Source: Gemmatimonadaceae bacterium
GTDB lineage: Bacteria; Gemmatimonadota; Gemmatimonadetes; Gemmatimonadales; Gemmatimonadaceae
Direction: 5' to 3'
DNA: 64,000 nt
Assembly: GCA_030647905.1 (NCBI GenBank)
Contig: JAUSJA010000026.1
Location: 372,001 to 436,000 of the forward strand
Every line of letters starts with the position of its first letter. Position 1 is the first letter of the stretch. The translations under genes and the position numbers were made by a program. Positions 1 to 64,000 of the stretch are shown here, one piece after another. The notes under the pieces are model-generated. The model saw only the letters and a list, made by a program, of their open reading frames with translations, made no database searches and was not told the origin of the DNA.

Positions 1-1
1 T

Positions 2-214
2 CTCGCGGAGACCGAGCTCATCGCGCACCGTCTGGAGAAAGCGGGCGAGGAGCGCGGGTCGGTTTCGTTCTCTCTCGGATGGGCAGCGCGGGACAATGCC
101 GAGAATCTGGAGGAGACGGTGAACCGCGCCGACCGCGAGCTGATCAACGTGCGCGTCGTTCGCCGGCCGGGCAGCTATACGCGCCGGACCCCCGCGGATT
201 CAGCCAGGAAATAG
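2..214 (+). CDS. Diguanylate cyclase (GGDEF) C-terminal tail, partial
   Basis: The reading frame runs in from the left edge and stops at TAG 212-214, leaving about 70 residues. The visible part resembles the last third of a GGDEF domain: a strand with SFSLGWA, where GGDEF proteins have a 'SIGIA'-like strand, followed by the helix ETVNRADREL, which matches the usual 'ADxALYxAK' ending. The family makes cyclic di-GMP from two GTP. The GGDEF loop itself lies outside the window, so activity cannot be judged. An overlapping frame from 79 to 285 is arginine-rich and is treated as a shadow. Moderate confidence. Confidence 0.5.
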   Translation, partial: LAETELIAHRLEKAGEERGSVSFSLGWAARDNAENLEETVNRADRELINVRVVRRPGSYTRRTPADSARK

Positions 215-290
215 ACAACGCCGCACGATTTGTCGTGATCGGCGACCCGGACAAGATCACGCGCGGACTGCTCGTGTCGTTCTGATTTTC

Positions 291-2783
291 CTACCGCTCG
301 GGATTGAGAATGCGCTGGATCTCTGAGCGGGCATCCACGATGTGAAGCCGCGTTGTCCGGTCAGTGGCGTGGCTGATCGCCAACTTGAGCGCGGTGTCGA
401 GATCCAGCAGCTCGCCGCGCATCAGCGATCTCACATCGCTGTTGGGGCCGGTGCTGCTTCTGGCGCGCGGGCCTCGCGAAGGTGTCGAGCTGATGATCAT
501 CGCGGGCACGGGGTTCAGCCGGGAATCCGCCTGTGCCAGCCATGCGCGCTGAAGCGAGCGGCGGAACGGATCAATGGTCACACGTTCTGCAGCGAGCTCT
601 CTCCAGACAGCGCGACGAACATCGCCAAGCATCTCGCCGAGCGGGTAGATGTCGGCGCGGCCTCGGGCGAGGGCCTCATACTCGGCGAGGCGGTTCAGCC
701 GATCGGTGTCGAAGAGACCGCCCAATATGCGTGCCTGTGCCGCTCCTATCCGGCGTAGCGTGCCGTCGGGCTCGATACGTCGCAGAAGATTCGTGTCTAT
801 CAGATATTCAGGCGTGCGGAAGGCGTTGTCGGCGAGGAAGCGAATGGCAGCCCGCTGGCGCGCGGAAGCAATCGGGGTGAAGCGCGGTCCTGGCTGTCCA
901 CCGTATTTCTCGCGTGAGTCCGAGCCGCCAACGATGTTGACGACGTGCTCGAGCTCCTGGCTCCATTGATCAACGAGGTCGTCGTAAAGCTCCGACAGAT
1001 CGGAGTTGTCCTCTCCTCGCCGGAGCGCGACGGACATGAGGATGGGCATCGTTCGCCGGATGTTGCGAAGTCCCAGCGCGGTGGATTTCACCGCGTCCGC
1101 ATCTCCGACGGCCTCGGTCTCGTCGCCAGGATCGCTGTCGCGGGCTCCGGAAGTACTGAAGCGGTACCACGGAACGGTGTCCTGCATCCGAGCCCAGCTA
1201 TCGAGAGTCGGTTTCTCTTCATCCGGGGTGCGCGCGCCGGGAACAGGCGCATATCCCCACCGGGTGGCGAACAGATCATAGGGCCCTATGCGGGGGACCA
1301 GATCCTCGACGGCGATGTGGTCTTCGGGCTGTGCCACGTAGTTGAATCGTGCGTAGTCCATCAGCGTGGGCGTGTGGCCCATGCGGTGCACCCACATCGC
1401 GCTGCGAATGCTATCGGCCGGATATGTCGAGCTCGCTTTCATGTTGTGCTGAAAACCGAGCGTATGTCCGACCTCGTGTGCGACGACGTACTCCACGAGC
1501 CGTCCCATCAGCGAATCGGGAAAGGGGATGCGACGCGCGCGCGGATCGAGCGGTGCGACCTGAGTGATGTACCAGTTCCGCGCGAGATTGAGGACGTTGT
1601 GATGGACGCGGATGGATCCATTCAGGATCTCGCCGCTGCGCGGGTCGTGGACATCGGGCCCATCGGCGTTCTCTGTCGTCGAGGGGAGCCAGCGCACGAC
1701 GGTGTTGCGAACGTCGTCCGGTGACCAGTCGGGGTTCTGGGCAGGAGTCGGCGCATCGCGGATGATGATGGCGCGACGAAATCCGGCGGCAGCAAAGGCC
1801 GGCTGCCAATCCTCGACTCCCTTCCTGATCCACGGAATCCACTGAGCGGGCGTGGCCGGATCGATGTAATACACGATCGGTTTCACGGGATCGGAAAGTG
1901 CCGAATCCGGGAATTTCTTCTCGAGGCGCCATCGCCGGATATATGATCGTGCGACGGAGCGATGCTGCGACGTTCCGAAGTCCGTCTGCTTCACGTCCGT
2001 GTAGCTGAGTCGCTTGTCGGCCAAGCGCGGCATCATCGGACGCGTGGGGAGCCGGATCATGCTCCAGTGAGCGAGGATGCTCTGCGCCGGGACCGGGCTG
2101 AGTCCGCGCTCCGAATCGGGCGGATTTTCCGGAGTGAACGTCTGCGTCGCTTCGACTTCGACGTTCTCGGGGAAAGCCGAGACACGCTCGACGAAGGATC
2201 TCTTCTCGTCGAACGATCCACGCGTAGCGACGAATTCCGGAACGTTGGTGGTGTAGAGCGGCGTGACGTCTATGACAGCGGAGCTGTCGGGACCGTAAGC
2301 TTCGACCTTGAAGGCGGCGACGATTGTGGGATAGCTCGCCTGGAAGACCGCCTGATATACGGGCAGCGTGGAGTCGGCGGCAAGCTCGAACGTCATGCTT
2401 CTGAGAAGCACGCGATTGCCTTCGCGCTCCCATCGCAGCACGCGCTCGGTGAATTCGTCGCCACCGTAGGATGATCCTCCCGAGGCGCGGGCAAATCGTC
2501 CAACGAGGAGCATGTCGCGCCCCATCTCGCGACGTGGAATCTCGAAGAGGAGAGTGTCGCCGACCCGGTGGGTAGTGAACAGGCCGGTGCGCGTGCGTGC
2601 AGCGCTCGTGACGACCTTGCCGTAAGGCCTGATTCCTGCCGCTTCGTTCGCCTTCTCGATACTGTCGGTGCGAATCTGTGCCGGAGACTTCTTCGACTCC
2701 GGCATGACAGTCGTCCGCGAGAGGAGAAAGCAGCCCTGCGATGCGAAAAAAAGGCAGCAGGCAGTGAGCGGGCTACGAAGCAA
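291..2783 (-). CDS. Secreted zinc-dependent metalloprotease, DUF5117/DUF4953 type
   Basis: A protein of about 830 residues with the extended zinc motif HEVGHTLGFQH near residue 436. It has the three metal-binding histidines and catalytic Glu of metzincin-like peptidases. The long N-terminal half fits the DUF5118/DUF5117 region that precedes the peptidase in this family, which is common in Gemmatimonadota and Bacteroidota. The start is uncertain. The frame is open back to an ATG at 2945 inside fabI, but a TTG at 2783, just after the fabI stop (2809), gives a hydrophobic N-terminus with LTACCLFFASQGC that could be a lipoprotein signal. The first internal ATG is at 2705. It probably follows fabI on the same transcript. 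Likely secreted or outer-membrane anchored, with unknown substrate. Confidence 0.85.
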   Translation of the reverse strand: MLRSPLTACCLFFASQGCFLLSRTTVMPESKKSPAQIRTDSIEKANEAAGIRPYGKVVTSAARTRTGLFTTHRVGDTLLFEIPRREMGRDMLLVGRFARASGGSSYGGDEFTERVLRWEREGNRVLLRSMTFELAADSTLPVYQAVFQASYPTIVAAFKVEAYGPDSSAVIDVTPLYTTNVPEFVATRGSFDEKRSFVERVSAFPENVEVEATQTFTPENPPDSERGLSPVPAQSILAHWSMIRLPTRPMMPRLADKRLSYTDVKQTDFGTSQHRSVARSYIRRWRLEKKFPDSALSDPVKPIVYYIDPATPAQWIPWIRKGVEDWQPAFAAAGFRRAIIIRDAPTPAQNPDWSPDDVRNTVVRWLPSTTENADGPDVHDPRSGEILNGSIRVHHNVLNLARNWYITQVAPLDPRARRIPFPDSLMGRLVEYVVAHEVGHTLGFQHNMKASSTYPADSIRSAMWVHRMGHTPTLMDYARFNYVAQPEDHIAVEDLVPRIGPYDLFATRWGYAPVPGARTPDEEKPTLDSWARMQDTVPWYRFSTSGARDSDPGDETEAVGDADAVKSTALGLRNIRRTMPILMSVALRRGEDNSDLSELYDDLVDQWSQELEHVVNIVGGSDSREKYGGQPGPRFTPIASARQRAAIRFLADNAFRTPEYLIDTNLLRRIEPDGTLRRIGAAQARILGGLFDTDRLNRLAEYEALARGRADIYPLGEMLGDVRRAVWRELAAERVTIDPFRRSLQRAWLAQADSRLNPVPAMIISSTPSRGPRARSSTGPNSDVRSLMRGELLDLDTALKLAISHATDRTTRLHIVDARSEIQRILNPER

Positions 2784-2808
2784 TTTCAGGGATGAATCGA
2801 GCGAGGGT

Positions 2809-3729
2809 TTACGCAGGGGGAGGGCTGTCGTTTCCGCCCATTTCGGAGAGGGACATTCCCATTGTGTGATAACCCTTGTCCACGTAGACCGTCGTGCCGG
2901 TGATGCCGCTTCCCAGCGGGCTACACAGGAATGCCGCGGTGACACCCACTTCCTCCGCGGTCAGCGGATCCGGAAGCGGCGAGTTTTCCGCGCAGTACTG
3001 CACCATTCGCTCAATGATTCCGATCGCGCTCGCGGCGCGTGAGGCATACGGTCCGGCGGAGATGGTGTTCACGCGGATTCCGTACTTTCTTCCGACCTCA
3101 TAGGCAAGCGTGCGGGTGTCGCTCTCGAGTGCCGCCTTCGCCGAAGACATTCCGCCGCCATAACCGGGAATGACTTTTTCGCTTGCCATGTAGGTGAGAG
3201 AGAGGAACGATCCGCCTTGACGCATCAGCGGGGCCAGCCGGCTCATCATTCCGACGAGCGAGTAGGCGCTGACACTCACGGCGGCGAGGTATCCGTTGCG
3301 GCTGGTCTCGAGCAGCGGCTTCTTCACCTCGGGTGCGTTGGCGAGGGAATGGATGACGATGTCGAGACCCTTGTCGCCGAAATCCGCCCGAATGCGATTG
3401 GCGAGGCCGTCTATCGAGAAATCGCCCGCACCGTTGTACCGTTTGCTCGCGCGGAGGTCCTCCGGAGCGTCGGCGATGGTGTCGAATGCGACATCGAGGG
3501 GATATATCCGCTCGAATTCCAGCAGGTGTCCGTTCGACATCCGGCGGGATTCATCCATCTTCCCGCGCTCGAGCAGGTTCATGAAGATGTTGAGTGCCGG
3601 AGGCCAGGTCGCCACCGACACCGATGCTCCTGCCTCGGCAAGTGCCTTGGCGATTGCGAAGCCGAAACCACCGTCGTCCGCGACGCCGGCCACGAGCGCG
3701 CGGCGCCCGTTGAGGTCAATATTGAGCAT
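2809..3729 (-). CDS. fabI: Enoyl-[acyl-carrier-protein] reductase (NADH), plant-like form
   Basis: Catalyses the last step of each fatty-acid elongation cycle, reducing trans-2-enoyl-ACP with NAD(P)H in the cytoplasm. It has a Rossmann start (ALVAGVADDGGFGFAIA), IHSLANAP, and the active-site stretch IPGYGGGMSSAK with Tyr and Lys separated by seven residues. That spacing and the inserted segment near RYNGAGDFSIDGL resemble plant plastid and chlamydial-type enzymes rather than E. coli FabI (Tyr-x6-Lys). It ends TVYVDKGYHTMGMS. I chose the ATG at 3729 (MLNIDLNG) because it gives a family-length protein of 306 residues; the frame stays open to an ATG at 3813. Neither has a clear Shine-Dalgarno. 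The metalloprotease follows within about 25 bp. Confidence 0.93.
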   Translation of the reverse strand: MLNIDLNGRRALVAGVADDGGFGFAIAKALAEAGASVSVATWPPALNIFMNLLERGKMDESRRMSNGHLLEFERIYPLDVAFDTIADAPEDLRASKRYNGAGDFSIDGLANRIRADFGDKGLDIVIHSLANAPEVKKPLLETSRNGYLAAVSVSAYSLVGMMSRLAPLMRQGGSFLSLTYMASEKVIPGYGGGMSSAKAALESDTRTLAYEVGRKYGIRVNTISAGPYASRAASAIGIIERMVQYCAENSPLPDPLTAEEVGVTAAFLCSPLGSGITGTTVYVDKGYHTMGMSLSEMGGNDSPPPA

Positions 3730-3831
3730 GTTGAGGAATATGTCCCAATCGCGTATTTGCGGCAAAGGGAGACGGGCCGGGATTTGCATTCCGAATCCCG
3801 AAATGAACGTCATGAACCCTGGGGTATTCGA

Positions 3832-4644
3832 TTGAGAAGAGCCGGCTTTTCGCTTCTGCTTCTGTCGCTAGCCATCTCCGCTTCGGCGGGCGCGCAAACC
3901 GCGGACACTCTCTGGAAGGAGCGTCCGCTTTTCAGGACCAGTGACGCGGTCCTCGCCGCGGGGTTCATCGCCGCCGCGGCCGCTGCTGCGCCTGCGGACA
4001 AGTACTTCACTCGCCAACTGCAGGAGCCGGCACGGCAGGCCAACCGGTTCCTCAAGGGAGGCGCGACGGCATTTCGTATTTTCGGGAGCCCGGGAGGACT
4101 GGTCGCCGGCGGCAGCATGTACCTGATAGGGCTTGGCCGGGGCAGCCGAAGGGTCGAGGATCTGGGCCTGCACACCGTCGAGTCTATTCTGATGGGGAGC
4201 GTGGTGGCGGGGGGGATCAAGGTGGTGACGGGTCGCGCGCGACCGTATGCAGATACCGCGAATGCCGCGAACTTTCAGCTCATGCGGGGCCTGAAGAGCG
4301 ACGACTACCGCTCCTTTCCATCGGGCCATTCGACGGCCGCGTTCGCGTTCGCGTCGATCATATCGGCCGAGACGAGCCACTGGTGGCCGCACACGAAATG
4401 GATCGTTGGTCCGGTCGTGTACGGAGCTGCGACGCTAACCGGAATTTCGCGCATATACAACGATGACCACTGGGCCAGTGACGTGATAGCTGGCGCGGCA
4501 ATTGGCACGCTCGCGGGGATAAAGGTGTTCCGGTATCAGCACTCGCACCCCGGCAACCATCTCGACAAGCTCTTGTTGCGCGCGGGAGTCCAGGCGATGA
4601 ACGACGGAAACTGGGCCCTGACCTTTTCAACGGCTTCGAGGTAA
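3832..4644 (+). CDS. PAP2-family phosphatase, exported
   Basis: About 270 residues with an N-terminal signal peptide ending SASAGAQT and then the complete class A acid phosphatase/PAP2 signature: KVVTGRARPY, SFPSGHSTAAF and SRIYNDDHWASD. These supply the Lys-Arg, Ser-Gly-His and Arg-His-Asp catalytic sets. Such enzymes dephosphorylate lipid phosphates such as undecaprenyl-PP or phosphatidate, or act as periplasmic acid phosphatases. The start is taken as TTG 3832 directly before the signal peptide, with GGGG about 8 bases upstream; the frame remains open leftwards, antisense to fabI, with no good ATG. It is followed immediately by the 2H phosphoesterase gene at 4645, so the two are probably co-transcribed. 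Confidence 0.85.
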   Translation: MRRAGFSLLLLSLAISASAGAQTADTLWKERPLFRTSDAVLAAGFIAAAAAAAPADKYFTRQLQEPARQANRFLKGGATAFRIFGSPGGLVAGGSMYLIGLGRGSRRVEDLGLHTVESILMGSVVAGGIKVVTGRARPYADTANAANFQLMRGLKSDDYRSFPSGHSTAAFAFASIISAETSHWWPHTKWIVGPVVYGAATLTGISRIYNDDHWASDVIAGAAIGTLAGIKVFRYQHSHPGNHLDKLLLRAGVQAMNDGNWALTFSTASR

Positions 4645-5205
4645 GTGCAGGCCAACGGCATCTTCATAATCGCCGAGATCGGAGGCGCGGCTGGCAAGCG
4701 AATTTGCGAGATCAACGAGAAGTACGACCCACGTCTCGCTCGATACAAGGCGCCGCATGTGACACTCGCCGGATCGTCGGGGGTGGGACCGGTTCTGGCG
4801 TCGGTGACGATCGCCGAGCTATGGGACAAGCTGGCGCCGATCACGTCCAGCACCGCCGCGCTGTCCCTGAGGTTCGGCCCTCCTCTCCGGTTCATGCAGA
4901 CGGAAATCGTCGTGCTTCCACTCGATCCGCACGGCCCGCTGCGTGTTTTCCACGACCGGATCGCGACCTCCGGCCTGCTATTTCAACGGGCGCGGTTTAC
5001 GTTCAGTCCGCATTGCACGTTGAGCTTGTATCCAACCCTCACGCGCGACGCCGAGCGGGAGCTGCTTGCGGTGCGCGTGCGGGAGCCGGCAATCATCGAC
5101 CGAATCACCGTCTATCAGACTCTCGATCCGCAGCCGTCGAGAAAACTCCTGGAGCTGCCCCTCGGCGCGGAGGTTCCGCAACAGATCGCGATGCCCGACG
5201 TCTAA
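4645..5205 (+). CDS. 2H phosphoesterase / 2'-5' RNA ligase-like protein
   Basis: A 186-residue protein carrying both HxT motifs that define the 2H phosphoesterase superfamily: PHVTLAG near residue 38 and PHCTLSLYP near residue 123. Members hydrolyse or form 2'-5' phosphodiester bonds or cyclic phosphates; the actual substrate here is unknown. The start is GTG 4645, directly after the TAA of the PAP2 gene (4642-4644), with AGG within the preceding codons, suggesting translational coupling. Predicted cytoplasmic: no signal or membrane segment is seen. Confidence 0.75.
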   Translation: MQANGIFIIAEIGGAAGKRICEINEKYDPRLARYKAPHVTLAGSSGVGPVLASVTIAELWDKLAPITSSTAALSLRFGPPLRFMQTEIVVLPLDPHGPLRVFHDRIATSGLLFQRARFTFSPHCTLSLYPTLTRDAERELLAVRVREPAIIDRITVYQTLDPQPSRKLLELPLGAEVPQQIAMPDV

Positions 5206-5301
5206 CATCACGGCGACGTAGCTCTGGGGCGACGATCACCGGATGACCGGCGACGAGATGATGGAGCACCGCCACTAGCGGGCGAATGTTGGCAAGTGCG
5301 G

Positions 5302-6027
5302 CTACCGCGCTTCGCCCAGCGCCGTAGGATCCGCTGATTCATCGAGCGCGAAGAGAGTGCGTTTGTGGAAGATACTGTTCTCGTCGTCTATCAGGCCGAG
5401 CTCGATGACGCGGTCCACGACCCAGCCCTCGGACACCTTTAACCTGGGTTGTTGTATGTTCACGGGCAGGTCGAAAACAACGGTGGCGTCAACCGGCTGA
5501 TGCGTCACTCTCGTCTCGGTGCCAAGCGGCTCGGGGCGTGCGCTTCCCGCGAGAGCCGTTTCCCCGGCGGCAGAGCGCGTGTACTCATGGCCGCGTACAT
5601 CCACGACACGGACATCAGGGAGGTAGAGCAACATGTCCACCTTCGGATTCCGCGCGCTGTTGTGAAGCCGGAGGGTGAGCACGTAGAACGATCCCGCGGT
5701 CTTGACGGGACCTCTGGCGTCAGGCAGTGCGGTGACATTCTCGGTCCGCTCGACCGACATCCCGAGATGGCAATCGAGATAGAAGCCGCAGAACCATTTC
5801 GTATCCCCGGGCGCCACGATCTTCTCGGTGCTGGCCGCTGACGCTGCGATCACTCCACCGCAATAGGCAATCGCGAGGATCGCAGCGCCCCCGAGAAAAG
5901 CTCTGGTGATATTCGGCTTTTGTCTTCGGGCGGTGATGAAGGCGATCAGAATTGCGCCGCCGAGCGCCATGAACGTGAGAAGAAGCAGAATCGCGTTGCC
6001 GCCACCGATGAGAGGACCCATCGCCAT
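5302..6027 (-). CDS. Membrane-anchored protein with DUF4352-like extracytoplasmic domain
   Basis: 241 residues. Two hydrophobic segments (about residues 10-32 and 43-63) are followed by a beta-rich region with FYVLTLRLHNSARNP and later GWVVDRV, the pattern of DUF4352/immunoglobulin-like stress-exposed domains. It begins ATG GCC ATG GGT at 6027. No catalytic motif is visible and I cannot assign a function. It stands alone on this strand, divergent from the lipoprotein gene at 6144. Confidence 0.65.
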   Translation of the reverse strand: MAMGPLIGGGNAILLLLTFMALGGAILIAFITARRQKPNITRAFLGGAAILAIAYCGGVIAASAASTEKIVAPGDTKWFCGFYLDCHLGMSVERTENVTALPDARGPVKTAGSFYVLTLRLHNSARNPKVDMLLYLPDVRVVDVRGHEYTRSAAGETALAGSARPEPLGTETRVTHQPVDATVVFDLPVNIQQPRLKVSEGWVVDRVIELGLIDDENSIFHKRTLFALDESADPTALGEAR

Positions 6028-6143
6028 GCTCCGGACAAGAGTTGAACCGATCCAGTGACTTCACCGTGATAATAGCGCGGGATTCAGAATTGTGTCAAGT
6101 ACTTTGTATTACAGAGTAAACCGATGCCAGGCGCGGGACGGGG

Positions 6144-7232
6144 GTGTATTTTCCTCTGATGCGATACTTTCCCCTGCTTCGTTTCATTGCCGTCTTTCTG
6201 CTCGTAACCGGCTGCACTCCGGGCCCGCAGACGATCGCCAGGCCGGCCGCCGAACATTCCCGCGCCGTCACGCCCCTCGCCGACGAACGGCACTTCCGCG
6301 TGGTTCGCCAGATCACTTTCGGAGGCGAAAACGCCGAGGCGTACTTCAGCCATGACGGTCAGTGGTTGACGCTGCAGAGCACACGCGAGGGACGCACGTG
6401 CGACCAGCAATACGTGATGCGGCCAGACGGCACCGAGGTTCATCGCATTTCGGACGGACGCGGAAAAACGGCGTGCGGCTGGTTCTTCCCCGGTGACAAG
6501 CGCCTCTTCTTCGCCTCCACCAGCGCGCACGACTCGGCGTGTCCTCCACGTCCCGATCCATCGAAAGGGTACGTGTGGCCGCTGGACCGGTACGACATCT
6601 ACACTGTGAACAGGGACGGGAGCGATCTCCGCCGCATCACGCACTACGACGTGTACACGGCGGAAGGCGTGCTGTCTCCCGATGGAAAACGAATCGTGTT
6701 CACGTCGCTCAAGGACGGCGATCTTGAGATCTACACGATGAATACGGATGGGAGCGACGTACGTCGCCTCACGCACACCCTTGGTTACGATGGCGGAGCC
6801 TGGTGGTCGCCGGACGGAAAGCAGATCGTGTACAGGGCAAACCATCCGACAGATTCGGTCGAGCTCAAAGCGTATCGCGATCTGCTGGATCAGCGGCTGG
6901 TGCGCCCGGCCAAGGTGGAATTGTTCGTGATGAACGCCGACGGCTCCAATCAACGGCAGATCACTAAGCTCGGCGGCGCCAACTTCGGTCCTTCGTGGAC
7001 GCCCGACGGACGACGGATCGTTTTCTCGTCCAACTACAAGAACCCGAGAAGCGGGAATTTCGACATCTACATGGTGGATACCAATGGAAGCAATCTCGAA
7101 CAGATCACGTTCGACCAGGCTTTCGACGGATTTCCGATGTTCAGTCCGGACGGGAAGCGGCTCGTGTGGGCCTCGAACCGGAACGACGACAAGCCTGGCG
7201 AGACGAACCTGTTCATAGCGGACTGGCAGTAG
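6144..7232 (+). CDS. TolB-like WD40/PD40 beta-propeller lipoprotein
   Basis: 362 residues. An N-terminal lipobox (FLLVTGC, Cys near residue 24) predicts a lipoprotein. The body is made of repeated PD40 blades with the signature SPDGKRIVFTS, SPDGKQIVYRA, TPDGRRIVFSS and SPDGKRLVWAS, each preceded by 'DIYTVNRDGSD'-type strands, as in TolB and DPP-IV-like propellers. No peptidase domain follows, so it is probably a binding or scaffold propeller in the periplasm. The start is GTG 6144; ATG 6159 (MRYFPLL) would also give a good signal peptide. Transcription probably ends at the hairpin at 7259-7298. Confidence 0.82.
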   Translation: MYFPLMRYFPLLRFIAVFLLVTGCTPGPQTIARPAAEHSRAVTPLADERHFRVVRQITFGGENAEAYFSHDGQWLTLQSTREGRTCDQQYVMRPDGTEVHRISDGRGKTACGWFFPGDKRLFFASTSAHDSACPPRPDPSKGYVWPLDRYDIYTVNRDGSDLRRITHYDVYTAEGVLSPDGKRIVFTSLKDGDLEIYTMNTDGSDVRRLTHTLGYDGGAWWSPDGKQIVYRANHPTDSVELKAYRDLLDQRLVRPAKVELFVMNADGSNQRQITKLGGANFGPSWTPDGRRIVFSSNYKNPRSGNFDIYMVDTNGSNLEQITFDQAFDGFPMFSPDGKRLVWASNRNDDKPGETNLFIADWQ

Positions 7233-7258
7233 ACGAGCCGCCGTTTCACCCCGAAGTC

Positions 7259-7298
7259 ATCGCGGTATGGGCGCTGAGTCACGCGCCCATACCGCGAT
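7259..7298 (+). terminator. Strong intrinsic terminator-like hairpin between convergent genes
   Basis: A perfect 16-bp inverted repeat, 7259-7274 with 7283-7298, closes an 8-nt loop and is followed on the + strand by a short T-rich run (TTTGTCTC). It lies between the ends of the propeller lipoprotein gene (+) and dcp (-), so it may serve both directions, although the T tract is on the + side. Confidence 0.8.
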
Positions 7299-7307
7299 TT
7301 TGTCTCA

Positions 7308-9482
7308 TTACTTCGCCGGCGGTATCTCCTTCAGGCCGCGCTCCTGGATGAGATACTCGACGCTCGGATCGTGTCCTCTGAACGCGCGGTAGAGCGCGGC
7401 CGCGTCCTGCGTGCCTCCGCGCGAGAGGATCATGTCGCGGAGGCGCTGGCCGTTGGCGCGCGAGAGCCCGCCGTTCTCGACGAACCACGCATAGGCGTCG
7501 TGATCCAGCACCTCGCTCCACAGGTACGCGTAATAGCTCGACGCGTAGCCGCCCGGCCAGATGTGGGAGAAGTACGTCGTGCGATAGCGCGGCGGAATCT
7601 CCGGCATCGCTACATCATACCGCTTGAGAGCAGCCGCCTCGAATGCGTCAATGTCCTGCTGCGGCGAGCCCGGCGGCAGCGTGTGCCAGGCGATGTCCAG
7701 AAGCGACGCCGCGAGATATTCTGTCGTGCCAAAGCCCTGATTGAACGTGCGTGCCTTTCTGATCTTGTCCACGAGCTCCTGCGGCATCGGCTGCCCGGTG
7801 CTGTAATGCTTCGCGTAGCTCGCGAACACGGCTGGATCGAGCGCCCAGTGCTCATTGAACTGCGACGGGAACTCCACGAAGTCGCGCGGGGTGTTGGTGC
7901 CCGACACGGACGGGTACTGCGTGTTCGACAGCATGCCGTGCAGCGCGTGTCCGAACTCGTGGAACATTGTCGTCACGTCGCTGAACGACAGCAGCGTCGG
8001 CTGTCCCACCGCCGGCTTAGTGAAGTTCGCGACGTTGAAGATGACGGGCTTCGTTCCACCGATGCCGGACTGGTCCACGAAGTTGTCCATCCACGCCCCG
8101 CCGCTCTTCTCGTCACGTTTGAAGTAATCGGCATAGAACAGGGCCAGTGGCCTGCCGTCGGCGTCGAACACCTCGAAGATACGAACGTCGGGATGATACA
8201 CGGGAATGTCCTTGCGCTCCCTGAACGTCAGCCCATAGAGCTTGTTGGCGGCGAAGAACAATCCATCGCGCAGCACATGATCGAGCTCGAGGTACGGTTT
8301 GATCTGCGACTCGTCCAGCGCGTACTGCGCCTTTCTCACCTGCTCGGCGTAATACTGCCAGTCCCAGGGCGCGAGCTTGAATCCACCGTTCTGGCGATCG
8401 ATGAGCGCCTGCATCTGGACGATCTCGGAGCGTGCCCTGGCCATGGCCGCGGGCACGAGATCGGTGAGGAGCTTGGTGGCGTTCGCCGGAGTCTTCGCCG
8501 TCTGATTGTCGAGCGCGTACGCTGAAAAGTTCGGGAAGCCGAGCAGCTTCGCTTTGTCGGCGCGCAGCTGCGCGAGACGCTTCACCAGATTACGCGTGTC
8601 GTTGGAATCGGAGTGCTCGGCACGGGTGGTCGAAGCGATGAACAGCCGCTCACGAACCGCGCGGTTCGTGAGCGACGCCTGGGCCGGGTGCTGAGTCGTA
8701 TTCTGGAGTGGAATCACCCATTTGCCGGTGAGACCGCGCTGCTTCGCCGCCGCGGCGGTGGCCGCGATCTCGCCTTCGCTCATTCCATCGAGCTGCGCCA
8801 CATCGTCTATCACCAAAGCTCCCGCCTTGGTTGCGGCGAGAAGCCGGTTCTGGAACTCCGTCGTGAGCTTTGACTCCTCGAGGTTGAGCGCGCGCAACTG
8901 TGATTTATCCGCTTCCGGAAGCTGCGCTCCGGCACGCACGAAGTTGCGGTTGTACAGCTCGACGAGCGCCTTCTGCTCGGGGTTTAGCCCAAGAGCGTCG
9001 CGGCGGTCGTAGATGCTCTTCACGCGCTGATAGAGCCGGTCGTTGAGGAAGATCGCGTCGGTATGCGCGGCGAGCTTGGGCGCCTCCCCTTTCTGGATCT
9101 TCTGAAAAGTGTTGTTGGTGTTCGCCTGCGTGATTGCGCCGAAGACCTTCGATACACGCGTGAGCAGTGCACCCGAACGCTCCATGGCGACGATAGTATT
9201 CTCGAACGTTGGCGGAGCCGTCTGCGCGGCGATCATGCCGATCTCCGCCAGTTGCTGGCTCATTCCCGCCTCGAGCGCGGGCTGATAATCCGTGTCGTGG
9301 ATCCTGCTGAAGTCGGGCGCCTGGTACGGAAGAGCGCTGGGCGTGGCGAAGGGGTTGGAGGCCGGCAGCGTCGTTGCCGCGGCGACCGGCAATGTTGCGG
9401 GTGCCTGCTGAGTAGCTGGCGCGCACGCGGCGAGCCCCGTCATGACGACGGCAGTCAGGCAAAAGGCACGGGAGCTGAACAT
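7308..9482 (-). CDS. dcp: Peptidyl-dipeptidase Dcp-like M3 metallopeptidase, lipoprotein
   Basis: 724 residues, the usual Dcp length. The M3 zinc motif FHEFGHALHG starts near residue 508, followed by EFPSQFNEHW and the hinge YRTTYFSHIWPGGYASSYYAY typical of the Dcp/oligopeptidase A family. These enzymes remove C-terminal dipeptides from oligopeptides. The N-terminus MFSSRAFCL..GLAACAP is a lipoprotein signal, so it acts in the periplasm. ATG 9482 was chosen over the upstream in-frame ATG 9530 because GAGGA lies 8-9 bases before it. The OPT transporter gene ends 71 bp upstream on the same strand, suggesting an oligopeptide uptake and degradation unit. Confidence 0.92.
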   Translation of the reverse strand: MFSSRAFCLTAVVMTGLAACAPATQQAPATLPVAAATTLPASNPFATPSALPYQAPDFSRIHDTDYQPALEAGMSQQLAEIGMIAAQTAPPTFENTIVAMERSGALLTRVSKVFGAITQANTNNTFQKIQKGEAPKLAAHTDAIFLNDRLYQRVKSIYDRRDALGLNPEQKALVELYNRNFVRAGAQLPEADKSQLRALNLEESKLTTEFQNRLLAATKAGALVIDDVAQLDGMSEGEIAATAAAAKQRGLTGKWVIPLQNTTQHPAQASLTNRAVRERLFIASTTRAEHSDSNDTRNLVKRLAQLRADKAKLLGFPNFSAYALDNQTAKTPANATKLLTDLVPAAMARARSEIVQMQALIDRQNGGFKLAPWDWQYYAEQVRKAQYALDESQIKPYLELDHVLRDGLFFAANKLYGLTFRERKDIPVYHPDVRIFEVFDADGRPLALFYADYFKRDEKSGGAWMDNFVDQSGIGGTKPVIFNVANFTKPAVGQPTLLSFSDVTTMFHEFGHALHGMLSNTQYPSVSGTNTPRDFVEFPSQFNEHWALDPAVFASYAKHYSTGQPMPQELVDKIRKARTFNQGFGTTEYLAASLLDIAWHTLPPGSPQQDIDAFEAAALKRYDVAMPEIPPRYRTTYFSHIWPGGYASSYYAYLWSEVLDHDAYAWFVENGGLSRANGQRLRDMILSRGGTQDAAALYRAFRGHDPSVEYLIQERGLKEIPPAK

Positions 9483-9553
9483 GCAGTTTTTCCTCAGGGT
9501 GATTGCAGACTTCCAGATAGTGAACGCCACGCCCCGCGAAGAGGGACGCCCGA

Positions 9554-11929
<2,376 letters not shown>

Positions 11930-12090
11930 TCGATCACACCTCGTGGCTTGTGAGCGGTTCTATTGCGGGGCGCGCCACGGTGACGCGCGTGCATCGGGTC
12001 AGAATTGCAGAAAGCTTACCGCTGGGCGGGAGTAATGTACGGGATGGGAGGTAGTGGGGCGAAATCAGGGAATACCGCGGTGCACTGACC

Positions 12091-12294
12091 TCAGCGATCC
12101 CAGACTTTGTCCACCTCGCGATCGTAGCGTGACATCTTCGTTCCGCCTGGTCCGTAAAGCTCGCGTTTCAGGCGAAGGACTACCCAGACCGCAGCGGCGG
12201 TACCGGCGGTGACCGCGATGGCCTTCTCGAGTTTCTGCCGGCGGGATGGCTCGAGCTTCTGCCCGAGAGCTGATAGAGGATTTGGCAGTCGCAT
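12091..12294 (-). CDS. Small single-span membrane protein, hypothetical
   Basis: 67 residues with one hydrophobic segment (about residues 28-44, AVTAGTAAAVWVVLRL) between basic flanks. No family recognised. The gap between it and the OPT gene (11930-12090) holds nothing I can identify. It is kept as a gene because the codon pattern and topology are plausible, but it has no similarity support. Confidence 0.45.
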   Translation of the reverse strand: MRLPNPLSALGQKLEPSRRQKLEKAIAVTAGTAAAVWVVLRLKRELYGPGGTKMSRYDREVDKVWDR

Positions 12295-12333
12295 ATTCGG
12301 AAATCTAGTCCGCCACGGGACGGCGAGCCAAGG

Positions 12334-12933
12334 TCATCCGCGTCGTCTGAACTCCAGCGGGAGAGGAGTCCAGCGCTCGCGTCCCCTGAAGTATTTCCAC
12401 GGCTTGTAGCCGTTCTTTCGGACGAACTCGCGATATCGCCGGTGTCTCACGCGGAAGAGCTTGTCGGAGGAAATGATGGGGCGATGGGGCCAGTCGCGCA
12501 GAAGCTGCTCGACTTTCCAGAGATTCCTGTCGGACAGTCGCCAGTCGTACGGGTCGAGCACGCGGAGATCGAGGACCGCGTAGCCCTTGATGCGGCCCGA
12601 GTGGTCCACGTAGCCCTCGGCGTAACTGAGTGCGAGAGCGCGTGGCGTCGCGAAGACCGGCTTGCGTCCGTGCAGTCCGGGATCGCGTGAGCGGGCTACG
12701 GATCCCCAGCCTTGTCGAGTGCGATAGACGAAGATGACGTGATCGAGCAGATCAATGGATTCGAAGCCGAGTATGAGTGGAGGATACCTGTGCTGCTCGA
12801 GGGTGGTGGCGGCGAAGAGCGCGGCTTCGAGGCAGTGAACGGTGCGGGTGCGAACGACGCCGCGAAATCCGCGCATGGTGTCGCCAGCGGGCTCCGTGTT
12901 GTATGGAAGGTCGTTCAGCCAGCGCTGCACCAC
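12334..12933 (-). CDS. Transglutaminase/papain-like fold protein, hypothetical
   Basis: The 199 residues from GTG 12933 contain VHCLEAALFAATTLEQH and later DLLDHVIFVYR, a Cys-helix followed by a strand with Asp-His. This resembles the Cys-His core of transglutaminase-like/papain-like folds. The frame clearly codes further upstream (PFTAAEQRLIHRLRTP is read before the GTG), back to a TGA near 13122, but no ATG, GTG or TTG is found there. The true start may be a CTG near 13035, or the 5' end may be damaged. No neighbour suggests a role. Function unknown. Confidence 0.6.
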   Translation of the reverse strand: MVQRWLNDLPYNTEPAGDTMRGFRGVVRTRTVHCLEAALFAATTLEQHRYPPLILGFESIDLLDHVIFVYRTRQGWGSVARSRDPGLHGRKPVFATPRALALSYAEGYVDHSGRIKGYAVLDLRVLDPYDWRLSDRNLWKVEQLLRDWPHRPIISSDKLFRVRHRRYREFVRKNGYKPWKYFRGRERWTPLPLEFRRRG

Positions 12934-13159
12934 GGCCGGTGTGCGCAGGCGATGAATGAGCCGTTGCTCCGCCGCAGTGAATGGGAGCTGCGGCGGGTCG
13001 ATCGTGGGTGTGTCGGGAAGTCGCTTGCTCGTGGTCAGGGTAGGCTGTGTCGTCTGAGGCCGCCCGAATATGGGTTCGAGTAACGGCCGAGGCCACCTTG
13101 GCGTTTTATCTTTGGAGTCGGCTCAGGCCGTCACTCATACCACATAGAGGCAACAGGCA

Positions 13160-14836
13160 GTGGCACCACAGTTCATCTATGTAATGAAGGATCTGCGCAA
13201 GGTTGTCCCGCCGTCGCGGGAGATTCTGCGTGGTATCTGGCTCTCTTTTTATCCCGGCGCGAAAATCGGCGTACTCGGCGGCAATGGCGCGGGAAAGTCG
13301 ACATTACTGCGCATCATGGCCGGAGTCGATCACGATTTTCAGGGTGAGGCGTGGGCGCACGAGGGGACGCGGGTCGGGTACTTGTCGCAGGTTCCGGAGC
13401 TCGATCCTTCCAAGAATGTTCAGGAAAACGTCGAGGAAGCGGTAAAGGCGCAGCGGGATCTACTCAAGCAGTTCGAGGAGATCTCGATGAAGTTCGCCGA
13501 GCCGATGTCGGATGGTGAGATGGAGAAGCTGCTGGATCGCCAAGGGCGAGTTCAGGAGAAGATCGACGCGGCGAATCTTTGGGAGCTCGATAGGAAGATC
13601 GAGATCGCGATGGATGCGCTGCGACTGCCGCCGGCGGAGGCGGAAGTGACGAATCTCTCCGGTGGCGAGATGCGTCGTGTCGCGTTGTGTCGCACGCTGT
13701 TGGCAGAGCCGGAAATGCTGCTTTTGGATGAGCCTACCAACCACCTCGACGCTGAGTCGGTGGCGTGGCTCGAGAGGTATCTGGCCGAGTTTCCGGGAAC
13801 CGTCGTGGCTGTCACACACGACCGGTACTTTCTGGACAACGTGGCGAAGTGGATTCTCGAGCTCGACCGCGGGTACGGGATTCCGTGGGAGGGGAACTAC
13901 ACGTCGTGGCTCGAGCAGAAGAAGAATCGGCTGGCTACCGAGGAGAAGCAGGCTTCGGCTCGGCAGCGCACTCTCGAGCACGAGCTGGAGTGGGTGAGAA
14001 TGTCACCGCGTGCGCGGCAGTCGAAGAGCAAGGCAAGGCTTCAGAAGTATGAAGAGCTGGTGAGTGAGAAACAGGAAGAGCGGATCGCGCAGAACGAGAT
14101 CGTGATTCCGCCTGCTCCGCGGCTCGGAAATGACGTGGTGATTGCTGACGGTTTGGCGAAAGCGTACGGCGACAAGGTGCTGTTCGATTCGCTGTCGTTT
14201 TCGCTGCCGCGCGGTGGTATCGTCGGAGTGATCGGGCCGAATGGTGCGGGAAAGACGACGCTGTTCAGGATGATCGTCGGCGAGGAGAAGCCGGATGCAG
14301 GGTCACTGAAGATCGGTGAGACCGTGCATCTCGCGTATGTGGATCAGGGGCGTGAGCTAGATGGATCGAAGACCGTGTACGACGAAGTGAGCGGCGGGCA
14401 GGACATGATCCAGGTGGGGAAGCGCGAGATCAATACGCGCGGGTATCTGTCGAGCTTAGGCTTCAAGGGGGCGGATCAGCAGAAGAAGGTCGCGAATCTC
14501 TCGGGTGGTGAGAGGAATCGTCTGCATCTCGCGAAGCTGCTGAAGAGCGGGGGCAATCTATTGCTGCTCGATGAGCCTACGAACGATCTAGATGTAGATA
14601 CTTTGCGAGCTTTGGAAGACGCCCTGTTGGACTTTTCAGGATGTGCGGTGGTAATAACGCACGATCGGTGGTTCCTGGATCGTATTGCTACGCATATCCT
14701 GGCGTTTGAAGGGGATTCGGAGGTTGTCTGGTTCGAAGGGAATTACCAGGCGTATATCGAGGACCTGAAGAAGCGGAAGGGGGCGGATGCGGACCAGCCG
14801 CACCGGATCAAGTACAGGGCGCTGGTGCGGGGGTAG
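13160..14836 (+). CDS. ettA: Energy-dependent translational throttle protein EttA (ABC-F)
   Basis: 558 residues, close to E. coli EttA. Two ABC cassettes: Walker [10 protein letters not shown] near residue 40 and GPNGAGKTT in the second half, two LSGGE signatures, [11 protein letters not shown] and [11 protein letters not shown] Walker B, and the inter-domain linker with [13 protein letters not shown]. There are no membrane segments. EttA binds the ribosomal E site and gates translation elongation according to ATP/ADP. The start is GTG 13160, with GAGG 9 bases upstream. It is the last core gene before the accessory island. Confidence 0.96.
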
Positions 14837-15042
14837 GTTGTCTGATTGCTCGGCGAGTTTCTAGAGGTCAACGGGATTAGACAGCGAAGCGTCGCTGTTT
14901 AAATCCTCGAGCGTTGATTAGTACCCAGCGTATGTCGTTTTCTGACAAGCGAGTTGGCGATGAACCCGGAGGGCGAGTGCAGATGAGACAGCGAGGGTTC
15001 GTCGTGTTTTCTGCAGTTTGCTGTCTAATCTGGCTGTCCAAT
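14837..15042. other. Non-coding stretch at the left edge of the accessory island
   Basis: No gene seen. It holds an 11-bp inverted repeat (GATTAGACAGC at 14875-14885, its complement at 15020-15030), and directly inside the left arm a 7-bp hairpin ACAGCGA/TCGCTGT (14881-14898). The arms span about 155 bp and could be a small mobile-element relic, but no target duplication was found. Confidence 0.4.
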
Positions 15043-15143
15043 TGGCGTTAAGCCTCTCTATCAAAGGCTTAAAATAGGTCTCCCCCGCGTACGCGGGGAT
15101 GCACCCCTCGACAGAAGTCTCGCCCGTTCGACAAGCCGAAGAA
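15043..15143 (+). repeat. 101-bp direct repeat, copy 1: leader-like segment plus one type I-E-like CRISPR repeat
   Basis: Identical over 101 bases to 29980-30080 and in the same orientation. Parts in order: an AT-richer segment containing TATCAAAGGCTTA (15059-15071), which fits the IHF consensus WATCAAN4TTR exactly; then a 29-nt unit (15078-15106) beginning GTCTCCCCCGCGTACGCG and ending GGGGATGCACCC, with a perfect 16-bp palindrome, resembling type I-E CRISPR repeats; then 37 more identical bases, enough for one spacer. No second CRISPR repeat follows. The IS630 element starts 42 bp downstream. Confidence 0.85.
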
Positions 15144-15185
15144 GGGGAGAATCGTCGTGAAGGTGATTGAGGTGTTCAGAGTCTA

Positions 15186-16219
15186 GAACATTTTTGATTT
15201 AATCGTACGTTGTGTGTATACTCCCTGTACTCATATTGCAGGGGGGGGCGTGTATGGCGGCGTATTCGCAAGATTTGCGTGATCGGGTGCTCCGAGCGTT
15301 GGATCGCGGGGACGGGGTGACGGCCACGGCGCGGCGCTTTGAAGTCAGCGTGCGGTGGGTGGATGAGGTGAAACGCCGGCATCGGGTGCACGGCGAACGC
15401 GAGAGTCGGCCGGTCGGCGGGTATCGGCGGTCCCGAGTGGCGGGCTTGGAGCCGCAGCTTCGGGCGTGGATCAAGGCGGAGGCGGATCTGACGTTGGCGC
15501 AACTCTGCGAGCGGCTGGCGGACCAGGGCGTGACGATTCAGCCGTCCGCGCTGTGGCATCAGCTCGATCACTGGAAGCTCACCTATAAAAAAAACTCTAC
15601 ACGCCAGCGAGCAAGAGCGCGACGACGTGCAGGCGGCGCGGCGCGCCTGGATTGAGACGCAGCCCGCGCTGGACATCGCGACGCTGGTCTTCTTGGATGA
15701 GACCGGCACCAGCACGAACATGACGCGCGCCCGGGGGCGGGCTCCCCAAGGCGAACGCTGTATCGCCGCCGTCCCGCACGGACACTGGAAGGCTACGACG
15801 TTCATTGCCGGCCTGCGCTACAACGACATCACCGCGCCGATGGTGCTGGACGGGCCAATGGATGGGCCGGCCTTTCTGGCCTATGTGCAGCAATGCTTGG
15901 GGCCGACACTGAAGCCGGGCGACCTCGTCATCGCCGACAATCTGTCCTGCCACAAGGTGGCCGGGGTTCAGGAGGCCATCGAGGCACGGGGCGCCACGCT
16001 GCGCTACTTGCCGCCCTACTTGCCGCCCTACTCCCCGGATTTGAATCCCATCGAGCAAGTGTTCGCCAAACTCAAAGCCCTGCTGCGCAAGGCGGCCAAG
16101 CGCACGGTCGATTCACTCTGGGAGGAAATCGGACGACTCCTCAGCGCCTTCACGCCCGCTGAATGTCAGAACTACTTCGCCTCCTCAGGATACAACGCAT
16201 GAGTAACTCAAAAGTGCTC
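15186..16219 (+). mobile_element. IS630-family insertion sequence (about 1.03 kb)
   Basis: Bounded by TA at 15184-15185 and 16220-16221, the TA duplication expected of IS630/Tc1-mariner elements. The imperfect terminal repeats begin GAACATTTTTGATTTAA on the left and, read inwards from the right end, GAGCACTTTTGAGTTAC. The element contains a two-frame transposase. Its right end abuts a histidine kinase gene whose 5' part is missing. Confidence 0.9.
15254..16202 (+). CDS. IS630-family transposase, two frames joined by frameshift
   Basis: The first frame (ATG 15254, after a G-rich RBS) encodes the N-terminal helix-turn-helix domain (MAAYSQDLRDRVL, TARRFEVS). It continues out of frame to 15655. 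The catalytic DDE domain lies in the +1 frame: FLDETG, VIADNLS and NPIEQVFAKLK supply Asp, Asp, Glu. A run of eight A at 15587-15594 (TAT AAA AAA AAC) is the likely slip site: moving to the +1 frame there yields KKTLHASEQERDD, as expected for the family. This may be programmed shifting or transcript slippage rather than decay. The end reads YFASSGYNA. Confidence 0.9.
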
Positions 16220-16221
16220 TA

Positions 16222-17579
16222 GACAGCTCATCGATCGTTGCTTCGAGACCGGCGAGGTGCAGGAGATCGAACACGCGATCGGAGACGGGATATGGATGCG
16301 CACGCGCATCGCTGCGCTGAGCCCGGGCCGCAAGATTCGTCAGATCATGATTGTCTCCACCGACGTTACCGCACGCAGGAACGCGGAGGCAGCAAGGGTC
16401 TATCTCGAGGCGCAACTGCAGCAGGCCCAGAAGATGGAGTCCGTGGGCCGCCTGGCGGGCGGCGTGGCCCATGACTACAACAACATGCAGGCGGTGATCC
16501 TCGGCTACGCCGAGCTGGCCCTGTTGCGCGCGGACGCGCCGCCGCCGCTCCGCCAGGACTTGACGGAGATTCACAAGGCGGCCACGCGATCCGCCCAGAT
16601 CACGCAGCAGCTCCTCACCTTCGCGCGCAAGCAAGTCATTCAGCCGCAGGTGCTTGACATCAACGCCACCGCGGCGCACTCGCTCACGATGCTGCGGCGG
16701 CTGATCGGCGCGCAGGTGCAGTTCATCTGGACACCGGCCGGCGACCTGTGGCCGGTCATCATGGACGCCGGCCAGGTGGATCAGATCCTGACCAACCTCT
16801 GCCTCAACGCGCGCGATGCCATCGGGGGCGCGGGAACGCTGGTCATCGCCACCGCGAACCGCGTGGTGGATGCGACGCAGTGCGCGGTGCTGCGCGAGAC
16901 GGCCCCCGAAGCGGTGCCGGGGGATTTCGTCCAGCTCACCGTCACCGACAGCGGCGGCGGCATGAGCCGTGACATGATGGCGCAAGTCTTTGAGCCGTTC
17001 TACACGACCAAGGGCGTCGGCGAAGGCACCGGCCTTGGGCTGGCTTCGGTGTACGGTGCCGTCAAGCAGAGTGGTGGTTTCATTGCGGTGGCGAGTGTGC
17101 TGGGTGAAGGCACGACGTTCAGCGTCTATCTCCCCCGGTGCACGGCGGCCTTGGCGGTGTCACGGGCGCCGGACCCGGCCGCACCCCATTTGCGGGGCCA
17201 GGAGACCATTCTGGTGGTGGAGGACGAACCTGCGGTGCGTCGCATGACCGTCCAGGCGCTCGAGCTGCAGGGCTACACCGTGCTCGCGGCCGACCACCCG
17301 CGCGACGCGATTCTCCTGGCGCAGGAGCATGGCGACGCCATTGCGCTATTGCTGACCGACGTGCAGATGCCCGAGATGAGTGGCTACGATCTGGTCGTGG
17401 CGCTGCGGTCGTCCCACCCGTACCTCAAGCATCTCTTCATGTCCGGGTACCCCTCCGGGCACCCGGTGCACGGCCGCGCGGGAGAGGGCCAGCCAGAGGA
17501 CGCGGACCGCTTCATCGCGAAACCGTTCAGCCTGGCGACACTGACCGCCAAGGTGCGCGAGGCGCTGGACGGGGCGTAG
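16222..17579 (+). pseudogene. Hybrid sensor histidine kinase, 5' end lost at the IS630 element
   Basis: Frame open from the IS end. The first residues (LIDRCFETGEVQEIEH) are the second half of a PAS domain ending IMIVSTDVTARR. They are followed by a HisKA dimerisation helix with GGVAHDYNN (phospho-His), HATPase motifs NARDAIG, DSGGGM and GTGLGLASVYG, and a receiver domain with VVEDEP and LLTDVQMPEMSG (phospho-acceptor Asp). The N-terminal sensor is missing, and the sequence left of the IS does not supply it: a stop occurs within about 20 bp in the matching frame. A GTG at 16257 could start a 440-residue remnant. Probably a decayed or sensor-less kinase. Confidence 0.82.
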
Positions 17580-17984
17580 GGCGCGGGTGGGCACTGAGGA
17601 GGAGGTGCGCCTGGCGGTCGCGTGGAATCGTTGGGCGGTCGCGCCATGGCGAAGACCTTTCGTCGCGCTCGACATTGCCTGCCTTGATACGGAGATCAGG
17701 CAGGGGCACACGCATGGCGCGGTGCGGTGTGATCATCCTCCCGACTTTTCCGCTGTTTTCAACACTATACGCCGAATGGTCGCGACTGTAATCAACCCAT
17801 CTCTATTGTGCCGATGAGATACCTGAGAATAGGGGAGATCGGCCATCGCCCGTGCCCAGTTGCCGTAACTCCTCGTGTGGCGTGCCTGCGTGTTCCACCG
17901 CAGGAGGCGGCGTCCCGGCGACACGCGCATTCGCGCGCCGTCGCCGGGACGCCGCCTCGGGGCTGGCCGCCCGAGTCTTGCCCG
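17580..17984. repeat. Intergenic region with a 19-bp perfect inverted repeat
   Basis: No gene seen between the kinase remnant and the secreted protein on the other strand. A perfect 19-bp inverted repeat, 17904-17922 with 17940-17958 (arm starts GAGGCGGCGTCCCGG), surrounds a 17-nt GC-rich loop that can pair further. No T run follows on either strand, so it is more a REP-like or cruciform element than a textbook terminator, though it could end the minus-strand transcript. Confidence 0.65.
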
Positions 17985-18407
17985 TCAGTTCTTGCAACCC
18001 GAGGCAGAGAAGTCGGCGTCGATGCTACCCCAACTGTTCGACCCGATCAGCGACGAAGCCTTCACTTGTAGCGTATATTCGCCGCTGGTCTTGGCGACCA
18101 AGCAGAGCGCGGGGTCGTATTTTTCGCTGCGCTTGAGAACCGTTCCAGCACTGTCCAGAATCGAGATTTGAATGTTGCCCATCCGCGGGCATCCGTTTGC
18201 CGCGAACCAGTAGGCCTTGCCGGCCTCGAGAGTAATCTTCTTGGTTTGCTTTTCATTCAGGTGAAAATCGCCGGCGATCCTGACGAGGGACTCAGCCCCG
18301 GCTGGATGCGGGTCGCGGGGAACGGCCGAGGTGCGGCAACTCTGCGCTCGTGCCAGTGAAGGCGACAGGTAGAGGAGCAATGCAACGGCAACGGTCGTGA
18401 TCCTCAT
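17985..18407 (-). CDS. Secreted hypothetical protein
   Basis: 140 residues with a Sec signal peptide (MRITTVAVALLLYLSPSLARAQS) and four cysteines in the mature part (SCRTS, GCPRM, ALCLV, SGCKN) that could form two disulfides. A beta-sandwich-like middle (KITLEAGKAYWFAANGC, GEYTLQVKAS) recalls pre-peptidase C-terminal domains, but I cannot name a family. ATG 18407 was chosen over the longer frame to 18539 because GAGGA lies 5-6 bases upstream and the signal peptide starts there. Confidence 0.65.
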   Translation of the reverse strand: MRITTVAVALLLYLSPSLARAQSCRTSAVPRDPHPAGAESLVRIAGDFHLNEKQTKKITLEAGKAYWFAANGCPRMGNIQISILDSAGTVLKRSEKYDPALCLVAKTSGEYTLQVKASSLIGSNSWGSIDADFSASGCKN

Positions 18408-18707
18408 TGTGGTCCTCGTAGTGGTTGTGTGAAACCTCTGAATGATGCCGAAGCGCCGCGTTGTATTGACGTTCTTCATGGTCCGTACGTCCCTAATCCT
18501 GCGTGAGTTGTGTTCATTGGGCGCTGAGCTATTCAGCACGAGCGAGGCGAAGACGACGCAATGAACGACGAATGCCGACCGGAATGAAAATCACCCCAGG
18601 GTTGAAGTTCGTTCCGGACTCGATTCTCCGCCATTCCTGATTTCCTTCTCCTCGACCGCGTCGAGCTCGCAAGCACCGACCAACCGAAACTCACGCAAAG
18701 TCAAGGT

Positions 18708-18760
18708 TCAATCACGGTTATGCAAGTATGGCACGACGCTGCACGCCGGGCAACCAGCCC
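18708..18760 (-). repeat. IS91-type element end, remnant
   Basis: The sequence CACGGTTATGCAAGTATGGC and the following 30 bases match, in reverse complement, the 3' end of the elements at 22195-22564 and 20455-20716 (and more weakly 28187-28240). It is an isolated terminal fragment in minus orientation with several mismatches. The rest of the stretch 18408-18837 holds no gene I can support. Confidence 0.6.
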
Positions 18761-18837
18761 GCGCGGGGTGTCGTCGCTTCATGCCAACTATCCCGCTACA
18801 CGTCATCGACGCCTCTGGCCGTCAGTAGGAGAACATC

Positions 18838-19275
18838 ATGAATGACTGGTGGACCGAACAGCACATGCTGGAGGTGGCGCGTGCGCACCTCTCGCCTGAG
18901 GATACCACAGAGGGTCTTTTCACCTGCGCCTCGTTCGGAGCGAGTTTCTACCTTGCCGCTGCGACGCTTGGCTTGGCCAGTCTCTTCTTCGTGAAGCGCT
19001 ACATCATGGTGCTCACCCCGATTGCCGTTCACTTCGTTGAGCACAAGGCTCAGCTTCGGGCAACGGAAGTTGTCGGAGTTCTCCATTTCCCGTACGACCA
19101 GCTCTCCGTACGATTCAGGCGAGGACTCCTGAACAACTTCATCACCTTCCACGCAGCAGGCGGCGGGACCACGGAGATGCAGTTCCCGAAGCGGCGCTAC
19201 GCCCCCAGTTCCGCCCTTACGAGCTGGGATTCGGTGTGTGAGATTCTACGGACGAGGTGCACCGTCCTTCAGTAG
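18838..19275 (+). CDS. Hypothetical protein, possibly PH-like domain
   Basis: 145 residues starting at ATG 18838 with AGGAG 6-8 bases upstream. A hydrophobic stretch (FGASFYLAAATLGLASLFFV) precedes a segment reading RYIMVLTPIAVHFVEHK, then VVGVLHFPYDQLSVRF and FITFHAAGGG. This alternating strand pattern recalls bacterial PH (YokE-like) domains. No family is certain. It is the first of a run of orphan genes, each with its own good RBS, inside the island. Confidence 0.55.
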   Translation: MNDWWTEQHMLEVARAHLSPEDTTEGLFTCASFGASFYLAAATLGLASLFFVKRYIMVLTPIAVHFVEHKAQLRATEVVGVLHFPYDQLSVRFRRGLLNNFITFHAAGGGTTEMQFPKRRYAPSSALTSWDSVCEILRTRCTVLQ

Positions 19276-19411
19276 TCCTACCACCGGTCTGCTTTCTGGC
19301 CGAAAGGTCCAACACCACGCTCGACCTGACCGGGCGGTGGTATCGTGGGCCGGCGGGTAAGCACAAACGTTCGGTTGGGCAGAGACCTGATGGATTGTCG
19401 CGAGGAGGCAC

Positions 19412-20395
19412 GTGCCGATGATCAACGCGGGCAGCACAGACAAGGACGACAGTAGGATCAACCAGTTGGCCGCCGACATCAGGAGTATCTACGCGGCCAC
19501 CGCCCAAGAGTGGGTCCTCTGGTGGATTGTTGCGCTTGCCCTAGCCGTTGCCGCTCTGGTTTGGGTTGGCACGGAGGTCTATCGCTCCGGCCTCGCGACG
19601 GTACTGCTGTTTGGCGCACTCACCGTCATTGCCGGGCTGGCGGTTCTTGTGTTGGGAGATCTGATCCGCGACAACATTAGAGCGCGAGACACGACTCGGA
19701 AACTGCAGGCGTTGGCCTCGCGAACGGACTTCACTCGTCGCGAGATGTATGACGCCGCCTGCGGACAGCCCGAGATCTCTCGGATGAGTTGGTTCCTGCG
19801 ACTCATCGATCCTGCGAGGTGCGCGTTCGATGAGGTGTTCGTTGAGGCGTTCGGCAACGCGTACGCTGCATTACAGGACCCGCAAACGCCTCTCGGCATC
19901 TGCTTCGCGAGATGGAGCAGATGTTCCAATGAGGGCGAGAAACTGGCCGATCAAGACAAGACCGACGAAGATGCTTGGAGGCTCGTGGGTGTCGCGCACT
20001 TCTGGCGAGCGCTGATTTTCGCGACATGTGCCGAGCAAAGGAGGAGTTACAGGCAGACCATGGCGATCGGCAGCGGCTCCATCCGCTCGTCGTGGCAGAC
20101 GTTTGCGGGCTGGTCCGTCGAAGCCACCGAGAGGGGCGCCCCGTATTTCTGCCCTGTCCCGGAGGAGAGGCTCCAGGAGCTGCGCACGCGCATGGAGCGA
20201 CTCCAGGTTCTCTCAGAACAGGCGGCGGCGACAGACCCACGGCACCAGCTGGCTGTCGTTCCCGAGGGCGGCCACTGGCTGGGGATACTTCCCGGAGTCA
20301 CCGCCAAAGACATCACCTCCTATGCGGAGGACTTGGGGGTGCTGTCAACCATGATGGGGTATCAGCCACGGCCCTGCCGAGGGCCGACGAAATAG
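19412..20395 (+). CDS. Two-span membrane protein, hypothetical
   Basis: 327 residues. Two hydrophobic segments (about 33-53 and 62-84, WWIVALALAVAALVWVG and VLLFGALTVIAGLAVLVLG) are followed by a large soluble region of mixed helix with several Cys and Trp. No motif recognised. AGGAGG lies just before the GTG at 19412 and 10 bases before ATG 19418; either may be the start. Flanked downstream by an IS91-type element remnant. Confidence 0.6.
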   Translation: MPMINAGSTDKDDSRINQLAADIRSIYAATAQEWVLWWIVALALAVAALVWVGTEVYRSGLATVLLFGALTVIAGLAVLVLGDLIRDNIRARDTTRKLQALASRTDFTRREMYDAACGQPEISRMSWFLRLIDPARCAFDEVFVEAFGNAYAALQDPQTPLGICFARWSRCSNEGEKLADQDKTDEDAWRLVGVAHFWRALIFATCAEQRRSYRQTMAIGSGSIRSSWQTFAGWSVEATERGAPYFCPVPEERLQELRTRMERLQVLSEQAAATDPRHQLAVVPEGGHWLGILPGVTAKDITSYAEDLGVLSTMMGYQPRPCRGPTK

Positions 20396-20454
20396 GGCCT
20401 ACGCAACAGCAATTGACTCGATGTTTCTTGCCGCGCGGTCGGATGGTGTAGTTC

Positions 20455-20716
20455 CACGCGCCCTGAGGGTGCTGAATGTTGCCCGGCGCCCCCCGGCTTA
20501 CCAGCCGGAGCCGCGCGGTGTGCCCGCTCGTCCGGAATCGAGTCCCCGCGCGGCAACGACAACCCGTCGCGGGGCCGACCGGCCGACCCGCGACGCGGGC
20601 AGGCGGGCGACAGACGGGCGACAGACCCCACGTGGACTGCACACGGGCTGCACACGGGACTGCACACGGGCTGGTGGCGCGGCGTGAAGTGTCGCGCCAT
20701 ACTTGCACAACCGCGA
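20455..20716 (+). repeat. IS91-type element remnant (3' portion only)
   Basis: About 260 bp closely matching 22287-22550. It begins at the sequence equivalent to the transposase stop codon (CGCGCCCTGAG) and runs to CTTGCACAACCGCGA. It lacks the 5' end and all transposase sequence. It contains an 11-bp motif CTGCACACGGG three times with short spacers (about 20636-20674). It fills most of the gap 20396-20834. Confidence 0.75.
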
Positions 20717-20834
20717 ATGAACCACACCGCCCCAAGGGGCGGGGTATCACTGCCCGAACCCTCGTTGATACTGTCGCCGCAAGCGGCGGGGAATGGACCC
20801 GACAGGTGATTCAAATTCCTTCTGTGGAGGTTCC

Positions 20835-21680
20835 ATGCGAAAGGTTGCCGTCGCCGTCGCCCAGGGACTGATCTGCGTCGTCGGTGGCATCGCAGCGCTC
20901 GCTGCAACGGCCATCGGGCAGACTGCGACTCCAAAGCCGCTATCCGTGTTGTCGTGCGGGGCGGGGCAGCGGATCGTGATCGCGGCGTCCCCAGTGAAGA
21001 GCCCCAACGCGGCCGGTGTCTACAAGCACAGCGGGTCGAGCGGTGTCTCCGGCCCGGGCCTCGTCGGCATTATCATCCGCCTCGTTGACCCCCCGCGATT
21101 CGACGATGTCACGCCCGAATTCAAGACGGCCATCGGGGCGGTGCTCGACCCGGTCGATTTGCGGCAGTTGCTGCTGGCGCGGGCAGAGCAGGTCATCAAA
21201 CCTCGGACCTCCTGCGAAACGGTCTTCCTGCCGGTGACATGGGAAGGGGAAGAGCCTGCGGCGTTCCGCCCGTCGGATCGGGTGGTCGCCATCTCCTTGT
21301 CTTTCTTATTCATCGGTGAACGGCCTGCCATCACGGCGCTCCTGGCAGTGTCAGTCACGACCGGTGAGAATATCGCCGAGACCGATAAGCGCGCCCCAGA
21401 GATCAGGAAGATCGTGGAGGAGATAAATCAGCTGAAGCCGTACTTCCCGGTCTACAACAAGCAACCCGATGTCGCCAAGCTCACGCAACTTGCGGCTCTT
21501 ACACAGAAGATTGTGGCGATCGTGATGCCCTACGTCGACCAGTCCGGGACCGTGAACTACAAGTCGCGCGGTCACTCGACCAAAGAGTGGCTCGCAAACC
21601 GCGGGGCGCTCACGACGCAAGAGATCGCCGCCGCAATGGATCGGCTGATGGACGACCTCGCCGGAATCTTGTTCAAGTAG
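20835..21680 (+). CDS. Secreted hypothetical protein
   Basis: 281 residues from ATG 20835, which has GGAGG 5 bases upstream. An N-terminal signal peptide (MRKVAVAVAQGLICVVGGIA..ATAIG) precedes a mature protein of alternating strands with no recognised domain. A C-terminal helical part reads TQEIAAAMDRLMDDLAGILFK. Two cysteines (LSCGAG, TSCETV) could pair. Likely periplasmic. No functional neighbour: it sits between an IS91-type remnant and a hairpin repeat. Confidence 0.65.
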   Translation: MRKVAVAVAQGLICVVGGIAALAATAIGQTATPKPLSVLSCGAGQRIVIAASPVKSPNAAGVYKHSGSSGVSGPGLVGIIIRLVDPPRFDDVTPEFKTAIGAVLDPVDLRQLLLARAEQVIKPRTSCETVFLPVTWEGEEPAAFRPSDRVVAISLSFLFIGERPAITALLAVSVTTGENIAETDKRAPEIRKIVEEINQLKPYFPVYNKQPDVAKLTQLAALTQKIVAIVMPYVDQSGTVNYKSRGHSTKEWLANRGALTTQEIAAAMDRLMDDLAGILFK

Positions 21681-21699
21681 AGCAGCGTGCGAGAGGATA

Positions 21700-21789
21700 G
21701 GGGTCGGGTCACATTTCGGGGGCCTTCGCGGGTTCTCACCAAGAATGTGACCCGACCCCACAGGGATGGATTCCGGCGTACGCCGGAAT
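21700..21789. repeat. Two adjacent palindromic elements
   Basis: First, a 60-bp unit with perfect 16-bp terminal inverted repeats (21700-21715 GGGGTCGGGTCACATT; 21744-21759), a MITE- or REP-like sequence. Second, a perfect 20-bp palindrome ATTCCGGCGTACGCCGGAAT (21770-21789), of the widely dispersed type that reads as 'VIPAYAGI' on the minus strand. Either could terminate transcription of the gene ending at 21680. Confidence 0.75.
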
Positions 21790-21839
21790 GACGAGATGGA
21801 GAAGATCCATCCGAATTCGGCGTGTGAGGATGAGCGTCG

Positions 21840-22194
21840 CTACGGGCTCACACCTGACTTCGCCGCGCGCCGGCGCACGACCCACCAGATCAACGCGATC
21901 GTGCCCATCTGGATACTGAGAAACTGGGCGGTGGTCAGAAGCCACAGGTGGCCGGGGTCGCCTCGGAGAGTCTCGAGAGCGGATCGGACGACGGCGTAGA
22001 CCACAAGAAAGCAGAAGAACACCTCGCCCGAGGTCTTTCGGAATCGCCGAACGTTGATGACCAGGAGGAAGATCAGGAATTTGGCGAACGCCTCATAGAG
22101 CTGAGCCGGCTTCACTACGCCAGGGGGAGCCTGCGCCCTCGCGGCCGAAGCCAGGGCGCAGCACGACAGAGCAGTCAACAGTAGGCCCGCACAC
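21840..22194 (-). pseudogene. lgt: Prolipoprotein diacylglyceryl transferase, C-terminal fragment
   Basis: About 90 residues matching the C-terminal part of Lgt: PAQLYEAFAKFLIFLL, RKTSGEVFFCFLVVY, RSALETLRGD, LLTTAQFLS. The catalytic N-terminal two-thirds are absent. Lgt adds diacylglycerol to the lipobox Cys. Upstream in frame is LLLTALSCCALASAARAQA, which reads like an unrelated signal peptide, and then the frame runs into the end of an IS91-type element at 22195. So the fragment is truncated and possibly fused. A 34-bp piece of it recurs at 24163-24196. Confidence 0.7.
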
Positions 22195-22564
22195 GGACGT
22201 TGCGTCAGAATGGCCTGCGACGCAACACCATGGCGCGTGACACTCCTGGCGCACGGCGCCGACCGACCGCGAACGCCGCGCCCCTCCCCGCGCCCTGAGG
22301 GTGCTGAATGTTGCCCCGCACCCCCCGGCGCACCAGCCGGGGCCGCGCGGCGTGCCCGCTCGTCCGGAATCGAGTCCCCGCGCGGCAACGACGACCCGTC
22401 GCGGGGCCGACCGGCCGACCCGCGACGCGGGCAGGCGGGCGACAGACGGGCGACAGACCCCACGTGGACTGCACACGGACTACACACGGGCTGACTGCAG
22501 ACGGGCTGGTGGCGCGGCGTGAAGTGTCGCGCCATACTTGCACAACCGCGATTCAAATTCCTAT
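22195..22564 (+). mobile_element. Non-autonomous IS91-type element (MITE-like, about 370 bp)
   Basis: The left end GGACGTTGCGTCAGAAT matches, in reverse complement, the 5' end of the complete IS91-family element (29848-29864). The right end (ACTTGCACAACCGCGATTCAAATTCCTAT) corresponds to its 3' end near 28187. The interior has lost the transposase except for the last codons, which still read RPTANAAPLPAP-stop against RPIASSAPHHAP-stop in the full copy. This identifies it as an internal-deletion derivative. Confidence 0.8.
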
Positions 22565-22731
22565 CCTGTAAGAAGTACAGTGGGAACCTCGGCAAGAAGG
22601 GCGGCATCGAGCTGGTCACGGTGGCCGCGGCCAAGTAGCCGCACGACCAACTTGCTCCGGCGGTTGACGCGGAGGGTGGCGCGGTATCGCTGGGGACGGG
22701 CGTTTCACCGATCGAAGGGAGTCGGCGCATC
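22565..22731 (+). other. Possible gene tail followed by upstream region of the HEAT-repeat gene
   Basis: One frame to TAG (about 22637-22639) reads CKKYSGNLGKKGGIELVTVA, which looks like the last residues of a protein cut by the element ending at 22564. The parent gene is not recognised. The rest is non-coding. Confidence 0.3.
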
Positions 22732-24129
22732 ATGGGCTGGTTAGATTTGTTTGGGCCGAGCGAAAGGACCATCGCACAGCGTGAACAACAGCAGGATGCC
22801 GTTTGGATAGGCAAGCTGCTCCGTCACAAGCAAGCCGCGTTGCGGCGCAAAGCCGCCGAAGCGCTCGCACGCATGGGAACTCCGCGGGCGTTACGGGAGT
22901 TAACGATTGCATTGGGGGAGAGCGAGACCCACACTGGCGAAAGAGACCTGGCGCTTTCGGTTTTCCGCTCCCTCGAACTCGAAGCGCTGAAAGACGCTTT
23001 TGACAGCGCGGTGAGCCGTTCGAGCTACATGCGGAATGAGGCGCTCAAGGCGCTGCGCGCGATAGAAACTCCGGCATCGCTCGCGCTGGTCGTTGAGCTG
23101 TGCAAGAGCGCGGACGGGGACACCAGCAAGGACGCCCTGGACCTCTTGGTCCGCTGGGATGTCTCCCGCGCGCTCCCCATCTTGACCGACGAACTCGGCA
23201 GCGGCGCGGAACAGCGGCAAAAGCGTGCGGTGTCCCACTTGAAGAGTCTCGCGCGAACACGCCCCGAGATCTTGACCCAGGCGTCGGCCGGCCTCTGTGA
23301 GGCGCTCGCCGCCCAGTTGCGCAGCGCGAAGGGTTGGGACCGGCAGGAGGCCGCTTCGGTTCTCGTCACGGCCGGTTGGTCGCCGCAGACGCCGGAGGAC
23401 CAACTCCTCTTTGCGGTCGCGCGCAGCGACTTCAGCCCGTTCCCGGACCTGCGGCCCGCGGCCCCGGCCATGGCCGAGGCGCTGTTTCAGTCCGGCCTCC
23501 TCACCTCCGATGAGTTCGATCGAGTCCAGGAGGAGTTTCCCTCGCGTGACGCTGTCATCCTCTTCTGTCAGAAGAAGAATTACAGCGCCTTGGGACGCAT
23601 CAGAAAGAGAAGTGCCGAGTTCGACGATTTGATGCTCGCCTCCGTTGTCCAGCGCCTGGTCAAAAAGCTCGCCGCCGCCGAGTACTTTGACGGCACCCGC
23701 ATCTCCGCGCTGCTTGCCATCGGGCATCCGCACTCCGCGCAAGCTCTGCGGCGGGCATTGGAGCGCGGCGCCTGCGAACACGACTCGACTCTTGAGCAGA
23801 ATGTCGCCCGGTTTGTGGAGGCCCACAAGGACCTCTGCGGGCCGCCGGAACAGGCGTACTGCTCCATTTGCCACGCCCAGAAATCTGCCGACGAGATGAA
23901 GTTGTACGGCAGAGCCACTGGTTCCGGCGGCGGGAAGATTGAGTTGCTCTGGTTCTGCAAAGGCAAGTGCTGGGACGCGCGCGGGAGGGAGATCGGCTCA
24001 CGGTTGGGCGGGGGCTGTCCCTTTTGGGATGACGGTATCTGCAAACCAGCGAAACCCGCCGGTCAACCGGCCGCTTGCTCAATCGAGGTCAACTCCCACC
24101 TTGAGTGCCACGTTTATCGGATGCGATAG
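22732..24129 (+). CDS. HEAT-repeat protein with Cys-rich C-terminus
   Basis: 465 residues. The N-terminal three-quarters is made of short helical pairs of the HEAT/PBS-lyase type (AALRRKAAEALARMGTPRAL, SYMRNEALKALRAIETPASL, DALDLLVRWDVSRALPILTD). The last 90 residues hold CSICHAQ, FCKGKCW, GGCPFWDDGICKP and ECHVY, a set of CxxC-like pairs suggesting zinc binding. No enzyme motif. Predicted cytoplasmic scaffold or binding protein. Start ATG 22732. Likely brought in with the island, since both flanks are element debris. Confidence 0.65.
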   Translation: MGWLDLFGPSERTIAQREQQQDAVWIGKLLRHKQAALRRKAAEALARMGTPRALRELTIALGESETHTGERDLALSVFRSLELEALKDAFDSAVSRSSYMRNEALKALRAIETPASLALVVELCKSADGDTSKDALDLLVRWDVSRALPILTDELGSGAEQRQKRAVSHLKSLARTRPEILTQASAGLCEALAAQLRSAKGWDRQEAASVLVTAGWSPQTPEDQLLFAVARSDFSPFPDLRPAAPAMAEALFQSGLLTSDEFDRVQEEFPSRDAVILFCQKKNYSALGRIRKRSAEFDDLMLASVVQRLVKKLAAAEYFDGTRISALLAIGHPHSAQALRRALERGACEHDSTLEQNVARFVEAHKDLCGPPEQAYCSICHAQKSADEMKLYGRATGSGGGKIELLWFCKGKCWDARGREIGSRLGGGCPFWDDGICKPAKPAGQPAACSIEVNSHLECHVYRMR

Positions 24130-24162
24130 CGAGCATCCGCCTGCCGAAGCTGAAATGAATAG

Positions 24163-24196
24163 AAGCAGAAGAACACCTCGCCCGAGGTCTTTCGGA
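24163..24196. repeat. 34-bp duplicate of an internal lgt segment
   Basis: Identical to 22009-22042 (AAGCAGAAGAACACCTCGCC and onward), the part of the lgt fragment that encodes RKTSGEVFFCF on the minus strand. It sits alone in the 24130-24322 gap, showing a second broken trace of the same gene. Confidence 0.7.
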
Positions 24197-24322
24197 GCGG
24201 GAGTTCAAGATCCTCAACACATGAAATTGAGATGAATGCCGGGCAACGGCGCGCAGTTGACCTCGTATTCACGCCACGCCTGTTGCCGGGCGCAAGGCTG
24301 CTCACACCGAACGGAGGGTGCC

Positions 24323-24565
24323 ATGCGAGAGATGGGAGGTCGGGTCGTCGCATCATTCATCGTGAAGGGCATTGGCCCTGCGCTTGGACTGGTTGCTGGT
24401 GTCGTCTTCTTCTTCATGATCTGGCCGAGACCCGGCCACGAGGGCTATCTCACGGCAACAGAGCGTCTTATCGGGGCAGCTCTCGGAGCCTTCTTCGTGG
24501 TGCTTGGCAGTGTCGTTGCCGATTTCGTTCGGCGCTTGATCGGCCGCGGCAGGAGGAAGTCATGA
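24323..24565 (+). CDS. Small two-span membrane protein
   Basis: 80 residues from ATG 24323 with GGAGG 5-6 bases upstream. Two hydrophobic helices (ALGLVAGVVFFFMIW and LIGAALGAFFVVLGSVVADF) are joined by a short loop with RPGHEGYLT, and the C-terminus is basic. The stop overlaps the start of the next gene (ATGA), so the two are translationally coupled. Function unknown. Confidence 0.6.
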   Translation: MREMGGRVVASFIVKGIGPALGLVAGVVFFFMIWPRPGHEGYLTATERLIGAALGAFFVVLGSVVADFVRRLIGRGRRKS

Positions 24566-25134
24566 GCGAGAGCCCGAGTAGTACGGTCTATTGGTCGACG
24601 TTCAAGTGGGGGCTTCTCCCGCAGCGAGGGATCCTCTTCCTGGACGCCCGGGGGCCGAGTCACATTCGAATCCTGCGAAGCTACGCCGTCATCGTCGCAT
24701 CGCTGCTGTTAGCCGCGGTTCAAATTGCTCTCGTACTCTGGATGGCCAGCCGAGGCCAATTCGCCGGACTTGTCCCCACTTTCCTGTTTATTGTCGTGGT
24801 GGTCTCCCCAGCGGTCCAGTTTGTCCAGAGGTCCTTGCACAGACGAGCGTTGACGCTGGAGCAACTGTTCCTGCAGAACGCGGACAAGGAACTCGGAGAT
24901 CAGCAATCTCGCGCAGAGCTCTCGATTCCCTGGACATCCGTCACCGGGTTCAGTGTTGCAGCCAGGAAGCCATTCCGTGTCTCCGTCCGTGTGGGTAAAG
25001 GCACCGTCAATCTCGGTGCGATCCTCGGCGGCCCGGAATGGTCCGCGTTTGATCACAAGGACAGCGCTTCTGCTGCTGAAGACTTGCGGGGTGCCCTGAA
25101 GAGAATGCTGCCTGGCGTCGTGGATGCTCGCTGA
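24562..25134 (+). CDS. Membrane protein with soluble C-terminal domain, coupled to the preceding gene
   Basis: 190 residues beginning at ATG 24562, overlapping the previous stop by 4 bp, with AGGAGG before it. Two hydrophobic segments (SYAVIVASLLLAAVQIALVLW and VPTFLFIVVVVSPAVQF) precede a soluble part with ELSIPWTSVTGFSVAAR and FRVSVRVGKGTVNLG. That pattern resembles the PH-like/YcxB-type domains that follow two membrane helices. The pair probably forms a membrane complex; no known family is certain. Confidence 0.6.
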   Translation: MSESPSSTVYWSTFKWGLLPQRGILFLDARGPSHIRILRSYAVIVASLLLAAVQIALVLWMASRGQFAGLVPTFLFIVVVVSPAVQFVQRSLHRRALTLEQLFLQNADKELGDQQSRAELSIPWTSVTGFSVAARKPFRVSVRVGKGTVNLGAILGGPEWSAFDHKDSASAAEDLRGALKRMLPGVVDAR

Positions 25135-25160
25135 TCGGATGACCGCAGATCAGGCCAGCT

Positions 25161-25368
25161 CCACGCGCCCTGAGGTTCCTGAACGCCGCCCCGCGCACCC
25201 CCAGCTCACTGGTCGGGGCTGTTCGACGCACGAGCCGTGCGTTTGCGGGCAAACGACGATCCGCACAGCGAGGTGACGCTCGCCCGTGAGCGTACGGATC
25301 GCAGCGGTGACCGTGCGGGCCGGCCACCCGGGCGATCTCGCCGAGCAGGCGCCGACGATACAAGGCAG
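25161..25368 (-). pseudogene. IS91-family transposase fragment joined to an inverted element end
   Basis: On the minus strand, 25230-25368 reads YRRRLLGEIARVA and, after a frameshift, ARTVTAAIRTLTGERHLAV and CPQTHGS. These match residues around 150-205 of the full transposase at 28395-29768. At the distal end, 25161-25222 on the opposite orientation resembles the element's 3' region (CGCGCCCTGAG..). A rearranged relic of another copy, with many mismatches, so an older insertion. Confidence 0.75.
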
Positions 25369-25375
25369 AGCTGTC

Positions 25376-26047
25376 TCAGAAATGGAATCGGGTGGCCACC
25401 ACGATGTCCGTCGCGGTACCCGTGATTTCTTTCGTGCTGGACGGCGCGGTCCCGCTGACGTGAATCGTGGTGACGCTTCCCCATTCCCAACGCCGCGACA
25501 CGCCACCGACGATCGAGACGCGCGGGGCTACGTCGAGCACCAGGCCGCCACCGGTACCGAACGACATCGTGAGTTTCGACTCGTCGAGCAAGGGCGTGCC
25601 GGTGAAATCACCCGCCGTTGGCTCGTGCCATTGGCCGCCAAAAGCCAAGAGGATGTACGGGTGAGCCTGGCCGTTTCGGCGGAGGAAGAAACGGGTGTCC
25701 AAGCCGACGCGTTGGACAGTGACTTGGTGGCCAGAGCCCGTGGCGTTGGTAAGCGTCGCGTCGTGGCTGGCGCGCGAGTACGCGATCTCAAGCTCACCGC
25801 GGTGGACCCGGACGCCCAGAGCGGCGCCGACGGCGATGGAGCTCGTCAGGTCATAATTGCCCTCACGAGAGCCAGAGCCTGCCCCGTGGGCGACCAGCCA
25901 TTCGCCATTGAAACCCGTGAACGCGAGGTTCCCGCCGACGTACGCGCGTCCCGTCTTCAGGCCAGACTCAGTCGACTGCGCTGCCGCGGTCGAGACCCAG
26001 ACCATCGTTATCATCAAAGGCGCCAACCACAGTCCACTTCTGGACAT
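25376..26047 (-). CDS. Outer-membrane beta-barrel protein
   Basis: 223 residues with a signal peptide (MSRSGLWLAPLMITMVWVSTAAAQS) and alternating amphipathic strands: AYVGGNLAFTGFNG, VGAALGVRVHRGELEIAYS, TRFFLRRNGQAHPYILLAFGGQW and IVGGVSRRWEWGS. It ends with the terminal aromatic residue typical of barrels (VVATRFHF-stop). It resembles OmpA/OprG-like eight-strand barrels. The stop lies 8 bp from the transposase relic. Function unknown. Confidence 0.7.
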   Translation of the reverse strand: MSRSGLWLAPLMITMVWVSTAAAQSTESGLKTGRAYVGGNLAFTGFNGEWLVAHGAGSGSREGNYDLTSSIAVGAALGVRVHRGELEIAYSRASHDATLTNATGSGHQVTVQRVGLDTRFFLRRNGQAHPYILLAFGGQWHEPTAGDFTGTPLLDESKLTMSFGTGGGLVLDVAPRVSIVGGVSRRWEWGSVTTIHVSGTAPSSTKEITGTATDIVVATRFHF

Positions 26048-27091
26048 CGCACCCCCGTCGCAATCCCAGTTTCTCTCAGTTGCAATATCTACCCATTCGA
26101 GGGTACCGTCAACTAATCCCGACGGCCAGGGCTACGCATTATGAAATCCCGTTGCGCGGTGCGGGCTCAGTCGCCTTCGCCCCAGCGCGGAGCGCGCCGC
26201 CCCCGCTCTGCGGGGGCCTCGTCGCCGTCACGCCCCGCGCTTGCGCGCGGGGCCACTCCCAGGCCAACCTTCTTTGACTATCTGCCGCTTTTCAAGTGTT
26301 TGTCAGTGGCCGCATTTCAGTGTTCGGTGACATCGACGTGCTGGCCATTGCGTTGTTGGCGACCCTCTGCGGCGCGGATACCTGTACGCAGTTCGCCCTC
26401 TTGTCCATCAAAGACCGTCAGGGTAGCTCGAGGCGGTGTGTTGCTCAAACGGCGTGTTGAGTTGTAGCTGCACTTGCAGCCTCGAGCGCTTAATGGCTGG
26501 AGTGAAGCGTTGGTTGTTCATTTTGGAGAAGTTGAGACCTGGACCGGTTCAGTTGAGACGTGGCACAAGGCACCAACAGATGATCATCTGGTTGTGCGTG
26601 AGGACGCGGAACCTGATCTCCCGCGCCCGCGGCGCAGGTGTGTGTTCGCGCAGCGCCCGGCAAGGGGGCGTACGGGCCGGCGGCGCCCGCTGCCCCGCCG
26701 ATCGAACGGGATCACGACGCGGGGAAGGCGCGCCCGACGGCGAGTTCGCCCCATTCGGCGAGCACCGTCGTGAAGGCGCGTGGAAATCCATCTGCAGGAA
26801 CTGCCGCAGCACCAGGATCGCGAAGAACTGCGCTTGGGTGGAATTGTGCAACGAACGGCGGCACGCGTGCCGCGGGAGAAACCGCCGACCAACGACCAAG
26901 GCTTCGCGCGGCAGCCGCACGGCCGGTTTCGTCGTGACACGCACCGACCTACTCGAGGCGTGTCGTGCAGAAGACGCCTTGCCGCGACAGCGTGTGACGC
27001 ATCATCTCGACAGGGCAACGTGCAGTGTTGATCCCTCCGCCAGACCGCACTGGCAATGTCCCCGGCTCCTGTTCCGTCGATGGGAAGAAGC
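26048..27091. other. 1-kb gene-poor stretch with hairpins and transposon debris
   Basis: No intact gene supported. Two GC-rich hairpins stand next to each other (about 26203-26219, CCCCGC-TCT-GCGGGG; about 26241-26260, CCCCGCGC-TTG-CGCGCGGGG). Further right is a transposase relic on the minus strand (separate entry). Base composition and reading frames elsewhere look non-coding. Confidence 0.5.
26716..26900 (-). pseudogene. DDE transposase N-terminal relic
   Basis: The minus strand reads FLPRHACRR then STQAQFFAILVLRQFLQMDF and, after removing one base, HAFTTVLAEWGELAVG. This is the pattern of the N-terminal helical region of IS4/IS5-type transposases (LVLRQFL..DYRG..LLAEW.EL). It is frameshifted and ends early. 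Family assignment is from memory of the motif and tentative. Confidence 0.45.
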
Positions 27092-28171
27092 ATGAAGACG
27101 AATTCCGGGGTAATCTCAGGCAACGGGCACCGGGCAGTACTCTGGAATGGCAGTGCATTGTCACTTTGCGCAGAGAACCAGCAGCCGTCAGTGATCATGG
27201 AAGGTGCTGGAAACGTCAACTTGTTGACGGCGTGCCCGGACGGGAAGCACTTTGCCTTCTTTGCGAAAACTGGACTCCATTTGATGGATGTTACCGGCAG
27301 CGAGGTCTGGATGTGCCACCTTGACGCTGACAAGTCAACTCCGTACGGCATCCGCTTCTCACCTTCCGGCGACGCCGTCATGTTCATACACAACTACGGT
27401 GATGATGTCGGCTTGTATTGCATATGGCTCTACGAGCTTGAGCGGAAACGGGCGACTCAACTCTGGTGCGATAGTCCGATAGGATGTGATGCCGACTTAC
27501 GGTATTTCATGGTAGGCCGGAACTACTATCGATGGGGATATGACCAGGTCCTTCAAGGGTCGGAGATACCACAGCCGGGAGATACTACTCGCGAGCGAGG
27601 AACCATCGCCACGCGCCTGGACGGTGAGCCCGTGATCCTGGACAGGGATATGTTCCCGAAGTGGCAGGCGAGTCCAATCCGGCCGTGGCGCGGAAGTGCG
27701 GTGCAGAGAAATGGAGAGGGAGTCGTCGTCTTGGAGGAAGACGGCAGCCTGCAGTGGTTTTCAGTTGACTCGGTTGGCCCCGACGTCGCGATACGTGGAT
27801 GCATATCCCAAAGGCTTGACTGCGCGACACAACGCGTGGGTCATGTCATGCTGGGTGCCCATGATGATATGGTTCTCATCCAGCCAGCCATGGTCGAGCA
27901 TGCTATGCTCGTGAATCGCAACATCGGTATAGTGTGGGAGGCAGATGATCTGTCGTCAGCTACGCTCAAAGGTCAGCGAGTCATAGCCCATTACAATGAT
28001 GGCACGGTGGAAGTACTTCGGAGTGATGGTTCAGTGGAAGTGAGATATGCACCGCTGTCAGGGTGCAAAGCCGTCGCCGCGGACATCATAGGTGACGCTC
28101 TGTTTCTTGCCTGCACAGTGGATGAGGGACAAACCATCGAGGTAGAAGCGTTTGCCCTGGCGGGATGCTGA
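27092..28171 (+). CDS. Hypothetical beta-propeller-like protein
   Basis: 359 residues from ATG 27092 (an upstream ATG at 27056 is also in frame). Repeated strand motifs (VNLLTACPDGKHFAFFAKTGLHLMD, PYGIRFSPSGDAVMFIHN, VVVLEEDGSLQWFSVDS, GTVEVLRSDGSVEVRY) suggest a six- or seven-blade propeller. Ten or so cysteines are spread along it. No signal peptide. Its base composition is less GC-rich than the neighbours, consistent with acquisition. It ends just before the IS91-type element. Confidence 0.6.
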   Translation: MKTNSGVISGNGHRAVLWNGSALSLCAENQQPSVIMEGAGNVNLLTACPDGKHFAFFAKTGLHLMDVTGSEVWMCHLDADKSTPYGIRFSPSGDAVMFIHNYGDDVGLYCIWLYELERKRATQLWCDSPIGCDADLRYFMVGRNYYRWGYDQVLQGSEIPQPGDTTRERGTIATRLDGEPVILDRDMFPKWQASPIRPWRGSAVQRNGEGVVVLEEDGSLQWFSVDSVGPDVAIRGCISQRLDCATQRVGHVMLGAHDDMVLIQPAMVEHAMLVNRNIGIVWEADDLSSATLKGQRVIAHYNDGTVEVLRSDGSVEVRYAPLSGCKAVAADIIGDALFLACTVDEGQTIEVEAFALAGC

Positions 28172-28186
28172 TAAGTCATTCAGGAA

Positions 28187-29864
28187 ATAGGAATTTCAAT
28201 CGGGGATGTCGAAGTATCGCACGCCACGCTACGCCGCCGCAGGTGGTCCGTGCGGAGCTATTCGCCCGTCTGCCCGGCTCGCGGCGCGTCCGGTCCGCCG
28301 CGCCGCCGGGTCGCTGCCCTGGCGCAGGCCCGATTCGGGGCCGCCGCGCACGACGAACGCCCCCGCTCGTAAGCCGGCGCGCGCGGGGGGACGTTCAGGG
28401 GGCGTGGTGGGGCGCGGAGCTCGCGATCGGTCGTCGACGCGCGCCACGAGCGACTGACGCGCCGGTCGAGGGCGGACTCCGCGCGCCGGGCCGCGCCTCG
28501 GCGGCGGCACGGGTGCGGAGGTGCGTCAGGATCTGGTCGATCACCGCGGTCTGCGTGATGAACGCGACGATCCGCATGGTCCGGTGGCACGTCGGGCACG
28601 CCAGCGGGTCGACCTCGAAGATCTGTTGCAGCAACGCCGCCCACCGGTGCGTCGCCTCGGTGGGAGCGAGCCGCGGCGGGGCCACGATCGGGGTCACGAT
28701 CGGCACGGGCGCATCGGCGGGGGCGGGCTCCGCCAGGCGCCGCATGCCGCGCGGTCGATTGGCGTACCACCCGTAGTACCGCGTGGTCACCTGCCCCTTG
28801 TCGGGGATGTGGGTCAGCAGTCGCGCGAGAAACTCTAGCGGGTCGGCGGTCTCGGTGCCGGCGGTGGGTCCCTCCGACTTGTCGGAGCGGTAGGTCACGA
28901 CCTTCGCCGCGCGGTCATACGTCAGCCGCTCCAGGGCCACGGGGTTCCGTGCGCAGTACCGCGCAAGCCGGGTCGCAAACGCCCGATCATCCTCCGGGAT
29001 CCAGACGGCGGTGTGGACATGGAACCCCGAGTGCGGCCACGTGAGCATCCCCGCGGCTTGGTCCTCGTCGAAGAGCTCCAAACGCACGAACAGCCGGAGC
29101 ACGGCGCGGCGGAAGGCCTCCGTGAGACGCGCCGTGTCATGGACCGGCCACGACACGAACGTGCCGTCGGGCCGGAAGCCGCCGTCGGTGACGAGCAGGT
29201 GGAGGTGCGGATGCCAGTTGGCACGCGAGCCATGGGTCTGCAGGCACGCCACGATCCCCACCGCGATCTCCACCGCGAGATCGCGCTCGCCCGTCAGCGT
29301 GCGGATCGCGGCCGTGAGGGTGCGCGCGGCCACGCGGGCGATCTCCCCGAGGAGACGTCGGCGGTAGAGGCAGTACGCGCGGAGCCGCTTCGGGATCGTG
29401 AGGACCACTTGCCGGTGCGGCACGGGCGCGAGCAGCGTGGTGTCGAGCCATTGCTCCCAGATCGCGAGTCGCTTCGCGTGGCAGCTGGGGCAGAAGTACC
29501 GACACTTGCACGAGAAGGCGAGCAGGTACTCGTGCGTGCAGTCGTCACACCGAATGCGCGCGAAGCCGTGCTCGAGCACGCCGCAGGCGAGGAACTTGTC
29601 GGCGACCTGCCCGACCACGGGGCGCCACGGGCCGTACTCGCGCGCGAAGCGCTCGTCGTACACCGTCTGCAGGCGGTGCACATGCTCCGAAACCAACCGA
29701 AACAACGGCGACGCCTGCGGACGCCGGGGCTTGTAGACGCCGAGGGCCGCTGGCGCCTCGTGCCCCATGCGCGCTCCCAGACCGTGGAGCGCCGAGCATA
29801 CGGGCGACCGGCACGCGGGCGGTCACCATCGTATTGCGCCGCAGGCTATTCTGACGCAACGTCC
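28187..29864 (-). mobile_element. IS91-family insertion sequence, apparently complete (about 1.7 kb)
   Basis: A single transposase gene on the minus strand flanked by sequences shared with the shorter elements. The 5' side (29848-29864) matches 22195-22211, and the 3' side (28187-28240) is similar to 22520-22564. There are no terminal inverted repeats, as expected for rolling-circle IS91 elements. The region 28187-28394 downstream of the transposase is very GC-rich and non-coding. Confidence 0.85.
28395..29768 (-). CDS. IS91-family transposase (HUH, rolling-circle)
   Basis: 457 residues. The N-terminal zinc-binding cluster (CDDC, SCKCRYFCPSCHAKR) is followed by the HUH metal site HPHLHLL near residue 208 and the tyrosine motif RYYGWYANRPRG in the C-terminal half, giving the full set needed for single-strand nicking and transfer. 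A CPTCHRTM near the C-terminus follows. The start ATG 29768 lies about 95 bp inside the element end. This copy looks intact and could mobilise the short relatives in this island. Confidence 0.93.
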   Translation of the reverse strand: MGHEAPAALGVYKPRRPQASPLFRLVSEHVHRLQTVYDERFAREYGPWRPVVGQVADKFLACGVLEHGFARIRCDDCTHEYLLAFSCKCRYFCPSCHAKRLAIWEQWLDTTLLAPVPHRQVVLTIPKRLRAYCLYRRRLLGEIARVAARTLTAAIRTLTGERDLAVEIAVGIVACLQTHGSRANWHPHLHLLVTDGGFRPDGTFVSWPVHDTARLTEAFRRAVLRLFVRLELFDEDQAAGMLTWPHSGFHVHTAVWIPEDDRAFATRLARYCARNPVALERLTYDRAAKVVTYRSDKSEGPTAGTETADPLEFLARLLTHIPDKGQVTTRYYGWYANRPRGMRRLAEPAPADAPVPIVTPIVAPPRLAPTEATHRWAALLQQIFEVDPLACPTCHRTMRIVAFITQTAVIDQILTHLRTRAAAEARPGARSPPSTGASVARGARRRPIASSAPHHAP

Positions 29865-29881
29865 TGTGAACACTCGGGACG

Positions 29882-31207
29882 ATGGGTACCCCTTGCGGGC
29901 CTAACTGTGCTTGCTGCTGCCGAGCGGACCATGGATTGTCGCAGGGCGAAGTACTCGTCGGTCCGCTCGCAGCAGAAGCTGGCGTTAAGCCTCTCTATCA
30001 AAGGCTTAAAATAGGTCTCCCCCGCGTACGCGGGGATGCACCCCTCGACAGAAGTCTCGCCCGTTCGACAAGCCGAAGAACAGGACGAGATCCTTTGCTC
30101 GAGCAGGCGCGGATTCTCCTCGGCAGGATCAAACAGAAACGGCCGGAGAAAAGTCTGCTGCTGACCGGCCTGCGGGGAGTGGGCAAGACAGTCCTGCTCA
30201 ACGAGATCGAGCGGCAAGCGAGCGCTGCCGGCTACCGCACCATCGTCATCGAAGCGCATGAGAACAAGCCGCTCGGGCCACTGCTTGCCCCGTATCTGCG
30301 AAGAGTTCTGTACGACCTCGACCGTATTGCCGGCGCGGGGGACAAGGCAAAACGCGGGCTCCGTGTGCTGCGCAGTTTTCTCGGCGGCCTCAAAGTCATC
30401 TACGCGGACATCGAGGTCGGCTTGGACATCGATCCCGAGCAGGGTTCGGCCGACAGCGGGGACCTGGGAATCGATCTGCCCAACCTGTTCGTCGCTCTTG
30501 GCGAAGCCGCTGAGGAGAGGAAGAGTGCAGTGGCTGTGCTCATTGATGAGGTTCAGTATTTCACAGAGAAGGAACTCGGCGCCCTGATCATGGCGATGCA
30601 CAAGGTGCAACAGCGCCAGCTTCCCGTGGTGTTGCTGGGCGCCGGTCTGCCCATCCTTCGGGGTCTCGCCGGCGAGTCGAAGTCCTATGCCGAACGACTC
30701 TTCAGCTTCCCGGAAGTCGGCGCCTTGTCGGAGGAGGACGCAGCAAAGGCGTTGCGCGAGCCGGCTCTCGCCGCCGGCGTCGTTTTCGAGCCAGATGCAC
30801 TCAACGAAGTATTTCGGTTGACGAAAGGCTACCCCTATTTCCTACAGGAATGGGGATACCAATCGTGGAATCAGGCTCCCACCAACACCATCACTCTGGA
30901 AGTCGTTAGAAAGGCGACTCCGACAGTGATTGAAAGGCTGGACCAGAACTTCTTTCGCGTCCGCTTCGACCGGTTGACTCCCAGCGAAAAACGTTTTCTG
31001 CGAGCGGTCGCTGAGCTCGGACCGGGAGCTCACCGAACAAGTGACATTGCTGATAAGCTGGGAGTAAAAGTCACGAGCCTCGGGCCCGTTCGTGCAAAGC
31101 TGATCAAGAAGGGAATGGTGTACAGTCCAGCGCATGGCGACATGGCGTTCACTGTTCCTCTGTTCGACGAGTTCATGCGTCGGGCGATGCCAACGTTTGT
31201 CCCCTAG
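29882..31207 (+). pseudogene. AAA ATPase with winged-helix C-terminus; N-terminus replaced by the 101-bp repeat
   Basis: From about 30080 the frame encodes an ATPase: TGRDPLLEQ, Walker A GLRGVGKTVLLNE, Walker B AVLIDEVQYF, an arginine-finger region, and a C-terminal winged helix (SDIADKLGVKVTSLGPVRAKLIKKGM). It is like the Orc1/Cdc6-type 'ATP-binding protein' family found near toxin-antitoxin genes. The native N-terminus, which should precede the GRD motif, is absent. Instead the frame runs in through the 101-bp repeat, translating the CRISPR-like unit as GLPRVRGDAP, back to an ATG at 29882. The chimera is open and could be made, but I treat it as a disrupted gene. Confidence 0.72.
29980..30080 (+). 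repeat. 101-bp direct repeat, copy 2, with type I-E-like CRISPR repeat
   Basis: Identical to 15043-15143. IHF-consensus match at 29996-30008, CRISPR-like 29-mer at 30015-30043, then 37 shared bases. It lies about 115 bp from the IS91 element and forms the junction with the ATPase gene. As at copy 1, no second CRISPR repeat or cas gene follows. Confidence 0.85.
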
Positions 31208-31220
31208 CCGAAACCCCGAC

Positions 31221-31336
31221 ATGGAGTTCCGCATCGCCGACACCTTCACCGACAGCCTTGCACGTCTGCACGAGATCAGTTGCTCGTCACGAGCATCGAG
31301 CCGGCGTCGGAGTTTCTTGATGACATGCTGGTGTGA
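31221..31336 (+). pseudogene. UvrD-like helicase collapsed to its two ends
   Basis: ATG 31221 begins MEFRIADTFTDSLARL, which I recognise as the N-terminus of the helicases that carry a RelE-like N-terminal domain. Immediately afterwards, in another frame, comes ARDQLLVTSIEPASEFLDDM to TGA 31334-31336, matching helicase motif VI (TRARDxLLVT) and the extreme C-terminus. Nearly the whole gene is missing between. GCACG occurs on both sides of the junction (about 31260 and 31268). Assignment is from memory of family sequences. Confidence 0.6.
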
Positions 31337-31349
31337 TGAGCCGATGCAA

Positions 31350-31387
31350 TTGACAGTCAACGACCATGTAATTACAGTTATTACATG
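31350..31387 (+). promoter_or_regulatory. Promoter and operator of the mazEF-like pair, predicted leaderless
   Basis: TTGACA (31350-31355), a 17-bp spacer, and TACAGT (31373-31378) would place the transcription start at about 31385, the A of the mazE ATG. An inverted repeat CATGTAAT/ATTACATG (31365-31372 and 31380-31387, 7-bp spacer) overlaps the -10 box and the start codon, well placed for autorepression by the antitoxin or complex. Confidence 0.65.
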
Positions 31388-31717
31388 AAGCCCGTCGAAC
31401 TCAAGGTTGCCCGCATCGGCAATTCCCGGGGCGTCCGCATCCCCGCCGCGACTCTCGAACGCTATCGAGTCGGTACCTCATTGGTTATGGAAGAGCGGAG
31501 CGATGGAATCCTCCTCCGTCCGCCAGGTCCTGCGAATCCCAAGCTATCCTGGGAGGATACCGCGGGGGAGATGGCCGCAGAAGCCGAGAACTGGGACGCG
31601 TGGGATGCGACCGCTGGCGACGGGCTGGAGGAGACCCCTTGGGAGCCCGAACGCCCGCTTCGCGTAGCTGAGAAGAAGGCGAATTACAAAGCGCGTCGAC
31701 ATCCCCGCAAGAAGTGA
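31385..31717 (+). CDS. mazE: AbrB/MazE-type antitoxin
   Basis: 110 residues. The N-terminal swapped-hairpin DNA-binding domain has KVARIGNSRGVRIPAATLERY and the following strand DGILLRPPG. The C-terminal half is acidic then basic (WEDTAGEMAAEAENWDAWD, RPLRVAEKK), the usual toxin-binding tail though longer than in E. coli MazE. It binds and neutralises the MazF-like protein encoded next and probably represses their shared promoter. Its stop overlaps the toxin start by 4 bp (GTGA), indicating coupled translation. Confidence 0.85.
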   Translation: MKPVELKVARIGNSRGVRIPAATLERYRVGTSLVMEERSDGILLRPPGPANPKLSWEDTAGEMAAEAENWDAWDATAGDGLEETPWEPERPLRVAEKKANYKARRHPRKK

Positions 31718-32034
31718 AGCGCTATGAGGTTCGCTGGGCGTCGCTCGATCCCACGCAAGGCTCCGAGATGGCGAAGACCCGTCCAGTAGTGATCGTGAGC
31801 CTCGACGCGCTCAACGAACGCCTGCAGACCATCACCGTCTGTCCCCTCACGACGCAGCTTCATCCGGCGTGGCGCACACGCCTCGGCGTTCGCGTCGGCC
31901 GACGGCACGCCGAGATCGCGGTGGATCAGATCCGAACGATCAGCAAGGCTCGTCTCGGCAACAAGGTAGGGACACTGTCCGACGACGACGCACGAGCGCT
32001 GCGGCGACTCATCACCGAGATGTACGGGGAATAG
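31714..32034 (+). CDS. mazF: MazF/PemK-family endoribonuclease toxin
   Basis: 106 residues, the usual MazF size. KRYEVRWASLDPTQGSEMAKTRPVVIVS, then TVCPLTTQ, and the conserved DQIRTISKARL (Arg-Thr-Ile region near the active site). Family members cut single-stranded RNA at short motifs, stopping growth until neutralised. The start is GTG 31714 inside the antitoxin stop. It appears intact. Confidence 0.9.
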   Translation: MKRYEVRWASLDPTQGSEMAKTRPVVIVSLDALNERLQTITVCPLTTQLHPAWRTRLGVRVGRRHAEIAVDQIRTISKARLGNKVGTLSDDDARALRRLITEMYGE

Positions 32035-32117
32035 GTTGGGCGCTTCTCAGACCGGGCAACAGCAGCCAAGCGTCAATAGGGCGTAAAATCAAGTCACAAC
32101 GCGACTTAGGGCACACA

Positions 32118-32183
32118 GTCCGTTGTACGGCCATTCCATGTCCGTTTTACGGACTTGTTATGTCCGTTTTACGGACGTAAACT
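32118..32183 (+). promoter_or_regulatory. Three phased palindromic operators over a predicted promoter
   Basis: Palindrome GTCCGTTTTACGGAC at 32140-32154 and 32162-32176, with a degenerate copy (GTCCGTTGTACGGCC) at 32118-32132: exact 22-bp spacing, two helical turns. A possible promoter TTGTTA (32155-32160), 17 bp, TAAACT (32178-32183) is overlapped by the third site. The next gene starts at 32235. Confidence 0.7.
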
Positions 32184-32234
32184 GTTAGTCGTCAGACCTG
32201 CCCCCCCGTCGGCCAGCAAATAATAGGACAAGAC

Positions 32235-33467
32235 ATGAAGCCCGCTGATTACCACCCCAGAGCAGCCTCGAATCGAATCGCGGAACTACTTGGCGTACTG
32301 CCTGTGGTAGTGCTGACGGGCGCCCGACAAACTGGAAAGAGCCGTCTCCTCAACTCAGAGGTGCCGCTTGCCGACCATAAAATCTTCACTCTCGACGACA
32401 TCGCGACCCGAACGGAAGCGCAGAACGATCCCACGGCGTTCGTTGCCCGCGCTCCGAAGATGGTCATCGATGAGGTTCAACGAGTTCCCGAACTACTCAT
32501 CGCCGTAAAGGCGGCAGTTGACCGGGAACAGCAGCGAACACCAGGCAGGTTTGTTCTGACCGGATCGGCCAATCTTCTTCTAATGAAGCAGGTGAGCGAG
32601 TCCCTCGCGGGGCGCGCCGCATACGTCACGCTCGAGCCGATGACGCGTCGCGAATTGCTGGGAGACGCAAGCACCGGCAGGTGGGACACCTTCTTCAATA
32701 ACCCTCAGACGGAATGGGTCGCCAAGCTCTCCGGGTCAACGGCGACAAAGCAGGATTGGCAGGCGGCAGCGCGGCGCGGTGGATTCCCGTATCCTGCGCT
32801 TCGTCTCGACACCGCAACGCGCGGCAACTGGTTCGACGGGTACATTGCGACGTACCTCGAACGAGACCTGAGAGAGCTGAGCGCGGTGGACGATCTCATC
32901 GCATTCCGAAGGGCGATGCAGGCGTTCGCTCTACGCACCGGTACTCCGGTCAACGCCTCCGCAGTCGCAGCCGAGCTCGGCCTTGTCGCGCGAACTCTAC
33001 GCAGGTGGCTCGACCTGCTGGACGTGAGCTATCAGCTTCTCCAGCTTCCGGCGTTCACGGCACGCCGGTCGACGCGCCTCAGAAAACGCCCCAAGTACTA
33101 TTGGAACGACTCAGGCCTCGCCCTTCACCTAAGTGGTGATGCGCAACCAGGCGGAGTACATCTCGAGACTCTGGTGTTCACCGATCTTCGTGCATGGGCC
33201 GCACTCGATGCGAGACGGCCTTCTCTGATGTACTGGCGCGATGAGGAAAACCGCGAAGTGGATTTCGTGATAGAACGCGACGGAAAACTGCTCGCGGTCG
33301 AAGTGAAAGCGACGACGCGTCCGACGTACGACGACTGGAAGCATCTTCGCCATTTCATTTCCGAATACAAGAAGACAGCAACAGGCGGACTGTTACTGCA
33401 CGGTGGTGACGAAACGTTTCAAGCCGCGCAGGGCATCGTCGCGGCACCGTGGTGGAAAGTGCTGTGA
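32235..33467 (+). CDS. AAA ATPase with DUF4143 domain
   Basis: 410 residues. Walker A VVLTGARQTGKSRLL near residue 27, Walker B KMVIDEVQRVP, sensor-type RFVLTGSANLLLM, and the DUF4143 C-terminal half with YLERDLRELS and the nuclease-like strand NREVDFVIERDGKLLAVEVKAT (Asp...Glu-x-Lys, as in PD-(D/E)xK folds). Such proteins are common, often isolated, and of unclear function. Start ATG 32235 with an AGGA-type RBS. Three phased operators upstream suggest dedicated repression. Intact. Confidence 0.88.
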   Translation: MKPADYHPRAASNRIAELLGVLPVVVLTGARQTGKSRLLNSEVPLADHKIFTLDDIATRTEAQNDPTAFVARAPKMVIDEVQRVPELLIAVKAAVDREQQRTPGRFVLTGSANLLLMKQVSESLAGRAAYVTLEPMTRRELLGDASTGRWDTFFNNPQTEWVAKLSGSTATKQDWQAAARRGGFPYPALRLDTATRGNWFDGYIATYLERDLRELSAVDDLIAFRRAMQAFALRTGTPVNASAVAAELGLVARTLRRWLDLLDVSYQLLQLPAFTARRSTRLRKRPKYYWNDSGLALHLSGDAQPGGVHLETLVFTDLRAWAALDARRPSLMYWRDEENREVDFVIERDGKLLAVEVKATTRPTYDDWKHLRHFISEYKKTATGGLLLHGGDETFQAAQGIVAAPWWKVL

Positions 33468-33483
33468 CGAATCCCAGCCGCGA

Positions 33484-33668
33484 TCAGGCCGGACGTTCTC
33501 CTGCCTCGAGGCCTGCAACAAGATCCAGCAAGCCCGCAGCTTCCCAGGATTGATTTCTCTTTCCGTCAGAAAGCGGAATTAGAATTCCGGCTTCTTGTAA
33601 GTCTCGAACTGCCTGGTAAACCGAAGGCCTCGAACGACCGGTAGCAGCCGCTGCCACCGGGGCGGTGA
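33484..33668 (-). pseudogene. Fic-family protein, C-terminal fragment
   Basis: The minus strand reads AAAATGRSRPSVYQAVRDLQ, then EAGILIPLSDGKRNQSWEA and AGLLDLVAGLEAGE to a TGA at 33484-33486. This is the winged-helix tail of Fic/DOC-family AMP transferases (TGRSRP..VYQA...LVPLS..KRNRSWEA). The catalytic HPFxxGNG region is absent. Directly upstream, without a gap, sits the N-terminal part of an unrelated PLP enzyme. Confidence 0.75.
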
Positions 33669-33973
33669 TCGCCGGCGCTGAGCAACCCCATAATCACCGC
33701 ACTCACCGCCGCCATTCCTGATCCGAAGGCTTTGCACGCCTCGCCCTGCTCGAGCGCGGCGAGCTTTCTCTCCAGTACTTCTACAGTGGGATTCTGACCC
33801 CGCGTATAGACGTTGTTGCGATTCTCCTTCGCGCCGGCGGCAAGGAGAGCGTCGTAATTCGGGAACGCGAACAGGGACGTCTGTACGATCGGGGTGGCCA
33901 TCGAGTCGGCACCTGGCGCACCGGCCGGATGGTCCTCAAGGCAGATCCTGATATCATCGGGAGCGATTGCCAT
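33669..33973 (-). pseudogene. Cys/Met-metabolism PLP enzyme, N-terminal fragment
   Basis: From ATG 33973 (GGAG 8 bases upstream) about 100 residues match the start of cystathionine gamma-synthase/methionine gamma-lyase-like enzymes: TPIVQTSLFAFPNY, NNVYTRGQNPTVEVLERKLA, GEACKAFGSGMAAVSAVIMG, LSAGDH. The match stops there and the sequence passes into the Fic tail. The PLP-binding Lys is lost. It is divergent from the cysK relic at 34085, so both once formed a sulfur amino acid locus. Confidence 0.78.
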
Positions 33974-34084
33974 GCGCAAAGCTCCAAGCAACGGATGGCG
34001 GAGTCAATCCAGGAGCCACACGTCTCCCATCGGCCGGCTTCTTGAAGCAAATTCGGGGACACGACCACCACCCCCTGTCCCCCA

Positions 34085-34290
34085 ATGACCACCCAGCGCA
34101 TCCACCCCGACATCACGGCCACAGTGGGTAACACCCCGCTCATTCGCCTCAACCGCATCGGCGCCCTGAGAGCGCGGGCAAGCTCATCGTCTCTATCATC
34201 TGCGATTTCGGCGAGCGGTACCTGTCGAATTCGGTCTATGCGGAAATACCGGAGCCGGACTACTCCGATATCGAATCCGCGCTGAGCTGA
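34085..34290 (+). pseudogene. cysK: Cysteine synthase collapsed to its two ends
   Basis: The ATG at 34085 begins the N-terminus HPDITATVGNTPLIRLNRIG of cysteine synthase, about 25 codons. Then, in a different frame, SAGKLIVSIICDFGERYLSN leads to TGA 34288-34290, matching the C-terminal part (GKLIVVILPDFGERYLST). The region with the PLP lysine and most of the fold is gone. The junction lies near 34165-34175. Confidence 0.8.
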
Positions 34291-34345
34291 CGATGGTGCC
34301 GCAGAGGTGCCGGTCAATCCGCTGACTTAGCGAAAGGCAGCTTCT

Positions 34346-35347
34346 TCAGCGGATGGGGATCGAGCGAGCTATCGCCAGTGCCGTTCGATAGGGCTCGGGA
34401 TCGTCCCGGTTGGTGAGAAGCACCACGGTCAGCCGTCTGGCCGGGAATCGCACGATGACATTCCGGAATCCGCTCGTTTCCCCGGAGTGCCACAGCGTCT
34501 CGCCCGTAATTCGCCAGCCGAATCCGTACTTCACGTCCGGCTCATCGGTTGCGGTGTGCGGAGTAAACGCGAGTTGGCGCGATTCGTTGCTCAACAGGCG
34601 GGAGTCATACAGGGCCGCGTCCCATTTTGCGAGATCGTCAACCGACGCATAAATGCCACCGTCACCGAGCACCGCGCTCGTGATACTCTGATCCTTTCGT
34701 GTCCACGCGCCGCCCCTCTCCGTGTATCCGAACGCGCGCCGTTCAACGGCCGAGGTTCCACTCTCGAACGCCACAGTGCCACTCATCCCGAGCGGGCCGA
34801 AGATCCTGCTCTTTAGAAACGATGCGAAGCTCTGCCCGGACGCGCGCTCCACGATGAGGGCGAGCAACGCGTAACCGCTGTTGCTGTATCGATAAGCCGT
34901 ACCCGGCGCGAAGTACGTGGTGTCCTGCGATTCGAGCAGCCGCAGCACGTCGGCGTCGTGAAGCTGTGCCGTAGTGCCGGCCGGGATCACGTCCTCGTAA
35001 TCAACGATGCCGGACGTATGCGTGAGCAGATGTTGGATCGTGACGGAGCCTGTCGCCGCGGGAAGCGACGGAAGCCACTTCGAGACGCGATCATCGAGGC
35101 GCAGCTTGCCGTCCTGCACAAGAATCAGAATTGCAGCAGCGGTGAACTGCTTAGTGACCGACGCGAGGCGGTAGTTCGTCTCCGGAGTCGCGGCGACGCG
35201 CTCCTCGACATTCGAGAGTCCCCACGAGCGCCGCACGACCGTGGCACCGTCATGGATGACGAGCAACGACGCGCCAGGCACCGCGTCGTCGTAGTCGCGC
35301 ATCAGCGCATCAATCTCGTCTGTTATCGAATGAACGTTGTGTATCAT
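34346..35347 (-). CDS. Beta-lactamase-fold serine hydrolase (class C/EstB-like)
   Basis: 333 residues. SVTK near residue 63 (nucleophile Ser and Lys), YSN near 154 and WHSGETSG near the C-terminus form the three class C/D-alanyl carboxypeptidase-like motifs. LLTHTSGI is also characteristic. No signal peptide is visible from ATG 35347, so cytoplasmic unless the start lies elsewhere. The frame is open further upstream, but that part is antisense to the M20 gene. It could act as an esterase or peptidase. It faces away from the M20 peptidase across 57 bp. Confidence 0.85.
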   Translation of the reverse strand: MIHNVHSITDEIDALMRDYDDAVPGASLLVIHDGATVVRRSWGLSNVEERVAATPETNYRLASVTKQFTAAAILILVQDGKLRLDDRVSKWLPSLPAATGSVTIQHLLTHTSGIVDYEDVIPAGTTAQLHDADVLRLLESQDTTYFAPGTAYRYSNSGYALLALIVERASGQSFASFLKSRIFGPLGMSGTVAFESGTSAVERRAFGYTERGGAWTRKDQSITSAVLGDGGIYASVDDLAKWDAALYDSRLLSNESRQLAFTPHTATDEPDVKYGFGWRITGETLWHSGETSGFRNVIVRFPARRLTVVLLTNRDDPEPYRTALAIARSIPIR

Positions 35348-35404
35348 GAAGTTGCCTGCGCCGGAAATTTGCGCGAGATTGCCGTTCCCACCACCCACAC
35401 CCGC

Positions 35405-36679
35405 ATGGTTTCCATCTTGAGAACTCTCCGCATCTCCGTCCTGACGCTTGCCGCAGTCTCGACAGTATCCGTCGGCGCCACTGCACAATCGCTCGCGATT
35501 CCCAGTAATCATCCCAAGGTCGCCGCAGCGCTCGCCGGGATCCGCGCCGATAACGCATGGACGCTCGATCAGCAGGCGTCCATCTGCGAGATCGCGGCGC
35601 CTCCGTTCAAGGAGGCAATGCGAGCCGCCGAGTACAAGCGAAGGTTCGAGACGCTGGGCTTCAAGGACGTGCGCATTGACACCGAAGGGAACGTCATCGC
35701 CACGCGTCCTGGCAAGGGGAAAGGACCGACGGTGATGATCGCCGGGCATCTCGACACCGTCTTCCCGGAAGGCACGGGCGTGAAGGTGACGCGGCAAGGT
35801 ACTCTGATGAAAGGCCCGGGCATCGCTGACAACTGTCGCGGGCTCGCGGTTGTACTCCAGGTCGCGAAGGCGCTCAGTGTGGCCGGCGTCGAAACCGATG
35901 GCACGATCATGTTCGTCGGCAACGTCGGCGAAGAGGGACCCGGCAATCTCCGCGGGGTGCGACATCTCCTCATGAAGGAATTCCCGGGGAAGATTGACTA
36001 CTTCATCTCGGTTGACGGCGCCGGGCTCGGCGTCACGAGCCGAGCCGTGGGAAGCCATCGCTATCGTGTCACGTACAGGGGTCCGGGCGGTCACAGCTAC
36101 GGCGCGTTTGGAATTCCGAATCCGATCCATGCCCTCGGCCGCGCGATCGCGAAGATCTCCGATCTCCAGGTGCCCGCTCGTCCGCGAACGACGTTCAATG
36201 TCGGAATGGTCTCGGGCGGGACATCGGTCAACAGCATCTCCGAGACAGGTGTGATGGAAGTGGACATGCGCTCCGAATCATCGGAAGAGCTTGGTAAGAT
36301 CGACACGCAGATCCGCGGCGCGATTGACACCGCGCTGGTCGAGGAGAATACGCGCTGGCCGGGTCAGCGCGGACGGCTCGCGGTCACAGTTGACACGATG
36401 GGTATCCGACCCACGGGTGCTCAGTCAGATGATGCCGTCATCGTGCGGACCGCGCTCGCCGCAGGAAAAGCGCTCGGGTTCAGCGAGCCGACCGGCGCAT
36501 CGAGCACGGACGCGAATCTTCCTATAAGCATGGGCATTCCGGCAATCACAATTGACGGCGGCGGGCGAGGGAGGGGCTCTCACTCACTCGCCGAGGATTA
36601 CGACGACACCGCGACAGGATACCTGGGACCGCAGTGGGCGGCGCTCATCGTGACGGCGTTGGCGGGAGTAAGGAAGTAG
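35405..36679 (+). CDS. M20-family metallopeptidase, secreted
   Basis: 424 residues with a Sec signal (MVSILRTLRISVLTLAAVS..GATAQ). Metal-binding and catalytic motifs: MIAGHLDTVFP (His115, Asp117), GIADNCRG (Asp142), GNVGEEGPG (catalytic Glu, metal Glu), a dimerisation domain with GGTSVNSIS, and C-terminal GRGRGSHSLAED (His). This is the PepT/CPG2-like di-zinc peptidase family. It likely trims peptides in the periplasm. Start ATG 35405 is the first codon of the signal peptide. Confidence 0.9.
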   Translation: MVSILRTLRISVLTLAAVSTVSVGATAQSLAIPSNHPKVAAALAGIRADNAWTLDQQASICEIAAPPFKEAMRAAEYKRRFETLGFKDVRIDTEGNVIATRPGKGKGPTVMIAGHLDTVFPEGTGVKVTRQGTLMKGPGIADNCRGLAVVLQVAKALSVAGVETDGTIMFVGNVGEEGPGNLRGVRHLLMKEFPGKIDYFISVDGAGLGVTSRAVGSHRYRVTYRGPGGHSYGAFGIPNPIHALGRAIAKISDLQVPARPRTTFNVGMVSGGTSVNSISETGVMEVDMRSESSEELGKIDTQIRGAIDTALVEENTRWPGQRGRLAVTVDTMGIRPTGAQSDDAVIVRTALAAGKALGFSEPTGASSTDANLPISMGIPAITIDGGGRGRGSHSLAEDYDDTATGYLGPQWAALIVTALAGVRK

Positions 36680-36721
36680 ACGCAGCGGACGCCACGAACC
36701 GGCCGAGCCATATATTGAGGT

Positions 36722-37393
36722 ATGGCTTCCGCACCAGACCCAGCAAATCGTCCGCCAGCAGAAAATCGCCGGCCACTAATCAGCGGAAGCGCTGTCGTTC
36801 TCGCGGCGCTGTTGCTCCTCGTTATTGGCGTCGGCTACTGCGGAAGCCGTATCATGCCAAAGCGCCTCAGAGGCAACGAAACGCGAGTGACGCAGGACGT
36901 CGTCATTCAGCAGATGCAGGCTGTCGCCAGGCTCGTTTCGACTGAAGCAACGATTCGGGACGTGGTGGTCTACGAGAATACGTGGTACGGATCCACGAAG
37001 CGGTCACTCGTTGTCGTGACGGGACGGCTACTCGCGGGGATAGATCTCGCCGACAAGCCGGACATCGCCATAGACCATGGCGCGCGGCGAATATCCATCC
37101 GGATACCGCCGGCGAAACTGCTGGGCGTGGAAATCACGGACATGAAGACGTATGACGAGAGTGGCGGACTGTGGAATCCGTTCCGTCCTTCCGACAGGGA
37201 TGCGATCCAGCGCCAGGTGAGAGCGCAGCTCACCGTGTCGGGCCGGCAGATAGACCTCCTGCGTCACGCAAACCAAAGCGCGACGCAGATGCTTCGCATG
37301 CTCCTGGCGAGAGACGGGTATACGGTTGATGTCACGACCCGTGGAACACCGGCGGGGCCCTTCGTGGACCACGTTCAGAATCTGAACAGGTAG
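36722..37393 (+). CDS. DUF4230-family membrane-anchored protein
   Basis: 223 residues. A proline-rich cytoplasmic start, one membrane helix (SAVVLAALLLLVIGVGY, residues 24-40), then an extracytoplasmic part with RLVSTEATIRDVVVYENTW, LVVVTGRLLAGIDL and RISIRIPPAKLLGVEI, the DUF4230 pattern. Function unknown. Its 3' end overlaps that of the convergent DUF5916 gene by 19 bp. Confidence 0.75.
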   Translation: MASAPDPANRPPAENRRPLISGSAVVLAALLLLVIGVGYCGSRIMPKRLRGNETRVTQDVVIQQMQAVARLVSTEATIRDVVVYENTWYGSTKRSLVVVTGRLLAGIDLADKPDIAIDHGARRISIRIPPAKLLGVEITDMKTYDESGGLWNPFRPSDRDAIQRQVRAQLTVSGRQIDLLRHANQSATQMLRMLLARDGYTVDVTTRGTPAGPFVDHVQNLNR

Positions 37394-39708
37394 CTCACCT
37401 TTCCAAAGAATCCGTCGCGTGTCCGCTGCAGATCCTGGAAACGGAACTCGCGTGGCTCCTCCATCGTCGAGCCGTAGCCGAGGTAAACGAGTGTGCCGGG
37501 CATCGGGCGATAGCTGAAGAGCCAGTCCATGGAGAGCTCATTGCTCGTGCCCCCCGTGTCGCGCACTCCGTTGACGAGAATGGAATTTCCGTACCGGTCT
37601 TCGAGGGATGACCGCGATCTGGCCGCGTACTGACCGACGAGCCGGAAGAAGATGGACGGCGTCATCTGGTATTCCATCTTGATGCGCGGAATGGCCTCGG
37701 TTGAGAAACGTGAGTCGTCATTCGAGCGATCGAGCACGAGGCGCGAGAACTGGATCGAGCTGCGGAGCGCAGTCGTGGGCCGGAGATCGATTGCGCCATC
37801 CAATCTTGTGCTGCGACCGGGAGCGGCTTCGCGGAAGATCGGCGTGCTGCCCCGCGTGATGCTTGCCGTCGCGCTCACGAAGCGAAGAGTGGGTGTCGTT
37901 ACGCGGAACGATCCACCGAGCTGATCCCGCTCGATGCTTGGCACCGTGAACCCGATGGTGTCTGTCGCGGCACTGCGCGGACGGAGAATGCTGTAGCCGC
38001 TGTAATTCGCGGGAGTGTACGCAAACGAGCTGCGCGTGACAGCCCCGCTCAGCTGCCACCCTCCGCGCAGCGTTGCGCTCGGTGTGATAGACTCGCTGGT
38101 TTCGATAAGCGGGCGTCGCGCGATGTAGGCCCATGTGCGCTGTAATCCGATGAACGTGCCGTAGGTCTGGACGAGAGCGCCCTTTGCGCCGTAGAAGCTC
38201 AACCGGTTGAAGACTCTCGCTTCGACAACACCGGTGCGGTTGACGAAGCCGGCGGCGGCGCCGAAATCGGGCTCTACGCCGCGCAGAGTGTAGTGAAATC
38301 CCCATGCGCGCCCGGTGCGATCCCAATCCGCCTGGAGAAGCGAGCCATTGCTGCTGGTGCCGAGGCTGTCGGTCCATGACTGTGCCGCCTGAAGCTGGAC
38401 GAAGTACAGCTTGGAGTGATAGAACCGGAAATCCGCGCCGGCGAGACGCGAATAATCGTCGCCGTCCTCGCGCGCGGTCAGCACCGATCCGAGAGTGTAG
38501 TTCCGGCCGAAATCGCGGCGCAGTCGCGCGATGCCGAACAGCGGATGGTCCGAGCCGCTCCACGAATTTTCACGATCGTCCTGCACCATCATGGCAGCGA
38601 CATTCATGCTGGCGAGTTTCCCGGCGAGCTTGAGGCCACCGGTGGGGGCGGCGATGCGGCGCGTGTAGATGAGCTGGTTCGGCGTGTCGAACAGCTCGAG
38701 CCCGTCGAGGAAGAACGGGCGCTTCTCAGGATAGAAGAGAGCGAAGCGCTCGTTCAGAAGAACCTGGCCGACGTCGGCTTCGACCTGTGAGAAGTCGGGA
38801 TTGAGCGTGGCGTTGAGAGTCAGGTTCTGTCTCAGACCCCATTTCACGTCGGCCCCGACTTCGCTCTGGCCGCGGTAGTCACGGCCGGAGCCAGCGCCCG
38901 GACTGCCGTCCACGCGTGCGGTCATCGTCGGCGTGGCCTCAAGGACGAGACCGCGTTTCATGTCGTGTAAACCTTCGAGAATGCCGGATTGCGCGAGAAA
39001 GTTTGCATTGGCGCGAATCGCAGGTGCCCACGTGTCCTGATAGCCGGAGTGCTGGATTCGCCGGAGAATGTGGAGGCCCCACGTCTGAACCTGCGTGTCC
39101 TGATATCTGAGACTCTTGAACGGAATGCGTATCTCGACTTCGTAGCCACCGGGGACAAGCCGGCCTTTCGATTCGAACACGTAGTCGGGATTGAGATCCA
39201 CCGTGCCTTCGAGCGGATTGATGTTGCGGAATCCGCCACCAGTCGCCGACGCTCCGCCAGCGCCACCGGCGAACTGGGCGCTGCGCGTACCGTCCTGCTG
39301 AACGCCGAGCGCGTTCACTCCGAAGAGGAACGCGAGCTGGCGGCCGTTCTCGGTATCGAGGAGAATCTGAATGTGATCCTCGCTCGCGATGTCGTCGCGG
39401 TTGGCACGTGTCGCGCGCACGACGGTGCCATGGATCTCGCGGGCACGAATTCCGAAATAGATGGCGTCGGCGGAGTACCACACGAGTACTTCCGTCGGCT
39501 CTTCTGCCGGCCGGCCGTCTACCGGCTGGTACTGAGAGAAGCCAGTGAGTCGCGCGGCGTGTGACCAGGCAGACTCATCGAGTACGCCGTCCACGGTCAC
39601 AGTGGAGTCAATCCGCGGTATATCCACCTGGAGATGGTTCGCGCGGCCGTCGTAAATGGCTCCCGAATCGGAGAGCAGCGCTACTGTCAGCAGGGCGGTC
39701 AGGAGCAT
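37375..39708 (-). CDS. DUF5916 protein: CBM9-like domain plus outer-membrane beta-barrel
   Basis: 777 residues. A short N-terminal signal is followed by a CBM9-like domain (VDGVLDESAWSHAARL, VLVWYSADAIYFGIRARE, HIQILLDTENGRQ) and then a long DUF5916 barrel region with WGLRQNLTLNATLNPDFSQVEADVGQVLLNERF, a hallmark stretch of the family, many alternating strands and a final aromatic (KVSYLFRF-stop). Found widely in Gemmatimonadota and Bacteroidota; thought to be surface-exposed, role unproven. Confidence 0.88.
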   Translation of the reverse strand: MLLTALLTVALLSDSGAIYDGRANHLQVDIPRIDSTVTVDGVLDESAWSHAARLTGFSQYQPVDGRPAEEPTEVLVWYSADAIYFGIRAREIHGTVVRATRANRDDIASEDHIQILLDTENGRQLAFLFGVNALGVQQDGTRSAQFAGGAGGASATGGGFRNINPLEGTVDLNPDYVFESKGRLVPGGYEVEIRIPFKSLRYQDTQVQTWGLHILRRIQHSGYQDTWAPAIRANANFLAQSGILEGLHDMKRGLVLEATPTMTARVDGSPGAGSGRDYRGQSEVGADVKWGLRQNLTLNATLNPDFSQVEADVGQVLLNERFALFYPEKRPFFLDGLELFDTPNQLIYTRRIAAPTGGLKLAGKLASMNVAAMMVQDDRENSWSGSDHPLFGIARLRRDFGRNYTLGSVLTAREDGDDYSRLAGADFRFYHSKLYFVQLQAAQSWTDSLGTSSNGSLLQADWDRTGRAWGFHYTLRGVEPDFGAAAGFVNRTGVVEARVFNRLSFYGAKGALVQTYGTFIGLQRTWAYIARRPLIETSESITPSATLRGGWQLSGAVTRSSFAYTPANYSGYSILRPRSAATDTIGFTVPSIERDQLGGSFRVTTPTLRFVSATASITRGSTPIFREAAPGRSTRLDGAIDLRPTTALRSSIQFSRLVLDRSNDDSRFSTEAIPRIKMEYQMTPSIFFRLVGQYAARSRSSLEDRYGNSILVNGVRDTGGTSNELSMDWLFSYRPMPGTLVYLGYGSTMEEPREFRFQDLQRTRDGFFGKVSYLFRF

Positions 39709-40204
39709 GGAAATAGAATCTACATCTCAGTGCGAGAAACCCGCACAGGAATTCAGGGAATTCCCGATGATTCGAAGGGCTCCGGCACTCCAGATTTCGT
39801 TTGCGTTCACAGGACGGAAACAACCGTGAACGGGGCCTTCCCTTGGGACGCTGACGGAGGGCAGTGCAGCGGAAGTTCGAAGCCACTGTGCAGATTGTGA
39901 GGTAGCTGGCCACAATTGAAGACCCGGGATCTCCGGGACACCTGAGTTGGCCGTCCGACGAGGGGGAAGAGTACCGACCGACTGTGTAATCGCACAGATA
40001 AACGAACCGGCTCCGGGATTCGCCAGCGAAAGCGGGAGCCTCCGTGTGAAGGGAAACCTGATCGCGGGGGCTCTTGTTCGCTCCACGGCGTGGCCTCGTC
40101 GGTGTTTCTCCTCCAGAGTATCCAGCTTTCTCCGACAGCGTGTGACGCGGGCTCATGCAGATTGTTGAAGACATTGCGACATCACCGGCATGGAGCACCG
40201 AACC
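39709..40204. other. 500-bp intergenic region, nothing recognised
   Basis: Between the divergent DUF5916 and alpha/beta-hydrolase genes. Open frames exist on both strands, but their composition is not protein-like. No hairpin or promoter stands out. Confidence 0.4.
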
Positions 40205-40957
40205 ATGACTACGCTTGCGCTGGAAAGACCGATCGATCTGACGGTCAACATCGAGACGGCAGGAACCGTGGTGGAAGGCGACTGGACGATCCCGCTTCAT
40301 CCGCACGGAGTGATTCTCGTGATCAACGGGCCCGGCAGCAGCCGGCTTGGCCGGCGGAACAGGGAAGTGGCGCAACAGATGTACGACAAGGGTTTTGCCA
40401 CACTCCTGGTTGACCTTCTCACCGTGGACGAAGAACGAGAGGACGCCCTCACAGGCGCGCTGCGACTGGATGTCGAGTTGCTTGCCGAAAGGGTGAAGGC
40501 GGCGACTCACTGGGTGAAGGAGGTATCCGAGCTGCGGGATCTCCCGCGGGGCTACCTGGCCTCTGGCGTAGGAAGCGCCGCGGCGCTCGTCGCAGCAGCG
40601 CGTGAGCCGGATCTCGTCAAGGCGATAGTGTCACGGGGGGGAAGGCCCGACCTTGCCGGAGTGAGCCTGCACAACGTCACGACACCCACCCTGCTGATCG
40701 TGGGTGGATCAGACCCGAGTGTCTGCCAGCTCAATCGTTGGGCGCTGAGACGCCTGAAGGGCGAGAAAGAGCTCGCAATTATTCCGGGAGCCAATCATCT
40801 CTTCGAGGAGGCTGGAACACTCGAGGCGATGTGCAAGCTGGCGAGTCGCTGGTTTGACGACCATATGTCCCCACTCGGCCGGTCCGGGCAGCGCCACCAT
40901 CTATTCGGACGGCCATGGACTCCCGTCCTCTCCACCACTGAAAGAGCCGGAGGCTAG
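40205..40957 (+). CDS. Alpha/beta hydrolase, dienelactone-hydrolase-like, lacking the nucleophile
   Basis: 250 residues. It has the family outline: VILVINGPGSSRLGRRNREVA, FATLLVDLLT..EEERE, AIVSRGGRPDLAG, PTLLIVGGSDPSV (Asp170) and PGANHLFEEAGTLE (His198). At the nucleophile elbow, relatives read GYFGASTGAAAAL; here it is GYLASGVGSAAAL, so Gly121 occupies the Ser position. Either a neighbouring Ser (120 or 124) has taken over or the protein is inactive. The start ATG 40205 has GGAG 9 bases upstream. Its end overlaps the convergent methyltransferase-like gene by 4 bp. Confidence 0.8.
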   Translation: MTTLALERPIDLTVNIETAGTVVEGDWTIPLHPHGVILVINGPGSSRLGRRNREVAQQMYDKGFATLLVDLLTVDEEREDALTGALRLDVELLAERVKAATHWVKEVSELRDLPRGYLASGVGSAAALVAAAREPDLVKAIVSRGGRPDLAGVSLHNVTTPTLLIVGGSDPSVCQLNRWALRRLKGEKELAIIPGANHLFEEAGTLEAMCKLASRWFDDHMSPLGRSGQRHHLFGRPWTPVLSTTERAGG

Positions 40958-41442
40958 ATCCAGCGTCTCACCCGGCGGCGGTAGGCTTCGTACTCGTCAC
41001 CGAACGCGCTCGAGAGGTATCTCTCCTCTCGCCGGATGACGAACAGGTGGAGCGTGATGAGCACGAGCGGAAACAGCAGAAGCGCCCAGACCGAGTTCAT
41101 GAGGAGCGCGCCGCCGGCGTAGGCAACCGACAGTCCTGTGTACATCGGGTTACGCGTGTACCTGTATGGACCGGTATCAACGAGACGGGACGCGGGCTTC
41201 CTCGGGATGATGGCGGTATGCGCGCGCGCGAACGTGATCATTCCGGAAGCCACGCAGAGGAGCCCCAGCGCGATCAGCAGAACGCCCGCTATCTGCAACG
41301 GAGCAGGCGATGGGCCGCTCCCGCTGAATCGAAGCGGGAAGACACGCGTGTCGAGAAGCCACGCAACGATGAGTCCCGCGATGAAGAGGAAGGGGGGCGG
41401 AACTCTCACATCGGGCCCCCTCGGATTCGACTCTGCTCCCAT
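40954..41442 (-). CDS. Isoprenylcysteine carboxyl methyltransferase/PEMT-like membrane protein
   Basis: 162 residues with four hydrophobic segments and the conserved C-terminal core LVDTGPYRYTRNPMYTGL, then IRREERYLSSAFGDEYEAYRRRVRRW (REE...FG.EY..Y). It belongs to the ICMT/PEMT superfamily of integral membrane SAM-dependent methyltransferases. Prokaryotic members rarely have a proven substrate. Start ATG 41442. Confidence 0.85.
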   Translation of the reverse strand: MGAESNPRGPDVRVPPPFLFIAGLIVAWLLDTRVFPLRFSGSGPSPAPLQIAGVLLIALGLLCVASGMITFARAHTAIIPRKPASRLVDTGPYRYTRNPMYTGLSVAYAGGALLMNSVWALLLFPLVLITLHLFVIRREERYLSSAFGDEYEAYRRRVRRWI

Positions 41443-41566
41443 GCGCTCGCTCCCGGATTTGACTGTCAGTGCTAACCACCGCGCCTGGTCGCCTGAATGG
41501 CGACGCTCTCTACATTATGTATAGCGTGGTAGAGTGTTTCGGAACACCGAACGGAGGCGAGAAGGG

Positions 41567-42466
41567 ATGATCAGCCGCTCGATGTCCCGGCAGAGTCCAG
41601 ATTTCGTTTTGACCCGATCCGGTGCACAGTTGTCCCAGTTGCCGACCCATACCGCAACCAGATACGTGCAGGCGCTCCGCGAGGGCGGCTCGCTGCCTGC
41701 TGTCGTCGAGACCCACGACGGCGGGCTATTCGTGGTGAAGTTTCGCGGAGCGGGCCAGGGCGTGAAGGCGCTGATCGCCGAGCTGATAGTCGGAACTCTG
41801 GCGCGAAGCGCGGGTTTGCCGACTCCGGAGCTCTCATTGATAGATGTACCTGACTCGTTCGGGCGCTCGGAGCCCGATCCGGAGATACAGGATCTGCTGC
41901 GGGCGAGTCACGGCACCAACGTCGGCGTACGTTATCTCGACGGAGCGTTCAATTTCGACGGCAACGCGGCCGCCGGGTGCATATCCCGCGAGCTGGCGTC
42001 GCGGCTCGTGTGGTTCGATGCTTTCGTGGCCAACCCCGATCGTACGCACCGCAATCCGAATCTCATGGTGTGGAAGCGGGAGCCGTACCTGATAGATCAC
42101 GGCTCCGCGCTTTATGTACAGCATGATTGGCCGTCAGTGGATGAAGCGCGCACGAGGTCTCCGTTCGAGCTGAGCAGGCATCACGTCCTGCTGTCGAAGG
42201 CGGAAGATATTGCCGCAGCCGACGCAGAGCTTTCGAAAATGCTAACGCCGGATGTCATCACCGATGCCGTCGCTTCGGTACCTGACGAGCTGCTGACCGA
42301 ACCGGCGATCAAGGCCGATTTCACGACGCCTGCAGCAGCGCGGAAGCGCTACGCGGATTATCTCGTGATGCGAATCAGTGCCCCGCGTGCGTTTGCCGGA
42401 GAAGCGATCGCGGCGAATGCACGTGCCAGGCGCATGCCGCCGCAGCGGGTCTCGTCACGGCGATGA
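41567..42466 (+). CDS. HipA-like kinase
   Basis: 299 residues. It has the HipA-like kinase layout: GLFVVKFRG (ATP-binding Lys), HGTNVGVRYLDG, WFDAFVANPDRTHRNPNLMVW (catalytic Asp and Asn), and YLIDHGSAL (DHG in place of DFG). The start ATG 41567 has GGAGG about 10 bases upstream. Its stop overlaps the next gene's ATG by 4 bp. Pairs of a HipA-like kinase with a DUF3037 protein recur in other bacteria. It may be a toxin-like or regulatory kinase; substrate unknown. Confidence 0.8.
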   Translation: MISRSMSRQSPDFVLTRSGAQLSQLPTHTATRYVQALREGGSLPAVVETHDGGLFVVKFRGAGQGVKALIAELIVGTLARSAGLPTPELSLIDVPDSFGRSEPDPEIQDLLRASHGTNVGVRYLDGAFNFDGNAAAGCISRELASRLVWFDAFVANPDRTHRNPNLMVWKREPYLIDHGSALYVQHDWPSVDEARTRSPFELSRHHVLLSKAEDIAAADAELSKMLTPDVITDAVASVPDELLTEPAIKADFTTPAAARKRYADYLVMRISAPRAFAGEAIAANARARRMPPQRVSSRR

Positions 42467-42906
42467 CGGCCGCAAGGAAGGGGCGCACTGCGCCTGATGC
42501 TGGTGATTCGCGAGGCTGGATCGCGTACAACTTCGCGGTCCTGCGCGCGGTGCCGCACGTGCACATCGGCGCTTTCGCTCCTGTCGGGATCGTTCTTCAC
42601 GCGCGCACGACCGAGTTCCTCGGTGTTCGTGTGATCACCGATACGGACGAGCTCAGGGCGAGGGCGGGTGAGGCAGACGTCGAGATGCTATCCCGATACC
42701 TCGAATCGTGCCATGCGATCGGGATGGGAGAGATGACGGCGGGGCCGATCGCGTTCGCCCCTCCGTCGGAGCGCTTTCACTGGCTGACCGCACCAAGGTC
42801 GGATGTGATTCAGAGCGGACCGGTGCACGAGGGATTGTGCGAGGATCCAGCGACGGAGCTCGGCCGGCTGTTCATGGAGATCGTGCAGCGGACCGGGACC
42901 GGCTGA
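42463..42906 (+). CDS. DUF3037 protein
   Basis: 147 residues with the DUF3037 features YNFAVLRAVPHVHIGAFAPVGIVLHA near the N-terminus, where relatives have 'Y.vLRyvPD..rgE.vNvGvvl', and SRYLESCHAIGM. ATGA overlap with the HipA-like kinase gene. Probably the kinase's partner or antagonist by analogy with two-gene systems; this is inference. Confidence 0.75.
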   Translation: MTAARKGRTAPDAGDSRGWIAYNFAVLRAVPHVHIGAFAPVGIVLHARTTEFLGVRVITDTDELRARAGEADVEMLSRYLESCHAIGMGEMTAGPIAFAPPSERFHWLTAPRSDVIQSGPVHEGLCEDPATELGRLFMEIVQRTGTG

Positions 42907-43008
42907 TCGGCGTGGCCGTCACGGCGGGCAGGTGCTCTGGCGGATTCGCATTCGGTTGCCCGGGCGGGTAAGATTGGGCCTCAATACCGAAGGGGAAACA
43001 GCAGTCTG

Positions 43009-45186
43009 ATGCAGGCCAACTCGGCACTTCCAGTAGAACGGCTTCGTGAGTCGCTCTCGCAGGTCTATACGATCGACCGCGAGCTTGGCCGCGGCGGGAT
43101 GGCTACTGTGTATCTCGCGCAGGACATCAAGCATGACCGGGTGGTCGCGCTCAAGGTGCTTCATCCGGATCTGGCGGCGTCACTTGGGCCTGATCGGTTT
43201 CTCCGCGAGATCCGCCTTGCTGCCCGTCTCAATCATCCGCACATCCTTCCGCTGTTCGACTCTGGCGACGCGGACGGCATGCTGTACTACGTCATGCCGT
43301 ATGTAGAGGGCGAATCACTGCGCGAGCGGCTGGATCGCGAGCAGCAGCTTCCGGTGGAAGAGGCAGTGCATCACGGGCGAGCCATTGCGTCGGCGCTCGA
43401 CTACGCGCACCGGCAGAACATCGTCCATCGGGACATCAAGCCCGAGAACGTGATGATTTACGAAGGCGAAGCAATGGTGATGGATTTCGGGATCGCCAAA
43501 GCCGTAAGCGCTGCCGGCTCCGAAACTCTCACGCAGACCGGGATGATGGTGGGTACGCCTGCGTACGTGAGCCCGGAGCAGGCGGCGGGGGAGACCAATC
43601 TCGACGGCCGGAGCGATCAGTACAGTCTCGCCTGCGTGATCTACGAGATGCTCTCCGGTGAGCGGCCGTTCAACGGCGCCTCCCCCCAGGCAATAATGGC
43701 GAAGCGGTTTTCCGAGACACCACGCCCGCTGCGCGCACTGCGCAGTGCGGTTCCGGAAAACGTCGAGAAGGCGGTAGCTCGCGCGATGGCGACCGAGGCT
43801 TCGGCTCGCTTCAACACCTCGGCGATGTTCGCACAGGCCCTTGCATCGGGCAGCCTCGTCACGCCCACCGACAGTCAGACCCTGCCCAAGACCGTGGTGT
43901 CGGCAGCGAAGTCGGTCGCCGTGCTTCCGTTCGCGAACATGAGCAACGACCCCGACAACGAGTACTTCACGGACGGGATGGCGGAAGAGATCATCAACGC
44001 CCTGACCAAGATTCAGTCGCTTCGCGTGGCGTCGAGAACTTCCTCGTTTGCGTTCAAGGGCAAGAACGAGGACATCGGCGAGATCGGCAAGAAGCTCAAG
44101 GTCTCCACGGTTCTCGAGGGCAGCGTCCGCAAGATGGGGAACAAGCTTCGCATCAGTGCGCAGCTAGTGAACGCCGCCGACGGTTCGAACCTCTGGTCAG
44201 AGCGGTACGACCGCGAGCTGGAAGATGTCTTCGCCATTCAGGACGACATTTCGCAGGCGATCGTAAAGGCGCTTCGTTTGATTCTCACCGAGGGTGAGAA
44301 GAAACAGATCGAGAAGGCGCGGGCGGTTAACGTACAGGCGTACGACTACTACCTCCGCGGCCGGCAGTACTTCCATCAGCTTCGCAGGAAGAGCCTCGAG
44401 TACGCAAAGCAGATGTTCAACAAGGCGATTGACATAGATCCCGACTACGCGCGCGCCCACGCTGGGGTCGCTGACTGCTACTCGCTGTTGTACACCTATT
44501 TCGACGCCCGCGAGTTCAACCTGAGACAGGCTGACATTGCGAGTAACAAAGCGCTCGACCTCGAGCCGGAACTGGCAGAAGCACATGTTGCACGAGGCCT
44601 TGCCGTTTCGCTCAGCAAGCACTTCGATGAAGCAGAGCGTGAGTTCGACACGGCGATGCGGCTCGATCCGAAGCTGTTCGAGGCCGCGTACTGGTTCGCG
44701 CGTTCACGCCTGTCGCAGGGCATGTACGAGGAAGCTGTGAAGCTGCTCGAACGCGCTGCGGCAATGCGGCCCGAAGATTATCAGACTGCGGGATTCCTCG
44801 GGCAGGCGCTCACCGCACTCGGCAAGCACGAGGAGGCGGCGGCGTCATACCGCAGACAGGTAAAGCTCATTGACGTGCATCTCGAGCTCAACCCCGACGA
44901 TCCGCGAGCCTGCATACTTGGTGCTGTCGCCAACGCGATAATCAAGGACAAGGAGCGTGCGGTGCAGTTCGCGAAGCAGGCGATGCAGGTCGATCCTGAC
45001 GATCCGATGCTGCTCTACAATGTCGCCTGCACGTATGCGCAACTCGGGATGCCCGAGGAGTCACTCGACGCCCTCGAGCGCTCGGTGGAGAAGGGATGGG
45101 GCGATCCCAACTGGATCGAGCACGACAGCGATCTCGACTCTATCCGGGATGCGCCGAGGTACAAGGCGATCGTTCAGGCGATGTAG
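43009..45186 (+). CDS. Ser/Thr protein kinase with TolB/FlgO-like domain and TPR repeats
   Basis: 725 residues. The N-terminal Hanks-type kinase has GRGGMATVYLAQD (P-loop), VALKVLH (Lys), HRDIKPENVM (catalytic Asp), DFGIAKAV and GTPAYVSPEQA. After about residue 300 comes a TolB/FlgO-like segment (SVAVLPFANMSNDPDNEYFTDG, LRVASRTSSFAFKG, VLEGSVRKMGNKLRI), then TPRs from about residue 440 (ARAHAGVADCYSLLY, AEAHVARGLAVSLSKHFDEAEREF). There is no transmembrane helix, unusual compared with PknB types. The layout is very common in Gemmatimonadota. Signal unknown. Confidence 0.92.
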   Translation: MQANSALPVERLRESLSQVYTIDRELGRGGMATVYLAQDIKHDRVVALKVLHPDLAASLGPDRFLREIRLAARLNHPHILPLFDSGDADGMLYYVMPYVEGESLRERLDREQQLPVEEAVHHGRAIASALDYAHRQNIVHRDIKPENVMIYEGEAMVMDFGIAKAVSAAGSETLTQTGMMVGTPAYVSPEQAAGETNLDGRSDQYSLACVIYEMLSGERPFNGASPQAIMAKRFSETPRPLRALRSAVPENVEKAVARAMATEASARFNTSAMFAQALASGSLVTPTDSQTLPKTVVSAAKSVAVLPFANMSNDPDNEYFTDGMAEEIINALTKIQSLRVASRTSSFAFKGKNEDIGEIGKKLKVSTVLEGSVRKMGNKLRISAQLVNAADGSNLWSERYDRELEDVFAIQDDISQAIVKALRLILTEGEKKQIEKARAVNVQAYDYYLRGRQYFHQLRRKSLEYAKQMFNKAIDIDPDYARAHAGVADCYSLLYTYFDAREFNLRQADIASNKALDLEPELAEAHVARGLAVSLSKHFDEAEREFDTAMRLDPKLFEAAYWFARSRLSQGMYEEAVKLLERAAAMRPEDYQTAGFLGQALTALGKHEEAAASYRRQVKLIDVHLELNPDDPRACILGAVANAIIKDKERAVQFAKQAMQVDPDDPMLLYNVACTYAQLGMPEESLDALERSVEKGWGDPNWIEHDSDLDSIRDAPRYKAIVQAM

Positions 45187-45197
45187 GTTGGTATCAA

Positions 45198-46736
45198 TTA
45201 GGTACTAATACCGGCAAACCAGTTCGCGTTCAGCTCTCCTGGCTCGAGGACCAGCACTGCCCCATACATCCCCGACGTGACCTGCTCGACGTCGTTGAGA
45301 TGAGTGTGATAGATGAACGTTCCGGCGCGCGGCAATGTGAGCTTCGCCACGAACGAATCCTTCGGCGCCACCACCGGCGCCACATTCCCTGTGACACCGC
45401 TCCATCCAGCCACTCCATCGGAATAGCTCTCGAGCTCGATACCGTGCCAGTGGACCGACGTGCCGTTGTGCGCCCTGTTGAAGATCGTGATCTGCGTGGG
45501 CTCGTTGCGATGAAGAACGATCACCGCGCCGGGTGGCTCGACCGAATCGGCGGCGGGTGGCACCAAGCCGCGTTGCAGCACGTACGACATGGCCAGGGGC
45601 GTACGGCCGACACGCGGCCGCTCGTTCGCGAAGAGGCGGAGCTTTCGGATCTTGCCCTCTGCCGGTCGCGAAGCTATTCGTCCTGCCGGCTGGTTCACGG
45701 TAATGCCGAGCACGAGCCCGGCCATGTGCTTCATCGGATCGGCTTCGTGGACATGCTCGCCTCCGGTCCCATCCAGCCGCGCGCCGTCGACTACGTGAAA
45801 AGTCAGATGGCAGTGAAAGAGCCAGTTGCCGGGACGATCGGGACTAAACACCATCGCCATAGTCGAGCTGGGAGACATGTCTTCGGTCACCGCGAGACGG
45901 CGCTGCTCGGGACGATACAGCGTGTCGCGGAGATACGTGCCTCGTGAATCAACACGGAAATAGAATCCGTGCAGATGCATCGGATGAACCCTGCCGCTTC
46001 CGTTGAGAACGCGCCAGCGGAGACTGTCGCCAACGTTCGCCGAGATGCGCTCGGTGTATGGCCATGACTTTCCGTTGATTGCGAGGGCGTTTCGGTAATG
46101 GGTCGAGTCAACTTCGTCGCCCCAGATATTGATGACGAAAATTCGGTCGTCGGTGCGTCCGCCAGCCGGATCCACGACGAGCGCGGCGCTGAGCTGCTCC
46201 CGCTCGTGCTCATCGTGATTGATATTTCCGGGAACGGCGCTATAGAGATACGTGCCGGGCTCTCCAGCCGCGAACCGGAATGTTTGGCTTGCCCCAGGTG
46301 CCACGGGCGTGCTGTCCGGGGGATCGGGCCGAGTCACCATCCCGTGAATCCAGATTGTCGAATCCACGAGTGCATTCCGGACGGTCGCGACGATTGTGGT
46401 ACCCACCGGAATCCGAATGAGCGGTCCCGGCACTTCAGGTGCCTTCCCTTCCTCGGCGAACGCGGCGACATCCGCCCACGGCCCGTCGTCCGCTTCGGGA
46501 TACCAGCGCGCCATCCGGACGGCGAGGTTCACGGTAAGCGTGCCGTTCCTGAGAGTACCGGCGGGCACACAGTTGTCGTTGGCGCGAACCACAGGCAAGT
46601 CGGCGGATCGCGTTGCGTTTCCGATCGGGGTGACAGACCCCCAACCGGCCGAGGTACTGGCGAGACCCGCTGCAAGGACGGCGACTCGATGAGGCAACCG
46701 CAGCAGCATGAGGCAAGCCCGATGTTGTGAAGGCAT
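45198..46736 (-). CDS. Multicopper oxidase with permuted copper-motif order
   Basis: 512 residues from ATG 46736 (ATG 46709 is an alternative, directly before the signal peptide MLLRLPHRVAVLAAGLAS). Copper motifs in order: degenerate IWIHGMV near residue 128, HPMHLHGFYF at 251, FHCHLTFHV at 307, then HWHGIELESYSDGVAGW at 429 and YHTHLNDVEQVTSGMYG at 476. In standard three-domain oxidases, the HWHG and HxH pair comes first and the HPxHLHG and HCH pair last, so the order here is reversed. All ligand types are present (type 1 Cys in HCH). Likely periplasmic. Divergent from prfC. Confidence 0.85.
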   Translation of the reverse strand: MPSQHRACLMLLRLPHRVAVLAAGLASTSAGWGSVTPIGNATRSADLPVVRANDNCVPAGTLRNGTLTVNLAVRMARWYPEADDGPWADVAAFAEEGKAPEVPGPLIRIPVGTTIVATVRNALVDSTIWIHGMVTRPDPPDSTPVAPGASQTFRFAAGEPGTYLYSAVPGNINHDEHEREQLSAALVVDPAGGRTDDRIFVINIWGDEVDSTHYRNALAINGKSWPYTERISANVGDSLRWRVLNGSGRVHPMHLHGFYFRVDSRGTYLRDTLYRPEQRRLAVTEDMSPSSTMAMVFSPDRPGNWLFHCHLTFHVVDGARLDGTGGEHVHEADPMKHMAGLVLGITVNQPAGRIASRPAEGKIRKLRLFANERPRVGRTPLAMSYVLQRGLVPPAADSVEPPGAVIVLHRNEPTQITIFNRAHNGTSVHWHGIELESYSDGVAGWSGVTGNVAPVVAPKDSFVAKLTLPRAGTFIYHTHLNDVEQVTSGMYGAVLVLEPGELNANWFAGIST

Positions 46737-46847
46737 CAATCTGTAGCCACATGGCACCTTTCGGCCACAGGGATCTTCCCGGCATTCCCACCATGTCCGC
46801 CAATGCGTTAGGATGGTGTACGCATCACCATTCAGACGCTTGAGACA

Positions 46848-48440
46848 GTGACCGATCTCGAAACAGCAATAAGCCACCGCCGGACCTTCGCCATCATCAG
46901 CCATCCGGACGCCGGCAAGACGACTCTCACCGAGAAGCTCCTTCTATACGGAGGCGCGATTCACCTCGCCGGCTCGGTGAAGGCCCGCCGTGCGGCGCGC
47001 CACGCCACGTCCGACTGGATGAAGCTGGAGCAGGAGCGCGGCATCTCGGTAACGTCGAGCGTGATGCAGTTCGAGTACGACGGATATCACGTGAATCTTC
47101 TCGACACGCCGGGCCACGAGGATTTCTCGGAGGACACCTATCGCACGCTCGTTGCCGCCGACAGCGCGGTGATGCTGCTCGACAACCGCCGCGGAGTCGA
47201 GGAGCGGACGCGGCAACTGTTCGAGGTCTGCAAGAAACGCCGGATTCCGATCTTCACGTTCGTCAACAAGTGCGACCGTGCGGGCGAGGATCCGCTCAAG
47301 CTGGTGAGCGACGTCGAGGCGGATCTCGGCATCAAGTGCCATCCGGTCACATGGCCGATCTTCCGCGACGGCATCTTCGTCGGTGTCTATGATCGCCGGC
47401 GCCAGCTGATCCACGTCTTCGAGCGCGACGAGGAACACGGCGCGACGCGGGCCGAAGTCAAGGTCGGCTCTCTCGACAGCGTCGAGCTCCACGACTTGCT
47501 TGGCGCTGAATCACATGCGCAGCTCGTGCACGACATCGCGCTGCTGGACGAAGCGGGACACCCATTCGATCACGCCGAGCTGCTGGCGGGAGAGCTGTCA
47601 CCGATGTTCTTCGGAAGCGCGCTTACCAATTTCGGTCTCGAGCCCTTCCTCAGGGAATTTCTCGAGCTTGCGCCGCAGCCGCTGCCACGTGAATCCACGA
47701 TGGGGCTGGTTCAGCCGACCGATCCTGCATTCACGGGTTTCGTTTTCAAGATCCAGGCGAACATGGACCCCAAGCACCGCGACCGCGTGGCATTCGTACG
47801 GGTGTGCTCGGGCAGATTCTTCGCTGGAATGCAGGTAAAGCAGGTCCGGACCGGCAAGGCGCTGCGGCTCTCGGCACCGCAGCAGTTCATGGCGCGCGAG
47901 CGGACCGCGATCGAGGAGGCGTGGCCAGGCGATGTCATCGGCGTAATGGATCGCGGCAGCCTGCGCATCGGCGATACACTCTCGGCCGATGGAGACCTCG
48001 AGTTCCAGGGTATTCCGCGGTTTCCTCCTGAGCACTTCGCGCGGGTGATCATCCGCGATCCGATGCGGCGAAAGCAGCTCGACACGGGACTTCGGCAGCT
48101 CACGGAAGAGGGAGCGGCGCAGGTATTCTTCACGTCGGGGACCGACACGACGAGCCCGACGCCTATCGTCGGCGCGATCGGGCTTCTCCAGTTCGACGTG
48201 ATGGTGTTCCGGCTGGAGAACGAGTACGGAGTCCCTTGCAGACTCGAGCCGTTCGCCGGACGTTATCCCCGCTGGGTGATCGGTCCGGAAGAGGATATCG
48301 AGAGAGTTGCACGGGGACAGGGAACCACGCTTTTGTACGACGCGAAAGGACACCCGCTGCTTCTCTTCCAGGATGCGTGGGCGCTGAGATGGGCGCAGGA
48401 CAGGGAGACGACCATCAGGTTCCTGGAGAATGCCCCCTAG
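46848..48440 (+). CDS. prfC: Peptide chain release factor 3
   Basis: 530 residues, as for E. coli RF3. GTPase motifs SHPDAGKTTLTEKLL (G1), ERGISVTSS (G2), DTPGHEDFSEDTYR (G3) and NKCDR (G4), followed by domains II and III (GVMDRGSLRIGDTL, PPEHFARV, GAIGLLQFDVMVFRL, the RF3-specific C-terminal part). It recycles RF1/RF2 from the ribosome after termination. The start is GTG 46848. 111 bp separate it from the divergent oxidase gene. Confidence 0.96.
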   Translation: MTDLETAISHRRTFAIISHPDAGKTTLTEKLLLYGGAIHLAGSVKARRAARHATSDWMKLEQERGISVTSSVMQFEYDGYHVNLLDTPGHEDFSEDTYRTLVAADSAVMLLDNRRGVEERTRQLFEVCKKRRIPIFTFVNKCDRAGEDPLKLVSDVEADLGIKCHPVTWPIFRDGIFVGVYDRRRQLIHVFERDEEHGATRAEVKVGSLDSVELHDLLGAESHAQLVHDIALLDEAGHPFDHAELLAGELSPMFFGSALTNFGLEPFLREFLELAPQPLPRESTMGLVQPTDPAFTGFVFKIQANMDPKHRDRVAFVRVCSGRFFAGMQVKQVRTGKALRLSAPQQFMARERTAIEEAWPGDVIGVMDRGSLRIGDTLSADGDLEFQGIPRFPPEHFARVIIRDPMRRKQLDTGLRQLTEEGAAQVFFTSGTDTTSPTPIVGAIGLLQFDVMVFRLENEYGVPCRLEPFAGRYPRWVIGPEEDIERVARGQGTTLLYDAKGHPLLLFQDAWALRWAQDRETTIRFLENAP

Positions 48441-48507
48441 CGGCGGGTCCGGTCGCAACAATTGAGCTGAAGAGTTCGTAGTGAGCAGCATTCACAACGG
48501 AGATTCA

Positions 48508-48708
48508 ATGGCTGATACAGACGGTCGTCTTCGCCGCTCGCGCTCTGACAAGGTGATCGCCGGAGTTATCGGCGGGCTCGCCCGATATTTCGGATTCAAT
48601 CCGACGCTGGCGCGCGTCCTTTACGTGATTCTCTCGGTGGTATCAGCGGCGTTCCCGGGAATTCTCGTCTACATCATCCTCTGGGTTATCATGCCCGAAG
48701 GCGAGTGA
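48508..48708 (+). CDS. PspC-domain membrane protein
   Basis: 66 residues. RRSRSDKVIAGVIGGLARYFG and YVILSVVSAAFPGILVYIILWVIMP make a complete stand-alone PspC domain: a basic N-terminus and one hydrophobic region. PspC proteins sense inner-membrane stress in enterobacteria; here no other psp gene is nearby. The ATG 48508 with GGAG 7 bases upstream is preferred over an in-frame GTG at 48481. Confidence 0.88.
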   Translation: MADTDGRLRRSRSDKVIAGVIGGLARYFGFNPTLARVLYVILSVVSAAFPGILVYIILWVIMPEGE

Positions 48709-48773
48709 CGCTGCTGGAGTCATGATGCGAGGTACACTGTAACCAGGCAGGCAGGGGAGGCGTAGGGAATCTC

Positions 48774-49463
48774 ATGCAAGTCCCAACTGTACAGTCGCCT
48801 GTCGCGCCCGAGGCACCGCAGGCGCCGGTATCTGTGACATTCACCGGCGTTGACGGAGCCAAGCAGGTTCTGGCCGTTCCGCTGACAAGGCGAGCCATCG
48901 TCGATCTGCGAGCAAAGCGTTCGGAGCTGTCCAGCCAGCTAAATTCCGCGGAGGGCAGGCGCCACAGGCTTTCCGAGGAAATCAGGTCGGCACCTGCAGG
49001 TGCCAGCCGCACAGGACTCGAGGGACGGCTGGCGGTGCTCGACAAAAGAATCGTACAGCTTGAGTCGGATATTGCGGCAACCGGACAGCAGCTCTCTGCG
49101 GCTCCACGGGGTCTCATTGCAAGTACGGAGGCACCCAACATGAACGGCGACATTTCGGATAACGTAGCGGCAATCGCAGCGGCGTTCACCGTATTCGTAT
49201 TGTTTCCGATCGCCATTGCCATCGCGCGTTTCATCTGGAAGCGGGCGGGAAAGGCACGGCCTCTGGCTCAGCTTCCGGAGGAAACCGGTCAGCGCCTCGA
49301 GCGGCTCGAGCAGGGGGTGGATGCGATTGCCATCGAGATCGAAAGGGTAGCCGAAGGCCAGCGCTTCGTTACGCGGCTTCTCTCAGAGGGGCAGTCGCCG
49401 GTGATAGCTCTTCAGCCGGCCCAGGGCGCGGACGAAGTCAGGGTGCAGTCAACGGGACAATAG
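48774..49463 (+). CDS. Coiled-coil membrane protein, hypothetical
   Basis: 229 residues. Pro-rich start, a coiled coil (RRAIVDLRAKRSELSSQLNS to ESDIAATGQQL), one membrane helix (AAIAAAFTVFVLFPIAIAIARFIW, about residues 133-156) and a second helical segment (RLERLEQGVDAIAIEIERVAEGQRFV). No enzyme motif. GGAGG precedes the start at 10-15 bases. Function unknown. Confidence 0.65.
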   Translation: MQVPTVQSPVAPEAPQAPVSVTFTGVDGAKQVLAVPLTRRAIVDLRAKRSELSSQLNSAEGRRHRLSEEIRSAPAGASRTGLEGRLAVLDKRIVQLESDIAATGQQLSAAPRGLIASTEAPNMNGDISDNVAAIAAAFTVFVLFPIAIAIARFIWKRAGKARPLAQLPEETGQRLERLEQGVDAIAIEIERVAEGQRFVTRLLSEGQSPVIALQPAQGADEVRVQSTGQ

Positions 49464-49490
49464 CCAGCGGAGCACGGGCGCCCGCACCTC

Positions 49491-50084
49491 TCACAGCGCC
49501 GTGATGAATCGTTCGATGGACCTGTCGAACGTCTCCTCGAATGTGCGGTCGTTCTCGAATCGTCCCGCGCGCCACAAGAGTATCTGGCCATGAGCCAGCG
49601 CCCACAGATCGTGGGCCGCATACAGCGAATCGTCGGATGTCCCGTCCGCACTGTCCGACACACACTCGGCCACAGCGTTCCAGAGCTGGTTGAATACGGC
49701 CAGGCGATGTGCGGCGAAGTCGCGTGGAAAGCATCGCGCTGAGGGCCTCGGCTCGACGAACATCAGTCCAAAGAGACTTGGATGATCGGCCGCGAACCGG
49801 CGATACTGGCCGAGTATGCCGTGAATTACCCTGTGTGGGTCGCGGGAGTCGCTCGAGCGCAGGCGCCGGTCAAATTCGCTGAAGGCGCGGTCGGCGACCG
49901 CGTAGAGCAGCTCCTGCTTGTCGGCGAAATGGTGATATAGCGCGGGAGCGCTGACGCCGAGTGCGGCCCCGACCTTTCGCATGGAGAGGGCTCCGGTGCT
50001 GCCAAACTGTTCATAGGCAGCGTCGATTGCTTTCGTGCGGAGGTCCTTGATACCGTATTCCAATCGTTGGCTCCTGGGACGCAT
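49491..50084 (-). CDS. TetR-family regulator (WHG-domain type)
   Basis: 197 residues. The N-terminal TetR helix-turn-helix reads AIDAAYEQFGSTGALSMRKVGAALGVSAPALYHHFADKQELLYAV. The C-terminal ligand domain includes HPSLFGLMFVEPRP and ALAHGQILLWRAGRF, the TetR_C_33/WHG pattern. Two 15-bp palindromes sit immediately upstream of its ATG (50084), so it very likely represses itself. No divergent gene starts on the other side within reach: the reductase at 50182-51105 also reads leftwards, towards it. Confidence 0.9.
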   Translation of the reverse strand: MRPRSQRLEYGIKDLRTKAIDAAYEQFGSTGALSMRKVGAALGVSAPALYHHFADKQELLYAVADRAFSEFDRRLRSSDSRDPHRVIHGILGQYRRFAADHPSLFGLMFVEPRPSARCFPRDFAAHRLAVFNQLWNAVAECVSDSADGTSDDSLYAAHDLWALAHGQILLWRAGRFENDRTFEETFDRSIERFITAL

Positions 50085-50122
50085 CTTAACAGCGTTAAGT
50101 ATTTTATCTTAACGATGTTAAG
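50085..50122 (-). promoter_or_regulatory. Tandem TetR operators and promoter
   Basis: Palindromes CTTAACAGCGTTAAG (50085-50099) and CTTAACGATGTTAAG (50108-50122), centres 23 bp apart, share arms CTTAAC/GTTAAG. Between them, on the minus strand, TAAAAT could be a -10 box. The first operator touches the start codon, so the leader is at most a few bases. Confidence 0.8.
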
Positions 50123-50181
50123 AAAGGGGACTCAGGTCAATAGTAAAGCATGAAGACCAGGCCTGGTCCAACTCGCCCGAT

Positions 50182-51105
50182 TCACGACTGTGGCGGCGCG
50201 ATCCTGTTGATCTCCTCGAGATCCGCGTCGTCCATGGCCCAGTTGCATGCGTTGGCATTGGCGCGCACTTGCTCGGGTGACGTCGCGCCGGCGATCACTG
50301 CCGCAACCATCTCTCTCGAGAGAATCCACGAGAACGCCAGCTCGAGCAGCGTGTGGTGATGCGATTCCGCGAATGCGATCAGGCGCTCGACGATTGCCAG
50401 GTTTTGTTCCGTCAGCAGCTCGCCATGCCATCCCGATCCGATTCTGCTCCCCTCGGGAGCAGGCTGTCCCTGACGGTACTTGCCTGTAAGCAGGCCGTTT
50501 GCGAGAGGGAAGAAGGGAAGGAACGCCACTCCGGTGGCGGCGCACTCCTGTAGAACATCCCGCTCGGGCTCTCGATGAAAGAGGTTGTACTCGTTCTGGA
50601 TGCTCACGAACTTCGCGGCATTCGGAGCCGTCGCGTTGTCCGCATCGCGCAGCTGCTCGACCGAAAAATTCGAGCAGCCGATCTCGCGCACTTTTCCCGC
50701 CTTGACCAGCTCATCGAGTACGCCGAGCGTATCGGCGATCGGAACCGAGGTGTCGGGAGTGTGAAGCTGGTAGAGATCTATGTAATCGGTCCCGAGTCTT
50801 CGCAGGCTGTCTTCCACGGCCTGTCGCACGTATTCGGGACGCGCGCCTTTGCGGTTCTCATCCACGGCCATTCCGAATTTTGTCGCGACGATGACGTGCT
50901 CCCGTTGCTTGCCGAGGGCCCGTCCGAGGAACTCTTCACTTCGGGTGCTGCCGTAGATGTCCGCCGTGTCGAAGAAATTGATTCCCGCGTCGAGCGCGGC
51001 ACTCACTACCTTTGCGGTGGCGTCAGCATCGAGACGGCGGCCGAAGTTGTTGCAGCCGAGCCCGACGACGGATACGTCCAGTGCGCTGATTCGTCTTGTA
51101 TTCAT
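50182..51105 (-). CDS. Aldo/keto reductase
   Basis: 307 residues. The catalytic tetrad is visible: NFFDTADIYGSTRSEE (Asp, Tyr), HVIVATKFG (Lys) and DLYQLHTPD (His). C-terminal NADPH-binding residues lie in AVIAGATSPEQVRANA. It reduces aldehydes or ketones with NADPH, cytoplasmic; the substrate is not predictable. It lies upstream of and reads towards the TetR gene but is separated by the operators, so it probably has its own promoter near 51110. Confidence 0.92.
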   Translation of the reverse strand: MNTRRISALDVSVVGLGCNNFGRRLDADATAKVVSAALDAGINFFDTADIYGSTRSEEFLGRALGKQREHVIVATKFGMAVDENRKGARPEYVRQAVEDSLRRLGTDYIDLYQLHTPDTSVPIADTLGVLDELVKAGKVREIGCSNFSVEQLRDADNATAPNAAKFVSIQNEYNLFHREPERDVLQECAATGVAFLPFFPLANGLLTGKYRQGQPAPEGSRIGSGWHGELLTEQNLAIVERLIAFAESHHHTLLELAFSWILSREMVAAVIAGATSPEQVRANANACNWAMDDADLEEINRIAPPQS

Positions 51106-51163
51106 TGAAGAATCCCATAGCTAGTATCGGGCCGCGACCGGGGCCACCCGGGGAAACAGAAGA

Positions 51164-52555
51164 GTGAAAGAACGTCTGACTTTCATGTCGAAATCCCGTC
51201 GGATTTGCACAGCAGTGCTGGCGGCCGCAGTCGCGATCGGATGTGCGGCCTCGGCACGTCCGGCGACAGCGGTCAGCGACGAGGCGATCGCGCCGGGCAT
51301 CGCTCTGGCTTCGTTCGACAGTCTCTGGAGCAAGGTGCGAGGAACGTACGTGGACACGGCGTTCGTTTCCACGACGTGGATGGCTGTGAGGGATTCGCTC
51401 CGCCCGCGGGCGGCGACAATCACGAGCCGAAACAGCCTCGCCCGTTTGTTCGCGGAGATGCTCCGGCATATTCCCGACTCACATTTCTACATTATCCCCG
51501 CGAGCGCGGCGACTGACGAGTCATCGGCGGGAGCGTCCGACGGCAAGGGGACGACGGGGCTTTCCGTGCGTCTCGCCAGCAATGGTGCGGTCGCGTGGAG
51601 AGTGGAGCCCGGGAGTGCGGCGGCCCGTGCGGGCATAGTGCCAGGGGAGATCGTGACGAGGGTCGGCGCAAAGGATGCGCGCTTGTCTGTCGCGCGCGTC
51701 AGGGCGCTGCCGGTCGCGGCGCAGCAGCGTGCGCTGTCGGAGCTGTTGCACGCGCTCAATGGCGCACTGTCGCGGGGTGTCGGCGATTCCGTGAGGGTCG
51801 AGGTCGCGAGTGGCGATCGCGGGTTGGTTGGTGTTCGCACTCTAGTGGCGGCTCCCGCGAAGGGCACCGTGTCGCAGTTCGGTAATCTTCCGCCGATCGC
51901 CGGCCTTGTGCGTACGGCGCGGATTCCGGTAGGCGGTTCCAGGTGCGTTGGGACAATCGCGTTCAACATCTGGCTGCCGGTGCTGGGGCCGGACCTGCAG
52001 CGCGCGGTGGACAGTGTAAGGTCGTGCGACGGCGTGATCGTGGACCTGCGCGGCAATCCCGGAGGTGTCGGCGCGATGGTGATGGGCTTCGGAGGATACT
52101 TCGTGGACTCGACACGTTCACTCGGCACGATGCGGACACGTCTGGTTTCGCTCGAATTCGTCATCAATCCGCGCAGATCGCGTGATGATGGCTCGCGTGT
52201 GGCGCCATTCATCGGCCCGCTGGCGATTCTCGTGGACCCGATGACCGCGAGCACATCCGAGATTTTCGCGACCGGAATGCAGCGGATTGCGCGAGCCCGC
52301 GTGTTCGGGGAACGAAGCGCCGGAGCGGCGCTTCCGGCCCTGATGGAACGGTTGCCGTCGGGCGACGTATTCGTTCATGCGGTGGCGGACTTCACCGATC
52401 CGTCGGGGCGGCGAATAGAGGGAGCCGGAGTGGTCCCCGACGAGCTGGTCCCGCTCACGCGGAAGGATCTCGCGGCGGGTAAGGACGCTCCGCTCGAGGC
52501 AGCGATCCGCTGGATCATTGCCGGCGGACGTAATGTTCCGGTGCCTGGGCGCTGA
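51164..52555 (+). CDS. S41-family (C-terminal processing-like) peptidase, lipoprotein
   Basis: 463 residues from GTG 51164 (ATG 51185 also possible). The N-terminal signal ends VAIGCAA, a lipobox. The PDZ-like segment is VEPGSAAARAGIVPGEIVTRVG; the S41 core reads CDGVIVDLRGNPGG, then LAILVDPMTASTSEIFATGM with the expected nucleophile Ser, and RARVFGERSAGA. Where many S41 enzymes show GExTxGK with the general-base Lys, this has GERSAGAA and no Lys, so catalysis may be altered or of the tricorn type. Likely periplasmic. Confidence 0.82.
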   Translation: MKERLTFMSKSRRICTAVLAAAVAIGCAASARPATAVSDEAIAPGIALASFDSLWSKVRGTYVDTAFVSTTWMAVRDSLRPRAATITSRNSLARLFAEMLRHIPDSHFYIIPASAATDESSAGASDGKGTTGLSVRLASNGAVAWRVEPGSAAARAGIVPGEIVTRVGAKDARLSVARVRALPVAAQQRALSELLHALNGALSRGVGDSVRVEVASGDRGLVGVRTLVAAPAKGTVSQFGNLPPIAGLVRTARIPVGGSRCVGTIAFNIWLPVLGPDLQRAVDSVRSCDGVIVDLRGNPGGVGAMVMGFGGYFVDSTRSLGTMRTRLVSLEFVINPRRSRDDGSRVAPFIGPLAILVDPMTASTSEIFATGMQRIARARVFGERSAGAALPALMERLPSGDVFVHAVADFTDPSGRRIEGAGVVPDELVPLTRKDLAAGKDAPLEAAIRWIIAGGRNVPVPGR

Positions 52556-52623
52556 AAAAAAGATGGGCAGCACCAATCAGACGCTTAACTTTTACAAACC
52601 AACCCCGTATTCAGAGAGACACC

Positions 52624-53376
52624 ATGATTCGAAATCCATTGCTCGCGTTTTTGCCGTTTGTTGCCATAGCCCAGGTTGCGGGGGCACAGCAGGCCGTGCT
52701 GCCACCGGCTGCTGGACTGCTCGCCAAGTATGGCACGGCGGTTGGAGCGCCGACATTCATCGGCGCCAGGTCCATCGTCACGAAGGGCGGTCTTTCCATG
52801 CCTGCGGCGGGGATAAACGCCACCTTCGAGATGACGCAGCTCGCTCCGAACCAGATGCAGATGGTCACCACGATCCCCGGCATGGGAATCGTCGAGGTCG
52901 GCTTCGACGGAATGACCGCCTGGGCGAGCGACCCCATGCAGGGTCCGCGGGTTCTTGCCGGCAAGGAGCTCGACCAGATGAAGGACGAGGCTGATCGCCG
53001 CGGCCTCGTGCGGTCGGCGGAAATGTTCGCCAAAATCGAGACCGTCGCCGATACGACCATGAACTCTGAGCACTGCTATCTCGTGAAGCTCACGTGGAAG
53101 TCTGGCCGCGAGACGTTCGACTGCTACAGCGCCGCGACGGGGCTGATGGTTGGATCGCGCAGTGTCCAGAAGACGGCGATGGGCGACATTCCGGTCATAT
53201 CGTTGTTCAGCGACTACAAGAGGTTCGGTGACATTACCGTCGCGACGAAGACGGTACAGGAACTGATGGGTCAGCAGCAGATCCTGACGATCTCCTCGGT
53301 CGACGTGGGGACGGGCGTGGGGCTGACGATCACGCCTCCGGCGGCGGTGCAGGCGTTGGCGAAGCCCGCGAAATAG
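52624..53376 (+). CDS. Secreted LolA-like/DUF620-type protein
   Basis: 250 residues. The signal peptide MIRNPLLAFLPFVAIAQVAGA is followed by strands of an open beta-barrel (ATFEMTQLAPNQMQMVTTIPGMGIVEVGFDG, MTAWASDPMQGPRVLAGKEL, CYLVKLTWKSGRETFDCYSAATGLMVGSRS). These are typical of the LolA/LolB-like outer-membrane lipoprotein-sorting fold found in many envelope proteins of this phylum. Two cysteines (HCYL, DCYS) may pair. Function unknown. Confidence 0.7.
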   Translation: MIRNPLLAFLPFVAIAQVAGAQQAVLPPAAGLLAKYGTAVGAPTFIGARSIVTKGGLSMPAAGINATFEMTQLAPNQMQMVTTIPGMGIVEVGFDGMTAWASDPMQGPRVLAGKELDQMKDEADRRGLVRSAEMFAKIETVADTTMNSEHCYLVKLTWKSGRETFDCYSAATGLMVGSRSVQKTAMGDIPVISLFSDYKRFGDITVATKTVQELMGQQQILTISSVDVGTGVGLTITPPAAVQALAKPAK

Positions 53377-53425
53377 ACTTTTCTTCTCGAAGGGTGCGAG
53401 ACGCTTGAACACGAAGGAGAGAAAC

Positions 53426-53837
53426 ATGCCAGCGGACGTCGGAATCAGACCACCCGGATACAGGCTTCCGGAGTCAGCTCACATCCGGCGTGTTCGCCTG
53501 CAGGTAAGCGATCTGAACAGATCCATCGCGTATTACGAGAACGTGCTGGGGCTGCAGGTGCTGAAGCGATCGTCAGAAGGCGCTTCACTCGGACCGCGGG
53601 GTGAGGACAAGGTCATCCTCGAGCTCGTCGAGCTGCGCGGGGCGCGGGCGGTTCCGCGCCGCGACCAGTGACGATGCGCGCCTTCTCGACTGGGAGCTCA
53701 TCGTGCCGGATACGGAAAGCGCAGAGTCCGCCGCGCGGAGCATTGAAGGTGCGGGCTTCCCGGTGGAGCGACGCGGTGGTGAGAGAGAGGCGAGCGATCC
53801 CTGGGGGATCAGGGTGCGGGTCCGATCCACGGCGTAG
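53426..53837 (+). pseudogene. catE: Catechol-2,3-dioxygenase-like VOC protein with internal deletion
   Basis: From ATG 53426 (AAGGAG upstream), the first glyoxalase module is read: HIRRVRLQVSDLNRSIAYYENVLGLQVL up to GARAVPRR. In the next frame the sequence jumps to ATSDDARLLDWELIVPDTES and DPWGIRVRVRS, the extreme C-terminus of the two-module enzyme. The middle (metal-binding second module, roughly 180-200 residues) is missing and the frame is shifted. Non-functional as a dioxygenase. The surrounding genes are intact, so this is an isolated deletion in the core. Confidence 0.8.
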
Positions 53838-53846
53838 AGTGAAGCG

Positions 53847-54317
53847 CTAGTCGTTTTCTCCGCGGGCAGCTTCGAGAAGATCGACGAGCGCTTTCAGGTT
53901 CTTCTTCTTCATGTGACCGAGCTGCGCGACATGCATCTCCGTCATCGGGGCATCGAGCTCGTGAACCAGCTCGATGCCCTTTTTCGTGATGCGGGCATTG
54001 ACCACTCGCCTGTCGGTGGACCAGCGGCCCCTCGTCACCAGCCCCCGTTTCTCCATCCGGTCGAGGAGACGCGTCACGTCCGGATCCCGCGTTACGAGGC
54101 GGTCGCCGACTTCGCTGCAGGGAAGGCCGCTCTCGTCCGCACCCCGGAGAATTCGCAGGATGTTGTACTGCGGCGGTGAGAGATCGTATGGCCGGAGCAC
54201 CGATGACGTCCCTTGCCTGAGCGCTGCCGCCGTGCGCATAACGTTGAGCACGACTTCCTGCTCCAGCGTAGCGAACGGTTTTCGCTGTTTCAGCTCCTTC
54301 TGCAGATGTCCCGTCAT
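53847..54317 (-). CDS. MarR-family regulator
   Basis: 156 residues. A winged helix-turn-helix core (LSPPQYNILRILRGA, PCSEVGDRLVTRDPDVTRLLDRMEKRGLVTR, STDRRVVNARITKKG) flanked by dimerisation helices: a standard MarR repressor. Its ATG overlaps the stop of the beta-lactamase-like gene by 4 bp, so both are translated from one message and it may respond to a ligand related to that enzyme. Confidence 0.92.
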   Translation of the reverse strand: MTGHLQKELKQRKPFATLEQEVVLNVMRTAAALRQGTSSVLRPYDLSPPQYNILRILRGADESGLPCSEVGDRLVTRDPDVTRLLDRMEKRGLVTRGRWSTDRRVVNARITKKGIELVHELDAPMTEMHVAQLGHMKKKNLKALVDLLEAARGEND

Positions 54318-55267
54318 GTCTTCGGGATGCGTCCCCAGGCGTTGACGATCGCCTCGCCCATCCGCGCGATAGTCAGATGCGCTTCGGCGTCAACGACGTA
54401 GCGCATGTCCTTGTTCTCCTTCGTCAGCACGCAGGCGATGATCCTGTTGCGGAGATAGAAGAGAGAGCATTCAGCACGAACCTGATCCGTCTCGCCACTT
54501 TTGTGGGCGGCGCGTACCCCGTAGTTGAACCGTTGCAGCTTCTCGTTGTTCTCGTTGTGCTCGAGGATGTCGAGCATCACCGAATCCGCCGACGGATTCA
54601 CCGCCTTGCCCATCGCCATCAGTTCGAACAGGCGCGCCATCTCATTGGGCGTGGTGACTCCGAGGCCGTATTTCACCGAGCTGTCCATCACGACGCTGGC
54701 GATGCGCAGGAACGACTTTGAGTGGACCTTCGTGTTGTGAAGGCCCAGCGAATCCATCTTGTTCCAGACGCGCCGAATGATGATGCGGTCGAGGAGAAGA
54801 TTCGTCGCGGTGTTGTCGCTGATCGTAGTCATCAGCCATGCGGCATCCTGCACGGTGAGAATGATTCCGTTGTGCAGATACTGGGTGATCCCCGAGCCCG
54901 GCACCTGATCGATCCTCAGAACAGTGAGCGGATCGGACAGAGAGAGCTGTCCCTTCGCGACGAGGTCGTAGACGGTGATGAGGATCGCGACCTTGATCAG
55001 GCTGGCGGTCGGAAATGTCTCGTCGCCGCGGCGGCTCATTCGCACGCCGTTCTCCATGTCTATGACACTGTATCCGACGACGCCGTGATGCGCATCGGCG
55101 ATGGAGTCGAGCTTGTGACGAAGGGCTGCGGTATTGGCGCGCACCGGCGCCGGGCGCTGGGCGGTGGTGTTCTGGGCAGCGGTGGCACGCGTACAGCCGA
55201 GCGCCGCCATGACGAGCATGGCGCGCGCGGCCACACGGATGATGGACGCTGGTTTAGGTGCCGTCAC
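54314..55267 (-). CDS. Class A beta-lactamase-like serine hydrolase, lipoprotein
   Basis: 317 residues. A lipobox-like signal (MAALGC) precedes the catalytic domain with FPTASLIK (Ser89, Lys92), TTISDNTATN (SDN at 150-152) and HKSGETDQVR (KSG at 256-258). The class A deacylation Glu (ExxLN near residue 166 in standard numbering) is not seen in the expected stretch DSLGLHNTKVHS. It may therefore be a slow beta-lactamase, a penicillin-binding protein or another hydrolase. Operon order: Spy-like gene, this gene, marR. Confidence 0.85.
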   Translation of the reverse strand: MTAPKPASIIRVAARAMLVMAALGCTRATAAQNTTAQRPAPVRANTAALRHKLDSIADAHHGVVGYSVIDMENGVRMSRRGDETFPTASLIKVAILITVYDLVAKGQLSLSDPLTVLRIDQVPGSGITQYLHNGIILTVQDAAWLMTTISDNTATNLLLDRIIIRRVWNKMDSLGLHNTKVHSKSFLRIASVVMDSSVKYGLGVTTPNEMARLFELMAMGKAVNPSADSVMLDILEHNENNEKLQRFNYGVRAAHKSGETDQVRAECSLFYLRNRIIACVLTKENKDMRYVVDAEAHLTIARMGEAIVNAWGRIPKT

Positions 55268-55273
55268 CCCGGA

Positions 55274-56032
55274 TCAGCCGAGCGGCACACAGCCGGACGC
55301 TTTCTGCTCCGGGGTCAGCACGGCGAGGATCTGATCGTGCAGCGTTTTGCGCGCGGCGGCGAGCCGTGCGGCGGCAGGAGCCGCCTTCGCCATAATCGCG
55401 GCGACCTCGTCGCGGGACTTTCCGGCCCTGATAGCCACCTGCGCTTCGTCCATTGCCGCCTTCATAGTTTCGAGATCGGCCTTGTTCTTCTCCTGGAAGG
55501 CGCTCTCGAGCGAGCGGATCTGCGCCTTCTGCGCGTCGGTGAGCGGCGGGAATTGCTCCGCTTTGCAGGCGCGTGGAGAATGGGCGGCGACCCATGCGCG
55601 CTGTTCAGGAGTCAGCACTGCATCGATGTCGCTCTTGAGCTTCGATTCCGCGGCGGCGAGACGGGCGCGAATGTCGGCACCTCTGGAGAGGATCGCGTTC
55701 ACCTGATTCCGGCTTTTCTTCGCTTCGATGGCGCTGCGGGCCTCGCGAAGAATGGCGCCGAGTGCTTCGCGGTCCGATCTGGTCGCCTGCTCGAACGCCT
55801 GAACGAGCGCCTTGATGCGTGCCTGCTGGTCCGATGTCAGCCTGATCTCATCGGGCAGCCCGTTCGCGAGCCGATTCTGGTAGGTGTCGGCGTCGTAGCC
55901 ACCGGCAATGGTCAGGGCGGTTCCGAATGCCCCCGCGCCGATAGTAAGGTTGGGGGTAGCAGGTCCGGTCGAATCCTTCGAGCAAGCCGTGACGAACAGC
56001 GCGGCGAATGCGGCAATGGCGATCCTGCGCAT
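55274..56032 (-). CDS. Spy/CpxP-like lipoprotein with duplicated LTxxQ module
   Basis: 252 residues. Lipoprotein signal MRRIAIAAFAALFVTACSKD. Two similar helical modules each carry an LTxxQ motif: RLTSDQQARIKALVQAFEQ and VLTPEQRAWV in the first, PPLTDAQKAQIRSLESAFQEKN and VLTPEQKASG in the second. Spy/CpxP proteins are periplasmic chaperones or stress sensors. Its stop is 7 bp from the start of the beta-lactamase-like gene. Confidence 0.78.
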   Translation of the reverse strand: MRRIAIAAFAALFVTACSKDSTGPATPNLTIGAGAFGTALTIAGGYDADTYQNRLANGLPDEIRLTSDQQARIKALVQAFEQATRSDREALGAILREARSAIEAKKSRNQVNAILSRGADIRARLAAAESKLKSDIDAVLTPEQRAWVAAHSPRACKAEQFPPLTDAQKAQIRSLESAFQEKNKADLETMKAAMDEAQVAIRAGKSRDEVAAIMAKAAPAAARLAAARKTLHDQILAVLTPEQKASGCVPLG

Positions 56033-56211
56033 CGAGTCTCCTGAGTGTTGGGTCTCTTTCCGGTGCCAGTTGGACGAGCGACCCGTCCAGTACGTTAAGA
56101 CAAGACGGATGATTCCGCATCCGGCGGCACGGTATCCGCGTACAATTTGCCTCTATTCCGACGCAAGTCGGAGCAACAAGGATCTCATCTGCGGAAGCCC
56201 TGGGGGTTGCA

Positions 56212-56838
56212 ATGTCCGGGAATCGATCGAGTCGTACGGTAGCAGTCGCGGCGCTGGGCCTGATGCTCGCATTCTCCGCCTGCTCGAAGAAAGAAGCCGG
56301 TTACAGCGACACCGGCATGTCGGCAGCTGATACGGGAATGAAGGCGGGGACGTCCGATACTGGAATGGCACCGGCACCGGCACCGGCGCCAGCACTCAGC
56401 GACGCAAACATCGTCTACATCCTGGACAACGCGCACATGCTGGACAGTGCCGCGGGATCCGTCGCGGCAGCGAAGGGAACGAGCACGGACGTGCGTGATT
56501 TCGGGAACATGATGATGCGGGACCACCACCAGCTCAGACAGCAGGGACAGGATCTCGCGAAGAAGCTGGGCATTACCCCTGAAGCGCCGGCGAACGACGA
56601 GCGCAAGGCGCAGCTGGATCGCACGATGACGCTTCTGAATGGAGCGGCCAGGGGCAAGGACTTCGACAAGGCGTACATACACAACGAAGTGACCTACCAC
56701 AAGGCCGTGCTGGAGACCGTGACTGCCGCGATGGGCGCGGCACAAAACGCCGAGCTCAAGAATCTGATTCAGAAGGCTGCACCGGCGATTCTGGCGCATC
56801 TCGATCGGGCACAGGCGATCCAGAGCAAGATGCAGTAG
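56212..56838 (+). CDS. DUF4142 lipoprotein
   Basis: 208 residues. Signal with lipobox (LMLAFSACSKK), a Ala/Pro-rich linker (APAPAPAPAL) and a DUF4142 four-helix domain: VYILDNAHMLDSAAGSVAAA, DVRDFGNMMMRDHHQLRQQG, KDFDKAYIHNEVTYHKAVLE. This is the 'DUF4142/ferritin-like' family common in envelopes of Gram-negatives; function unknown. GGGGG 6-10 bases before the ATG. Confidence 0.88.
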   Translation: MSGNRSSRTVAVAALGLMLAFSACSKKEAGYSDTGMSAADTGMKAGTSDTGMAPAPAPAPALSDANIVYILDNAHMLDSAAGSVAAAKGTSTDVRDFGNMMMRDHHQLRQQGQDLAKKLGITPEAPANDERKAQLDRTMTLLNGAARGKDFDKAYIHNEVTYHKAVLETVTAAMGAAQNAELKNLIQKAAPAILAHLDRAQAIQSKMQ

Positions 56839-56944
56839 CGGGTGCGCGGCAGGCATTCAACGACTCCGAATCCTCTGACGCCGGAGGTGCTCCTAATGTT
56901 AACATTTGCACCCCGTATCAATTAACCCGGCACATCGGTCAGCC

Positions 56945-59900
56945 ATGTCAAACGGAAGATATTCCGCCGCATTCGCATTCCTTTCACTGGCGGCACTGTT
57001 TGCCGTCGTCCCTCCGCAGCCAGCATCTGCACAGTCGGCGAAGAAAGCGATGGAGAAGTCGGCTCCGAAGACTGCGTTCAACGCGGCGAGCTATGACTCT
57101 GCGATGCTTTCCGAGTTTGCGTGGCGTCCAATCGGGCCGGCGGTGACGAGCGGGCGGGTAGTGGATCTAGCTGTGGCGGAGGGGCCCGAGTCGAGAATCG
57201 GCAACCGGCTGGGCAAGCTCATGTATGCGGCGGCCGCGTCGGGAGGAGTCTGGAAATCCACCAATGCAGGGACGACGTGGGAGCCGGTGTTCGACAATCA
57301 GGGCACGTCTTCGATCGGCGACATCGTGCTGGCGCCATCCAATCCCGAAATCGTCTGGGTCGGAACGGGCGAGGCGAACAATCAGCGCAGCTCGTCGTGG
57401 GGCGACGGCGTGTACAAGTCCGAGAATGGCGGGCGCACATGGCAGCACATGGGACTGCGCGCGTCGCAGCACATCGGGCGTGTCGTCGTGCATCCGACGA
57501 ATGCGAACATTGTCTACGTCGCGGCAGTTGGTCCGTTGTGGACGGACGGCGGTGAGCGCGGGGTCTACAAGACCACCAATGGCGGGAAGACGTGGAAGGT
57601 GGTGCTCACCATCAGCCCGCACACGGGTGTGACGGACATCATCATGGATCCCACGGATTCGAACGTTCTCTATGCGGCAGCGCTCCAGAGACAGCGCAAG
57701 GCGTACAGCTTCGTGGGTGGCGGACCGGAGAGCGGCATCTACAAGTCCATTGATGCCGGCGAGACGTGGACGAAGCTCACGGAAGGCCTCCCGAAAGGGG
57801 ACATCGGCCGTATCGGGCTCGACGTGAGCCGTTCGCAGCCGCGTACGCTCTACGCGACACTCGAGACCAAGACCACGGAGGTGTACCGCTCCGACGATTA
57901 CGGTGCGAGCTGGACGAAGAAGGGGACGTACTTCCAGTTCCCATGGTATATGGCGCAGGTCCGGGTGGATCCGAAGAATCCCGACCGTCTGTACGAGCTT
58001 GGCGTTCCGTTGTTCGTGTCGGAGGATGGCGGGCAGACGAGCCATGCAATCGGGCAGTCCGCGCATGTGGACTACCATGCAATGTGGATCGACCCGATGG
58101 ATCCGGATCATTTCGTCGTCGGCAACGACGGCGGCGTCTACATCAGTTACGACCGTGGGCAGACAATGGACTTCGTCAGCAATCTGCCGATCGCGCAGTA
58201 CTACGCGATCGACGTGGACAACCGCCAGCCGTTCTACTACGTGTACGGCGGGCTTCAGGACAACAACAGCTGGGCCGGCCCGAGCCAGACGCGCAACCGC
58301 CAGGGCATCACGAACAGCGACTGGTACGTAACGGTCGGCGGCGATGGGTTCTATTCCGCGGTGGATCCGACGGATCCAAACACCGTGTACGCGGAATCGC
58401 AGAACGGTGGCATCATCCGCTACGACGTCAAGACAGGCGAGCAGAAGAGCATTCAACCGCAGGCGAAGTTTGGCGCGCAGAACCTGCGCTACAACTGGAG
58501 CGTTCCGATCGTCATCTCGCCGCACGATCACAACACGGTTTACTTCGGCGCCCAGTATGTCTTCCGGAGCCCGAACCGCGGCGATTCATGGGAGCAGCTG
58601 GGCGGCGATCTCACGCGAGCGCTCGATCGCGACAAGCTTCCGCTGATGGGCAAGGTCTGGGGGAAGGATGCTGTTGCGCGCCATGCCGGCACCGCCGACT
58701 TCGGCAACATCAGCACGATGGACGAATCGCCGCTCAGAAAGGGACTGCTCTACGTCGGCACCGACGACGGCCTGATACAGGTGTCGCGCGACGGTGGAGC
58801 GACGTGGATGAAGATTGACAAATTCCCGGGCGTGCCCGACATGACGTACGTAAGCCGCGTGGTCGCATCGTCGCATGATGAAGGAACCGTGTACGCTACC
58901 TTCGACGGACATCGCAGCAATGACTTCAAGACGTACGTTCTGAAGAGCGCCGACTACGGGAAGACATGGGCCTCGATCACGTCGAACCTGCCGGTATCTT
59001 CAGTGCAGGTGATCCGCGAGCATCCTCGCGCGCCGTCACTGCTTTTTGTCGGAAACGAGATCGGCGCGTTCTACTCGTCTGACGGTGGACGGAGCTGGTC
59101 GAAGCTTCAGTACAACCTGCCGACAGTTCCGGTGCATGACATCAGGATCCATGCACGCGAAAATGATCTCGTGGTCGGTACGCACGGCCGGGGAATTCTC
59201 ATCATGGATGACATCACGCCTTTGGAGCACCTGGCCGAAGCGGATCGCGCTTCGACGATGTACCTGTTTCCGGTGAAGCCCGTGACTCTGTTCAACTACA
59301 ACAGCTCCTTCCCGGGTGGTGCCCGCGGCGCGGGCGCACTCGGGGAGCGTTCCTTCAGCGCTCCCAATCCGCCTTACGGCGCGCGATTCACTTATTACCT
59401 GAAGGACAGTATCCCGAAAGGTCGCGCACTGACGCTCGCGATCTCCGATTCGGCCAACAAGCGGATTCGCGATCTCGCCGTGGACAGCATGCCAGGGTTG
59501 CACCGGGCGACGTGGGACCTGAGACTTGCCGCGCCGTATTTCAATCCGCGCCCGCAAGGCAACCGCGGGCAGCCGACGGGATCGTTCGTGCTCCCGGGCA
59601 GATACACTGCGAAGCTGATGCTGAGCGGAAAGGACAGCGTCATGGCATCGTCGCTGGAAACGGCGGTAGTCGTCAATCCGGATCCGCTCGTTCAGCTGAC
59701 GGCCGAGCAGTATGGCGCTCTGCATGCGACGCGCGTCAGCGCGGCCGAGCAGCAGGCGCGTGTGCAGGCGGTGGTGAGATCGGCAGAGCTTCTGAAGGAT
59801 CAGATGACGGAAGTGAAGAATGCGCTGAAGAATCTCGCTGGCGCCGACAGTCTATCGAAGCAGGCCAACGCGATCGACAAGGAGGTGGACGACATCCTGA

Positions 59901-60184
59901 AGAAGGTTCGCGGCGCGCAGGGCAGCGGCGAGCAGAACGACGCCGACGACAAGAGTCGATTCACTCCATCCATTCAGGATCGAGTGAATCGGGTCGCCGG
60001 CGAGATCGGCGACGTGACGTCACCACCGACGCAGCTTCAGCGCGAGACGCTCGACACGGCGATGAAGGACCTCGAGCGCGAGGTAGCGCGACTGAACACG
60101 CTGCTCACCGCTCGCGTGCCGGCTCTCAACCGCGGGCTCGATGCGGTGGGGGTACCATGGACAGTGGGACGTCCGGTCCGCTGA
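56945..60184 (+). CDS. VPS10/sortilin-like BNR beta-propeller exoprotein
   Basis: About 1,079 residues from ATG 56945 with a Sec signal (FLSLAALFAVVPPQPASAQS). Many BNR/Asp-box repeats (SGGVWKSTNAGTTWEPV, GVYKSENGGRTWQHM, GVYKTTNGGKTWKVV, FYSSDGGRSWSKL) form two propellers over the first 750 residues. The C-terminal 300 residues hold beta-sandwich and helical parts (RIRDLAVDSMPGLHRATWDLR). Database entries often call these 'glycosyl hydrolases' without proof. Likely secreted or surface-bound. It ends 29 bp before the next gene. Confidence 0.88.
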   Translation: MSNGRYSAAFAFLSLAALFAVVPPQPASAQSAKKAMEKSAPKTAFNAASYDSAMLSEFAWRPIGPAVTSGRVVDLAVAEGPESRIGNRLGKLMYAAAASGGVWKSTNAGTTWEPVFDNQGTSSIGDIVLAPSNPEIVWVGTGEANNQRSSSWGDGVYKSENGGRTWQHMGLRASQHIGRVVVHPTNANIVYVAAVGPLWTDGGERGVYKTTNGGKTWKVVLTISPHTGVTDIIMDPTDSNVLYAAALQRQRKAYSFVGGGPESGIYKSIDAGETWTKLTEGLPKGDIGRIGLDVSRSQPRTLYATLETKTTEVYRSDDYGASWTKKGTYFQFPWYMAQVRVDPKNPDRLYELGVPLFVSEDGGQTSHAIGQSAHVDYHAMWIDPMDPDHFVVGNDGGVYISYDRGQTMDFVSNLPIAQYYAIDVDNRQPFYYVYGGLQDNNSWAGPSQTRNRQGITNSDWYVTVGGDGFYSAVDPTDPNTVYAESQNGGIIRYDVKTGEQKSIQPQAKFGAQNLRYNWSVPIVISPHDHNTVYFGAQYVFRSPNRGDSWEQLGGDLTRALDRDKLPLMGKVWGKDAVARHAGTADFGNISTMDESPLRKGLLYVGTDDGLIQVSRDGGATWMKIDKFPGVPDMTYVSRVVASSHDEGTVYATFDGHRSNDFKTYVLKSADYGKTWASITSNLPVSSVQVIREHPRAPSLLFVGNEIGAFYSSDGGRSWSKLQYNLPTVPVHDIRIHARENDLVVGTHGRGILIMDDITPLEHLAEADRASTMYLFPVKPVTLFNYNSSFPGGARGAGALGERSFSAPNPPYGARFTYYLKDSIPKGRALTLAISDSANKRIRDLAVDSMPGLHRATWDLRLAAPYFNPRPQGNRGQPTGSFVLPGRYTAKLMLSGKDSVMASSLETAVVVNPDPLVQLTAEQYGALHATRVSAAEQQARVQAVVRSAELLKDQMTEVKNALKNLAGADSLSKQANAIDKEVDDILKKVRGAQGSGEQNDADDKSRFTPSIQDRVNRVAGEIGDVTSPPTQLQRETLDTAMKDLEREVARLNTLLTARVPALNRGLDAVGVPWTVGRPVR

Positions 60185-60213
60185 CGACCGAACCGGCAGC
60201 GGGAGGCGATCGC

Positions 60214-61320
60214 ATGCGGCTCGAGGATCTCCAGACTCCCTGTCTTGTTCTCGACAGGGGGGTTCTCGAACGGAACCTGAAGCGGATGAGCGCGACCGTC
60301 CGGAGGCATGGTGTGTCGCTGCGCCCGCATCTGAAGACGGCGAAGTCCGCCGATGTCGCGCGAATGGCGGTGGAAGGCGAAGCGGGGGGCATCACCGTTT
60401 CGACGCTGGCCGAAGCGGAGTATTTCGCGGATCGCGGATTCGGCGACATCCTCGTTGCCGCGGCGCTTCCTCCGCAGAAACTCGACCGTGCGGCGGCGAT
60501 CGCCGCGCGGGGCGTCGTGATGACGCTCATCACGGACGACGTCGCAGGCGCGGTGGCGATCGCGAATCATCGTGCGTCGTTCAGGGCTCTGATCGAGCTC
60601 GACTCCGGTGACCGTCGCGCCGGAGTGGATGCTTCGAGCCTCGCACTCCTCGAGATCGGACGGGCGCTTCAATCCAAGCTCGCCGGCGTGATGACTCATG
60701 CCGGGCACTCTTACGGATGTCGCACTATCCAGTGCATCAAGGACATCGCCGAGGATGAGCGGCGGACGGTAGTAACCGCCGCGGAGCGATTGCGCGAAGC
60801 TGGCATGCGCTGCGAAGTGGTGTCTGTCGGATCCACGCCGACGATAACGCACGCTGATCGCCTCGATGGAGTGACCGAGGCGCGGCCGGGCGTTTACATG
60901 TTCCAGGATCTTTTTCAGGCGGAGATCGGGTCGTGTCGCAGGGAGGATATTGCGATTACCGTGCTCGCGTCCGTCATTGGCAGAGAGCCCGACGAGAACC
61001 GCTTCATCGTGGACGCCGGTGCGCTCGCGCTATCCAAGGACAGGAGCACGCAGGCGACAGCGCACGACGCTCGATATGGTCAGGTCTGGGACGTGGACGG
61101 GCGACCATCGTTCGGGAATTGTCTCGTCGAGCTAGCGTACCAGGAGCATGGAGTGGCCGTAGGTGCGGATCCTCTGCCGTTCAGCGAGCTGCAGCTCGGC
61201 GCGAAGGTGCGCATAGGCCCGAACCATGCATGCATCACCGCAGCGGCGTATGACAGTTACTACGTCGTGGACGGCGGCACCGAGGTCGTCGCGGTGTGGG
61301 ATCGGGTGAACGGCTGGTAG
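60214..61320 (+). CDS. D-serine dehydratase-like PLP enzyme (DSD1/alanine racemase fold)
   Basis: 368 residues. It begins MRLEDLQTPCLVLDRGVLERN; SLRPHLKTAKSADVA holds the PLP lysine of the fold-type III barrel; the C-terminus has IGPNHACITAA, where His and Cys bind zinc in eukaryotic-type D-serine dehydratase. This supports dehydration of D-serine or a D-3-hydroxyamino acid aldolase/dehydratase activity. ATG 60214 has GGGAGG 7 bases upstream and is preferred over ATG 60157, which overlaps the propeller gene. Confidence 0.85.
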   Translation: MRLEDLQTPCLVLDRGVLERNLKRMSATVRRHGVSLRPHLKTAKSADVARMAVEGEAGGITVSTLAEAEYFADRGFGDILVAAALPPQKLDRAAAIAARGVVMTLITDDVAGAVAIANHRASFRALIELDSGDRRAGVDASSLALLEIGRALQSKLAGVMTHAGHSYGCRTIQCIKDIAEDERRTVVTAAERLREAGMRCEVVSVGSTPTITHADRLDGVTEARPGVYMFQDLFQAEIGSCRREDIAITVLASVIGREPDENRFIVDAGALALSKDRSTQATAHDARYGQVWDVDGRPSFGNCLVELAYQEHGVAVGADPLPFSELQLGAKVRIGPNHACITAAAYDSYYVVDGGTEVVAVWDRVNGW

Positions 61321-61394
61321 CGGTGGTTCCACTTCGACGTGCCCGCGGCTATACAGAGAGAAGGTCCCTGTGGTCTCCTTCTGGTGGGGTATGC

Positions 61395-61814
61395 ATGCGT
61401 CTGTCCCGTCCTTTCATTACAAGACGCTCCGTCGTACTTGCTGCGGCGCTTTTTGCGATCGGGGCGTGCACGGATTTCTCGTCGCCACCACCGTCGCTGG
61501 GCAAGGTGCTGGTTCAGCTGACGGACGAGACCAATGCCGGTGTTGGCGGAATCGCCGTAGATCTTCTGCTCAACGATCGCACGACAATCTGGCGCAGCCT
61601 TCGAACGAGCAGCAACGGAAGTGGCGAATTCGGAGCGTCCGATGGCGGCGTGATTCCACAGACGTATATCGTGAGGGTGCTACTCACCGGAGAGCAATAC
61701 ACTCTCGCTACGGGCGAAACGAACGACAAGCCGATACAGGTCGTCATCGGCCAGACTCAGACCGTGAACTTCAAGCTCGCCAAGCGCACGGTCGGCGGTC
61801 CTCCTGGCGCCTGA
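61395..61814 (+). CDS. Lipoprotein with prealbumin-like fold
   Basis: 139 residues. Lipobox LFAIGACTD. The mature part reads GKVLVQLTDETNAGVGGIAVDLLL, SSNGSGEFGASDGGVIPQTY and QTQTVNFKLAKR, resembling carboxypeptidase-regulatory or prealbumin-like Ig folds that decorate envelope proteins. Start ATG 61395. Function unknown. It converges on the dehydrogenase gene. Confidence 0.7.
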   Translation: MRLSRPFITRRSVVLAAALFAIGACTDFSSPPPSLGKVLVQLTDETNAGVGGIAVDLLLNDRTTIWRSLRTSSNGSGEFGASDGGVIPQTYIVRVLLTGEQYTLATGETNDKPIQVVIGQTQTVNFKLAKRTVGGPPGA

Positions 61815-61821
61815 CCGACCA

Positions 61822-63216
61822 CTATTCGGTGTCCGCGCGCGCGGCCAACCCTGACGCACTCTTCACCGACTTGATGTTGACGAACTCGCGGATGCCGAAC
61901 TCGCCAAGCTCGCGTCCGTAGCCGGAAGACTTTACGCCTCCGAAGGGCAGGCCCGCTTCGGAGGCGACCATCCCATTGATGAAGACCATCCCCGCCTCGA
62001 TGTCGCGAATGAAATGCTCACGCTCGACGGCATCGGTGGTCCAGACGCTGGAGCCGAGCCCGAACCGGCTGCGGTTGGCGGTGGCGATCGCCTCGTCAAT
62101 GTCCGACACGCGCCATACCGAGGCGACGGGACCGAAGAGTTCCTCGTCGTCTGCGGGGCTCGCGTGCGGTATGTCCACGAGAACCGTGGGCTCGTAGTAG
62201 AAGCCCGGCTGATCGATTCGCCGGCCGCCGCACAATGCGCGAGCGCCGAGGGAAATCGACTTCTCGACCTGAGTGGCGAGATCGTCGCGAATGTCCGATA
62301 TGGCGAGCGGTCCGAGCTCGGTGGATGCGTCCATTGGATCGCCGATCTTCACCGCTTTGACCCCGGCGAGGAAGCGATCGAGGAAGCGATCGTAAATCGC
62401 GTCATGCACGATGAACCGCTTGGCGGCGATGCAGGACTGTCCGTTATTGATCATGCGCGCCTTGACCGCCGTCGCCGCGGCACTGTCTACATCGGCGCTC
62501 GGCATGACGATGAACGGATCGCTTCCTCCGAGCTCCAGCACCGTTTTCTTGAGAGCGCGTCCAGCCGTTTCAGCGACCGACCGTCCGGCGCTCTCGCTTC
62601 CGGTGATGGTGACAGCCGCGATGCGATGGTCTTCGATGATGGACGCGACGTCCTTCGAGCCGATGAGCAGCGTCTGGAACGCGCCGTCGGTGAACCCGGA
62701 GCGGCGAAGGATGTCTTCGATAGCCAGTGCGCACTGCGGCACGTTCGACGAGTGCTTGAGCAGGCCGACATTACCGGCCATCAATGCGGGTGCGGCGAAG
62801 CGGAACACCTGCCAGAACGGGAAATTCCACGGCATGATGGCGAGCACGGCGCCAAGGGGCTGGAAGTGCACCCGGCCTTCTCCCCCGGCGGTCGGGACAT
62901 GGTAATCGGCGAGAAGCTGGGCGCCATTCTCCGCGTAGTAGAAGCACGCTGTCGCGCATTTCTCCGCTTCCGCGATCGCCGCCGTGATGGGCTTGCCCAT
63001 CTCGAGAGTCATGAGGCGGCCGAGCTGTTCTTTCTCCGCCATCAGTATCTCGCCAGCGCGGCGGAGGGAGGCGGCGCGCTCCTCGAACGGCGTCAGGCGG
63101 TGGGTGGTGAACGCTCGCACCGCTTTGGCCAGGCAGGCGTCAATCTCGCCCGCGGTCAGGGGATCGAACGTCCTGAGAGTTTCACCAGTGGCCGGATTCA
63201 GCGTGGCGATCGGCAT
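61822..63216 (-). CDS. gabD: NAD(P)-dependent succinate-semialdehyde (aldehyde) dehydrogenase
   Basis: 464 residues. Aldehyde dehydrogenase motifs: PWNFPFWQVFRFAAPALMAGN, TITGSESAGRSVAE (cofactor loop), LELGGSDPFIVM (catalytic Glu), NNGQSCIAAKR (nucleophile Cys), EELFGPVASVWRV and GLPFGGVKSSGYGRELG. Length and motifs fit the short SSADH/Sad group, which oxidises succinate semialdehyde to succinate. The start ATG 63216 has GAGGTG 5-6 bases upstream. Specificity is inferred from family resemblance. Confidence 0.88.
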   Translation of the reverse strand: MPIATLNPATGETLRTFDPLTAGEIDACLAKAVRAFTTHRLTPFEERAASLRRAGEILMAEKEQLGRLMTLEMGKPITAAIAEAEKCATACFYYAENGAQLLADYHVPTAGGEGRVHFQPLGAVLAIMPWNFPFWQVFRFAAPALMAGNVGLLKHSSNVPQCALAIEDILRRSGFTDGAFQTLLIGSKDVASIIEDHRIAAVTITGSESAGRSVAETAGRALKKTVLELGGSDPFIVMPSADVDSAAATAVKARMINNGQSCIAAKRFIVHDAIYDRFLDRFLAGVKAVKIGDPMDASTELGPLAISDIRDDLATQVEKSISLGARALCGGRRIDQPGFYYEPTVLVDIPHASPADDEELFGPVASVWRVSDIDEAIATANRSRFGLGSSVWTTDAVEREHFIRDIEAGMVFINGMVASEAGLPFGGVKSSGYGRELGEFGIREFVNIKSVKSASGLAARADTE

Positions 63217-63230
63217 CTGTCACCTCATTG

Positions 63231-63257
63231 CAAAACGCCCGCGCTCGGGGCGCGGGC
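63231..63257 (-). terminator. Rho-independent terminator of the gene ending at 63278
   Basis: Reading leftwards: stem GCCCGCGC/GCGCGGGC (63250-63257 with 63237-63244), a 5-nt loop and GTTTTG (63231-63236). It lies between that gene and the dehydrogenase start. Confidence 0.8.
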
Positions 63258-63277
63258 ATCGTTCGTACACCGGGTTC

Positions 63278-64000
63278 CTACTGGTACTGAATGTAGACGG
63301 GCTTGGGTGTGACGCGGAGAAGCTCACCGGGCGTGAGCAGCGGCTCGCCCTTCTTCGTGTCGTTGTGATAGAAGAGCTTGAATCCGGTGAACTGGACGGG
63401 CTCCGCCTGCACGTATTCGCGATACGAGTCGAACTTGAGCCACGGCGCACCCCATCCGTCCATGTTGATCACGACCTGGACGCGCGGATCGAGCCGGATT
63501 CCCTTCGTATCGGTGAGCATCTTCCGCGTGAAGCGATGCACGATCAGGACCTTCGGTGGAAGACTGTTCGCCTTCACCAGGTTTGACAGGTAATTCACCG
63601 CCCAGTTCACGTCGGCTGAGCTCATCGTGCCAATCCTGTGGCCCGGCGGATCTCCCGACTTCATGGAGAACTCGGGGTCGAGCCCAAGGTGGACATTGGG
63701 ACGCTTGAGGAATTGCTCGAGGCGCGGGACTTCTGCCTGCACATTGCTCTTTCCGACCTGAATGTCGAGGAAGAGAAGGGCGTTCTTCTTCTGGGTCCAG
63801 GAGTAGACTCGCTCGACGAGAGTGTCCGGCATGCGGAGTCGGTATTTGCCGTCACGTCCGGGAGCACCCTGGGCGACCACTACTATGAGGTGAAGCGCGG
63901 GCTGAACCGGAGTGGAAGGATCCGCGCGATTCCACGCGGCGATTTCCTTGTCGAGGCGGGCAAGCATCTCGTCGGGCGGCAGCTCACCCAGAATTCCCAT
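63278..64000 (-). CDS. Hypothetical protein, 5' end outside the window
   Basis: 240 residues visible. It begins with Met at the window edge, but this may be internal. Alternating strands and helices with HLIVVVAQG, ALLFLDIQVG, NVHLGLDPEFSM, PKVLIVHRF and VQVVINMDGWG look like a TIM-barrel-type order, with Asp/Glu residues at strand ends (LDPEF). I do not recognise the family; it could be a glycosidase-like fold. It ends with the terminator at 63231-63257. Confidence 0.6.
   Translation of the reverse strand: MGILGELPPDEMLARLDKEIAAWNRADPSTPVQPALHLIVVVAQGAPGRDGKYRLRMPDTLVERVYSWTQKKNALLFLDIQVGKSNVQAEVPRLEQFLKRPNVHLGLDPEFSMKSGDPPGHRIGTMSSADVNWAVNYLSNLVKANSLPPKVLIVHRFTRKMLTDTKGIRLDPRVQVVINMDGWGAPWLKFDSYREYVQAEPVQFTGFKLFYHNDTKKGEPLLTPGELLRVTPKPVYIQYQ

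Follow-up and report, generated by a model that had tools for sequence, protein, structure and literature searches.

A helix-phased palindrome array as a probable autoregulatory operator of an AAA_14/DUF4143 ATPase gene in a Gemmatimonadaceae bacterium

The window analysed here is a stretch of 64,000 nucleotides from a Gemmatimonadaceae bacterium (contig JAUSJA010000026.1, positions 372,001 to 436,000). Three genes on its + strand are at the centre of this study, namely those for a MazE-like antitoxin (31385..31717), a MazF/PemK toxin (31714..32034) and a 410-aa ATPase (32235..33467) which combines an AAA_14 domain, an internal winged helix-turn-helix (wHTH) and a DUF4143 domain and is classified by PADLOC as PDC-S01. 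The MazE-like gene adjoins no other examined orthologue of the ATPase. A second ATPase gene (29882-31207; AAA_16, with a weak nSTAND6 match) is found just ahead of mazE, and the start annotated for it probably extends into sequence that does not belong to it. An IS91-type Y2 transposase gene (28395-29768) lies on one side of the ATPase and mazEF genes and the truncated remnant of a Cys/Met PLP-enzyme gene (33566-33991) on the opposite side, and the ATPase and mazEF look to be carried in a decayed cargo region.

Between mazF and the ATPase gene, the sequence GTCCGTTTTACGGAC occurs exactly at 32140-32154 and 32162-32176, and a weaker copy, GTCCGTTGTACGGCC, differing from it by two mismatches, occurs at 32118-32132, giving start-to-start distances of 22 and 22 bp. 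Each copy contains the 6-bp inverted repeat GTCCGT/ACGGAC flanking TTT, with further, imperfect pairing outward. These copies lie within three candidate operator palindromes, to which no strand is assigned: palindrome 1, the weak one (32116..32134, centre 32125), reads CAGTCCGTT-G-TACGGCCAT, palindrome 2 (32138..32156, centre 32147) reads ATGTCCGTT-T-TACGGACTT and palindrome 3 (32160..32178, centre 32169) reads ATGTCCGTT-T-TACGGACGT, the latter two each including an exact GTCCGTTTTACGGAC. The first-pass annotation of this DNA, which had described a palindrome present twice 22 bp apart with a weaker third copy, was confirmed, as the score summed over five palindrome centres at 11-bp steps was 33 and the maximum in 3000 dinucleotide-preserving shuffles was 25. 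Its 22-bp register also held, but the true phase was found to be 11 bp between palindrome centres, with inverted half-sites in alternation. The same annotation had placed the array over a plausible promoter, and this part proved weak: a sigma-70 consensus scan of the locus returned no promoter at the scan threshold, and a weak candidate read by eye, TTGTTA-N17-TAAACT (32155..32183, + strand, 8/12), overlaps palindrome 3. The ATPase gene starts 52 bp 3' of the array. No second exact occurrence of GTCCGTNNNACGGAC was found in the 3.1 Mb genome, and this uniqueness points to local control, with no regulon.

The ATPase matched the PDLC04790 (PDC-S01) profile over residues 5-407 (E 1.3e-110), and its matches to PF13173 and PF13635 were over the cut-off. 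The family that joins AAA_14 to DUF4143 is presumably COG1373. The Walker A motif GARQTGKS (residues 29-36; 32319..32342, + strand) is nearly invariant in the family alignment (A1), and G29-K35 (Walker A), D79-E80 (Walker B), D343, E356 and K358 are all intact and nearly invariant. By its motif, the intact D343 ... E356-V-K358 (33261..33308, + strand) is assigned as a nuclease signature of the PD-(D/E)XK type. An AlphaFold2 model (mean pLDDT 94.2, 68 sequences) located the internal wHTH at residues 221-290 (32895..33104, + strand), a region with weak HTH_23/HTH_29 matches, and resolved it into helices 221-233, 241-247 and 252-264 and strands 268-271 and 287-290. Residues 252, 253 and 256 fall in the first turns of the third, or recognition, helix (residues 252-264, starting ARTLRRWLDLL; 32988..33026, + strand), which was assigned from the model together with the covariation described below. 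A sequence search of the PDB returned a sole, weak match, of RacA to the HTH. The best PDB fold matches were the archaeal ATPases SSO1545 (2FNA) and PABY2304 (2QEN), with TM-scores of 0.42-0.49 and 15-16% identity, so that the general arrangement is alike but the family is not. DUF4143 ATPases had been described in the first-pass annotation as lacking any known function or regulator. In the open-access literature on DUF4143, COG1373 and PDC-S01, no operator or regulator was found, an earlier description elsewhere being possible. The statement on function needs amending in that PADLOC lists the family as the defence candidate PDC-S01, ranked fourth in abundance among prokaryotic defence annotations and still unvalidated according to a 2026 survey (PMC12988326). 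The PDC-S01 ATPase may have a role in phage defence.

Conservation of the array was assessed upstream of 62 orthologues from the same phylum (at least 42% identity), whose upstream DNA was compared with shuffles. The statistic T counts the complementary pairs, of 18 possible, in two palindromes with centres 11 bp apart, taken as the maximum over -120 to +25 relative to the start. A phased array was detected at p<=0.05 upstream of 51 of the 62 orthologues and at p<=0.01 upstream of 40, such that the phased architecture first noticed at a single site recurs at orthologous loci. T was at least 14 for 57% of the orthologues; at 323 other gene starts of the same loci the figure was 0.6%, and in 916 control segments farther upstream about 0.2%. 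In the window itself, one among 95 gene starts (ORFs of at least 150 aa) had T of at least 14, and the start of the array gene also has T=14. The palindrome centres are exactly 11 bp apart, with no other lag showing a comparable rise. The half-site is a 9-nt inverted element, RTG-NNN-GAT, in which NNN differs by orthologue (AAT, GGT, GGC, GAC, GGA, TCC and others), and successive half-sites point in opposite directions across gaps of 1 and 3, which places two in each 22-bp unit and a centre every 11 bp. The palindromes of most other orthologues, including ATGAATGAT-T-ATCATTCAT, GTGGGTGAT-T-ATCACCCAC, GTGGTGGAT-A-ATCCACCAC and ATGGACGAT-T-ATCGTCCAA, have the same build, and ATGTCCGTT-T-TACGGACTT of the window conforms to the same frame. 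By eye, GTCCG half-sites repeating every 22 bp are retained in the closest relative of the window protein (59% identity). In the window clade, 25 of 45 strong arrays have their main palindrome centred at -13, a position from which the next half-site takes in the start codon. Together, these recurrences support the proposal of a helix-phased, multi-site operator for a dimer-type regulator ahead of the DUF4143 ATPase gene.

The array extends beyond the phylum, with 34 of 100 loci from Bacteroidota, Planctomycetota and Actinomycetota reaching p<=0.05 and T of at least 14 in 24% (control 0.5%), and arrays are also present on Thermus and Azotobacter plasmids. About 18% of the close orthologues showed no significant array, some of these lying at contig ends or having doubtful starts, and among 47 members of more distant DUF4143 clades 10 had a significant array. 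Phased arrays are characteristic of the clade to which the window protein belongs and of its neighbours, and do not extend to DUF4143 proteins as a whole. One of the more distant DUF4143 clades (L105, L112 and L128 with their relatives) instead has one perfect palindrome of 19 bp, TTTGCATTTCAAATGCAAA, upstream, with no 11-bp phasing. The first-pass annotation had also suggested searching for the palindrome upstream of other DUF4143 genes, and the outcome depends on what is sought: the architecture recurs with a lineage-specific core triplet but the exact sequence does not, and a search for that sequence would have failed since it is absent before other DUF4143 genes. Scanning about 85,000 genomes for a pair of TCCGTNNNACGGA copies returned 17 loci, mainly Streptomyces hairpins and unrelated repeats; none of the loci inspected was a DUF4143 promoter, the presence of DUF4143 genes having been checked for a few of these genomes only, and this result is consistent with a lineage-specific core. 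In the reverse direction, the exact AAT form TGAATGATNATCATTCA was found at 23 sites across 395 genomes and its reversed-sequence control at none; 18 of the 23 directly precede an AAA_14/DUF4143 ATPase gene, one is next to what looks like an ATPase remnant, and the other four are isolated or within coding sequence. Four or five AAT arrays lack a detectable intact ATPase. Exact AAT-type palindromes of this kind, mostly with flanking half-sites, were seen in phylum genomes at L250, ahead of an etfB-like ORF, at L251, with a Uma2-like ORF nearby, and at L270 and L271, beside asnB; such palindromes may mark positions from which ATPase genes have been lost, or may serve a second target gene.

The sequence of the core offers a means of identifying the regulator. 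Covariation of the variable triplet with each alignment column, overall identity being controlled, was measured across 31 representatives of less than 70% identity. Of 368 columns, residue 253 scored highest (partial r 0.60), followed by residue 252 (0.58), both above the 99% permutation maximum of 0.46, with residue 256 third and below that threshold. The result for 252 and 253 was unchanged when the window and its nearest relative were removed or when representatives of less than 60% identity were used, and the test was also rerun without L030, the locus whose operator had been added by hand. The permutation ignores the tree, the safeguard being that the same tree underlies all other columns, none of which rises. 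With the non-AAT representatives alone, no column passed the permutation threshold. Sliding 15-residue segments gave a modest peak at 252-266 and competing peaks at 122 and 392, the single columns being much sharper, and in an independent distant clade columns 251, 253 and 252 ranked second, twelfth and seventeenth of 373, high ranks that are suggestive but not significant in this small sample. The correspondence between helix key and triplet is close: QP..H accompanies AAT in 32/34 cases, PT..Q GGT in 5/5, PT..F GAC in 4/4, RQ..S GGC in 3/3, TS..S GGA in 3/3 and AR..R TCC in 2/2. In comparisons between proteins sharing less than 50% identity, 62% of triplet bases were predicted from the helix residues, compared with 30% from the nearest whole protein and a base rate of 29%; the columns were chosen on the same data, with a random-column control (0/300 equalled this prediction) and the predicted recognition-helix position as safeguards. 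In an actinobacterial branch whose identity to the window protein is 38%, residues 252-253 are A-K and the triplet is TCG; the window protein has A-R with TCC. Outside the fitted set, the pTT27 plasmid of the laboratory strain T. thermophilus HB27 encodes a close homologue (L272:2516-3736, 47%) with helix QP..H and an AAT operator, whose array overlaps the ATG start codon. Operator specificity is thus very probably set by the recognition helix of the ATPase, and the covariation of the triplet with residues 252 and 253 makes the ATPase itself the most likely regulator. The dimeric regulator proposed in the first-pass annotation fits these data, and its candidate, the internal wHTH of the ATPase, was reached by covariation, with no pull-down needed.

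We consider it probable (about 0.8) that the array is a cooperative cis operator bound by the ATPase product of the downstream gene, most likely repressing that gene. Features expected of an autoregulated ATPase are present, in that a wHTH lies within the ATPase and multiple phased inverted repeats lie at its own promoter or start; a recognition helix that sets specificity is indicated by covariation only. On the strength of these sequence comparisons, direct binding of the operator by the ATPase appears highly probable. The ATPase gene would presumably be repressed, activation being the alternative; repression is favoured by the array's overlap with the start codon in most relatives, and by analogy with type Ia ParA. 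Each 19-bp palindrome would be occupied by an ATPase dimer through its two wHTHs, and adjacent dimers may stack every 22 bp along one helix face, such that the array would act as a cooperative switch, most likely for negative autoregulation. Repression could keep the level of a potentially toxic ATPase-nuclease low, and release might follow a change in nucleotide or oligomeric state or the drawing of the protein to other DNA.

An unlikely alternative is that the ATPase binds the array for DNA transactions, the array being an iteron-like origin, a partition site, a recombination end or a nuclease target. The 22-bp phased repeats do resemble plasmid and phage iterons, repeats similar to GTCCGTNNAACGGAC occur in two phage replication-type genes, some of them 22 bp apart, and the protein retains its PD-(D/E)XK-type motif, but the position is that of an operator, the main palindromes at -13 overlapping the start-codon region, and there is a single array at a chromosomal locus with no adjoining replication gene. 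The phage repeats came from a search of a viral collection which gave three loci, in two of which the repeats are inside replication-type genes; they were treated as convergence on iterons. In these two (L023:7000-7098 and L024:8573-8642), in-frame palindromes like GTCCGTNNAACGGAC are spaced 22, 33 or 40 bp, those of L024 coding SPxNG-like repeats, resembling iterons within an initiator gene. It is very improbable that the array is the operator of a separate host regulator or of a neighbouring antitoxin such as MazE, with the ATPase merely the regulated gene. MazE antitoxins are DNA-binding autorepressors, and mazEF lies directly upstream of the array. Defence genes are also known to be placed under separate repressors, as with BrxR (PMC9122601) and RptR (PMC12255303). 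A separate regulator would not, however, explain operator cores that covary with the recognition helix of the ATPase, no mazE homologue is found near any other of the 211 loci (one distant mazF only), and the array lies 3' of mazF, not ahead of mazE, on which grounds a MazE operator was rejected. Chance palindromes or an intrinsic mazF terminator are a remote possibility, for although a terminator scan picked out a weak stem followed by a T-rich tail at 32140-32154, there are three copies in 22-bp register, 0/3000 shuffles reach their score, which refutes a chance origin, and the architecture recurs before orthologues with differing upstream genes.

Autoregulation by the ATPase has a precedent in type Ia ParA of the F and P1 plasmids, where three dimers bind overlapping inverted repeats cooperatively and the operon is autoregulated (PMC8465637). 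Both are ATPases with a wHTH of their own and several phased inverted repeats over the promoter, and the autoregulation proposed here and the variation of specificity between relatives would also be shared. Type Ia ParA differs in its deviant Walker ParA fold, N-terminal wHTH and ParB partner, whereas the window ATPase has an AAA+ fold, an internal wHTH and a C-terminal nuclease-type domain, and is encoded by a single gene with palindrome centres every 11 bp. Membership of the ParA family proper was rejected, the protein being AAA_14 with AAA+ ATPases as its best folds and no ParB-type gene being present among the adjacent ORFs examined. In the BrxR/CapW WYL repressors (PMC9122601), a wHTH dimer on inverted repeats likewise controls a defence gene, but the regulator is a separate gene with a WYL ligand domain, whereas here the effector itself would carry the reader. 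RptR represses a defence island by binding three direct repeats (PMC12255303); the two systems share three repeated palindromic sites ahead of a defence gene or operon, but RptR is a small dedicated repressor with a 6-bp TAGCTA core and is not an ATPase. Autoregulation by a Walker ATPase is therefore known from type Ia ParA, and the predicted AAA_14/DUF4143 version is most likely new.

Where a genome holds two scored members of the clade, their cores differ in 5 of 6 cases (GAC/AAT in G051, GGA/GAC in G269, GGA/GCA in G302, GGT/AAT in G127 and AAT/GGT in G060), the exception being G391 with identical GGC/GGC cores. This looks like insulation between co-resident copies, part of which follows from their divergence. 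More tentatively, the array could be a private address of the ATPase-nuclease. Its specificity would then have diversified in the manner of orthogonal restriction or toxin-antitoxin systems, which would keep copies in one genome from cross-talk, and its occupancy would set both expression and a switch from repressor to active oligomer. If this were true, one of the most common uncharacterised defence candidates would be sensor, regulator and effector in one self-contained chain.

The idea that the site provides a handle on the DUF4143 family was borne out, since a predicted binding site, the helix expected to read it and a decipherable specificity code together give a direct experimental entry to PDC-S01. 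The three-site DNA is also a candidate natural cooperative DNA ligand for structural work, and phased arrays may allow wrongly called start codons to be corrected and may aid specificity prediction for thousands of homologues.

Two further sets of sites were observed. A 904-bp piece of Segatella copri DNA, with no ATPase on it, carries TTCCGTGATACGGAA-type palindromes about 21 bp apart (L006:665-745), in a genome with about 20 DUF4143 genes. Several DUF4143 genes on plasmids (L272-L278) resemble the window copy in having IS elements and Fic or toxin-antitoxin genes as neighbours. The HB27 DUF4143 gene TT_P0211, which is likely to be the pTT27 copy analysed here, was reported to be 6.6-fold up when a plasmid was present with TtAgo (PMC4406477).
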